Shown: piece by piece, positions 1-35,733 of the stretch
Layout of the letters: each line of letters starts with the position of its first letter
Position numbering within the stretch: position 1 is the stretch's first letter
IMG/VR virus record: IMGVR_UViG_3300037493_000257
Coordinates: 1 to 35,733 of that record
From: a virus
Strand: one strand, 5' to 3'
DNA: 35,733 bases
The notes under the pieces: model-generated
What the model was told of the DNA's origin: nothing
What the model saw: the letters and a program-made list of their open reading frames with translations, nothing else
Databases searched by the model: none
Translations under genes and position numbers: made by a program

Positions 1-1521
1 CGCAGACGATCCCCGCATCCCCTTAGCTGAGTCCTTCCCGCTGTGATGCAAAATCATGAGCGCAGCGTCCTGCACGATCTTCTGGATATGCCCACAGGTC
101 ACCACAAACTGCATCATGTCTGAGGCCGAGTTCTCATCCCCGCCGCCAAATGCCCTGGCTAACGTGTCGATGATGATCAGCTTGAAGTCGATGCCGGTGT
201 CTATGACCAGATGCTCCACGGCCAGCATCAGCCCGTTGAAGTCCTCCACGCTCGATCTGAGATTGAGCTGGTGCCTGATGACGTAGATCGGTGCGCCGTC
301 CTCTGTACCGTGGTGCTGCTTGCACGCCTTAATCCTTGCGCCGACTCCCCCAAAGCCTTCCCCCGCGATATATAAAACACAGCCAGGCTCGCTGACCTCG
401 TTCCCCATCCATGGTGTACCTGTGGCGATACAGTGAGCAATATGAAGCGCATGGAAACTTTTGAAACTACCAGGTGGACCGTACAAGGCGCTGAAACTAC
501 CCACAGGCAGCACCTTATCTATCATCCAGCGCACCGGCTCGTCTTGGATGCTGTCCCAATGCTCAATGTTGATCTGCTTTGGCGGCTTGGTGGGTGGCGC
601 TGGCGCTGGCTCTGACTCAAATTCCTTGGCGATGTCCTCGGCTGGCGGTGTTGCTGTTTGCACTTCATTGATGATCGGATTCAACCTTTCGGGCATTGTT
701 ACCTGATCCACAGTGGCGATGATTTGCGCCGCCTTGACCAGCGCCACCAGCTTCTCTCTGCCTGCGCCAGCCTCAATGAATTCGTAGGCATCATCGCCCT
801 GGCCTTGCAGGCCGAGGTCTACTACCTTGACCGACTTGGCGATGGGCAGTATTGCTTGAGCCGCCTTGTGCGCGTACTGCCAGCCTGGTGTGTCGTTGTC
901 CGGCAGGATGATGACCTGAGCGCCAGCAAAGTATTCGGTGATGGCCTCCGGCCAGCTTCCGGCACCAGTGTGCGCCGTTGTGGCGATCATGCCAATGCTT
1001 GTGATGGCATCCGCGGCTTTCTCGCCTTCCACAAGGAAGATGTTCCTGCCTGCGGTCTTCGCGTCCAGCAGCTGCGGGAGGTTATACGGCACTATGCGGG
1101 CATCTCCAAGGCTTGTGGAGCGTCTGCCATCACTATCAACTTTGTAGAGTCTATAAGTCTTTCCAGACTCCCCTACCTTGTACCGCTGCTTGACGAACAC
1201 CGTTGTCCTGTCCTCGTCCTGGTACTGCCACTCCTGTTCTAGGACGTTGCGCGGTATCGGCTTGATGTTGGCGAGTGGGTCGGGACGCTCCATGAGTTCC
1301 GGCAACAGGTGCAGTTCCCTGATGGTCTGGAACACGTCCTCCTGTGAGCATCCACCATGACAGTGGAACAGCGGCTTGCCCTCGTCATTGATGTCTATGC
1401 TGAGTGATGGATTCTTGTCGCCGTTACCCTTACCGTGACCAGGTACAGGGCAGCTGGCTACCCACTGACCGTTTGCTTTCTTTGCGTTGCCGAGCGTCTT
1501 GGCTATTTGTTCTGCTTGCAT
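1..1521 (-). CDS. Primase-helicase, N-terminal 507 codons (cut by window start)
   Basis: This is the 5' part of a 682-aa replication protein; the rest lies at 35076-35733 once the circle is closed. The frame is open from the ATG at 1521 to base 1. Visible domains in order: a zinc-binding primase motif (C24, H29, C54, C58), a Toprim domain (VEGEKAAD with E165/E167, then LPDND with D208/D210), a Pro-rich linker (about 290-318), and a RecA-like ATPase with Walker A GPPGSFKS (348-355) and Walker B LIIID (D452). This order is known from phage primase-helicases that lay primers and unwind the fork. The start overlaps the 3' end of the cytosine methyltransferase gene by 19 bp, which suggests translational coupling. 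No phage DNA polymerase gene accompanies it, so a host polymerase presumably extends its primers. Family assignment is strong; details of priming are inferred. Confidence 0.93.
   Translation of the reverse strand, partial: MQAEQIAKTLGNAKKANGQWVASCPVPGHGKGNGDKNPSLSIDINDEGKPLFHCHGGCSQEDVFQTIRELHLLPELMERPDPLANIKPIPRNVLEQEWQYQDEDRTTVFVKQRYKVGESGKTYRLYKVDSDGRRSTSLGDARIVPYNLPQLLDAKTAGRNIFLVEGEKAADAITSIGMIATTAHTGAGSWPEAITEYFAGAQVIILPDNDTPGWQYAHKAAQAILPIAKSVKVVDLGLQGQGDDAYEFIEAGAGREKLVALVKAAQIIATVDQVTMPERLNPIINEVQTATPPAEDIAKEFESEPAPAPPTKPPKQINIEHWDSIQDEPVRWMIDKVLPVGSFSALYGPPGSFKSFHALHIAHCIATGTPWMGNEVSEPGCVLYIAGEGFGGVGARIKACKQHHGTEDGAPIYVIRHQLNLRSSVEDFNGLMLAVEHLVIDTGIDFKLIIIDTLARAFGGGDENSASDMMQFVVTCGHIQKIVQDAALMILHHSGKDSAKGMRGSSA
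5..130. repeat. Terminal overlap, left copy (circular closure)
   Basis: Bases 5-130 are identical to 35608-35733. The repeat lies inside the primase-helicase gene and restores its frame when the ends are joined (2049 bp in total). That fits an assembly overlap of a circular or circularly permuted genome better than packaged terminal repeats. Bases 1 and 4 differ from the corresponding bases 35604 and 35607. Confidence 0.9.
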
Positions 1522-2951
1522 ATTGCCTCTACTTGTTCTATGCGTTGCCCGATCCATGCCATCACAGGCACTGCCATGCTGTTGCCCAAGGCTTTGTACC
1601 TTGGACCGTCTGGCGTGGTTTTTCCCTTTGACTTGATGTCGGTGTAGTTATCGCCAAAGCCCTGCAATCTCTCGCATTCAACAGGGGTGAGTCTTCTGAC
1701 GGCCATGGCTTGCATGACTGTCGGACCACTTGCATTGATACTACTGCCAGGTGTTCCCATGGTTGCCGCCACATCGCCTGTGATGTTGCCGTTGTATAAG
1801 TCTGTGCCGACAGCTTGAATCAACACATTTTCCCCACCATTGTTTCTGCCTTGTGCAAATGCAATGTCCGACACGCATGGGTCTTGTGTGCCGTGAACAA
1901 CCATTGGTTGCGCCACACCATGATGATTGGCTTTGGTAATAGTAAACATTGGATCACCAACCTCGCCATATCCACGCCCAATGCGGTTTGCTCGGCCATC
2001 ATCAGATGGCCTTCCTCTGATGTTCATCATGTCAAGCGGTATGGGTTGCGCCACACCATGCTGATCTGCTTTGGTGAGACACGGCGCAATGTCGTGCATT
2101 GGCTCTGTGGCGTTGCCACCGTTCTCAGGCTTGCGCCCGATCCAGTTGCCAGGTATGCCGTAGGCTGGCTGCATTGGCACAAGTATTGCACCATCACCAT
2201 CACCATCACCATCACTTGATGGGCCTTTAGCGTCCCTAGCCTTAAGCGCAGGGCAGAGTTCAGAATGCATGATTGGCATCAAATGACCTTGTGCCGCATC
2301 TTGAACACTTATGCTTTGACCTGTTCTAACGCACAAGCTACCGACTGAAGCGCCTGTTCTAGTGCTACTGGCAACTGCTTCCCTCTTTTCTCGGCTCGGC
2401 GCAAGATGCCCTGACAGGCTGTGGCGCTCAAAAAGAACCGCTGCGGCAGCTCGCCAGTCTCCAAGGTATCCGACAACGAACACACGGCGGCGGCGCTGTG
2501 CCACTCCGAAGTATTGAGCGTCAAGCACCCTGTATGCGAACCCATACCCGCATTCTGCCAACCCTCCAAGGAAGCTGCCAAAGTCCCGTCCTCCATTGGA
2601 GGACAGAACGCCGGGGACGTTCTCCCAGACCAACCAGTTGGGGCGATATTGTTTAGCAATGGCAAGATAGGTAAGCATGAGGTTGCCACGCGGGTCATCC
2701 AATCCTTTTCTGAGTCCTGCGACACTGAATGATTGGCAGGGAGTTCCTCCAACGAGAACATCGACATCTGAGACATTTGTCCACTCCTTAAATTTCGTCA
2801 TATCGCCAAGGTTTGGCGTTGATGGGTAATGGTGCGCCAGCACTTCTGATGGGAATCTTTCGATCTCCGAATACGCTACTGCTTCCCATCCAAGGGGATG
2901 CCATGCTACTGTTGCCGCCTCAATACCACTGCAAAGTGAGAGATATTTCAT
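1503..2951 (-). CDS. C5-cytosine DNA methyltransferase
   Basis: A 482-aa S-adenosylmethionine-dependent methyltransferase that adds a methyl group to C5 of cytosine in DNA. All family landmarks are present: motif I LSLCSGIEAA, motif IV GGTPCQSFS with catalytic C72, motif VI ENV (110-112), motif VIII QRRRR (152-156), then a long target-recognition region of about 200 residues, and motifs IX (RRLTPVECERLQGF) and X (ALGNSMAVPV). The recognition region contains a Gly-Asp run from a hexanucleotide repeat and two HGVAQP segments. No partner restriction enzyme is adjacent, so it is probably an orphan enzyme protecting phage DNA from host nucleases. A terminator precedes it (2970-2998) and no good Shine-Dalgarno site is seen, so its expression may be low or depend on readthrough. 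Its target sequence cannot be read from the protein. Confidence 0.95.
   Translation of the reverse strand: MKYLSLCSGIEAATVAWHPLGWEAVAYSEIERFPSEVLAHHYPSTPNLGDMTKFKEWTNVSDVDVLVGGTPCQSFSVAGLRKGLDDPRGNLMLTYLAIAKQYRPNWLVWENVPGVLSSNGGRDFGSFLGGLAECGYGFAYRVLDAQYFGVAQRRRRVFVVGYLGDWRAAAAVLFERHSLSGHLAPSREKREAVASSTRTGASVGSLCVRTGQSISVQDAAQGHLMPIMHSELCPALKARDAKGPSSDGDGDGDGAILVPMQPAYGIPGNWIGRKPENGGNATEPMHDIAPCLTKADQHGVAQPIPLDMMNIRGRPSDDGRANRIGRGYGEVGDPMFTITKANHHGVAQPMVVHGTQDPCVSDIAFAQGRNNGGENVLIQAVGTDLYNGNITGDVAATMGTPGSSINASGPTVMQAMAVRRLTPVECERLQGFGDNYTDIKSKGKTTPDGPRYKALGNSMAVPVMAWIGQRIEQVEAICKQNK
2190..2215. repeat. Hexanucleotide microsatellite in methyltransferase gene
   Basis: Four and a third copies of ACCATC on the plus strand, read on the minus strand as alternating Asp-Gly codons in the target-recognition region of the methyltransferase. 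Gain or loss of units would keep the frame and change linker length. Confidence 0.85.
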
Positions 2952-2969
2952 GTTCTATTTTTTTAGAGG

Positions 2970-2998
2970 AAAAAAAACCGCTGGGGTTAGCCAGCGGT
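2970..2998 (-). terminator. Rho-independent terminator after the SSB-like gene
   Basis: On the minus strand an 8-bp stem (ACCGCTGG / CCAGCGGT) closes a 6-base loop and is followed directly by eight T residues. It lies 17 bp past the stop of the SSB-like gene and about 20 bp before the methyltransferase start, so it should cut transcription into the methyltransferase and primase genes, at least partly. Confidence 0.85.
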
Positions 2999-3014
2999 GC
3001 TTAAAGCCGATCAG

Positions 3015-3611
3015 TTAAAACATCTCGTCATCAGCCACTGCTGCGGCCATCGCAGTCTTCGCTGGCGCTGGTGCTGGCGGTATGAACGCTGGCCTTGCTT
3101 GTGCCACCGGCGCTGGTGCTGCTTCCTGAGCCGCGTCAGCATCCATGCCAGCGGGACGGTCGATCCATGACACGATATTGAAGTTCGGGATGCGGGTGGT
3201 GCCTTTGCCGATCTTCTCCAGCTTGGAGCCGGTGTACTCCAGCACAGGCAACTTACCCAAGTTGGCGGCCTGCTGCGCCGCGCAGTCCATGTACAGCTTC
3301 TCCAGCCCCATATTTGGGCCTACTCCTGATGAAGAGTACTCGCACAAGCCGAGCGCCTTGTTATAGAAGTGGATGATGAATCCGCGCTTGTGGTCAGGTG
3401 ACGGCTGCGGGCCTTTCTTGCCAAGGCTTGCATCGGGCTGCCAATCGCGTACACCAACACCGAGTTGCAGCCAGCCGGTTTGCACTGCACCGATGTCAAA
3501 GACAACCTTACCGAGTTGGATTTCCTCGCCGAGGTTGTTTGTCCAAGCGTTGGCTTGGGGAGAGAAGCGGAGGTAGTTTCCATTACCGCCACCAGAGGAT
3601 AAATTTAGCAT
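3015..3611 (-). CDS. Putative single-stranded DNA-binding protein (DUF2815-like)
   Basis: A 198-aa protein with a probable beta-rich core (about 1-150), a Pro/Ala-rich flexible linker (about 160-190) and a short acidic tail ending in DDEMF. An acidic tip with a terminal Phe is typical of single-stranded DNA-binding proteins (bacterial SSB, T7 gp2.5), where it docks partner proteins. The gene sits between a PD-(D/E)XK nuclease gene and the primase block, the usual place for DUF2815-type proteins. Its role would be to coat exposed single strands in replication and recombination. The core does not show an OB-fold signature that I can read by eye, so the assignment rests on tail, length and context. 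A strong terminator follows. Confidence 0.65.
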   Translation of the reverse strand: MLNLSSGGGNGNYLRFSPQANAWTNNLGEEIQLGKVVFDIGAVQTGWLQLGVGVRDWQPDASLGKKGPQPSPDHKRGFIIHFYNKALGLCEYSSSGVGPNMGLEKLYMDCAAQQAANLGKLPVLEYTGSKLEKIGKGTTRIPNFNIVSWIDRPAGMDADAAQEAAPAPVAQARPAFIPPAPAPAKTAMAAAVADDEMF

Positions 3612-3645
3612 TTTGCGTTTCGCTTTCAGAAGTTTAGGGATTGCA

Positions 3646-4758
3646 TTATTGACTCAGACTGCGATCTCTCGCAAGCGTGAGTCCACTTGATACCTTGACG
3701 GTTAACTCGTCCAAGATAACTCTTTGTTCCTTTGGCAGTAGCTTTTCCGCTGCCGCAGGAGTAATTAGGGTTGTTTCAAATATGTCGGTGTCAGACAAAC
3801 CTATTGCTGTCAATTGTTCGCGCGCGGCATTGCCATCAATCCATTTGCGGGATGCACGCTTGGGTGCCAACTGCCAGCCTGGTACCACCATACCGTCCTT
3901 TTCCATGGCTTGCAGCGCGTGTTCCTGTACCGCCGCTATGAATTTCTCTACCAGCGGCGCTTTGTCCAGAATCGCGCTGATCTGCTCCGGTGTCAGCGCC
4001 AGCATGACTTCCGCAATTTCTTCTTTCTTCATGACGCTGATGTCTGGTTGCGCCGCCACGATATCGAACTGCTTTTGCTGCGCCGGACAGATTGTTTTGG
4101 CATCGCACCATTGGCAGGCTGACTCTGATGGTTTAAATGATGGTGCGTCACTGACCACGTCATCAATTGCCGGCATCAGAATATTCTCTTCCCACTCGCC
4201 AAGTTCATCGGCGGTCATTGTGTGGATGCGCTTTTCACCGTGAAACGGTTGGATGATCTGTAGTTCAACTTCATCAATGACAAGCCGCAGCGTTGCAATG
4301 GCGGCCAGCGCGTAGATTTTCAGCTGCTCAGTGTCAGCGTCCACCCAGCCTTTGCCGGTCTTTAAATCCGCAATGACGAGTTTCTTTTGGCTGATTGAGT
4401 AGCCGACAACGTCAGCTGTGCCACCGAGTTTGAAGAGCGCCGTGCTAAACAGCGTCACCGGCACTTCCACCTTGACCATGCCGAGTTGGTCTTGAATCGC
4501 CCATATGGCTTTCATGTGTTCCAGCGCATACAGACAGTTGTCCTCGGTCATGGTGATGCCTTCCACCGTCTGGCCGACAAACTGGAGTGGGTCTGATCCG
4601 AGTTGGAAACAGGTCTCGGCCAGCGCGTGAATGGCGGTGCCAATGTTGGCAGCCTCACCAGATGGGCGTTTCGGGACTTGCTCACACAGCTTTGCTGATG
4701 CTGGGCAGGCGATCCAGCGCGATGCGGAAGACGGTCTGAGCCTTAGTTGCTTTGCCAT
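3646..4758 (-). CDS. PD-(D/E)XK nuclease (DUF2800-like)
   Basis: A 370-aa protein. It opens with the SSASRWIACPAS segment typical of this family, followed by GTAIHALAE. The nuclease core is visible as GTADVV (D116), IADLKTGK (D131, K133) and EQLKIYA (Q145), the Cas4/RecB-like arrangement. C18 plus C215, C218 and C224 (CQWCDAKTIC) match the four cysteines that hold an iron-sulphur cluster in AddB/Cas4-type nucleases. A DNA exonuclease role in recombination or host-DNA breakdown is inferred, with the SSB-like protein encoded next. The start overlaps the upstream small gene by 16 bp. Length is normal for the family. Confidence 0.85.
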   Translation of the reverse strand: MAKQLRLRPSSASRWIACPASAKLCEQVPKRPSGEAANIGTAIHALAETCFQLGSDPLQFVGQTVEGITMTEDNCLYALEHMKAIWAIQDQLGMVKVEVPVTLFSTALFKLGGTADVVGYSISQKKLVIADLKTGKGWVDADTEQLKIYALAAIATLRLVIDEVELQIIQPFHGEKRIHTMTADELGEWEENILMPAIDDVVSDAPSFKPSESACQWCDAKTICPAQQKQFDIVAAQPDISVMKKEEIAEVMLALTPEQISAILDKAPLVEKFIAAVQEHALQAMEKDGMVVPGWQLAPKRASRKWIDGNAAREQLTAIGLSDTDIFETTLITPAAAEKLLPKEQRVILDELTVKVSSGLTLARDRSLSQ

Positions 4759-4973
4759 GAATCTCTTTCAATGTGATGTTCGTTGATGATGAGTTGGTAC
4801 GCCAGCTGCCGCACCTCAGTGCTTGCCGCGTGTCCCAAGTCCTCGGGATCGAGCAGCCGTTTGAGGAATACGACTTTGTCTTGGTTGGCTTTGCGCTGCT
4901 TCTCTAGCATTTCAGCCAGCCAGACTATGTGCTGGCGCATGATGGCGCGTTCCATGTCAGCCATGTCATCCAT
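4743..4973 (-). CDS. Small helical protein of unknown function
   Basis: A 76-aa, mostly helical and charged protein with no motif I recognise. It is retained as a gene because it fits the operon exactly: its ATG lies inside the last codons of the RuvC-like gene (8-bp overlap) and its end overlaps the start of the nuclease gene by 16 bp. The same-strand context suggests a replication or recombination accessory role, but nothing in the protein itself shows this. Confidence 0.65.
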   Translation of the reverse strand: MDDMADMERAIMRQHIVWLAEMLEKQRKANQDKVVFLKRLLDPEDLGHAASTEVRQLAYQLIINEHHIERDSWQSN

Positions 4974-5439
4974 GCTTGATCCCCCATGCAGCGATCAGCG
5001 CAGCATCAGCGCGGCCATCATCCTTAACGCGCTTGAAGTCACTCTGATTGTTTGGAAATAGTTCCATGGCGCGAGCGCGGCTGGCATCCTTGCCTGGCGC
5101 ACGGCCAATGCCCTTAGTCCATGTGGCTGGTGCTACATAAGTCACTTGCAGTTTGAACGCGGCCAAAATGCCCTCGATCATGCCAAAGCTGCGGCCAAAG
5201 CTGAAGACGCTGGTAACGCCTTGGCCTGCCATTGCTCCCACGCGCTCGCAGTAGACATGGCAATCGTCAGACTTCATGACGTAAATCATTTCAGCCAACT
5301 CGCTGGCGCTGACTTGCCGCTTGGCTTTGCCATTGCGGTCAATCGTCATGGTTGGCATATCAAAGACGCGCAGACTGTCAGTGCCATTGATAACCGCCAC
5401 GGCACCAGATAGGCCAGGATCAATTCCGATTACTCTCAT
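4966..5439 (-). CDS. RuvC-like Holliday-junction resolvase
   Basis: A 157-aa RNase H-fold nuclease. The acidic residues expected for the RuvC active site are visible: GIDPGLSG with D7, YCERVG with E65, and KDDGRADAALIA with D141 and D145. The central GQGVTSVFSFGRSFG stretch is typical of phage RuvC-like proteins. It would cut four-way junctions and branched DNA before packaging. The ATG at 5439 overlaps the HTH gene stop (ATGA). A longer frame reaches back to 5598, but it runs through the HTH gene and lacks family similarity, so 5439 is chosen. Confidence 0.9.
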   Translation of the reverse strand: MRVIGIDPGLSGAVAVINGTDSLRVFDMPTMTIDRNGKAKRQVSASELAEMIYVMKSDDCHVYCERVGAMAGQGVTSVFSFGRSFGMIEGILAAFKLQVTYVAPATWTKGIGRAPGKDASRARAMELFPNNQSDFKRVKDDGRADAALIAAWGIKHG

Positions 5440-5690
5440 TTGACGGCATCCTCCATGGCCTTGTTGAGTACCTGTAGCCTTGCAGTGATGAGCGCGTCTG
5501 CGGCCTGCTCCAAGCGGATGACGGTGCTGTAAAGTGGCTCGGTCTGACCGTTTACCCAGCGCGATAGCTGCGCCTGGTCGATCTCTGCGACTCGGCACAA
5601 GTCCGACATCCGGTAACCGGCTGACTCAATCTTGTGCTTGATGTCTTGAATTGCTTGCTGTGAGACTTTCATGTTTACAATGTTAACCAT
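5436..5690 (-). CDS. Helix-turn-helix transcriptional regulator (Cro/C1-like)
   Basis: An 84-aa protein with a helix-turn-helix of the lambda-repressor/Cro type: SDLCRVAEIDQAQLSRWVNG forms the two helices, with the W-x-N-G turn typical of recognition helices. It is the first gene of the leftward replication operon and faces the rightward early operon across a 200-bp control region, the classic site for a switch regulator. Neither the ATG at 5690 nor the ATG at 5672 has a Shine-Dalgarno site. A promoter-like pair at 5709-5680 would start RNA near 5672, so a leaderless message with a 78-aa product is possible. An imperfect palindrome over the start suggests autoregulation. Confidence 0.8.
   Translation of the reverse strand: MVNIVNMKVSQQAIQDIKHKIESAGYRMSDLCRVAEIDQAQLSRWVNGQTEPLYSTVIRLEQAADALITARLQVLNKAMEDAVK
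5673..5687. promoter_or_regulatory. Imperfect palindrome at the HTH gene start (possible operator)
   Basis: GTTTACAATGTTAAC is a 15-bp palindrome with one mismatched pair around a single centre base. It overlaps the proposed minus-strand -10 and the first codons of the HTH regulator gene, a position suited to autoregulation. Function is inferred from position only. Confidence 0.4.
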
Positions 5691-5709
5691 GTTTTGTGGA
5701 AAGCGTCAA
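5680..5709 (-). promoter_or_regulatory. Possible leftward promoter for the HTH-replication operon
   Basis: On the minus strand TTGACG (5709-5704) is a good -35 box. A weak -10, TAACAT (5685-5680), follows at 18 bp. Transcription would start around 5672, at the internal ATG of the HTH gene, giving a leaderless mRNA. The weak -10 makes this tentative. Confidence 0.4.
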
Positions 5710-5719
5710 GTGTACAGCG

Positions 5720-5749
5720 AAAAAAGGGGATCAGCGTGAACCGATCCCC
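5720..5749 (-). terminator. Minus-strand terminator or attenuator upstream of the HTH gene
   Basis: A perfect 7-bp stem (GGGGATC 5726-5732 with GATCCCC 5743-5749) with a 10-base loop is followed on the minus strand by six T residues (5725-5720). It would stop leftward RNA started to its right before it reaches the HTH gene. It could insulate the switch or be a target for antitermination. Confidence 0.7.
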
Positions 5750-5835
5750 AAAGGCAACTGCTGGAAAGCAAAGACCAGCAGGGACATTGTAGTGGCAGAA
5801 TACTTGACTAACTTGTAAGGTCTAAATAATAGTTG

Positions 5836-5863
5836 TTGACGAGTTCGTCAAACCTGATATGAT
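5836..5863 (+). promoter_or_regulatory. Strong sigma70-type early promoter with palindromic operator
   Basis: TTGACG (5836-5841) and TATGAT (5858-5863) are 16 bp apart, with a TG dinucleotide one base before the -10 (extended -10). The -35 box is half of a perfect palindrome, TTGACGAGTTCGTCAA (5836-5851, 7-bp arms, 2-bp centre). A dimeric repressor bound there would block RNA polymerase. The start point would be near 5870, about 26 bases before the first rightward gene. The HTH protein encoded on the other side is the obvious candidate ligand, but this is inference. Confidence 0.8.
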
Positions 5864-5895
5864 TCGTTCATCAACACAGCAAACAGGGGAACAAA

Positions 5896-6078
5896 ATGCA
5901 ATATCACTTTGACTTCAACACCGGCGACATCACCTACACAGTTGTTGCTACTCGTTATGCCCAAGCAAGATTGCACTTCAAGAAAATGTTTGTTGGTGGA
6001 TACGTTGTCACCTACAAAGGCCGCTACCACGGTGATGCAGTACGCAACGGTAAATGTGTCAAAGTGACACGCAAATAA
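5896..6078 (+). CDS. Small basic protein, first gene of the early operon
   Basis: A 60-aa basic, beta-rich-looking protein ending in VKVTRK, with a VVTYKGRYHGD segment. No family is recognised. It has a good ribosome binding site (AGGGGA, 5 bases before ATG) and is the first gene behind the strong rightward promoter, so it should be made early and in quantity. The position suggests a host-takeover or regulatory role, and its basic charge would allow nucleic-acid binding; neither is shown. Confidence 0.75.
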   Translation: MQYHFDFNTGDITYTVVATRYAQARLHFKKMFVGGYVVTYKGRYHGDAVRNGKCVKVTRK

Positions 6079-6106
6079 TCAACAACGCAACTCAAAGGAA
6101 AGCAAA

Positions 6107-6379
6107 ATGACAAACGCAACACAAACAACTGCTCAAGAAGAACGCAACATCAATATGTATGGAGTCGCTGATATTGACGCTTATGTGGAGTCGGTCAAAG
6201 AATCCATCACTTACCAATTCACAGGCGCAAACATGGTTGTGGCTGGCCTGATGTCTGATGCTCAAGAATTGATTGCTGGTGGCGCACAAGACCGCAGCCG
6301 CCAAACACTCAACATTGCCAAACACATTTTGTTTTTGATCATGGATGGCGAATTGGTTGGCACAGTAGAACGCAAGTAA
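6107..6379 (+). CDS. Unknown early protein
   Basis: A 90-aa protein with a Thr/Gln-rich start and a probably helical remainder. The last third (ILFLIMDGELVGTVERK) is hydrophobic but too short and interrupted for a certain membrane span. No family is recognised. A clear AAGGA site lies before the ATG. It is followed by a hairpin with a GCAA loop (6387-6400) that may lower expression of the genes further right. Confidence 0.75.
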   Translation: MTNATQTTAQEERNINMYGVADIDAYVESVKESITYQFTGANMVVAGLMSDAQELIAGGAQDRSRQTLNIAKHILFLIMDGELVGTVERK

Positions 6380-6386
6380 ACCCAAG

Positions 6387-6400
6387 GGGGCGCAAGCCCC
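6387..6400 (+). promoter_or_regulatory. Intergenic hairpin with GNRA loop
   Basis: GGGGC and GCCCC pair around a GCAA tetraloop, which makes a very stable small hairpin just after the second early gene. The following bases are TATCTTTAAGG, a poor U-tract, so it is at most a weak terminator. An mRNA 3'-end protector or processing site is another possibility. The AAGGAG of the next gene starts eight bases later. Confidence 0.55.
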
Positions 6401-6418
6401 TATCTTTAAGGAGCCCCT

Positions 6419-6559
6419 ATGAACCACACACAACACGCCATGACCGCCGACAGCCACCGCAGGCTTGGCAAACGCGCAGAGGCCGCGCTGGACTATTTGC
6501 TGTGCCTTGTCATCGGCGTAGGCTTGGCCGCACTGCTCGTAGCATGGTGGTCGGCATGA
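6419..6559 (+). CDS. Single-span membrane microprotein (46 aa)
   Basis: Starts at an ATG with AAGGAG five bases before it. The first 20 residues are polar and basic, and residues about 24-45 form one hydrophobic span (LDYLLCLVIGVGLAALLVAW), giving an inner-membrane protein with its N terminus probably inside. The stop overlaps the next ATG (ATGA). No family is recognised. Membrane microproteins in early phage operons often alter host membrane or defence functions, but nothing specific is visible. Confidence 0.65.
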   Translation: MNHTQHAMTADSHRRLGKRAEAALDYLLCLVIGVGLAALLVAWWSA

Positions 6560-6795
6560 ACAACCCACCAGCATTTCCTTATACACAGGGAAATATGACC
6601 TACACAGGCATGACATTGCGGGACTACTTCGCGGCCAAATCGTTGCAAGGATATATCTCAGCAAAGGGATGGCATCCTGACTTCATCTACCCAGCCGATT
6701 TTAATTTTGATGCTGGAAAGCGTGCCGCAGATGCAGTAGCTGTGTCGGCATACAAATGGGCAGACGCAATGTTGAAAGCTAGAGAGCAACAATGA
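6556..6795 (+). CDS. Unknown protein with conserved phage-type N terminus
   Basis: A 79-aa protein beginning MNNPPAFPYT and containing GMTLRDYFAAKSLQG, a pattern I have seen in many short phage and prophage proteins of unknown function. The rest is helical and ends in a charged segment. The start at 6556 is chosen because it overlaps the preceding stop (ATGA) and begins the conserved segment; the longer frame from 6502 runs through the membrane microprotein gene. The stop overlaps the next ATG in the same way. Confidence 0.8.
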   Translation: MNNPPAFPYTQGNMTYTGMTLRDYFAAKSLQGYISAKGWHPDFIYPADFNFDAGKRAADAVAVSAYKWADAMLKAREQQ

Positions 6796-6923
6796 AAACT
6801 GAAGAATATTTTTTAATTCTTGGAACAATTTACATTGCGCCTCATCTGCATCCTACCTATTGCCATGTGGTGGGAATACTTTTCATGTTGGGCGCAGCTT
6901 GTAAAGGCTTTGGCTGGATATGA
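6792..6923 (+). CDS. Membrane microprotein (43 aa)
   Basis: Coupled by ATGA overlaps at both ends. Apart from a short acidic start (MKTEEYF) the protein is hydrophobic throughout, with two short apolar stretches (about 6-17 and 26-43) broken by an H/P segment (PHLHPTYCH). It could be a hairpin or a single-span membrane protein. The histidines and cysteines clustered in the break are unusual for so short a protein. No family is recognised. Confidence 0.6.
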   Translation: MKTEEYFLILGTIYIAPHLHPTYCHVVGILFMLGAACKGFGWI

Positions 6924-7171
6924 CTGACCTCCAAGACTTTTGCCAAGAACCGCGCACCATGGAAGACTTGGAGAATGCCGGATTCAAGCCGCACGCGGTC
7001 TACAACGCCGTTAAACGCAATGAATTAAAGAATGCCAATGCCATGGACGCATGGGGGCGCAAACAGCGCGGCAAAGGCTTGTTTGTGTCCACCGTGACAC
7101 GCATTCCCTACAACGCCGCACTGCTGGTGCAAGCCTGGAACACACAACCACAAGGAGAGACAAATGTCTGA
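6920..7171 (+). CDS. Possible small DNA-binding protein
   Basis: An 83-aa protein. MEDLENAGFKPHAVYNAVKRNEL reads like a winged-helix or HTH unit in which the Y-N-A-V-K-R helix would contact DNA, followed by a basic stretch (GRKQRGKG) and a beta-like region ending VTRIPYNAALLVQAW. The assignment is by sequence feel only. It overlaps the previous gene by ATGA and the next by 8 bp, so it belongs to the same transcript. Confidence 0.65.
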   Translation: MTDLQDFCQEPRTMEDLENAGFKPHAVYNAVKRNELKNANAMDAWGRKQRGKGLFVSTVTRIPYNAALLVQAWNTQPQGETNV

Positions 7172-7433
7172 AAAAATGCAAATTGAGATTGACCGCGCCG
7201 TCAACAAGTTCACGCCACCCATGGAAGTCGGCGGTGGATTCCTCACCCGCGAGGACTTTAAGACGCTGGCACGCCAGGCGGTGACTGATGGCACGTTCAT
7301 CGGTTGGACGCACGCGGAGAACATGACCAGAGAGCGTATGCAGCGCAAGATTGACGCGCTTGAGCATGAGTTGACGATCCTCAAAGATCGGGTGAAAGAG
7401 GTGGAGATGGAACTGCTGGCGGCTCAGAAGTGA
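7164..7433 (+). CDS. Coiled-coil protein
   Basis: An 89-aa protein. The N-terminal half has no recognised fold; residues about 52-89 form a continuous helix with regular hydrophobic spacing (RKIDALEHELTILKDRV), a convincing coiled coil that should oligomerise. AGGAGA lies before the ATG inside the previous gene. The stop overlaps a possible GTG start of the next short frame. Function unknown. Confidence 0.75.
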   Translation: MSEKMQIEIDRAVNKFTPPMEVGGGFLTREDFKTLARQAVTDGTFIGWTHAENMTRERMQRKIDALEHELTILKDRVKEVEMELLAAQK

Positions 7434-7588
7434 AAATCATATGGCTGGTGCTGGCGGTGCTGGCACTGTTCTATTTTGACTCGGAGGATTTCTATGGAAA
7501 CAATGATAAATTTTCTGCTGATCGGTCTGCTCGGCATTGCACTGGTGGTGATCGTGCTTGCGTGCGTGGTCAAGTTCCTGCTCGATGA
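7430..7588 (+). CDS. Doubtful short frame with N-terminal membrane span
   Basis: A GTG codon overlapping the previous stop (GTGA) opens a 52-codon frame whose first 16 residues are hydrophobic (IIWLVLAVLALFYF) and acidic thereafter. Its second half overlaps the well-supported 36-aa membrane gene in another frame and looks non-natural (Arg/Cys-rich). It may be a real short membrane peptide or only the leader that carries the GGAGG site for the next gene. Confidence 0.3.
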   Translation: MKIIWLVLAVLALFYFDSEDFYGNNDKFSADRSARHCTGGDRACVRGQVPAR

Positions 7589-7604
7589 AACAGAGGTGAA
7601 GTGA
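7494..7604 (+). CDS. Single-span membrane microprotein (36 aa)
   Basis: The ATG has the best ribosome binding site in the operon (GGAGG, 7 bases away). Nearly the whole protein is one membrane span (FLLIGLLGIALVVIVLACVVKFLL) with a short acidic tail. The stop overlaps the next ATG (TGATG). It resembles small phage membrane proteins but belongs to no family I know. Despite its size, the site and the coupling make it credible. Confidence 0.65.
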   Translation: METMINFLLIGLLGIALVVIVLACVVKFLLDETEVK

Positions 7605-7819
7605 TGAAAGGTGGTTCCCGCCCCAACTCAGGTCGCAAACTGCCTGACATCAATGGCCGTAGAGCCATGTCGCTACTCAGTGAGGGATTGACCAAGAAAG
7701 AGATTGCCGACCGCTTTGGCATCAACTACAAGTCCATGCTGACGTTCTTCAAGAAGATGGGCGCTAAAGACTCTCGCGGCCACTACGTCTGGTCTGGCAA
7801 ATACAAAAAGGTGGCGTGA
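7604..7819 (+). CDS. Helix-turn-helix protein
   Basis: A 71-aa protein (72 if the GTG at 7601 is used). It starts KGGSRPNSGRK, the basic lead typical of phage DNA-binding proteins, and has an HTH in SEGLTKKEIADRFGINYKSMLTFF, with the G-I-N turn. It probably regulates phage or host transcription. It is coupled to the genes on both sides by overlapping stop and start codons. Confidence 0.75.
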   Translation: MKGGSRPNSGRKLPDINGRRAMSLLSEGLTKKEIADRFGINYKSMLTFFKKMGAKDSRGHYVWSGKYKKVA

Positions 7820-8070
7820 TGACACAAGCTGAATTCAACGCATGGATTAGAGCGAGATTTAATCTGTGGACAAAATCTGATGTAGATGCAGAGATACGCA
7901 AAGCAGTAGAGCAAGCCTTAGCACAGCGCACATGGGTTGATCTAACTCGCACACAAATGCAGGATGTTTATTTTGAAGTCTTAAAAGAACATTGCGGTGG
8001 TCATCAGATGCAGGGTCAGCTTGCCTTTGGTGAAGCATTGCAAGCCAAACTCAAGGAGCGCAACACATGA
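7819..8070 (+). CDS. Unknown protein, first of a paralogous pair
   Basis: An 83-aa mostly helical protein. Its segment AQRTWVDLT and tail AKLKERNT recur in the next gene (AQRTWVGLT, AKLKERNT), so the two genes share ancestry or exchanged segments. The tail codons contain the AAGGAG site for the next gene. Base composition is more AT-rich than in the genes before. ATG at 7819 overlaps the previous stop; a GTG at 7816 would add one codon. Similar short proteins with a QRTWVGLT motif occur in other phages, without known function. Confidence 0.75.
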   Translation: MTQAEFNAWIRARFNLWTKSDVDAEIRKAVEQALAQRTWVDLTRTQMQDVYFEVLKEHCGGHQMQGQLAFGEALQAKLKERNT

Positions 8071-8269
8071 CAGAAATTACACGATTTGACATGGATATGT
8101 ACGGTTCAATGGAGCCTTCAGAGCATGGTGAATGGGTTCGTTATTGGGACGCACAACGCACATGGGTAGGGCTGACAAAGGAAGAAGTATTTGAAATCTG
8201 CAATTCACACTACAACAGAGATAGTGAACTTGTGGAAATGGTCGAAGCCAAGCTCAAGGAGCGCAACAC
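8044..8269 (+). repeat. Direct repeat carrying a ribosome binding site
   Basis: The 23-bp elements 8044-8066 and 8247-8269 differ at one base (GCCAARCTCAAGGAGCGCAACAC in two halves: GCCAARCTCAA, GGAGCGCAACAC). Each ends directly before a start codon, ATG at 8067 and TTG at 8270. A second pair, 7921-7937 and 8151-8167, matches at 16 of 17 bases. Together they mark a duplication or shuffling of a small gene-plus-RBS cassette. Confidence 0.8.
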
Positions 8270-8273
8270 TTGA
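8067..8273 (+). CDS. Unknown protein, second of a paralogous pair
   Basis: A 68-aa acidic protein sharing AQRTWVGLT (32-40 region) and the AKLKERNT tail with the gene before it; the N-terminal half is different (MTEITRFDMDMYGS). The AAGGAG site in the preceding gene's tail lies 8 bases before its ATG. Its own tail supplies the site for the next gene, which starts at TTG. Function unknown. Confidence 0.75.
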   Translation: MTEITRFDMDMYGSMEPSEHGEWVRYWDAQRTWVGLTKEEVFEICNSHYNRDSELVEMVEAKLKERNT

Positions 8274-8638
8274 TTTCAGCAAGACTCCCGCGAGTCATTG
8301 ACATCCTTCAGCGCACCGGCTGCACAGCGCCAGCGTTGGCGGCTAAGGTGTATTGCACCGAGAGGTCAGCGCAGCAGATGATCAAGCGGCTGCGGCTGGC
8401 TGGCACCGTACACATTCAGGAATGGGCTAGATCAGGCCGCATCCTGGTGGCCGTGTACAGGTACGGCATTGGCACCGATGCCGCCAGACCGCTACCGTTG
8501 ACACCTGCGGAGCGTTTGCGTAGGTTTAGGCAGCGTGAGACATTGGACGATAAGGCTTTCCGCTTGGCGCGTGAAAGAGGTCATAGACTCAAGCCACGGC
8601 GCGATCCGCTGGTGGCTGCACTGTTTGGAGATAGATGA
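8270..8638 (+). CDS. Winged-helix DNA-binding protein with TTG start
   Basis: A 122-aa, very basic protein. Residues about 8-50 form a winged helix (LQRTGCTAPALAAKVYCTERSAQQMIKRL in two helices, then the wing AGTVHIQEW), the fold of many phage regulators. The C-terminal part (LTPAERLRRFRQRE) is helical and Arg-rich. The TTG at 8270 overlaps the previous stop (TTGA) and has AAGGAG 8 bases before it; no ATG in frame begins the conserved part. A regulator of phage or host genes is inferred. Confidence 0.75.
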   Translation: MISARLPRVIDILQRTGCTAPALAAKVYCTERSAQQMIKRLRLAGTVHIQEWARSGRILVAVYRYGIGTDAARPLPLTPAERLRRFRQRETLDDKAFRLARERGHRLKPRRDPLVAALFGDR

Positions 8639-8844
8639 TGAGGTTGTCACCGTATGTAAATGTTGACGTGAAGATGCCAAAAGATATTCTTAAGGCTTTG
8701 ACCATGCATGAGTTTTATTGCATCGGATCAAAGATAAAAGAAGTCACGCCAGAATCTGTACGCGAGTTTTTATTGGCGCGATATAACGAAAAACTGGCTA
8801 ATAAATTTAAGCCAGAATTTCTTTTTAATACCCAAGTTTCTTAA
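8635..8844 (+). CDS. Unknown AT-rich protein at the end of the early operon
   Basis: A 69-aa protein, predicted helical, coupled to the previous gene by ATGA with GGAG just before. It is clearly more AT-rich than most of the genome, like the adjoining 3' half of the converging ejection gene. Its last 20 bp overlap that gene's end, and the minus-strand terminator of the late operon lies inside its coding sequence. An ATG at 8638 is equally possible. Function unknown. Confidence 0.65.
   Translation: MMRLSPYVNVDVKMPKDILKALTMHEFYCIGSKIKEVTPESVREFLLARYNEKLANKFKPEFLFNTQVS
8789..8815 (-). terminator. Terminator of the leftward late operon
   Basis: On the minus strand CTGGCT and AGCCAG (8815-8810 and 8799-8794) form a 6-bp stem with a 10-base AT-rich loop, followed by five T residues (8793-8789). 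It lies 10 bases past the stop codon of the last leftward gene and inside the converging gene 8635-8844. Confidence 0.7.
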
Positions 8845-10231
8845 GTAAATCGCCTGTTAAAACTCCACCGTAAGGTTTCATTTCAAGAGTTCTTCTATCA
8901 TCTCTTGTTGGATTTCTCGGGTCAAGCAATCCTCTATTTTTACTATGCTCCTCTAACAATTGGAATATATTTAAATTTTTATCTGTAACGCCAATACCTC
9001 TACCTGGTATTGCGCTTGGATATGCCCTATGACCTGAAACTGGAATTATTGATTGATTAGCATAAATCTGACCTATATTCATAATTTCAGCATCTTTACT
9101 GGTCAATTGATTTTTATCTGCCATTGCAAGTCTTGCTTCACCAATACTTAAACCACCCTCATTTCTAAAATATTTGTCCATTTGTTTTTTCATTGACTTG
9201 CGCTTTTTATCTGACAACGATCTAAATTGATTAATGCTTGATGGATCATCTAAACCTTTCCAATCAGATATATAGTTATTCTTTACAAAATTATCTAATT
9301 GTTTTTTTCCTTGTTGACCCATTGCAGCTTGAGCATAAGACAACATTGTTTCGCCAGTCATATTTGCAAAGTCACCGCCAGATGGTGTCATTCTTTGAGG
9401 TATGTATAGTGGATTTTTTCCAGTTGTTCTTTTAAATTCTTGAGCTAATTCAAGAATATCTGCTGCCGGTTCTTTGCCTGATGCCCATACATAAGGGTTT
9501 TCAAACATGAAGTTTTGACCGCCTTGGCGCTCAACTGGATAATTTAAAACAACATTGTTTACATCTGTGAGCAAACCAGTACCAGTTCTATCAGACATAC
9601 TTGTAATAAATGGGTATCCCTCATAGTTTCCAAGCGATACTGTAGGTGCCTGATAATCATTAACTGGAATAACAGTAGTCTTTAAATTCTTTAATCTTTC
9701 CTGCTCAAGAATTCTGTCATCAAATCTTGGATCAAATACATTGTTGCCAGTAAGAGATTGTGAAGAATTTTTAAATTTTGCAACATCATCTGGTGTCACC
9801 ATAAACATCGGCTGCGGTGTCAATGCACCAAGCAGGCCGCCACGCTCACCCATCATGGCGGCATTGATCTCTTCACCCGCCATGCGTGCAACTGCTTTAC
9901 CACCCTTCACCAACGGCTTAACAGCCGCCATGGGTGCTGGTGACATGAATGTACCGGCAGTCTCTAGCAAGCCTGCCTGTGGCGTTGGCGCTGTCATGCG
10001 CGGTGTCGTAGCCAGTATTTGCTCGGATGATGGGACAAGCCTCTTCCTTGGCTTCATTCGCGGATCAATATCACCTTGAAACATTCCTTCATACAAGTAG
10101 GGAAGATCAAGCAAACCGGCACCAGTGCCTCGCACAAGCGACTCCAGATTACTCAGAGAGAACAGGCTTGGCATACCCTCTGCCGAGTAGTCCGGTGCGC
10201 CGTAGGGGTCTTGGTAGTAACTGGTTGCCAT
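8825..10231 (-). CDS. Internal/ejection protein with AT-rich C-terminal domain
   Basis: A 468-aa protein, last gene of the leftward late operon. The first 145 residues are Gly/Pro/Ala-rich, with the composition of the other internal proteins. From about residue 146 (near base 9790) the composition turns sharply AT-rich and the sequence reads as a folded domain: VIPVNDYQAPTVSLG, then QRMTPSGGDFANMTGETMLSYA, RNEGGLSIGEARLAMAD, and a final MKPYGGVLTGDLL. I recall comparable C-terminal segments at the end of large internal proteins in other uncultured phages, but know no function. Position next to two other long virion proteins suggests injection into the host. AAGGA lies before the ATG. An effector or cargo role is inference. 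Confidence 0.7.
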   Translation of the reverse strand: MATSYYQDPYGAPDYSAEGMPSLFSLSNLESLVRGTGAGLLDLPYLYEGMFQGDIDPRMKPRKRLVPSSEQILATTPRMTAPTPQAGLLETAGTFMSPAPMAAVKPLVKGGKAVARMAGEEINAAMMGERGGLLGALTPQPMFMVTPDDVAKFKNSSQSLTGNNVFDPRFDDRILEQERLKNLKTTVIPVNDYQAPTVSLGNYEGYPFITSMSDRTGTGLLTDVNNVVLNYPVERQGGQNFMFENPYVWASGKEPAADILELAQEFKRTTGKNPLYIPQRMTPSGGDFANMTGETMLSYAQAAMGQQGKKQLDNFVKNNYISDWKGLDDPSSINQFRSLSDKKRKSMKKQMDKYFRNEGGLSIGEARLAMADKNQLTSKDAEIMNIGQIYANQSIIPVSGHRAYPSAIPGRGIGVTDKNLNIFQLLEEHSKNRGLLDPRNPTRDDRRTLEMKPYGGVLTGDLLKKLGY

Positions 10232-10233
10232 GA

Positions 10234-12093
10234 TTACTGTCCTTGTGCGGCACCAATCGCGGTGCCATATCCGAGTTGAAGTGCCTTGTTACGCAATGAC
10301 GTTGCCAGAGGCTGTACCTTGGTGATGTTCGCCTTTGCCATCATCATGGCGGCCATCTTCGGGTCAAGCATAGCCTGCACCAGCAGCTGCTGAATCTGCT
10401 CATCAGGCAGCTTGTACAGGAAGTCCAAAGGCCGTGTCATGGTTCGCAGTGTGGTGTTGGTCGCCATGGACTCGCTGAACACTCGCCCGATCAGGTTACC
10501 CATGCTCATGTTCTTGAACGTGTCAGAGCCTGGCGCACGCACGCCTGGCGCAGTAGCCGCCATGCCACGGTTGATCTCATCAATGATGTTATCCAAGCGC
10601 GTCTGTGCCGGCACCGAGAGCTTCAGATCGAGTTCCTCGGCCTTGTTTGCCAGTTGGCGGCGCAGACTACCAGCGGCCAGCACCGGCTCTTGCGTCATCA
10701 GGTTGGGCTGGCCGGTGGTAACACGACGCTCAATCTCTTGCAGCATCTTCATCTGGTCAATGGGGCCGGACATCTTGGAGTACTTGTCCATGTAGGCTTT
10801 GAAGCCTGGCGCAGATGCCTCAATCACGTCATCCACAGCGGCAATGACTTGCTTTAACTGACCGCTTGCAAGTCGCAGGCTTGGATTTTCTTGGTTGTAC
10901 TTACCCTGCGCTGCACCGGCCAAGTCCTTGCGGATTTCGTACAACTCCATTGGAGACTTTGCGCGCGCAACCCGATCAGCCGCAAACTTCATGGCCGTTT
11001 CAACGTCCTGACGTACACCGACAGGGCTTGTCATCACATTGTTGATGGCCTGATTCACCACCAGTTTGATGCCGCTTTGGAATGTGTCAGGGTTAACCGT
11101 CACACCCTCAAATGCAGCCTCACGCATAGGCGCTGTGACTGCCGTGCGCTTTGCCTCGGCCAGCGGGACTGAGCCAGGCTTACCAGACAGACGGCGGTAT
11201 GCATCAAGCAAAGCCTGCTGGTTGGCAGACAGTCGCGTAGCAAATGCACCGGACTGATCCAGCGCCCTGATTGCGGTTTCTGCGGAGGCCAAGCCAGGAT
11301 CAAACGCCGTGGCTGAAGTAACCGGCTGCACGCCTGGCACAAGTGGCTCGGCACGACTTAAATTCTGTCTTGCTCTCTCTGGATTTGTTGCAAGTCTATT
11401 GAGCAGACTTCCAATGATGGTTTCTCTACCGGCTTGCGTGAATGGCTGCACCAATGACGATACCGGCGCAACAAGTGCGCGTTGTGTTGATGGAAGAGTT
11501 GGGCCACCTGGTGCCACCATACCGGCCATCATTGCCCCACCCAATTGCGCGTAAGGAGGCGCACCACCCTCGCGCAATGCACCACTAGCAAGAGTTGCTG
11601 TTGTTGCGGCTGATGCCTGAGCGCGAGGATTTGTTGCCAGCATCTTTAAGAATTCTTGCGCTGTCTGAGACTGCACCATAGGCAGTGCGCGTTGAGCAAG
11701 ATTGGCCGCTGTAGATACGCCATAACCAGCTGTTGCCATGTCCTGCACCACTCGCTCTTGCGCCGTCTGCGGCTCTGGCAACCCCATTGCTGAAAGCGTT
11801 TTAGGGATAGCCTGACTCATTGTCGGCAAATTAGTGCCTGCGGCTAGATTAAAGAAGTTGACGGCAGGGTCAACCACCATAGGCAGCATACCTCCGGCAG
11901 ACATCACGGACTGCGCTATAGGACGCACAGACAAACCCGCTTGGCGTACCAAGTCCTCAGTCATTGACGGTGCTGCTTTTGGTGCTTGCATCGTTCTTAT
12001 GTAATCAGCCAAAATCTGAGCAGACTGAACATCACCAACCGCATCAGCAGCAGCTAAAGATTTATAAAGATCATCAATAGTTGGATCAGCCAT
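10234..12093 (-). CDS. Internal virion (ejection) protein
   Basis: A 619-aa, Ala/Gln-rich and mostly helical protein without enzymatic motifs. The start (TIDDLYKSLAAADAVGDVQSAQILADYI) resembles the short helical repeat at the N terminus of many phage internal proteins. The middle has long amphipathic helices and the end is apolar (MAAMMMAKANI, GYGTAIGAAQ). Size, composition and place between two similar genes after the tail block match ejection proteins of P22-like podoviruses, which form a channel across the host envelope. Assignment is by context. AAGGA precedes the ATG, which shares a base with the upstream gene's stop. Confidence 0.7.
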   Translation of the reverse strand: MADPTIDDLYKSLAAADAVGDVQSAQILADYIRTMQAPKAAPSMTEDLVRQAGLSVRPIAQSVMSAGGMLPMVVDPAVNFFNLAAGTNLPTMSQAIPKTLSAMGLPEPQTAQERVVQDMATAGYGVSTAANLAQRALPMVQSQTAQEFLKMLATNPRAQASAATTATLASGALREGGAPPYAQLGGAMMAGMVAPGGPTLPSTQRALVAPVSSLVQPFTQAGRETIIGSLLNRLATNPERARQNLSRAEPLVPGVQPVTSATAFDPGLASAETAIRALDQSGAFATRLSANQQALLDAYRRLSGKPGSVPLAEAKRTAVTAPMREAAFEGVTVNPDTFQSGIKLVVNQAINNVMTSPVGVRQDVETAMKFAADRVARAKSPMELYEIRKDLAGAAQGKYNQENPSLRLASGQLKQVIAAVDDVIEASAPGFKAYMDKYSKMSGPIDQMKMLQEIERRVTTGQPNLMTQEPVLAAGSLRRQLANKAEELDLKLSVPAQTRLDNIIDEINRGMAATAPGVRAPGSDTFKNMSMGNLIGRVFSESMATNTTLRTMTRPLDFLYKLPDEQIQQLLVQAMLDPKMAAMMMAKANITKVQPLATSLRNKALQLGYGTAIGAAQGQ

Positions 12094-13841
12094 TATTGTT
12101 TCCTTGCTGGATATTTGTTCAATATATCTTGAATATCTAACGGCGTTCCTGTGATTGCACCATCCGCTGGCTTTTTCACCAATGATGGCAATGTTGCTGG
12201 CGCACCTAAAGCAGCGTCAAGATTCTTGAATCCATATTGACCTCCAAAGCCTTTGTATTCATCACGCTTTTGGTTGTAAGCCTGACCAGCAGCCGCATAA
12301 ATCTCTGCCGACAATTGCCTAAAATCATCGCGTTGTGTAGGTGTCAACTTTTCACCTGAAATGAAATTATTAAAATAGTATTGCAGCCTATCCATACGGC
12401 CAGACGCAGCCATCGCAATACCCAATTCTGATTCACGCACAACAGAGCCAGGATCAAGCAGCTTCATAACCTTAGTAGCGCCAGCAACGTCACCAATTGG
12501 AGTGCCTTGCGCCAAAGATGAGACAACTTGACTATATGCAGTCTTCATGTCGCTGAAGTCTTTGTAAATAGGCTCTGCTCTAAACGCTTTACCTAAAGAC
12601 ATCTCATTCTCAAATCCTTTTTGACCGCCGGTCATATCAACAGGTACAGTGACAGTTGTCTTAGGCGCAATCTGCTGACGGTACTGACCAACCTCAGATA
12701 TTCCAGACTGACCCCTGCCCGCCAATGGTTGTCCAGTAATGTATTCAACAGCACGAATATCAGGTGACTGTGCCTCATAAGGCATCACACCAGGGACAAC
12801 TCTTCTATTGCCTTTTTTGTCGTACTGAACCATTTGAATTTGACCATCAACCACTTGAGGTTGTGGCACTCCAAACTCTTCTGGCTGAACCATCTTTAAG
12901 AGTTCTGCTCTGCCCTCTTTAGCAGGCATACGGCGCAAGATATCTCTTTGCACTTGAGTCAAAACAGGCATACCGCCAGTTGTTGCATTAGCTTGCGTTG
13001 GCATACCAATCATTGCGGCTTTTTGTGGGCTTGGCCCTTGACCATATGTTGCGTCTGGCAATGCCGCAGCTTGCATTGCTGTCATTGGTTCGCCAGCATT
13101 TGAAATTTGAGTGAACATATCTTTATATGCCTGCTCGTCAGCCATCTGTCTTTTGTACTCATCCAGTTTCTGTCTCATCAACAACTGCTGAATAGCCCCC
13201 TGCTGCGCCTGCTGATAACCCGCTGTGCCAGCGCCGTATGCCTCACCCAATGCCTGACCTATCGAAATGGGTTGCGTAGTCCTACCGCTTGATTTAAGTA
13301 GTGAGGCAGCTGCCTGCATCATGGCTTGATTCTGAATAGCCTTTTGCTGCTTAGGAGTCAGGTAGTCTTCCATGCCATCACCTCCACCGCCAAACAACAG
13401 GCTGCCAAGGTTATCCAACGAGTTAGAGTTTGTTTGTGTATCTGCCATTTTGCGACTCACATAAGGTTGAATTGGAATTGGTGAATTTGCAATGCGCTCA
13501 TCAATTGCTTGGATTCTTCTATCGCGCTTACTGACGTAAGGCTCCATTGCCATTGGCGCATCTGCAATGCGTTGTTCAATTGCTTGTCTTGTTTTATCGC
13601 TGTCACTGACGTAAGGTTCAGTATCCAATACAACTCCACCTCCAAATGTTTGAGGTGTTAATTCTTCTTGCGGAACAATTGGTGACGTTATAGGACGCTC
13701 TGGAGGAAACAGCAAAGGAGAGAATGCGCTGCGATTATCTTGTCCTGTATTCCCCTGACCAAGCCAAGGATAAATCTCTGGCGATAAATATTGACCAAAG
13801 TAATATCTTGATGACGCGCTAGGATATAAAGAATCTGCCAT
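12093..13841 (-). CDS. Internal virion protein with 25-residue repeats
   Basis: A 582-aa Gln/Ala-rich protein. Residues 75-130 contain two full copies and the start of a third of a 25-residue unit beginning [EQ]PYVS and containing [QI]AI[ED][EQ]RIA. A glycine run (LLFGGGGDGMEDYL) then leads into a long helical section resembling other phage internal proteins (KQQKAIQNQAMMQAAASLLKS pattern). The C-terminal third has LGKAFRAEPIYKDFSDM and AAGQAYNQKRDEYKGF segments, as seen in N-terminal domains of tail-lysin or internal proteins. No catalytic motif is visible. Ejection protein by context. GAGGTGAAA precedes the ATG. Confidence 0.65.
   Translation of the reverse strand: MADSLYPSASSRYYFGQYLSPEIYPWLGQGNTGQDNRSAFSPLLFPPERPITSPIVPQEELTPQTFGGGVVLDTEPYVSDSDKTRQAIEQRIADAPMAMEPYVSKRDRRIQAIDERIANSPIPIQPYVSRKMADTQTNSNSLDNLGSLLFGGGGDGMEDYLTPKQQKAIQNQAMMQAAASLLKSSGRTTQPISIGQALGEAYGAGTAGYQQAQQGAIQQLLMRQKLDEYKRQMADEQAYKDMFTQISNAGEPMTAMQAAALPDATYGQGPSPQKAAMIGMPTQANATTGGMPVLTQVQRDILRRMPAKEGRAELLKMVQPEEFGVPQPQVVDGQIQMVQYDKKGNRRVVPGVMPYEAQSPDIRAVEYITGQPLAGRGQSGISEVGQYRQQIAPKTTVTVPVDMTGGQKGFENEMSLGKAFRAEPIYKDFSDMKTAYSQVVSSLAQGTPIGDVAGATKVMKLLDPGSVVRESELGIAMAASGRMDRLQYYFNNFISGEKLTPTQRDDFRQLSAEIYAAAGQAYNQKRDEYKGFGGQYGFKNLDAALGAPATLPSLVKKPADGAITGTPLDIQDILNKYPARKQ
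13452..13619 (-). repeat. Imperfect 75-bp tandem repeat inside an internal-protein gene
   Basis: Two complete and one partial 75-bp units encode residues 75-130 of the 582-aa internal protein. The period is exactly 25 codons; on the plus strand each unit boundary shows a variant of ACTGACGTAAGG. Confidence 0.75.
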
Positions 13842-13849
13842 TTTTCACC

Positions 13850-14191
13850 TCATCCAAGTAAGCCGGTCACGCCGTACATCTTCATCAACTGCTCGTAAGT
13901 CAGATTGCTACCGCCTGGCAGCTGCGGCATCTGCATATTTGCTGACTTCTCTTGTCCAGCATCAAGCAGCGACATTGCGACACCAGCATCCATCTTCGGA
14001 TTTGCAGCAGGCATCTGTCCGAATGACTCAGGTGCTTTGATGCCAAGGCCATCACCGTAATCAGGTGACGGCATAGTCATGCCAAGGCTTGCGTTCTTTA
14101 CGCCACCATACAGGTCAAAGCCTTCACCCATCATCGGCTTACGCAAGCCGCTGGCAGGATTGTTTTTTCGCAGTAACTCTAGGTAGTTCAT
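13850..14191 (-). CDS. Small probable virion protein
   Basis: A 113-aa protein rich in Gly, Met and Pro with a short helical end (LTYEQLMKMYGVTGLLG). No family is recognised. It lies between two internal-protein genes; the start overlaps the upstream stop (4 bp) and a good ribosome binding site lies upstream. The low complexity and position suggest a minor virion or assembly protein. Confidence 0.65.
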   Translation of the reverse strand: MNYLELLRKNNPASGLRKPMMGEGFDLYGGVKNASLGMTMPSPDYGDGLGIKAPESFGQMPAANPKMDAGVAMSLLDAGQEKSANMQMPQLPGGSNLTYEQLMKMYGVTGLLG

Positions 14192-14922
14192 CCAAGTAAC
14201 CCCACCAATCCACCAGCAGCAGCACCCAATGGGTTGCCACCGCTGAGTTGGAATCCAGCCATTGCACCGCCCAAGGCACCAGCACCGACATTGCGTGACG
14301 TTGGCTGAGTTGATATCTGACCAAGGTTAGCTGGCTGCGCGGAGATGGCAGACTGAGTGATGCCAAGGCGTTGCAGCGCCAGATTTCTTTGCGCGTCCAG
14401 CTGCTGCTGTGCCAGTGACTGTCGGCCTAAGCCTAAGTTCATGGCGGTCTGATAGCCTTGCTGATTCATTTGACGTGCAGCCTGCGCCAGTGCAGCTGAT
14501 TGCTGATAACCACCAGAGCGCAACTGAGCAGACGTTCTGGCCGCAGTCTTCAGCGCAGCCTCATTGGTGAGTGCAGACTGCACGCCTTGGCGTGAACCGC
14601 CAAAGGCTTTTGCGCCAATGGCTTGCTGTGCATCGTTTAGAGCCTGCATCTGTCGTGCCTCTTCAATATCCCTTAGCGATGTCTGTACAACATCCTGCTC
14701 ATAAGGATTCTGAAACTCCATGATGTCAGCAGCGCCGAATGGCTTCATGCTTGCGTCATAGGCTGCTTTTTCTGCCGTCTGATACATAGGATCAAAGCCA
14801 GCAAACTCTTGCACGCCAAGGCCGCCAGCAACCTTCTCAGCCTGACCTACTTGCTGCAAATACTTAGCCTTGATATCCTTGTCAATGCTCGTTGAACTCG
14901 TTTGTGAACCGCCTTTAGACAT
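14188..14922 (-). CDS. Internal virion protein, Gln/Ala-rich
   Basis: A 244-aa protein with a pattern known from many podovirus-like genomes: a start of Gly/Ser/Thr, then FQNPYEQDVVQTSLRDIE, long Gln/Ala helices (LNDAQQAIGAKAFGGSRQG, ARQMNQQGYQTAMNLG), and a Gly-rich apolar end (AAAGGLVGLLG). The NPYEQDVV and GAKAFGGSRQ segments are recurrent in phage proteins thought to be ejected with the DNA. AAGGGG lies before the ATG. The apolar C-terminus could insert in membranes. Function is inferred from context and composition. Confidence 0.7.
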   Translation of the reverse strand: MSKGGSQTSSTSIDKDIKAKYLQQVGQAEKVAGGLGVQEFAGFDPMYQTAEKAAYDASMKPFGAADIMEFQNPYEQDVVQTSLRDIEEARQMQALNDAQQAIGAKAFGGSRQGVQSALTNEAALKTAARTSAQLRSGGYQQSAALAQAARQMNQQGYQTAMNLGLGRQSLAQQQLDAQRNLALQRLGITQSAISAQPANLGQISTQPTSRNVGAGALGGAMAGFQLSGGNPLGAAAGGLVGLLG

Positions 14923-14932
14923 ACATTACCCC

Positions 14933-15877
14933 TTAAACCGTTTGACCGTTTTCACGAATGAATTGTGTATCAGTGCCAAGCACATTGAACACCTTCATCC
15001 AGAATTTTTCAACTGGCTTAAACAGCCAGCCATGTTTATTCTGACCATAGTGCCACTTCCCATAGGACACCAGCGGATCAGCAAATGTCTTTGCCACCAT
15101 GAATTTGAACAGCTTTGACTCGCGCATCAGCGGAACAAACACCTCGGCCAGCTTATAGTAGCCGCGCTTGTTGCGCTCAGTGATTTTCTCATCGCGATAT
15201 CGGCGTACCACGGTGTCCATAGTGCCATCACCATATCTGGCTTCCAGCATGATGAAGCAGCAGCCAGCACCTGATCCACCTGAACCACCGCTGCCGCCTG
15301 CACTCATACCGCCAACAGATGCATTAGAAGAGACACTGGTTGATCCTGATGTTGTAGCACCAGAGCCAACACCTATTCCGGTTCCAGATGAACCGCCACC
15401 ACCACCACGGCCACCACCACCAGCATTCATACCACCCTCGCCAGAGCCTGAGTTGGATGCAGATTGACCTGACGGTGCGCCAGCAGAAAACCCCATACCA
15501 GACATACCGCTGGCAGCAGTACCGCCATAGCCAACCGCAGTACCTGGTGCGCCAGGTGATGTACCAACTGATGAATTTCCTTGACCCAGAATCTGAGCCA
15601 ACACTTTGACGAATGTTGGTGTAAGCAATGAATTGATAACTTGCGCTTGATTTGCTTGAAATGCAGATAACTCACCTGGAGTCATATTGTTAAAAAATGC
15701 ATTTACCTGTGCCTGATTATGATTTTCACCACCGCCGCCACTAGGTAAATTTGATGATCTTGGATTGACGGCGAGTAAATTCGCAGGCTGCTCAATAACA
15801 TCCTGTTTCATCATCTCCAAAGTGGATGCCGGATTAGAAATATCCAGTAAGCCATTCGGTAATTGTGTGTACGCCAT
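14933..15877 (-). CDS. Virion protein with Gly/Ser linker and CFI-type C-terminal domain
   Basis: A 314-aa protein in three parts: an N-terminal helical region (1-98), a roughly 105-residue Gly/Ser/Thr-rich linker (100-205), and a compact C-terminal domain that starts with Cys-Cys-Phe-Ile (206-209) and continues LEARYGDG, VVRRYRDEK and RGYYKLAEVFVPLM. The Cys-Phe-Ile opening followed by RRYRDE resembles the CFI-box region at the C-terminus of many bacterial secreted or surface proteins; the same type of ending occurs in other phages. Function is not known. Its place between tail and ejection genes suggests a virion protein. AAGGA lies before the ATG. Confidence 0.65.
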   Translation of the reverse strand: MAYTQLPNGLLDISNPASTLEMMKQDVIEQPANLLAVNPRSSNLPSGGGGENHNQAQVNAFFNNMTPGELSAFQANQAQVINSLLTPTFVKVLAQILGQGNSSVGTSPGAPGTAVGYGGTAASGMSGMGFSAGAPSGQSASNSGSGEGGMNAGGGGRGGGGGSSGTGIGVGSGATTSGSTSVSSNASVGGMSAGGSGGSGGSGAGCCFIMLEARYGDGTMDTVVRRYRDEKITERNKRGYYKLAEVFVPLMRESKLFKFMVAKTFADPLVSYGKWHYGQNKHGWLFKPVEKFWMKVFNVLGTDTQFIRENGQTV

Positions 15878-16246
15878 TTACAAGTCCTTGCACAGAATGA
15901 ACCACTTCGGTTCGTATCCCTCACCCTTTAAGAATGTTCTCTCCCAGCCTTTACGGCCAGCGAGAGACACTCGGCTGCAACCTATTTCTTTTCCCCATGA
16001 CTCGATGATAGGTCGCATCAATTGGAGTTCATCTAGGTCGCCGCCAGCAAGGAAGTAGTGCAAGTCCTTCAACTGCGGGTAGACAATGATCTCGGTAACC
16101 ACCACTGAATTCTTGCCAGGCCAGAGTTGAAACTGTCCCCGCCTGATCCCTTCAGCAATGTCCTCAACTTTATGAGTGCCGCCAGAGTATTCTAAGGCTG
16201 CTGCCACATGATGGCGCAGTCTCTCAAACTCTTCCTCTTCGCTCAA
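15878..16246 (-). CDS. Putative GNAT-like acetyltransferase domain protein
   Basis: A 122-aa protein with the beta-strand/helix order of GNAT acetyltransferases: a VVVTEIIVYPQLKDLHYF strand pair, then GGDLDEL and IIESWGKEIGCSRVSLAG, ending in GYEPKWFILCKDL (a GYEP-type end is usual for this fold). The acetyl-CoA P-loop (R/Q-x-x-G-x-G/A) is not clearly seen; LAGRKGWERTFL is a degraded candidate. Small proteins of this kind often sit beside tail genes in phages, with unknown substrate. The start overlaps the upstream stop (ATGA). Confidence 0.6.
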   Translation of the reverse strand: MSEEEEFERLRHHVAAALEYSGGTHKVEDIAEGIRRGQFQLWPGKNSVVVTEIIVYPQLKDLHYFLAGGDLDELQLMRPIIESWGKEIGCSRVSLAGRKGWERTFLKGEGYEPKWFILCKDL

Positions 16247-17727
16247 CGCTTGCCTGCCGCCACCGCATCAATCCGGTTGATTCCAACTCGCCAATCTTCC
16301 AGCACGGCACCGGTGTACCTGATCTTCACCTGACGGCCAGAGAACCTGACATCAGTAGGTATTGCGGCTGAATATGGCCCATAGGTGTACTCAGTGTCCA
16401 TCGGATAAAAACGTGTCTTGAACGAAATCTGCACTTCGCCAAGCGTTTGCTCATCTGGGATCACCTGACGCACCGACATGATGTTGTCGCCGTTTCCGAT
16501 CTCCATTGGGCCAGACTCAGCGTAGACAGAGCCAGAGTCATAGGCATAGCCCACTTCATGCTCGTAGATGTAGCCTGATGCATCCACCATCAAAGGATTG
16601 GTAAATACTCCACGGTCAGTGCCGGCAGTACGCCCCATCACGCCAATATTCCAATGGTTTTCACGGTAGTTGTAGGTGACATAGGAGTCAACCTCATTGC
16701 TGGCGCTCGACGGATAGAACCACCAAACTTCACCATATTTTGAATTGTGGACAGCGTAAACCTTGCTGGCCTGTGCATAGTTCATGTTCTGGAAGACGTA
16801 GTCAGAGACATCGCAAGGCATAGGCTTGACGTATCCATCAAATATCCAGAATCCTGATTGAGACATCCACATTGCGGCAGTGTCAACGGCGGCCACAGCC
16901 TGCGCGGAGATCACGCCGCAGCCTGAACCTACACGCTCAAAGGCATAGACATAGGGTAGGCCGACATAACTGGCGGTATGCACGTCAACGTCGGTGAACA
17001 GCAAATTGATGCCCCTGACGCGCTTTCCGCACTTCAGTGAGCCACTGCTGTTGATCTCAAAGTCACCGGCCTGATTGGTGGCTAATGCTGTCCATACCGT
17101 GTTGTTCTCCTGATCTGACCACTTCACCAGACGGCCATTGCTGGATGCACCAAGCGCAAACAGGAATCTTTCAGCAGTTGCATGAACTGCGGCGCAACCA
17201 GTTGGCGCATTGGTAATGACTGCGGCCAGCGTAGGCGTTGTAAATCCAAGCTGCCACTCGTACAACTTGCCGTCATAGTTTGAGCATCCAACTAAGTATT
17301 CACCCCATGCGTCAAGGCTCCATGTCGTTGCTGGAGTAATTGAATCAGAGGCAGGCCGCTGAATACCATATGCATATGTGCCATAGGTGTTATATCCATA
17401 ACCAGTGAGACTAGTAGCGTCAGCAAGACCAGAAGTAAATCCTGTTGGCGTAATCTCTTTTACAACAGAGGTAGTGCCACTCATGACGTACAGTTTTGAA
17501 TGCGTACCAAAGGCAGCCCAAGCAGTAGCGCCATTGTCACGCCATGTCAGCAACCCACGGCATGATCCGGTCATTGCCGTTTCTGACTTCTTGCGCCAGC
17601 CGCCAATAGGACGCAAGGTATTCTCATACCAGCGCACAAGGTTAGCATCAAACCAGCGTCCGGCAGACTGATACTCTGTGCCGTTGCGGTACACGCCAGG
17701 TGGGATTTTGAGTGGAATGAGTGCCAT
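16243..17727 (-). CDS. Large tail protein (beta-rich, possible P22 gp10-like nozzle)
   Basis: A 494-aa protein rich in Thr, Gly, Tyr and Trp, with regularly spaced strand-like segments (TWSLDAWGEYLVGCSNYDGKLYEW type), as expected of a beta-propeller. The start IPLKIPPGVYRNGTEYQSAGRW recurs in phage proteins annotated as tail or packaged-DNA-stabilising components. By position and fold it may form the tail nozzle, as P22 gp10 does. The start at 17727 begins this conserved segment; a longer frame to 17901 runs through the preceding gene and is rejected. No strong ribosome binding site is seen. The exact role is inferred. Confidence 0.65.
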   Translation of the reverse strand: MALIPLKIPPGVYRNGTEYQSAGRWFDANLVRWYENTLRPIGGWRKKSETAMTGSCRGLLTWRDNGATAWAAFGTHSKLYVMSGTTSVVKEITPTGFTSGLADATSLTGYGYNTYGTYAYGIQRPASDSITPATTWSLDAWGEYLVGCSNYDGKLYEWQLGFTTPTLAAVITNAPTGCAAVHATAERFLFALGASSNGRLVKWSDQENNTVWTALATNQAGDFEINSSGSLKCGKRVRGINLLFTDVDVHTASYVGLPYVYAFERVGSGCGVISAQAVAAVDTAAMWMSQSGFWIFDGYVKPMPCDVSDYVFQNMNYAQASKVYAVHNSKYGEVWWFYPSSASNEVDSYVTYNYRENHWNIGVMGRTAGTDRGVFTNPLMVDASGYIYEHEVGYAYDSGSVYAESGPMEIGNGDNIMSVRQVIPDEQTLGEVQISFKTRFYPMDTEYTYGPYSAAIPTDVRFSGRQVKIRYTGAVLEDWRVGINRIDAVAAGKR

Positions 17728-17734
17728 GGCGTAA

Positions 17735-18400
17735 TTATGCGGTTTCTGTAGACAGATTGGACACGAATGTGAGAGTGGCAATGACTGATGGCACGACTGG
17801 CCTAGTCGGCGAGCTGCTGGCCGCATAGTGTTCAATCTGCACGCCAACATCTGTTGTCCGCCACATGATCTCCACATAATCATTGGCAGCCAAACTGACA
17901 AAGAAATTCAGTGCGGCAATGGTGTGATATGGATCGCCAGCACCTTTCCTTGGCGCAAAGCCAAATCTGCTATTTGATTTGTCAATGTTTGTGCCGTTTT
18001 TACGAAACCAAACATCCACATCTTGAGATGCATTGGTGGTATTTGTAAACTGGATACTGAATTGCAAGTTATATAAACCAGCCTGAGACACATTAAGCCT
18101 TGACGAATTCGACAAAGTAACACCATTACTGAAGTCGGTGGTGTCAAATGTGATGGCGTAGGCTGTGGTGGTGTTGGCCGCCACCTGATCTGTGCCATCC
18201 TGAAACGCGCCATATGGATTGTTGATCCACTTACCACCACGCGGCCCAAACAGCGCCGCAAACAGTGCCGTCAGGCTGCTGAAGTACCGATTAAGCGCAC
18301 CGAATGACTGAGACTGAAACCTCTCATCGTATGACGCACCAGGTGAGCCAATGTTCGGCGGCGCTGGTGTCGTGATCTGCTGATTGAGGTTTGTTGCCAT
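17735..18400 (-). CDS. Tail or fibre protein with jelly-roll-like C-terminal half
   Basis: A 221-aa protein. The first 60 residues are Pro/Ser/Gln-rich. Residues about 80-215 alternate strands as in C1q/TNF-like jelly rolls (AYAITFDTTDFSNGVTL, RLNVSQAGLYNLQFSIQFTN, DVDVWFRKNGTNI, NDYVEIMWRTTDVGVQIEH). The G-x-Y-x-L/F-Q-F-S pattern is typical of that fold. Such trimeric heads are common in phage receptor-binding or appendage proteins. Its start shares one base with the endolysin stop (TAATG). Role in host binding is inferred. Confidence 0.65.
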   Translation of the reverse strand: MATNLNQQITTPAPPNIGSPGASYDERFQSQSFGALNRYFSSLTALFAALFGPRGGKWINNPYGAFQDGTDQVAANTTTAYAITFDTTDFSNGVTLSNSSRLNVSQAGLYNLQFSIQFTNTTNASQDVDVWFRKNGTNIDKSNSRFGFAPRKGAGDPYHTIAALNFFVSLAANDYVEIMWRTTDVGVQIEHYAASSSPTRPVVPSVIATLTFVSNLSTETA

Positions 18401-18828
18401 TATGCAAATGCTCTTGTGCCGGTCTTGTCAATGATCAAAGCCATGGCGCGAGGATCGGCATCCTCAGTGTTTGGAATACTGACATGAGTCCAACGATCAA
18501 ACTCACGAATGACCTGATCGTATTCCAACTCAGAACCAATGATTGCTTTGACAACTTCATCTGGTGTCATGCCTGGCACACGAATATCAGCTGCACAGCC
18601 CCGTCTATGTTGTGATTTGTCAGATGATTTCACTGCATCATTAACGGCTTTTGATCTGAATGCAGAATTTACAATAATCGGTTTACCGCCAAGCACAACC
18701 TTGACCTGTTCCAAAAATTCAGCCAAGCGGTACAGATTGGCTAATTCCTCTTCGTTTGGCAAATTATCAAACTCGCGGTGATCGGTATGGGTTAATTCTT
18801 CAAGGGTAAAACTTGGTGATAGATTCAT
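18400..18828 (-). CDS. Endolysin, M15 family peptidase
   Basis: A 142-aa peptidoglycan peptidase. The three expected zinc ligands are visible: SQHRRGCAAD with H74 and D81, and WTHVS with H115; SAFRSKAVN is the usual strand before them. The length is that of a single-domain M15 (VanY/L-alanyl-D-glutamate or D,D-peptidase type) endolysin with no wall-binding domain and no signal peptide, so it needs a holin to reach the wall. It follows the Rz/Rz1 genes and overlaps Rz by ATGA. The exact bond cut cannot be told from the sequence. Confidence 0.9.
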   Translation of the reverse strand: MNLSPSFTLEELTHTDHREFDNLPNEEELANLYRLAEFLEQVKVVLGGKPIIVNSAFRSKAVNDAVKSSDKSQHRRGCAADIRVPGMTPDEVVKAIIGSELEYDQVIREFDRWTHVSIPNTEDADPRAMALIIDKTGTRAFA

Positions 18829-19292
18829 TTCATGTTCCTCATTTTTTCGTATTGGTCATAACAGGTGTTGAGGCTGCGGATGGCGGCATCACCTCTGCTG
18901 GCGATATCGATAAGAGCTTGAGCAACTCCTCCGTCAAGCTCGGCTCTTGTTTCTGTACCTCCACCGGCAGCGGTGGTATCTGTGGCGGCTGATACGGCGC
19001 ACTCGGCGGCTTTGACAGGAATGAACAGCTTGCGCTCACCAGTGGCAATATCAGCACGTAGCTTTGTCTCTTTAACCCTTGCAACATTATTCGCCTTTCG
19101 TAATGTGTCACCGTAACTCTGCGCCACTTGCGCCATGGCCTTCTCAGTTTCTCTGGCCTTGGCGTTGAGCGCGGCAATCTCCAGCTGCTGGCGCTGATAC
19201 TCAGAGTCCTTACCCTTGGAGTATCCACCGGCAAAGGCAGAGCCAATGGCAATCAGGATACTCAAAATCACCCAAGGGTTAAGCAAACTCAT
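18825..19292 (-). CDS. Rz-like inner-membrane spanin
   Basis: A 155-aa protein with an N-terminal membrane anchor (residues 6-24, WVILSILIAIGSAFAGGY) and a long periplasmic coiled coil (YQRQQLEIAALNAKARETEKAMAQ), the plan of i-spanins. The C-terminal third (from about 90) is Ala/Gly/Thr-rich. The Rz1 gene is nested in another frame. With Rz1 it would fuse inner and outer membranes at the end of lysis. Both ends overlap neighbours by ATGA (holin candidate upstream, endolysin downstream). Confidence 0.85.
   Translation of the reverse strand: MSLLNPWVILSILIAIGSAFAGGYSKGKDSEYQRQQLEIAALNAKARETEKAMAQVAQSYGDTLRKANNVARVKETKLRADIATGERKLFIPVKAAECAVSAATDTTAAGGGTETRAELDGGVAQALIDIASRGDAAIRSLNTCYDQYEKMRNMK
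18839..19087 (-). CDS. Rz1-like outer-membrane spanin, nested in Rz
   Basis: An 82-aa lipoprotein in an alternate frame wholly within the Rz gene. The signal peptide (LKRQSYVLILPLVSAS) ends at C21; the preceding S-A-S is an acceptable but weak lipobox. Immediately after it comes a proline-rich stretch (KPPSAPYQPPQIPPLP), the hallmark of o-spanins. A longer frame starts at 19252, but the Met at 19087 directly precedes the signal peptide. Nested Rz1 is a known arrangement (lambda, T7). Confidence 0.85.
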   Translation of the reverse strand: MLQGLKRQSYVLILPLVSASCSFLSKPPSAPYQPPQIPPLPVEVQKQEPSLTEELLKLLSISPAEVMPPSAASTPVMTNTKK

Positions 19293-19609
19293 GGCTTTGG
19301 CGGCTCATCATTGTCAATTGCTTCTGCCTTTGCTGATGCCGTGGCTATTGCTTTAACGCCAGACCGGCCAGCAACCCCGCCAAGCACGCCAGTAATAAAC
19401 ACCATGATGGTGGAAATCTGCTGGGTGTACACCTTATCGATTGGGGCCATAGATGACATAGGCTGTGTGACGTAGGTTAATGCGTAGAGAAACATGGCTA
19501 CTGATCCAAGCAGAATCAATATCAGACAAACAATTACGAAAGCCCATACCCTTGCCTCAATCTCTTCGGCAGTCATGCGAGTTTGTTTATTCATCACAAT
19601 AGTTGGCAT
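19289..19609 (-). CDS. Two-span membrane protein, holin candidate
   Basis: A 106-aa protein with two hydrophobic spans: about 24-47 (FVIVCLILILLGSVAMFLYAL) and about 67-86 (ISTIMVFITGVLGGVAG), charged ends and a short loop. Two spans and position directly before the spanins and endolysin fit a class II holin, which opens the inner membrane at a set time. The start shares a base with the lipoprotein gene's stop (TAATG); a second Met (19594) may begin a shorter form. Several other membrane proteins lie nearby, so the holin assignment is not exclusive. Confidence 0.7.
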   Translation of the reverse strand: MPTIVMNKQTRMTAEEIEARVWAFVIVCLILILLGSVAMFLYALTYVTQPMSSMAPIDKVYTQQISTIMVFITGVLGGVAGRSGVKAIATASAKAEAIDNDEPPKP

Positions 19610-19794
19610 TACTTCTTCTCCTGTTCGGGTTTAACAAGCATCTCAGGACAAGTAGCTGTGGCCGTACAGATTGGCGGCTTGCACTCTTCCTTGTCCCAAT
19701 TCTTTGGGTCTTGACATGGATATCTAAAGCGGTCTTCGCAGCCGGTTAGTAAGACCAGCAAAATGGATAATCCCCAAATGCAGTAGATATTCAT
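19609..19794 (-). CDS. Small Cys-rich lipoprotein
   Basis: A 61-aa protein with an N-terminal signal (residues 4-18) and a clear lipobox, LLTGC with C19. The mature part is only 43 residues, with four further cysteines (C27, C38, C43, C49) that could form two disulphides in the periplasm. A small phage lipoprotein next to the lysis genes could be a second outer-membrane spanin, a superinfection-exclusion protein, or a lysis accessory. It lacks the proline-rich start of o-spanins. Confidence 0.75.
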   Translation of the reverse strand: MNIYCIWGLSILLVLLTGCEDRFRYPCQDPKNWDKEECKPPICTATATCPEMLVKPEQEKK

Positions 19795-19795
19795 T

Positions 19796-20026
19796 TCAAT
19801 CTTTCAAATATTTTCTATGACGGTCAAAGACAGGATTATCAGTAATGGAAACAGGAGTCTTGTCACGATTTTTCCTTTCGATCTTACGGCGTAATTTTTC
19901 CACCTTTTCAAGCTGTTGTCTCACCTCTTGCTTTTGCTCCAAGGTATCCAACAGCATAAACGCCAGCAGTGGCAGCATCAAGGCAACGAGAACCACCGAA
20001 ACGATCCAGCCTACTGCTCCCATCAT
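19796..20026 (-). CDS. Single-span membrane protein with basic coiled-coil tail
   Basis: A 76-aa protein from the ATG at 20026: one N-terminal membrane span (GWIVSVVLVALMLPLLAFMLL), then a helical, strongly charged segment with coiled-coil spacing (LEQKQEVRQQLEKVEKLRRKIERK) and a short polar end. The plan is that of a small i-spanin or holin partner. The start overlaps the upstream stop by ATGA and has AGAGGA before it. An ATG at 20146, also with a strong AGAGGA site, opens the same frame 40 codons earlier; that 116-aa form would overlap the upstream gene by 124 bp. Confidence 0.7.
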   Translation of the reverse strand: MMGAVGWIVSVVLVALMLPLLAFMLLDTLEQKQEVRQQLEKVEKLRRKIERKNRDKTPVSITDNPVFDRHRKYLKD

Positions 20027-20706
20027 GTGATCCTCTGGTTCGTCAGGACGAAAAGCAGGCTCCACAGGTATAGGATAAGAATAAGGGTCAGGACGCTTAC
20101 TCCCAGTTTTAACCGTTGGCTTGCCTCTCTTTGCTGACGTTGCCATAGCGTCCTCTTGGCCTTTGACTCTTGCGCCAGCCTTGCGGCTTCCTGTTCTGCG
20201 CCAACAATCTCACGCATCTCCATGACCTTGGAGTAAAGCGCCCCAAGCGCCGGAGGAGCGTTCCAGGTCATCGCCATTCTGATGTCGTTGACCATAACTT
20301 GCATCTGGTCAGCTGCCCTTACGCGCTTGATGGCCGCCTCAAACAGGTTAGCGTCAGGGTCATAGACTGTTCTGGACTTCTCCTCACTTTCGCGGATATG
20401 GTCAGCGAGCTGCTGCTGCAAGTGGAAAAACTGAATAAGCTGATCTACAACTCCATTCAGTATTTCCTCTTCATCTACCTCAACAAATTTTTCTTTCTTC
20501 TTTTTTGCTGCTACCGGCTTTGCTTGCTGTTGTTGCTGTTTTGGTTTGCCGCCAAAGAATTGCAGTAACTGTTTCCAGAACCCATATGCCTCTTTGCCAA
20601 TTGCAGCAACCTCTTCACCTGTTTTTTTTATCTCAACAAACTGCGTTTTGCACTCACGGTACAAAGCGCAGCCTGCTTGGATTTGCTTACAGATTCCAGC
20701 GGCCAT
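20023..20706 (-). CDS. Tail-anchored coiled-coil protein
   Basis: A 227-aa protein. The first 55 residues contain three cysteines and a helix; then comes a Gln and Lys run (residues about 55-72), an acidic helical region, long helices (ARLAQESKAKRTLWQRQQREASQRLK) and a C-terminal membrane span (about 202-221, LGVSVLTLILILYLWSLLFVL). The likely topology is cytoplasmic with a C-terminal tail anchor. No family is known to me. It precedes the other membrane genes of the lysis block and overlaps the next by ATGA. Confidence 0.7.
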   Translation of the reverse strand: MAAGICKQIQAGCALYRECKTQFVEIKKTGEEVAAIGKEAYGFWKQLLQFFGGKPKQQQQQAKPVAAKKKKEKFVEVDEEEILNGVVDQLIQFFHLQQQLADHIRESEEKSRTVYDPDANLFEAAIKRVRAADQMQVMVNDIRMAMTWNAPPALGALYSKVMEMREIVGAEQEAARLAQESKAKRTLWQRQQREASQRLKLGVSVLTLILILYLWSLLFVLTNQRIT

Positions 20707-20730
20707 GATGCATAGCGTGATTGGATCAAT

Positions 20731-20922
20731 TTACAGCCCCAGCAGTTTTGTAAACATTTGAGCAGCAAAGCCTGGCCCGAGCAGAACAGCGGCAATGACA
20801 ATGTAGATCAGGTACTCAATCCGAGTCATGCGAGCTTTACCGGATTCCAGCTTCTCTTCGATATTCTTGTATCGCTGATCGCAAGATGCTTGGTGAGCAT
20901 AAAAATCTGTCTCTAGGCTCAT
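20731..20922 (-). CDS. XhlA/holin-like membrane protein
   Basis: A 63-aa protein with a hydrophilic helix (1-33) followed by one membrane span (about 37-58, YLIYIVIAAVLLGPGFAAQMF). A charged coiled-coil N terminus before a C-terminal span resembles XhlA-type haemolysin/holin accessory proteins. It is the first membrane gene of the lysis block and its ATG overlaps the stop of the 46-aa gene (ATGA). Function inferred from topology and place. Confidence 0.65.
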   Translation of the reverse strand: MSLETDFYAHQASCDQRYKNIEEKLESGKARMTRIEYLIYIVIAAVLLGPGFAAQMFTKLLGL

Positions 20923-21059
20923 GCTGCTGGCTCAGTTTGCGCTGCTGCTTCTGCGACTTGCTGCGCCACTGCTGCATCGTATGCGGCTTGTTCTTCAGCG
21001 GTGTACTCCACCTGAGTGACTTCACCTGTTTCGCAATTAACTACTATTCTGTGTGTCAT
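20919..21059 (-). CDS. Short Ala/Gln/Glu-rich protein after the fibre gene
   Basis: A 46-aa protein (MTHRIVVNCETGEV..., ending in AQTEPAA). The start V-x-N-C-E-T-G-E-V-T-Q-V followed by Y-T-A-E-E-Q-A-A-Y is a pattern seen behind tail fibre genes in other phages, where these small proteins may be fibre chaperones or fibre-tip partners. It has AAGG seven bases before the ATG, begins four bases after the fibre gene ends, and overlaps the next gene by ATGA. Confidence 0.75.
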   Translation of the reverse strand: MTHRIVVNCETGEVTQVEYTAEEQAAYDAAVAQQVAEAAAQTEPAA

Positions 21060-21062
21060 GAT

Positions 21063-22046
21063 TTAACCTTCATACATGATGTTGATTGTTCCGGCATCAA
21101 AGGTGTCTGGCGTTACTGAGGTAATGCGTACTGCGGTTAACTCTGCGCCAAGAGCAATAACCCCTGCTGATTGATATGTACTTCCACCACTGAGCTGAAG
21201 CACACCAGAAGACACCCAAGTGTTGCCAGAAAGATTTGTTAACGTAAGTGCGCCACTGGCTAAACTGGCGGCAGTTGGTGCATCAACTACCAAAAATCCA
21301 GCAGTACTTGCCGCCGATCTACAAGATGAAACATAGCCAGACGTAGTGTATGTTGTTGAGCCTGTACCAAGTCGAATTAAATAATTACTTGTGCTACTTG
21401 TACTTACACCGCTCAACATCACAGTAATACGTCTTACCCATGACGGTATAGATGTAAAGTCAATGCTTGTACCGCTGGTAGATGCAACCGCAGTTGCGCG
21501 TGTAATCGTTCCTTGGATACCGCCTGTAACCGCCAGTTTTGCGCCTGTTTGAGCAGTGGTTGTGTTGATGAGTACATTACCGTTAATGTCAATACGCATA
21601 CGTTCGTTAGTTCCGTTTGTACTAAACGTAATTGGCGATGTTAATGCTGATTGAAAATCAAATACTGCCGCTGATGCTGTTATTGTTGCTTGTCTTGTAC
21701 CTGCCACAGAAAAATCAATGAATGTTCCAGTAGTTGCGTTATTAAGGCACAAAGATGTGTAACCACCAGCCGATCTTGGCGAACTAGTACCTATCCCCAC
21801 ATTACCGCTGGAATTCCAAATTCCAGTTCCAGGGAAATTTGATGTACCTGTAACTGTCATCGTCCCAGCAACTGTCAAAGTCTTACCAGAGCCAACATTC
21901 AGGCCAACTGATGTACCTGTACCAGCGGCAGCAAAGACATCATCGATTAACCCCATGTCTGTATTTATCTTTGTACCCCAAGTGTCTGTTGAGGATCCAA
22001 CCTCTGGCTTTGTCAGCAGTAGGTTGGTGGTGGTTGTATCTGCCAT
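21063..22046 (-). CDS. Tail fibre / receptor-binding protein
   Basis: A 327-aa protein, Thr/Ser/Gly-rich. The start [21 protein letters not shown] is a widespread phage tail-fibre attachment segment. Next come strand repeats ending in [10 protein letters not shown], the usual lead into phage and bacterial adhesin shafts, then [22 protein letters not shown]. The last 140 residues form a distinct beta-rich head ([24 protein letters not shown]) ending in INIMYEG. It probably contacts the host receptor. AGGGG lies before the ATG. Confidence 0.85.
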
Positions 22047-22059
22047 TCTTTAATCCCCT

Positions 22060-22770
22060 TTACGCGGCTTCTTGCCAAGTGATTGAATTGTCTGCTAAAT
22101 CTGTCCAAGATTCTGAGGTATCAGAACCTGGTGTCCAACTGCCGGAGGAATCCGCAACTGGTGTCCATGTCTCGCTGGAATCAGACTGCGCCGTCCATGT
22201 CTCGCTTGAATCAGGCACTGCGCCCCATCCAAAGCCGATCAGCGTGCCAACAGCGCCAGCAGACTCAACGCCAATTATCGCAACCTCTATGACGGTTGTG
22301 ATGGTACCGACACCTTCAAACCCATCAACTCCGGTGATGTCTTGGAATGAAATTACCTCTGCCGATACCGTATCAACAGCGCCAGTAGCTGCATTTCCTG
22401 ACAATACTGGTGAGATGACAGCGCCAACGCTGCCAACCGATAAGGTTGATGAGTTTCCATCTTCAGCAATTGACGTAACTGGTGCCAGTGTGCCAACAGA
22501 CAAGGTTGACTCATTACCTGTAACGGCCTGGCTTGATAACGCTAAGACCGATCCAACAGCACAAGTGGCTGCATTGCCGGTGATGGCAATGGAAACAGTT
22601 AATCCGACAGTGCCTACATTGCCTGTGGCAATCGTCCCATCTTCTTGAATGGATATATTGGTGAGTAAAGTGCCAACAGCACCAGTTGACGCATTACCTG
22701 TTAATGCTGCGCCAGCCTCTCCAAAGCCCCAAGCGCCGTAGCCATATCTTCCTGAGCCATAAGCAGCCAT
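22060..22770 (-). CDS. Repeat-rich virion protein
   Basis: A 236-aa protein built of repeats: about eight units of roughly 20 residues with the core TGN[AE][AS]T-x-[AS]VG[TS] (residues about 20-180), then five 10-residue units of the form DSSETWTPxx, each with one Trp at the same place. The N terminus is a short Gly/Tyr-rich segment. Such proteins in phages form extended beta structures on the virion (spikes or decoration). GAGGAG precedes the ATG by 7 bases. It lies between a tail-type protein and the fibre, so an appendage is likely. No enzyme motif is seen. Confidence 0.7.
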   Translation of the reverse strand: MAAYGSGRYGYGAWGFGEAGAALTGNASTGAVGTLLTNISIQEDGTIATGNVGTVGLTVSIAITGNAATCAVGSVLALSSQAVTGNESTLSVGTLAPVTSIAEDGNSSTLSVGSVGAVISPVLSGNAATGAVDTVSAEVISFQDITGVDGFEGVGTITTVIEVAIIGVESAGAVGTLIGFGWGAVPDSSETWTAQSDSSETWTPVADSSGSWTPGSDTSESWTDLADNSITWQEAA

Positions 22771-22785
22771 GCCGCTGCTCCTCGG

Positions 22786-23223
22786 TTAAGCCAACCGGAT
22801 CAGGCCGGTGCTTGCGTCATTGACAGGCATCGTTAATGTGAACGTGCCTGCGGTCACAGTCTGGCTGCCAAAGGTATGCACACTAACCGCCTTGTTTGAC
22901 TGAGTGCTGTTATAGATCAGTACTGCATCAAAGGCCGTAGAAAGAGTCACAGCAGAGTAGCTGATGCTGGCGTTGGGAGTCACAAAGGCTGTGGTGCCAC
23001 TGGTGCTTGGTGCGGTGCCAAAGGTGACCGTCACGCCGCCTGCGGTGTAGCCAGTGCCTGACACCTCATCTGTGGCGCTGTAGGCTGTTGTGGCCGCGCT
23101 GACGGTGGCAGAGGCCAAGTACAAGGCAGCCTTAAAAGTGTCGGCTGTGGTCGCAGCGCGAATAACGCCAGTACCGAAATTGTGGTGACCGACAAGTAGC
23201 TCGCCCTTGAAACTTGTACACAT
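22786..23223 (-). CDS. Beta-rich virion protein, true start uncertain
   Basis: From the ATG at 23223 this is a 145-aa protein, strand-rich and Thr/Ser/Ala-rich, with TADTFKAALYLASATVSAATTAYSATDEV and GTGYTAGGVTV, a pattern common in virion proteins of uncultured phages. Relatives as I recall them start a few residues earlier with A-N-T/A before C-x-S-F-K-x-E-L-L. Here the same residues are encoded upstream (Ile-Ile-Ala-Asn-Thr-Gln-Ser) but with ATC codons where an ATG would be expected, just after AGAAGGGA. Either translation starts at ATC (23241 or 23244), or the ATG at 23223 serves. The HNH gene lies directly upstream. Confidence 0.7.
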   Translation of the reverse strand: MCTSFKGELLVGHHNFGTGVIRAATTADTFKAALYLASATVSAATTAYSATDEVSGTGYTAGGVTVTFGTAPSTSGTTAFVTPNASISYSAVTLSTAFDAVLIYNSTQSNKAVSVHTFGSQTVTAGTFTLTMPVNDASTGLIRLA

Positions 23224-23259
23224 GGATTGTGTGTTTGCGATGATAGTTCCCTTCTTGGG

Positions 23260-23730
23260 TTATACCCAACTCACATTTTGATGTTGCCACTTCTTGCCTG
23301 ATTTTAGACAACTTACATGGCTTTGAGTAATTCCAAACTCAGTAGCTATTTCTCTTTGCAATTTATTTGATTTTTTTATCAAATTAACTTGCTCTTCAGT
23401 TAATTTTGATCTTCCATGATCTTGACCAATACGCATTCTTCCTTTGAGTTTTGCATCTTGCATATTTTCTAATCTTGTCCCTAAAACAAGATGATCTGGA
23501 TTGACACAATTAGGCACATCGCATTTGTGCATCACATCTCTTGCATCAAGTTGTCCATTGAATAAACGATACGAAACTCTATGCGCCAACTCATGTCTTG
23601 CTGGCGCTCTAAAAAATCCATATCCATTTTTCTTCATGCAATATGCTGTCCATAACCAACAACCAGAATCATGTTTATGTACATGAGACATAAATCTTTC
23701 AACTTCTGATTGTTTTGGTTTCCCATCCAT
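23260..23730 (-). CDS. HNH homing endonuclease
   Basis: A 156-aa selfish nuclease. The zinc/HNH core is visible: CWLW (24-27), LAHRVSY (H50), MHKCDVPNCVNPDHL with H69, C70, C75, N77 and H80. A C-terminal HTH (REIATEFGITQSHVSCLKSG, 127-146) would help find its target. The start at 23730 is just after the previous stop (TAAT ATG); a longer frame to 23814 runs through the upstream gene. It is AT-rich compared with neighbours and sits between virion genes, both signs of invasion by transfer. Confidence 0.9.
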   Translation of the reverse strand: MDGKPKQSEVERFMSHVHKHDSGCWLWTAYCMKKNGYGFFRAPARHELAHRVSYRLFNGQLDARDVMHKCDVPNCVNPDHLVLGTRLENMQDAKLKGRMRIGQDHGRSKLTEEQVNLIKKSNKLQREIATEFGITQSHVSCLKSGKKWQHQNVSWV

Positions 23731-23731
23731 A

Positions 23732-23923
23732 TTAACCAATCGACTGACTGATGCCATCAGCAAACACACTGCGCTTGAGCGCCATGTGGACAGATCGGTG
23801 AACCATTTCACCATCCAGCCAATACTCTACCCAGCTTGTTGTCTCGGTGTCATTGTCCAATGAACCTTCACGCTTCTCCAGCAATGAATCGTCCATCTCG
23901 CCTTTGGTGGTGGTGACTATCAT
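23732..23923 (-). CDS. Small acidic protein in the head-tail block
   Basis: A 63-aa protein. The first 25 residues are acidic (KGEMDDSLLEKREGSLDND) and a VEYWLDGEMVHRSVHMALKR segment follows. It overlaps the adaptor gene stop by ATGA, so it belongs to that transcript. Similar short proteins occur at this site in related head-tail blocks, as I recall, without known role. Confidence 0.7.
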   Translation of the reverse strand: MIVTTTKGEMDDSLLEKREGSLDNDTETTSWVEYWLDGEMVHRSVHMALKRSVFADGISQSIG

Positions 23924-24549
23924 CCGAATGTCCTTGCACGCGCCAACAGAGCGCCGCCAGAGGTTGATCCACGGTCATCAGCAACTTGTAACTGCTCTAA
24001 TCCAGCCAGGTATAAAGATGACCACACTGAGATTCTCGCATCATCTTGTAGATAAGGCGCAGCCTGTAATAGCGAGCCGTACAGGTAAACGTCCGGTGCC
24101 TGAGTCAGCAGAAAATTGGTTGCAACAGTCGATGACAACTTGGTCAACTTGGCGTAGTACACCAGGTCAGCGGTGTACGCTCCATCAGGAATTGGCAGCA
24201 GCCTAAATTGATTGCCCACCACCGTGAAGTACAGCGGCTTTCCGCTGGATAGGTAGGTAGTGTTCGACAGTTGATCCATCGCCTCAATGGTCTGGAATGA
24301 CAAGGAGGTCACCGGATTGGTGTCTAGCTTGATGGACTTGGTTTCCAAAAAGTCATCAGGCACAGTGCCGTACTCGGCGGCAGCTGCAAAGGATGCAGTG
24401 GCACGCACAATCATCTGACGTGTACGCAGCTGGCGCTCCATCTGCGCCTCTGCCAGGCTGATGAAGTCAGCAATAGCCGAAGTCAAATCAGTCCGGTTGA
24501 GCCAATCAGCCAGTGATGCTTTGAGTTCGGTGTAGGTGGTCAATGCCAT
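23920..24549 (-). CDS. Head-tail adaptor protein (P22 gp4-like)
   Basis: A 209-aa protein. The N-terminal helices (YTELKASLADWLNRTDLTSAIADFISLAEAQMERQLRTR) are the usual start of phage adaptors that sit under the portal ring. It continues with VPDDFLETKSIKLD, PLYFTVVGNQFRLLPIPDGAYTADLVYYAKL and LLTQAPDVYLYGSLLQAAPYLQDD, the typical adaptor order. It follows capsid and portal genes on the same strand. AAAGAGG lies before the ATG. Length is normal for this protein class. Confidence 0.85.
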   Translation of the reverse strand: MALTTYTELKASLADWLNRTDLTSAIADFISLAEAQMERQLRTRQMIVRATASFAAAAEYGTVPDDFLETKSIKLDTNPVTSLSFQTIEAMDQLSNTTYLSSGKPLYFTVVGNQFRLLPIPDGAYTADLVYYAKLTKLSSTVATNFLLTQAPDVYLYGSLLQAAPYLQDDARISVWSSLYLAGLEQLQVADDRGSTSGGALLARARTFG

Positions 24550-25203
24550 TTAGACTGCCTCTTTTTCAAGCTGTTCCCGCATAACCCAAGTGTGTTCATG
24601 CCGGAATTCAAATGTGCCAATGTGTCCAATTTCTTTTGAGACATCATGGTCAATATACACCTTGAAACCTAATTCCTGAGCCTTCTTGCAAAAGAAGACA
24701 TCCTCGCCCATGTAGCCGCGAGTGTCGTACTGCCAAGGCATATCGAACCACGGCTCGGACATTCCTTGGAACACTTCGCGCTTGATCAGCATCACGCCAG
24801 TGCCAACAGAGCCGATCTCTTCTAAGCCGGTGGATTCAGGCATGGTGTAGACCGGCTTGCGCTTTCCATTCTCATCATAGTTCTGCGCGGTTGGCCCTGT
24901 GGGCATCCTACGTCTGGCGCAGTTCGTTGCCACGATATCCACGTCATGCGCCAGCAGCCGCTGGATCATGTCCTGCGGGAAAGTCATGTCGGAGTCGATG
25001 AACAGTATGTGGCTGCAACCCTCGCGCATCGCATCAAGGCACAGGTCAGCACGCTGATTCTGAATGAGCGTGCCTTGCAGAATCTTGAGGCTGACAGCGT
25101 CAGTCGTGTTCAGCGTGTGGTACGCCACCATATTGACCATGCAATAGGTGTAGTTGGTATGAACCATGTCACGCGCTGGCGTGCAGACTGCAATGTATTT
25201 CAT
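24550..25203 (-). CDS. Glycosyltransferase-like protein (GT-A fold)
   Basis: A 217-aa protein with an N-terminal Rossmann-like segment (KYIAVCTPARDMVH), a nucleotide-sugar site (HILFIDSDMTF, DSD at 70-72), GTGVMLIKREVF, then YMGEDVFFCKKAQELGFKVYID with the acidic G-E-D (166-168) and H186/H194. These match GT2-type glycosyltransferases that bind the sugar nucleotide and metal by D-x-D. It lies between the capsid and adaptor genes, so virion or DNA glycosylation is possible; the acceptor cannot be told. It overlaps the upstream gene by ATGA. Confidence 0.85.
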   Translation of the reverse strand: MKYIAVCTPARDMVHTNYTYCMVNMVAYHTLNTTDAVSLKILQGTLIQNQRADLCLDAMREGCSHILFIDSDMTFPQDMIQRLLAHDVDIVATNCARRRMPTGPTAQNYDENGKRKPVYTMPESTGLEEIGSVGTGVMLIKREVFQGMSEPWFDMPWQYDTRGYMGEDVFFCKKAQELGFKVYIDHDVSKEIGHIGTFEFRHEHTWVMREQLEKEAV

Positions 25204-25514
25204 ACCTGTCCTGGCCTCACTCTGAAAAATCGATTATCACTGTCGTTAAGCCAACGCTTCATATATTCCGGATCATCCAGCTTGCCCTCGGCTTTCAGCT
25301 GAAAGTAGATCGACTCAGGGATGCTGGCAACATGGTGCCACTCACCCTTCCAATCTGCTTTGTTGTCGATGGCGGCAAAGTCGCGCTTGTTGGCCTCGAT
25401 GACGGCAGTCAAGTCCTGCGTGGTCTGAATCGTTGCCTCATCAGTGTCCTCGTTATAGTGCCAAGTGCGAGTGATCCCCTTCTCGGGGCTTGCATCAAAA
25501 AATCGTTTTTCCAT
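25200..25514 (-). CDS. Small conserved head-region protein
   Basis: A 104-aa protein following the capsid gene. The pattern KGITRTWHYNEDTDEATIQTTQDLTAVIEANKR and HHVASIPESIYFQL is one I recall directly downstream of DUF5309-type capsid genes; function unknown. A stable hairpin with a GAAA loop lies 8 bases before its ATG and contains the only strong Shine-Dalgarno-like GGAGG, so translation may be limited. It overlaps the glycosyltransferase gene by ATGA. Confidence 0.75.
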   Translation of the reverse strand: MEKRFFDASPEKGITRTWHYNEDTDEATIQTTQDLTAVIEANKRDFAAIDNKADWKGEWHHVASIPESIYFQLKAEGKLDDPEYMKRWLNDSDNRFFRVRPGQV

Positions 25515-25521
25515 GTAAGTA

Positions 25522-25541
25522 GGGGAGGATTTCTCCTCCCC
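25522..25541 (-). promoter_or_regulatory. Hairpin with GAAA tetraloop after the capsid gene
   Basis: On the minus strand GGGGAGGA and TCCTCCCC form a perfect 8-bp stem closed by a GAAA (GNRA) loop. No T-run follows (TACTTACATG), so it is not a standard terminator. It begins 17 bases past the capsid stop and ends 7 bases before the next ATG, and it encloses a GGAGG sequence. It could protect the abundant capsid mRNA or limit translation of the next gene. Confidence 0.65.
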
Positions 25542-25558
25542 CTTTTCCTCTTAGTTGA

Positions 25559-26521
25559 TTAAGAAGTTGACAAGTCAGCGCAAAGGCCGTGAGCGTTTTC
25601 AGCTGTAACCTTGTGGCCGAATTCGATCAACAGCATACGCTTCTCAGCGTCACCTGTTTTCGCCAATTCGACTTGTTGGTAAGGACGCAGCACGGTCATT
25701 TTTGCGTACTCAGGGTCGATGATCCAACCATCACGCTCGCGCTGGAAGCGGTTAGCAATGACGGCCACGTTGCCAAAGTCGCTGACGTAGATGTCAACTG
25801 CACCGATCAACACGGCAGGCTTGTCGCCACCGTTGATGTTGAAACGTGAAGATGCAATGCCAGAGAAACCGGAAACGCGCTGCTTGTTGACAGGGCCAAC
25901 CATCAGGATTTTCGGAGTACCGCCAGCAGACCATACTTTCTGAATCACATTCTTGAGAATGGTTTCAGTGAAAGTACGCACGTTGCCGTCAGTACGCGCA
26001 CTGTTTGGCAGTGTGGTGTAGCTTGGGTCAGTGCCGTTGGTTTGCTTATCGGTGTTGGTTTTGACAAACGCGCCCAATGAGGCGGTAGCGCGAGCAGTTG
26101 TAGTGTTACCAGCAGCAGCCACAGCACCATTCAAGAATGTGAATTCTTGGTCACGCTTGAGTTCAGAGCCGCGCTTGGCGATCTGGTATGCCAGTTCAGA
26201 ACGGCGGCCAGCCTTGTTGACCACTTCTTCAGTATTTGACAGGACGATGGTTTTGCGTGCGATCTGAGCGTAGTTGGTCAAGCGGACGGTTGCTGTCACT
26301 GAATCGAATGTGCCAACGTCATCACCCTCAAGCTGTGCGTTAGCAGCAGCGTCAGCGAGTGTATCGGTCTGCCACTCAAACAGAGTGTTAGTGACAGTCT
26401 CACGGCCAATGTTGGATTGGTACGGTGTTTCTTCTGGTGAGATATTTGTTATTACATTTGAAAGATCTTCCCGAATACCCTTTGCAGAGTATGTGGTGAA
26501 CGTGTTACTTACGATAGACAT
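25559..26521 (-). CDS. Major capsid protein (DUF5309-like)
   Basis: A 320-aa protein. The start SNTFTTYSAKGIREDLSNVITNISPEETPYQS is typical of the DUF5309 capsid family, followed by FEWQTDTLADAAANAQLEGDD, SELAYQIAKRGSELKRDQEFTFLNG (the long spine-helix region) and KILMVGPVNKQRVSGFSG, VDIYVSDFGNVAVIANRFQ, all usual in this family of HK97-fold shells. It follows the scaffold-like gene and has the best ribosome binding site of the head block (AAGGA, 7 bases before ATG). It should be the most abundant virion protein. Confidence 0.9.
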   Translation of the reverse strand: MSIVSNTFTTYSAKGIREDLSNVITNISPEETPYQSNIGRETVTNTLFEWQTDTLADAAANAQLEGDDVGTFDSVTATVRLTNYAQIARKTIVLSNTEEVVNKAGRRSELAYQIAKRGSELKRDQEFTFLNGAVAAAGNTTTARATASLGAFVKTNTDKQTNGTDPSYTTLPNSARTDGNVRTFTETILKNVIQKVWSAGGTPKILMVGPVNKQRVSGFSGIASSRFNINGGDKPAVLIGAVDIYVSDFGNVAVIANRFQRERDGWIIDPEYAKMTVLRPYQQVELAKTGDAEKRMLLIEFGHKVTAENAHGLCADLSTS

Positions 26522-26531
26522 GGTGAATTCC

Positions 26532-27524
26532 TTATTTCAAGAGTTTGTAGATGGCATCAGCCGCGTCATCGACACGGCCAGTTTTCGCAAGACGCTGTTG
26601 TGCTCGCAATGCCTCAGTATTGTTAGAAACTCTTCCCGCTGCACCAGGCTTTGCGGGTCTTGGCCCATTGTTCGTCACCGGCTTGATCTGTCCACGCTTG
26701 GACACCATCTGGTCGTACAGCGCCGCTTTTCGCAGCAGTACAACCGCCCTGTGATCGAGAACATTCTTAAGTTCATCAGGTGAGAATCCAGCCTTCTGGC
26801 CGAATTGAACAAGCATGGCCTTTTCAGCCGCAGCCTTCTTGGAGTCTTTCCACTCGGGAATAGCCGCCACCAAAGCCTCTTGCTCATGCTGCAACACCAT
26901 CTGGTGCTGCTGCATTTGTTCCTGTTGCGACAACTGAGACAGGCGCTGCTTTTCGCTTTGAATAGCCGCGCTCTTCTCTTGGTTTTCTCGCATCACCTCG
27001 CGCTGCCGTACCCACTCAATGGGGTCTTCTTGGTAAAGACGTTCCCAATCAATGTTTGGCTGCGTTGTCTGCTGAACCTGAGCCTCTAAAGCTCCTAACA
27101 AATGAGCGTATTGCTCGCGCTCGGCACGCACTGCCTGCAACTCTGCCTCAGCGTGCTTTCGCACCTCGGCAATTTGCTGCGTTTTGCGTGTGTAATCCTG
27201 AGTCCTTGAATATCCCTTTTGGAGTTCCTCCAGCGACACCTCGACTTCTTTACCGTCAACCTTGACGGTGAAGACTTGTGGCTGTTCTTCCTCTTCAGAA
27301 TTCTCATCTTCTTCGGATTGTTCGGAATCAGTTTCATTGCCATCCGCGTCTGCATCGGTCAGCAACTCATCTTCTCCCGCCGCGCCCTCTTCGGGCAACT
27401 GCGACTCGCCTGAATCCTCTTGTCCCTCATCGGGGAGCATTCCCACAAGTGCATCGGCTGCTTCAGCCATACTCATCGGACCCTGTACAACACTCGCCGC
27501 TGGCGTTGGTGCTACTGTTTGCAT
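26532..27524 (-). CDS. Capsid scaffolding-like protein
   Basis: A 330-aa protein, very acidic at the start (residues about 30-85: DEEGAAG..., ENSEEEEQPQ), then a short VFTVKVDGKEVEVSLEELQKGYSRTQDY segment found in phage scaffold-like proteins, followed by about 150 residues of Gln-rich coiled coil and a basic end (GRVSNNTEALRAQQRLAKTGRVDDAADAIY). An acidic start, coiled coil, basic C terminus and position just before the capsid gene fit scaffolds that guide shell assembly and then leave. No protease motif is seen. AAGGA precedes the ATG. Confidence 0.8.
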   Translation of the reverse strand: MQTVAPTPAASVVQGPMSMAEAADALVGMLPDEGQEDSGESQLPEEGAAGEDELLTDADADGNETDSEQSEEDENSEEEEQPQVFTVKVDGKEVEVSLEELQKGYSRTQDYTRKTQQIAEVRKHAEAELQAVRAEREQYAHLLGALEAQVQQTTQPNIDWERLYQEDPIEWVRQREVMRENQEKSAAIQSEKQRLSQLSQQEQMQQHQMVLQHEQEALVAAIPEWKDSKKAAAEKAMLVQFGQKAGFSPDELKNVLDHRAVVLLRKAALYDQMVSKRGQIKPVTNNGPRPAKPGAAGRVSNNTEALRAQQRLAKTGRVDDAADAIYKLLK

Positions 27525-27540
27525 TAGTTTATTTCCTTAA

Positions 27541-27801
27541 TTAAACAAGATTTTTCTGCGCGCGCTCAATGGCACGCTGTGCCACCTTGCCGTTGTCGAT
27601 CATTTTGGTGAGTTCGTTCTTGAAATTCTCAATGGCACGCAACTGCGCCCAACATATTTCACGTTTGTTAGCCTCTTCCGGCTTGCTGCTCTCAAACTCC
27701 CAAAGCAAATCGCCACGCATCTTCTCCATGGCCGCTGCAAATACCTCATCCTGCATAAACTGCTCGGACTTGCGGCCTTTTCGTACTTGTTCTTCGTTCA
27801 T
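27541..27801 (-). CDS. Small helical protein between portal and scaffold
   Basis: An 86-aa, highly charged helical protein (KSEQFMQDEVFAAAMEKMRGDLLWEFE, then RAIENFKNELTKMIDNG). Its composition, length and position between portal and scaffold genes are usual in this phage type, and the role may be head assembly. The ATG overlaps the portal stop (ATGA). No family assignment is made. Confidence 0.75.
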   Translation of the reverse strand: MNEEQVRKGRKSEQFMQDEVFAAAMEKMRGDLLWEFESSKPEEANKREICWAQLRAIENFKNELTKMIDNGKVAQRAIERAQKNLV

Positions 27802-29984
27802 TGAGCCATTCCATTAAGGTTGATGGGTGGAGGCACATTCGCCGCTGTCTGCACAGCCTGTTGGATGATTGCAGACTCTTGCGCCATGGCCTCCCGATCC
27901 ATAGACTGCTGCGCTTGAATCTCGGCAGTGCTAATTTGTGTCTGATACTTTAACTCTAATTCGTACTTTTTGAGCATTAAGTCCTGCGCCATTTGATCTC
28001 TACGGTAATCGTCATCGCGGATCATCTGCTCGCGCTTCAATTCCAACTCGGCAGCCTTCTTCTGGATGTCGGCTTGGATCGACTGAGCCTGTACCTGTGC
28101 CAGCACCTCCTCTGGCGTTGGCTTTGGTGCATCGGCCTGCGGCATCTGGTAGTCTGCTGGCAGCGTCTGGATGTAGCTCGATGCGTCCTTAAATCCAGAC
28201 AACTCAATGATCTTCTGGATGCTGCGGATGTACATGGCCGGTGTCACCACCGGATTGCTCAGGCCAAACTGCTGCATGATCTGCTCTTGCTTTCCCGCAA
28301 TCATGGTCAGTGCTTGGATGCGCTCGTTGGTATCGCCATTGCCCAGGCCAATATTCACCGTCACGTCCATGCTGGAATTCCAGACTCGCGGGTCGATCTC
28401 CACCCACTCATTCCGCAAGCGCACCATGCGCGGCTTGTCTTGGTGTGTGGTCATCAGGTACAAGATGCCCTTAAACAGTTTCTTCATGCCCTCGGCCAGT
28501 ATGCGTGCTTGCAGCTCAATGCGCCCTTGGCTGGCACCAATGGTGGCCGCCACAGCTGCCTTGGTGCTTGACTGCAATGCGTCAGCGTCCAATCCCATCG
28601 CGGCCTTGCTCATGCCGGTGCGGTCTTCGCGCATCTGATCCATGTAATCCAGCATGGGGAATGCAGCCTGGCCGACAAATGGGGTCGTAAAAGGCTGCAC
28701 CATGCCAGGCGCGCGCATTCGAATAATGGCACCAGTTTCGTTGTTCAGCACGTCATCAATGTTGACCTGGCCTTCCACCACAGCGGTGCGCGGGTGGATA
28801 GACTGCGCCAGCGAATCCAGCGTGTTTCGCAGCACCTCAGACTTGATCTCCTGAATGTCATGCGTCAAATCGAATATCGACATGGCCTCCAACGGCGAGG
28901 TATGCGGCTCTGGATCACATGGGAAATCAACAAAGGGAATGTAGCTCGCAGGCAGATTACGCACCACGGTGTAGCCAGAACCCATGCAGCAGACCTTACG
29001 CAACTCAGGAATGCCGTCACCGTCAAAGTCCACGCAAATGTAGGACTCAACGTATAGCACACGGCGTTGACCAGGATTCAAACTGTCGCCGGAACCCATG
29101 GTGGTGGACAGCGGCTGGCGTGCCAAGTACTCGTCATTACTGTCCAGATCGGTGCTGGAGATATTCTCCTCAATCTCATCCAGCTCATAGCCCATCTGAA
29201 TCAGATCGTCCACGGTTGCCATCTGGCGATGAGCAATGATGCCAGCATCGTCAAACGATCTGGCTCGGCGGTCAATCACCAACTCTTCAGGCGGCACCGC
29301 CATGATCTTGATGCGGCCATCCTTGACGGTGCGCTTGATCTGCACGTCATGCAGCATGGGTTGCGGCATCTGAATCATTTGGCCGGTCATCGGATCAACC
29401 TGCGGCTGCATCATGTCCATCGGCATAGATGGGTCAGGGTAGCTGACCACAATCTTGACCTCGGCCTGCTCATTCATCAGCATCTGCACGGTCTGGTCAT
29501 CGAGGCCAGAATAATCCTCAATCTTGACCTCTTCGGTTTCATCCCACCAGTACTTTGCAATACCGCACTTACGCACCAGCGAGTCCTTGAACAGCGCGTA
29601 GGTGGTCATGAAACCGTTGTTGTCGTTGCTGAAAATGTAGTTGGCGTAGTCGGTCGCCTGCTGTGCGCCTGCGACATCTTCCGGCCCACGCGGCACATAC
29701 TCAACAACATTCTCTGTGCTGAAGAAAACACGCATCAGGCTTGGCAACATGGCGCTCACCGTGTCGCGCACCTCCATCGCCACAACCTGGCTGCGGCCAT
29801 CTTCCTCATTGCCAAAGGGGTCGCCACGGTAGTACTCTGTTCCCTTGGCGCGAATCGGTGAGACATCGGCATCAATGTAGCTGACGGCATCTTCCAGTTC
29901 ACCGGCAACAATGCCCTGCAACTCGGTGTCATCCATCGGATTGACGGCGGCCATGTCGGTGGTCATTTGCAAATCGTTGATCAT
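27798..29984 (-). CDS. Portal protein (large, P22-type)
   Basis: A 728-aa protein with the usual order for large portals: EYYRGDPFGNEEDGRSQVV and VRDTVSAMLPSLMRVFFS near the start, a central wing/stem region (YIPFVDFPCDPEPHTSPLEAMSIFDL), a helix after GMSKAAMGLDADAL, and a long Gln/Met-rich coiled-coil C terminus (residues about 610-728) that would form the barrel reaching into the head. The length is close to P22 gp1. It forms the dodecameric vertex through which DNA enters and leaves. Overlaps with the neighbours are ATGA-type. A run PDPSMPMDMMQPQ is an inserted low-complexity loop. Confidence 0.92.
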   Translation of the reverse strand: MINDLQMTTDMAAVNPMDDTELQGIVAGELEDAVSYIDADVSPIRAKGTEYYRGDPFGNEEDGRSQVVAMEVRDTVSAMLPSLMRVFFSTENVVEYVPRGPEDVAGAQQATDYANYIFSNDNNGFMTTYALFKDSLVRKCGIAKYWWDETEEVKIEDYSGLDDQTVQMLMNEQAEVKIVVSYPDPSMPMDMMQPQVDPMTGQMIQMPQPMLHDVQIKRTVKDGRIKIMAVPPEELVIDRRARSFDDAGIIAHRQMATVDDLIQMGYELDEIEENISSTDLDSNDEYLARQPLSTTMGSGDSLNPGQRRVLYVESYICVDFDGDGIPELRKVCCMGSGYTVVRNLPASYIPFVDFPCDPEPHTSPLEAMSIFDLTHDIQEIKSEVLRNTLDSLAQSIHPRTAVVEGQVNIDDVLNNETGAIIRMRAPGMVQPFTTPFVGQAAFPMLDYMDQMREDRTGMSKAAMGLDADALQSSTKAAVAATIGASQGRIELQARILAEGMKKLFKGILYLMTTHQDKPRMVRLRNEWVEIDPRVWNSSMDVTVNIGLGNGDTNERIQALTMIAGKQEQIMQQFGLSNPVVTPAMYIRSIQKIIELSGFKDASSYIQTLPADYQMPQADAPKPTPEEVLAQVQAQSIQADIQKKAAELELKREQMIRDDDYRRDQMAQDLMLKKYELELKYQTQISTAEIQAQQSMDREAMAQESAIIQQAVQTAANVPPPINLNGMAQ

Positions 29985-30478
29985 GCTGTTACTTTCTTCA
30001 GAATAACGTACATAGAGTCTACGGCGCGAGGCAGCCGCAATATCTCATTTTGCGGTAATTCTAGGTGTTGACCGTAAGCACTGAGGCGCATCTCCAAATG
30101 CGTCATCTCAAACTTGCTGCCCTTCCAGCCCAAGTACCACGCCCACTCACAGTAGTACACCCAAGATTTTTCGTTGAATGCTCTGACGTGTGTCGGGTCT
30201 TGCCACGCGCCATGACTCAGGTCGTAAGGCACATGAATGTGCATCTCACCGCCCATCTCCAGCAAGTCGCGGCAGTTGGTCATGGCCTGCACTAAGTTCG
30301 GTATGTGTTCCAGTACGTCAAATGCCATGATCTTGGAAAACTGACGGTTGATCTGCATCGGCGCACCAATATCCACCACCCAATCAGCGCCAACATCTGC
30401 GCGAATATCAGCATTTACGCAATCAGGCTTGTAGTCCTTGCCGGAGCCTAAGTTAAGTATCAAACCACTGCTTTGCAT
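29981..30478 (-). CDS. SAM-dependent methyltransferase (class I)
   Basis: A 165-aa protein with the Rossmann methyltransferase landmarks: motif I LNLGSGKDY (about 8-16), VNADI with D24 on strand two, FDVLEHI (53-59), the D-x-L-E-H typical of UbiE/glycan-type methyltransferases, and MHIHVPYDLSHG. It is in the packaging/head operon next to a glycosyltransferase-like gene. Sugar-modifying methyltransferases of this type act on glycans or small molecules, so a joint virion or surface modification is possible. Start overlaps the glycosyltransferase gene by 26 bp. Confidence 0.85.
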   Translation of the reverse strand: MQSSGLILNLGSGKDYKPDCVNADIRADVGADWVVDIGAPMQINRQFSKIMAFDVLEHIPNLVQAMTNCRDLLEMGGEMHIHVPYDLSHGAWQDPTHVRAFNEKSWVYYCEWAWYLGWKGSKFEMTHLEMRLSAYGQHLELPQNEILRLPRAVDSMYVILKKVTA

Positions 30479-31151
30479 ATTCCGGTCTGTTTTTTAATAG
30501 CCATGGTATTGCGGCCTTGGTCAGTGCGTCACCATTCATGCCGACAGTCTGGCTGCCAATGTGATGCACATATGACCGGCTCAGGTAATGGTGAAAGCCT
30601 GCGGCACGCAAATCCTCGCAGTGAACATCATCTGAGTACCAGTTCAGCGGTGGAAATACAGCCGCGATCCACGCATCGGCACCAATCCATGCAAAGATAG
30701 GGGACGGGCATTCCATTGGCACAATTGCGTCTTCATAGGGGTACTTGAAGTAGTGCAGACGCTGATCAAAGGGGTTAGAGCGAATATTCTGCACTGGCCT
30801 GGCTGCATCGCACCGCGCTGAAACCCAGCCCACAGGCTCACCAGTTTCAGCCTTCAGCTGTGCTACATCCTCCATCAGCAGCCGGTAGCTCGTTGGTGTC
30901 AGCACGATATCGTCATTGGCGCAGATCACTGACTCAAACCCATCGGCAAAGGCACGGTCAATGATTTCGTTGTAATCAAGACCGAAATTGTGCGCGGCAC
31001 CAAACAGTTTGAAGTCAGCGTCAAAGCCGCCAATGATGGACTCTGGCCCTCGCAAATAGACAGGCACTTCGGGACAGTACTCGGCAATGCTTGTGAGCAT
31101 CACCCGCAAACCTTTGCCGTGTACTGTGCTGATGCAGATCGGGGAAATCAA
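30453..31151 (-). CDS. Glycosyltransferase-like protein (GT2 type)
   Basis: A 232-aa protein. ICANDDIVLT (about 76-85, acidic pair D80/D81), ADAWIAAVFPPLNWYSDDVHCEDLRAAGF (acidic residues at 174-180) and YVHHIGSQTV (H196/H197) follow the plan of GT2 glycosyltransferases: donor site, catalytic acid, and the terminal V-x-H-x-G-S. Adjacent genes are a methyltransferase and the HiPIP-like protein. The acceptor is unknown. The start overlaps the upstream gene by ATGA. Confidence 0.8.
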   Translation of the reverse strand: MISPICISTVHGKGLRVMLTSIAEYCPEVPVYLRGPESIIGGFDADFKLFGAAHNFGLDYNEIIDRAFADGFESVICANDDIVLTPTSYRLLMEDVAQLKAETGEPVGWVSARCDAARPVQNIRSNPFDQRLHYFKYPYEDAIVPMECPSPIFAWIGADAWIAAVFPPLNWYSDDVHCEDLRAAGFHHYLSRSYVHHIGSQTVGMNGDALTKAAIPWLLKNRPEYAKQWFDT

Positions 31152-31663
31152 TCCGCTGATCCGATCTTGATGGTAAGAAGTGAATCAGGCTCAGAATCGC
31201 TCTCTTCCGCATACTCACCATCCTCTGATTCGCCGTCACCCTTGTTCGGGCCGCCAACAACCCAAGCGTCACAGGTACGGCTGGCCGCGCACTTGAAGTC
31301 AAATATCTCGCAGTAGCCCAAGTCGGCCAACTTAATCGTTCCCCATGGGTCAGCCTCGCGGCCAATGCCGTCAGCAATGCACTGCTTGATCTTGTCTCCC
31401 ACGTTAAAAGCCGCGCAGTTACCGCACAGGCTTTGCTTGGCATCATCCGCAGACACATCCCACTGGTCAGCCTTCTTGCTCCAAAAAGCATCATTAGGCA
31501 GCGCCGGATTCTCCGGTCCGTAACCCGCAGACGTAATAGCCTTGGCGCGGTTCTTCAGATTCAGCGTAATGTCTTGTGTTGGCGCAGGGCAGCTGGCGCC
31601 AGCACCCTGATAGCCAGGCTTTTGATCCATGGCCTGATCCATGGTGCGCTTTAGGGTAGCCAT
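31148..31663 (-). CDS. Cys-rich protein with HiPIP-like C-terminal half
   Basis: A 171-aa protein. Residues 80-134 hold six cysteines: CGNC (80, 83), C95, GYCEIF (C118), C125 and CDAW (C131). C-x2-C followed by C and a final C-x-A-W is the cysteine order of high-potential iron-sulphur proteins, so a metal cluster is plausible. The C-terminal tail (about 140-160) is very acidic. I recall similar Cys-rich proteins near terL in other phages; none has a known role. One stop/start base is shared with the DUF6496-like gene (TAATG). Confidence 0.75.
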   Translation of the reverse strand: MATLKRTMDQAMDQKPGYQGAGASCPAPTQDITLNLKNRAKAITSAGYGPENPALPNDAFWSKKADQWDVSADDAKQSLCGNCAAFNVGDKIKQCIADGIGREADPWGTIKLADLGYCEIFDFKCAASRTCDAWVVGGPNKGDGESEDGEYAEESDSEPDSLLTIKIGSAD

Positions 31664-31857
31664 TAACGCATCCCCTTGGTCTTCATGTTCTTCGCTGTAC
31701 GCGCACCGCGCATGGGCATCTTGGCTTCGGACATTGCAATAGCCACGGCCTGGCGTGGATTCTTCACAACCTTGCCGCCTTTGCCGCTGTGCAATGTGCC
31801 AGCCTTGTACTCGCCCATCACCTTGCCAACCTTCTTCGCTGCTTTGGTCATCTTCAT
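31663..31857 (-). CDS. DUF6496-like small basic protein
   Basis: A 64-aa, very basic protein (KAAKKVGKVMGEYKAGTL, then GKVVKNPRQAVAIAMSEAK), the pattern of the DUF6496 family. Its charge suggests nucleic-acid binding, but the family has no known role. The start at 31857 is chosen over the longer frame (31965) because AAGGAG lies 8 bases before it and the family pattern begins there. It follows the terL gene; an inverted repeat lies in between. Confidence 0.8.
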   Translation of the reverse strand: MKMTKAAKKVGKVMGEYKAGTLHSGKGGKVVKNPRQAVAIAMSEAKMPMRGARTAKNMKTKGMR

Positions 31858-31882
31858 TGGAATGCTCCTTAAGAAATTAGGT

Positions 31883-31948
31883 GTTGGCGCAGGGAGTTCT
31901 GGGGAGAATCCCACTAGGAAATCTATAGTCCAGTTACTATGCGCCAAC
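31883..31948. repeat. Inverted repeat between terL and the DUF6496-like gene
   Basis: GTTGGCGCA (31883-31891) and TGCGCCAAC (31940-31948) are perfect 9-bp inverted arms separated by 48 bases. No T-run follows on the minus strand, so it is not a terminator. It lies in the 5' leader of the DUF6496-like gene, between it and the terL stop at 31958, and may be an RNA structure or binding site. Confidence 0.6.
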
Positions 31949-31957
31949 GAATTCATA

Positions 31958-33430
31958 TTATGCAACCCTAGACAGGTTTCTTTTCAACGGCTGTCCCCAC
32001 TTGGTGCTAGCTTTGCTCCCCATCATGCCGATTACAGCGTCAGAGGCAAACGTCAAACAAAACGCATCAGCCTTGTCAGGCGAGGCCAAACCCCGCTTCT
32101 TGATCTCGTCCTTGCTCTCAATCTGAATCTTGCCGTTACTCGTAAACATATACCTCACGGTCGCCAACTCAGCCACCAGCAGCTCATCCTTTGGCAGCCG
32201 ACAGTCGCGCTGCTCCAGCCACGCCTTGGCTTTGTACCAAAGCTCAGCCTTCAGATTCCGGTACGTCCCGCCCATGGCCGGACTCTCGCTGACGTTGATC
32301 CCGCGAGCCGGCAGCCCCAATTCTTTCAACCGATCCACCACTCCGGCGCCAAGCCCAATGCTGTCCACCAGTATCTCTTCCGGCCTGTCGCTTGGCGGCA
32401 ACGCCTCAAACTCAGCCACCACCGCACCAGTCAACTGCATCAAGTCCAAATTCTTCCAGGTCTTAATCGGCTCGATCACCGCGTTCCCCCTGCGCTTGCA
32501 CAGCGCCGAACGGTCAGAGCCAAACCTCGCCACGTCCAATCCCCAGACCAGCGGCGCGTAAGGACTCGCCACTACGTCCCGATTCATCGCCAATTCCAGC
32601 AACTCCATGGGAATAACCGTGTCCTCGTCACTGCGCGGGAATTCACCCAGCACGCGAATGCGGTAGGCGTTGCTCTCCTCGCCGTACCGCGCCTTCATCT
32701 CCTCAATGTAAGCCTCACTCACCCTCGGCGAGTCGGCGCAGGACACCTTCATCGTCACCCAATCCCCCGCCAGACGGTTATGCGTGTCAAAGAAGAACCC
32801 GCTTGATCTCACCGGATTACCCAGCAGCAACGTCACAGCGTTATGCCCCGACATACTTCCACTGGCCGCCTCAAACACCTTCTCCGGTATACCGCTGGCC
32901 TCATCCCCCACCAGCATCACATGGTCGCTGTGAACCCCTTGCAACGCCTCGGGCTGCTCTGCCCTCGATGTCCGCGCTGAGATAAACGCCTCCTCGTTGG
33001 CATCCTTCACCTCAATCCTGTCCTGCTTCACCTCCAACATATCAGCCAGCATCGGCGGCAGCACCTTCACCCACCGCTTCACCTCCGCAAACAGCGCGTC
33101 ATACAGCTGGCTGCTTGTTGGTGCCGTCACCACCACCTTCACCGGAAACCTCAGCAGCAAGTACCAGATCATCGCCCAGGCTGACGCGGTGGACTTGCCC
33201 ACTCCATGGCCCGATCTGACAGAGATACGCCGGTTGCCCTTGGCAATGTGATTCAAGAACTCCACCTGCCACGGGTCAGGCTCAGTGTTCAGCACCTCGC
33301 GGACAAACAGCACAGGGTTGTTCTTGTACAGCTTGACGAATTCGACAAATGGATTGTTTACCAGCAAGTCCTCGGATTTTTTTTTCGGGACGCGCGGTTT
33401 CGTAGCAGTAGGGGGTAGGGGGTCGGTCAT
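31958..33430 (-). CDS. terL: Terminase large subunit
   Basis: A 490-aa packaging motor. ATPase: Walker A GHGVGKST (74-81), Walker B VMLVGDEA (D176, E177). Nuclease (RNase H fold): LVWGLDVARFG with D299, EILVDSIG with D356, and DKADAF with D452/D455. Length and order are normal. It would cut and pump concatemeric DNA through the portal. The N terminus is Pro/Lys-rich and the gene has no clear Shine-Dalgarno site in front of the ATG at 33430. A C-rich stretch follows the start. The candidate origin lies directly upstream, between terL and terS. Confidence 0.95.
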   Translation of the reverse strand: MTDPLPPTATKPRVPKKKSEDLLVNNPFVEFVKLYKNNPVLFVREVLNTEPDPWQVEFLNHIAKGNRRISVRSGHGVGKSTASAWAMIWYLLLRFPVKVVVTAPTSSQLYDALFAEVKRWVKVLPPMLADMLEVKQDRIEVKDANEEAFISARTSRAEQPEALQGVHSDHVMLVGDEASGIPEKVFEAASGSMSGHNAVTLLLGNPVRSSGFFFDTHNRLAGDWVTMKVSCADSPRVSEAYIEEMKARYGEESNAYRIRVLGEFPRSDEDTVIPMELLELAMNRDVVASPYAPLVWGLDVARFGSDRSALCKRRGNAVIEPIKTWKNLDLMQLTGAVVAEFEALPPSDRPEEILVDSIGLGAGVVDRLKELGLPARGINVSESPAMGGTYRNLKAELWYKAKAWLEQRDCRLPKDELLVAELATVRYMFTSNGKIQIESKDEIKKRGLASPDKADAFCLTFASDAVIGMMGSKASTKWGQPLKRNLSRVA

Positions 33431-33569
33431 GTGGTTATGGCTGTGGGATTCGGTAGGTGTTCGGTTGCATCATCAGCTGCCCCCGCCAAAACCAGCGATG
33501 GGGGGGTCGCCGCCGCCCACGGCCAGCGGCACGCTCCAGCGCCAGCAGCGGCCACTTTACCGCTGAAAG

Positions 33570-33774
33570 TTATCCACAATCCACTATTCATGCAAGTCAT
33601 TGATCTATATGCTTTCTTACAGAATGCTTACATATTCCATTTAACACGATGTCCATTATGTTAAGTCAATTGTGGATAACTGACCAGTATTTGCTCAACA
33701 AACAGGCAGAGTTGAGTTATCCACAGGGCAATGTGATCAATCATGGCTCAATCGTGCCTCTCGCCTGTGGATAA
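33570..33774. other. Candidate replication origin with four DnaA boxes
   Basis: Four perfect DnaA boxes (TTATCCACA or its complement) lie at 33570-33578 (+), 33671-33679 (-), 33717-33725 (+) and 33766-33774 (-). All share AGTTATCCACA. Boxes 3 and 4 are inverted copies of TGAGTTATCCACAGG. Box 4 lies within the last codons of terS; the others are in the 317-bp non-coding gap 33431-33747. An AT-rich stretch with GATCTATATG (33600-33668) lies between boxes 1 and 2 and could be the unwinding element. Together this looks like a DnaA-dependent origin. The rest of the gap holds a G7 run and a GC-rich stretch near terL. Confidence 0.8.
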
Positions 33775-34182
33775 CTCATCGACAACCTCGACATGGCGCA
33801 GCGCGGCCATGCGTAGGTCTTGGATGTTTATGTTAATCGAGGCTGCTTTTTGTAAGCCGTAAGTCTTCTGATCCCATCGCTCGGCCAGCCATTGCCTCGT
33901 TCGGATGCGCTGGACATCGCGCTGCGCGTGATCGACATCCATGCCGTCCGCTATCTCTATCGTCTCACAGGCCATCAGGTCTGCCGCACGCGTGCGCGCG
34001 CGTGCAATCATAGCACCGTGATCATTTTCCTCAATCCAATCGTCTAGCGCACGTTTGCTAATGCCCAAGCTGATGCAGATATTGGCAATGCTTTTGCCGG
34101 CCTCAACCATGCTGAAGATCATCTCTTCCGGCATATCGTTGAGGAATGCGACATCCTGCTTACGTTTTGGGTTACCAACCAC
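33748..34182 (-). CDS. terS: Terminase small subunit
   Basis: A 144-aa DNA-recognition subunit of the packaging motor. The N-terminal HTH is visible (MVEAGKSIANICISLGISKRALDDWI), then the helical oligomerisation part (ARARTRAADLMACETIEIADG) and RIRTRQWLAERWDQKTYG, the usual end of this family. The start is GTG at 34182 with a perfect AGGAGGG site 7-8 bases before it. The 3' end contains one DnaA box. The upstream gene ends 57 bp away. Confidence 0.88.
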   Translation of the reverse strand: MVGNPKRKQDVAFLNDMPEEMIFSMVEAGKSIANICISLGISKRALDDWIEENDHGAMIARARTRAADLMACETIEIADGMDVDHAQRDVQRIRTRQWLAERWDQKTYGLQKAASININIQDLRMAALRHVEVVDELSTGERHD

Positions 34183-34239
34183 GCTCAGACCCTCCTCAGA
34201 GCCGTTTTAATCCGCTGGACGATGTCCAGTACCCACTGT

Positions 34240-34923
34240 TTAATTCGCTGCATTCTTCATTCTCCCTGCGAGTTTCGTATCAAACTTCTTTTCCATGACT
34301 TCATTGTCATCGAATTTCAAGTCGTTTTCAAAGTCATCAAATCCTGTTGCACCGCCTAGCTTGAAGTCTGGCGCTGGTTTGAATGCTGTGACTTTGGCTG
34401 TTGGGAATAGTGCTTTAATTTTGATGACTTGCTGCATACGCTCATCGGCCAACAGTGCCTCGATCTCTTCCATGCTCCAGATGTTCTGATTACTGATGTC
34501 TTGACGCTCCCGCTGTATTGCCACGGCCTCGTTGACAGTTCTGACAATGACCATGACCTGGCCGTTTTGCATTTCCCACTCAATCCTTGGGATGCTGTCG
34601 CTGGCTGGTGATATGCCTTGATCGGCTGCCCACTGATCCAGCACGCCATACGCTCTAATCATTCCCGCCAGGCTTGAATCGAATTTCGCCTGATCCTTTG
34701 CCGTGACTGTTTGCTGCAATCTGGCGTTCTGAATCCAGAATTTCTCTCTAAGTTGACTGTCAACTAAAGTAATCAGTCGATTTTCTCCCCATTTCCTGTC
34801 ACTGACTGCCTTGGCTGACTCCAACTCCACCAGTTTGGATTGAACGTAAATCGTCCAAGGGTCTGCTTGTTGGCTTGGACTCGTTGCTGGTGGATGCTGT
34901 CTACTCTTTTGCTTAGTTGCCAT
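34240..34923 (-). CDS. Unknown protein before the terminase genes
   Basis: A 227-aa protein. It starts with a basic, Gln/Pro-rich segment, then helices (NRLITLVDSQLREKFWIQNARLQQTV), a strand-like WEMQNGQVMVIVRTV and an acidic end with FDDFENDLKFDDNEV. No family is recognised. It is the first gene after the iteron region, so it would be the first product of any transcript starting there. The order (iterons, this gene, terS) makes a regulator or packaging/replication factor possible. AAAGGA lies before the ATG. Confidence 0.75.
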   Translation of the reverse strand: MATKQKSRQHPPATSPSQQADPWTIYVQSKLVELESAKAVSDRKWGENRLITLVDSQLREKFWIQNARLQQTVTAKDQAKFDSSLAGMIRAYGVLDQWAADQGISPASDSIPRIEWEMQNGQVMVIVRTVNEAVAIQRERQDISNQNIWSMEEIEALLADERMQQVIKIKALFPTAKVTAFKPAPDFKLGGATGFDDFENDLKFDDNEVMEKKFDTKLAGRMKNAAN

Positions 34924-34962
34924 TTCGGTTTCCTTTCAAATAAATTGGTGTCGGCGACACTG

Positions 34963-35050
34963 ATGGAGACAAACTACGAGTCTTATAGACTCTCGTTTGT
35001 CGTGTCTCCATTCACGGAGACAATGTCTCCAAATGTCTCCAAATGTCTCC
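34963..35050. repeat. TGTCTCC iteron array with stem-loop
   Basis: Six copies of TGTCTCC or its complement lie in 86 bp: 34965 (-), 35003 (+), 35016 (-), 35024 (+), 35034 (+), 35044 (+). The last three are exactly 10 bp apart, one DNA turn, as AAATGTCTCC repeats. Copies 3 and 4 form the palindrome GGAGACAATGTCTCC. Copies 1 and 2 are in the 9-bp arms ATGGAGACA/TGTCTCCAT of a 49-bp imperfect stem-loop with an inner hairpin AGTCTTATAGACT. The array occupies the 152-bp gap between the primase stop and the next gene; a TATATA box at 35061-35066 flanks it. It looks like an iteron or operator array. Confidence 0.85.
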
Positions 35051-35075
35051 ATTTTGGATGTATATAAACACAGTA

Positions 35076-35733
35076 TCAAAAAGACTCATTGTCTACAGTC
35101 TTATGAAGCATCCATACCCATTCATCTCTCATATCCATAAGTTTATGAGTTGTCAGTTTCTCCTTAGCGCGAGACCATGCTTTGTCAAATGTTTTGTCTC
35201 CGCTTGGTTTGCGTCCTAATTTCGCCCTGAATTCGAGTTCCCAATCTTCTATTAAGACGCACATTCTCTGCGTACCCTCCATAGCCTTTAGCATTCCTTT
35301 TTGTTTAATCACATTCTCTAAACAGTTCAATGCTTTCAACTCTTGTGCGGTAAGTTTTGATCCACTGCTGGCGTTATTTTTCTTGTCATCAAGCGCACCT
35401 ACCTCTTTACCCTGTACCGCCAGGCTTGTGATCGGCTCGCCAATATGCAGTGATCCAGCTGGCGGCGCGAGTTCCACGCTGACCATCTCAAAGCCGATTC
35501 TTGTGCCGTCCTCGCCGTCCTTTTGCTTAGCAATGCGGATGATTCCACTCATGCTGTCTTCAAAGCGGATCAGTTCCAACTCACTATCCACCGCCCCTAG
35601 CAATGCTGACGATCCCCGCATCCCCTTAGCTGAGTCCTTCCCGCTGTGATGCAAAATCATGAGCGCAGCGTCCTGCACGATCTTCTGGATATGCCCACAG
35701 GTCACCACAAACTGCATCATGTCTGAGGCCGAG
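35076..35733 (-). CDS. Primase-helicase, C-terminal part (continues at window start)
   Basis: The 3' part of the gene that starts at 1521. Joined over the overlap it gives 682 aa. This part holds residues from about 465: ILHHSGKDSAKGMRGSSAL (H492/H493, R503), the RepA/AAA_25-type motif that follows Walker B in RecA-like hexameric helicases and contains the arginine near the neighbouring ATP site. The last 130 residues have a helical region (LTAQELKALNCLENVI) and a winged-helix-like end (KPSGDKTFDKAWSRAKEKL, EWVWML). The stop at 35076 is next to the iteron region, and a TATATA box lies 10 bp beyond. Confidence 0.9.
   Translation of the reverse strand, partial: SASDMMQFVVTCGHIQKIVQDAALMILHHSGKDSAKGMRGSSALLGAVDSELELIRFEDSMSGIIRIAKQKDGEDGTRIGFEMVSVELAPPAGSLHIGEPITSLAVQGKEVGALDDKKNNASSGSKLTAQELKALNCLENVIKQKGMLKAMEGTQRMCVLIEDWELEFRAKLGRKPSGDKTFDKAWSRAKEKLTTHKLMDMRDEWVWMLHKTVDNESF
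35608..35733. repeat. Terminal overlap, right copy (circular closure)
   Basis: Identical to bases 5-130 (126 bp). Bases 35607 and 35604 differ from bases 4 and 1; both changes fall in third codon positions of the primase-helicase gene and are silent (Ser TCA/TCT, Ala GCA/GCG). Confidence 0.9.

Follow-up and report, generated by a model that had tools for sequence, protein, structure and literature searches.

A conserved DnaA-box array beside the primase-helicase gene of a phage, and its likely role as a replication origin of the oriC type

Results

The locus and its four DnaA boxes

The window, by which we mean the whole stretch of DNA that was analysed (35,733 nucleotides; IMG/VR virus record IMGVR_UViG_3300037493_000257), carries on its minus strand a large terminase gene, terL (31958..33430; phrog_2, 1e-47), and the gene for an Sf6-like small terminase, terS (33748..34182; Pfam PF20901, 1e-13; phrog_1482, 1e-14), with a gap between them that holds the array described here. 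Also on the minus strand are the gene for a conserved partner protein of unknown function (34240..34923), which is found beside the array in both of the phage groups described below, and the C-terminal part of a primase-helicase (35076..35733). The reading frame of the latter continues across the joined contig ends into its N-terminal part, comprising a primase region and an AAA_25 helicase (1..1521, minus strand, with the start at 1521 inferred). An overlap of 128/130 bp between the contig ends would fit a genome of roughly 35.6 kb that is either closed or permuted.

Positions 33570-33774 (205 bp) contain four perfect TTATCCACA DnaA boxes in alternating orientation, all of which have AGTTATCCACA in common. 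Box A (33766..33774, minus strand) lies within the last terS codons, as Leu-Ser-Thr (TTA TCC ACA), and makes a 15-bp perfect inverted pair (33713-33727/33764-33778) with box B (33717..33725, plus strand). Box C (33671..33679, minus strand) flanks an AT-rich core and lies 101 bp, start-to-start, from box D (33570..33578, plus strand). A second inverted pair of 18 bp, with 89% identity, was found at 33568-33585/33664-33681. The pattern TTATNCACA matched the window 5 times versus an expectation of 0.89, a number reached by 0/100 shuffles, and the approximate chance of four such boxes falling inside 205 bp of this window was 2e-8.

An earlier note, made by reading the letters without database searches, had described four nine-of-nine boxes of alternating orientation in about 205 bp, and a sequence search confirmed this. 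Its further observations, of a sequence shared by all the boxes and of the 15-bp inverted pair, both held, as did those of an AT-rich stretch beside the boxes (68% AT from box D to box C) and of one box within the coding end of terS (33766-33774, in the minus-strand ORF 33748-34182). Its view that the cluster was not due to chance also stood, given the probability of about 2e-8 and the retention of the boxes in relatives.

A conserved core and an IHF-type site lie between boxes C and D

The stretch from box D to box C (33579..33670) is 68% AT and is a candidate unwinding region, its least stable 80-mer ranking in the top 0.5% of the window. Three minus-strand features lie here between boxes C and D, and alignment of relatives showed all three to be conserved: a core dyad, TTAACATAATGGACATCGTGTTAA (33641..33664); a pair of GTAAG repeats in helical phase, spaced by 11 bp (33616..33631); and an IHF-type site, GATCAATGACTTG (33593..33605), which matches 12/13 positions of WATCAANNNNTTR and so has one mismatch in the window. 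The IHF-type site and the conserved core had been overlooked by the earlier note.

In 15 long relatives the left part of the core dyad, ACATAATGNNNNTNGT, was single-copy, save for a contig-end repeat in G009. The distance from the single-copy core to the AAA_25 helicase domain was about 1.3-2.7 kb in those long genomes in which both could be placed. AT content was highest over the core in both phage groups. Across 123 distinct elements the match to the IHF consensus at the same offset was perfect in 102/123 and had one mismatch in 15, whilst shuffled controls gave a perfect match in 0.14%. This offset was either 56/57 or 66/67 bp, values that are one helical turn apart. The GTAAG spacing was 11 bp in 91 elements, a count that is partly a product of selection since GTAAG pairs belonged to the pattern used in the core scan described below.

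The boxes are under selection in related phages

Box positions were counted in 81 records, comprising one phage record and 80 viral contigs whose TerL is related. This gave 176 TTATNCACA boxes in 48 kb upstream of terL, versus 3 in 445 kb elsewhere. A whole-record search of 20 of these relatives returned few box matches outside the cluster. In alignments the gap sequence drifted and the spacings between boxes moved, whilst the boxes themselves stayed; the prediction that boxes would be conserved as the gap drifted was therefore strongly borne out. Among close relatives in which boxes C and D are both retained in the orientation seen here, their 101-bp spacing was constant. Box B was TTATCCACA, TTATGCACA or TTGTCCACA in relatives, the box variants being mostly ones that DnaA tolerates (TTATGCACA, TTGTCCACA). 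In distant relatives box D was swapped for a nearby TTATCCACA or TTGTCCACA in the opposite orientation, so that a box was kept though its orientation changed.

The terS codons that form box A (TTA, TCC, ACA) had entropies of 0.00-0.09 bits, versus a mean codon entropy of 1.29. No lower values occurred among the 35 positions compared across 95 terS sequences, all of them well conserved and at least fourfold degenerate. Such freezing at synonymous sites indicates selection on the DNA and not on the protein.

IMG/VR was also scanned with a pattern drawn from the core only and free of any DnaA box, which recovered at least 119 stretches. Every one of the 88 distinct core-found elements with enough flanking sequence (88/88) had at least two boxes (TTRTNCACA) within 320 bp, when about 8% of random windows from the same loci hold any box, a background which itself includes elements. 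All the elements found are related, and the counts are thus not independent events. In two contigs (L222 and L268) the core was reversed between terS and terL, and an extra box cluster was seen upstream of terS. Searches for DNA similarity to the array in phage and plasmid collections gave no real match, and Rfam had no match for it.

These data bear on the simplest alternative, that the boxes are a chance or functionless by-product of sequence. Nothing favours this apart from the general frequency of 9-mers, and it is all but excluded by the probability calculated for the window, by conservation across 80 relatives and by the frozen synonymous codons.

Cumulative GC skew did not turn at the array (33.6 kb), and third-codon skew gave no two-arm signal (p = 0.66). 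A turn near 33.6 kb had been predicted in advance, and this prediction failed. However, the test is a weak one of low power: skew follows transcription, which runs in the same direction for nearly all genes.

Replication genes of the window and its relatives

The primase-helicase of the window matched PHROG primase families and Pfam AAA_25, and an AAA_25 helicase was present in 15/16 genomes; this helicase is RepA-like, not DnaB. The window also encodes a DUF2800/PD-(D/E)XK exonuclease and a RuvC-like resolvase. PolA (PF00476) was not detected in any of the 16 genomes searched, DnaA (PF00308) had no match in the window, and a scan of the large ORFs found no polymerase except for a primase-family label. 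No Rep initiator family was matched among the proteins scanned, which did not include all ORFs and leave 34240-34923 unassigned. That no polymerase was recognised is consistent with use of the host enzyme but does not show it. The earlier claim that no phage initiator or DNA polymerase gene is visible therefore held for the PolA and DnaA-domain searches, other polymerase families not having been searched singly. The claim that the phage supplies its own primase-helicase held as regards presence of the gene, in which the primase is fused to the AAA_25 helicase.

Elsewhere, a weak DnaA-domain match in genome G425 was taken as spurious, since its frame overlaps an ORF judged from its sequence to be DEAD/DEAH-type helicase-like; G423 also gave a weak match. 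The replication gene block of the window includes a C-5 cytosine DNA methyltransferase (1503-2951) for which some relatives gave no match. A small Cro/CI-type HTH protein is encoded at 5436-5690, yet no integrase was found; neither integrase nor ParA was detected in 15 genomes.

The partner protein (34240-34923) matched no Pfam or PHROG family. Its predicted structure (pLDDT 76) had no fold match in the PDB and matched viral relatives only. Twenty columns were invariant in an alignment of 54 sequences.

The array follows the helicase and partner genes, not the terminase genes

The array lay between terS and terL in the majority of contigs recovered by the core scan. In a second group of loci (for example L105, L110, L111, L113, L131, L146, L152, L165, L168 and L170) the primase-helicase and/or a homolog of the partner gene lies upstream of the array, and no homolog of the window TerS or TerL was found by tblastn (1e-4). 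Several of these loci have 5-12 kb of downstream sequence, still without a TerS or TerL homolog. L131, the single second-group locus examined in full, has the order primase, partner gene, array, HNH gene, presumed TerS and TerL. Its TerL shares 24% identity with that of the window over 119 aa, its partner gene is 41% identical, and its presumed TerS was assigned by position only and shows no similarity to that of the window. On its left side the L131 array carries three boxes, two of them in tandem, and on its right side two.

Given that the array is kept with the helicase and partner genes where homologs of TerS and TerL were not found, we conclude that it is part of the replication module and lies only incidentally between terS and terL. 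It had been suggested beforehand that the box within terS links the origin to the packaging genes; this link is incidental, as the array follows the helicase and partner gene even where no recognisable homologs of TerS and TerL are present.

Three contigs (L072, L076 and L078) have a gene inserted between array and terL, parting them; in L072 and L076 we take it, from inspection of its sequence, to be an acetyltransferase. The record MW202879, whose TerL is 68% identical, has no box by terL. It carries two TTATCCACA boxes, 120 bp apart, beside a repA-like gene, without a match to the core or to the IHF consensus.

The gene order also bears on two further readings. The first is that the array is a cos or pac packaging site, with the repeats serving as small-terminase sites alongside an IHF site and a GC-rich segment beside terL as the cut site. 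In its favour, the array lies between terS and terL, and a GC-rich segment with a C-run and a G-run (33440-33560) lies beside terL and is conserved in aligned relatives. Lambda cosB also combines repeats with an IHF site. The minus strand of 33440-33560 includes GGGCGGCGACC, which may resemble the lambda cos overhang. The predicted RNA fold of this terL-side segment was not more stable than those of shuffles (z -0.32). Against the packaging reading, the same array occurs with a TerS of no detectable similarity and a TerL only 24% identical over 119 aa, the repeats match and vary as DnaA boxes do, and inspection of contig ends showed no fixed break here. A packaging site should be tied to its cognate terminase, but the array is kept at loci in which homologs of TerS and TerL were not found. 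The terminase swap largely refutes this reading, and we regard it as very unlikely.

The second is a control region for the late operon, at which DnaA and IHF would switch transcription from replication to terminase and head genes. DnaA is a known regulator of transcription (PMC5742627), and in both groups the array sits at the boundary of replication and packaging genes, with terminase and head genes downstream. Against this, a scan of the array for sigma-70-like promoters and terminators returned no more than shuffled sequences would, and L072 and L076 have another gene between the array and terL. DnaA-regulated promoters, moreover, usually show less than four to nine boxes together with an AT-rich core. 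We consider this explanation unlikely.

Discussion

A probable replication origin on the oriC plan

Of the features to be asked of an origin of the oriC type, the locus has three: a conserved cluster of consensus boxes beyond chance expectation; a site for IHF, or an equivalent bending protein, between the boxes (the copy in the window having its one mismatch); and an easily unwound AT-rich element adjoining the boxes. The linkage of the array to the helicase, the selection on it, and the presence of boxes, IHF-type site and AT-rich core are shown. From these we think it likely that the gap is a phage replication origin built on the bacterial oriC plan and using host DnaA. The evidence is comparative only, and DnaA binding and origin activity are inferred. 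A host-DnaA-dependent origin was also the proposal of the earlier note, which is supported here as the best explanation, with binding and replication unproven.

In the mechanism we propose, host DnaA would bind the four consensus boxes, whose presence and selection are shown and whose binding is inferred. Host IHF would bend the DNA between boxes C and D and so join the flanking DnaA complexes; again the site is shown and the binding inferred. The AT-rich core between these complexes, of which the instability is shown, is inferred to melt. The phage primase-helicase, encoded within about 2 kb, would then be loaded, perhaps with help from the partner protein (34240-34923), which is a guess. Host DNA polymerase III is inferred to copy the genome because no phage polymerase was recognised.

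A rival to this scheme is that the array acts like datA or DARS, gathering host DnaA with IHF and either stimulating ATP hydrolysis or titrating DnaA. Initiation on the host chromosome would thereby stop and the replisome be freed for the phage, whose own replication would start elsewhere. In E. coli, datA has DnaA boxes clustered on both sides of one IHF site and lowers ATP-DnaA, and extra copies of it hamper initiation (PMC5742627); the phage array likewise has boxes on either side of its IHF site. However, the phage boxes enclose a conserved, melt-prone core, the array, whose core is present once per genome, is close to the replicative helicase, and no other origin candidate was found. The essential datA boxes also point in one direction (PMC5742627), whereas the phage boxes alternate and box D flips between relatives. 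On sequence alone, the array thus departs from a datA-type element, a box cluster with an IHF site in which the essential boxes point in one direction and no unwinding element is present. We judge this reading unlikely.

A bolder version of the origin hypothesis can be put forward. Here the origin family would leave initiation wholly to host DnaA and IHF; helicase, partner and origin would form a cassette swapped among phages whose packaging genes differ; as an adaptor, the partner protein (34240-34923) would direct the DnaA-opened origin to the RepA-like helicase and not to host DnaB; and DnaA-box origins of this kind may be common in uncultured phages. As a joint claim this remains tentative, and on balance we lean slightly against all of it being correct.

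Phages are generally described as supplying an initiator themselves or as redirecting host DnaB by means of phage factors, and dependence on host DnaA is known for few of them (P1, 186). If our main reading is true, a whole family that has an oriC-like site but lacks a recognised initiator would couple phage replication to the host DnaA cycle. The array would offer a compact, conserved origin for the study of DnaA and IHF outside chromosomes, and it raises the question of how DnaA loads a helicase other than DnaB.

Comparison with known systems

A search of the open-access literature turned up a single phage for which an origin with DnaA boxes had been predicted. Pseudomonas phage vB_PseuGesM_254 has DnaA boxes and an AT-rich region, predicted by Ori-Finder, at the end of its block of replication genes (PMC11512268). 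Unlike the phage of the window, it has a DNA polymerase A (PMC11512268). It is not known to share the core, and the relevant sections of that paper do not compare its boxes with those of relatives. Among viral contigs, tandem TTATCCACANNTTATCCACA boxes 11 bp apart were found in at least 120 stretches versus 2 for the reversed pattern; some of these contigs may be host or plasmid DNA. Within the IMG/VR contigs L220-L300, some clusters have 8-11 boxes (L226, L255, L265 and L272). The opinion that such origins are unusual in lytic phages thus needs qualifying, box clusters not being rare in environmental viral contigs, and it is possible that they are common in uncultured phages.

The plasmid origins of pSC101 and R6K, and P1 oriR, use host DnaA boxes and an AT-rich stretch, some with IHF (cf. 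PMC4980987). They need a plasmid Rep protein acting on iterons. In contrast, no Rep initiator was recognised in the phage, and the sole iteron-like repeats are the two GTAAG units, which may be bound by a phage protein.

The E. coli elements datA and DARS2 are non-coding and consist of a DnaA-box cluster and an IHF site, minimal datA being 262 bp (PMC5742627). The phage array differs from them in its AT-rich core, its alternating and flipping boxes and its fixed place near the helicase gene; no unwinding core is described for datA in PMC5742627.

In E. coli oriC, which has a minimal length of 245 bp, the clustered DnaA boxes have one IHF site among them and are accompanied by an AT-rich unwinding region (PMC5742627). 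That the phage core was captured from a chromosomal oriC was considered and set aside: the core pattern occurred in 0/399 genomes of one bacterial order, and neither descent from, nor similarity of the array to, a chromosomal oriC is shown. The plan is nevertheless alike, the phage array having a box cluster, an IHF-type site between boxes and an AT-rich region. It is unlike E. coli oriC in lying in a phage genome beside a phage primase-helicase, in having its AT-rich core between the boxes and not outside them, and in having mostly consensus boxes. While membership is unproven without binding or replication data, we view the array as a variation on the known oriC-like DnaA/IHF origin.
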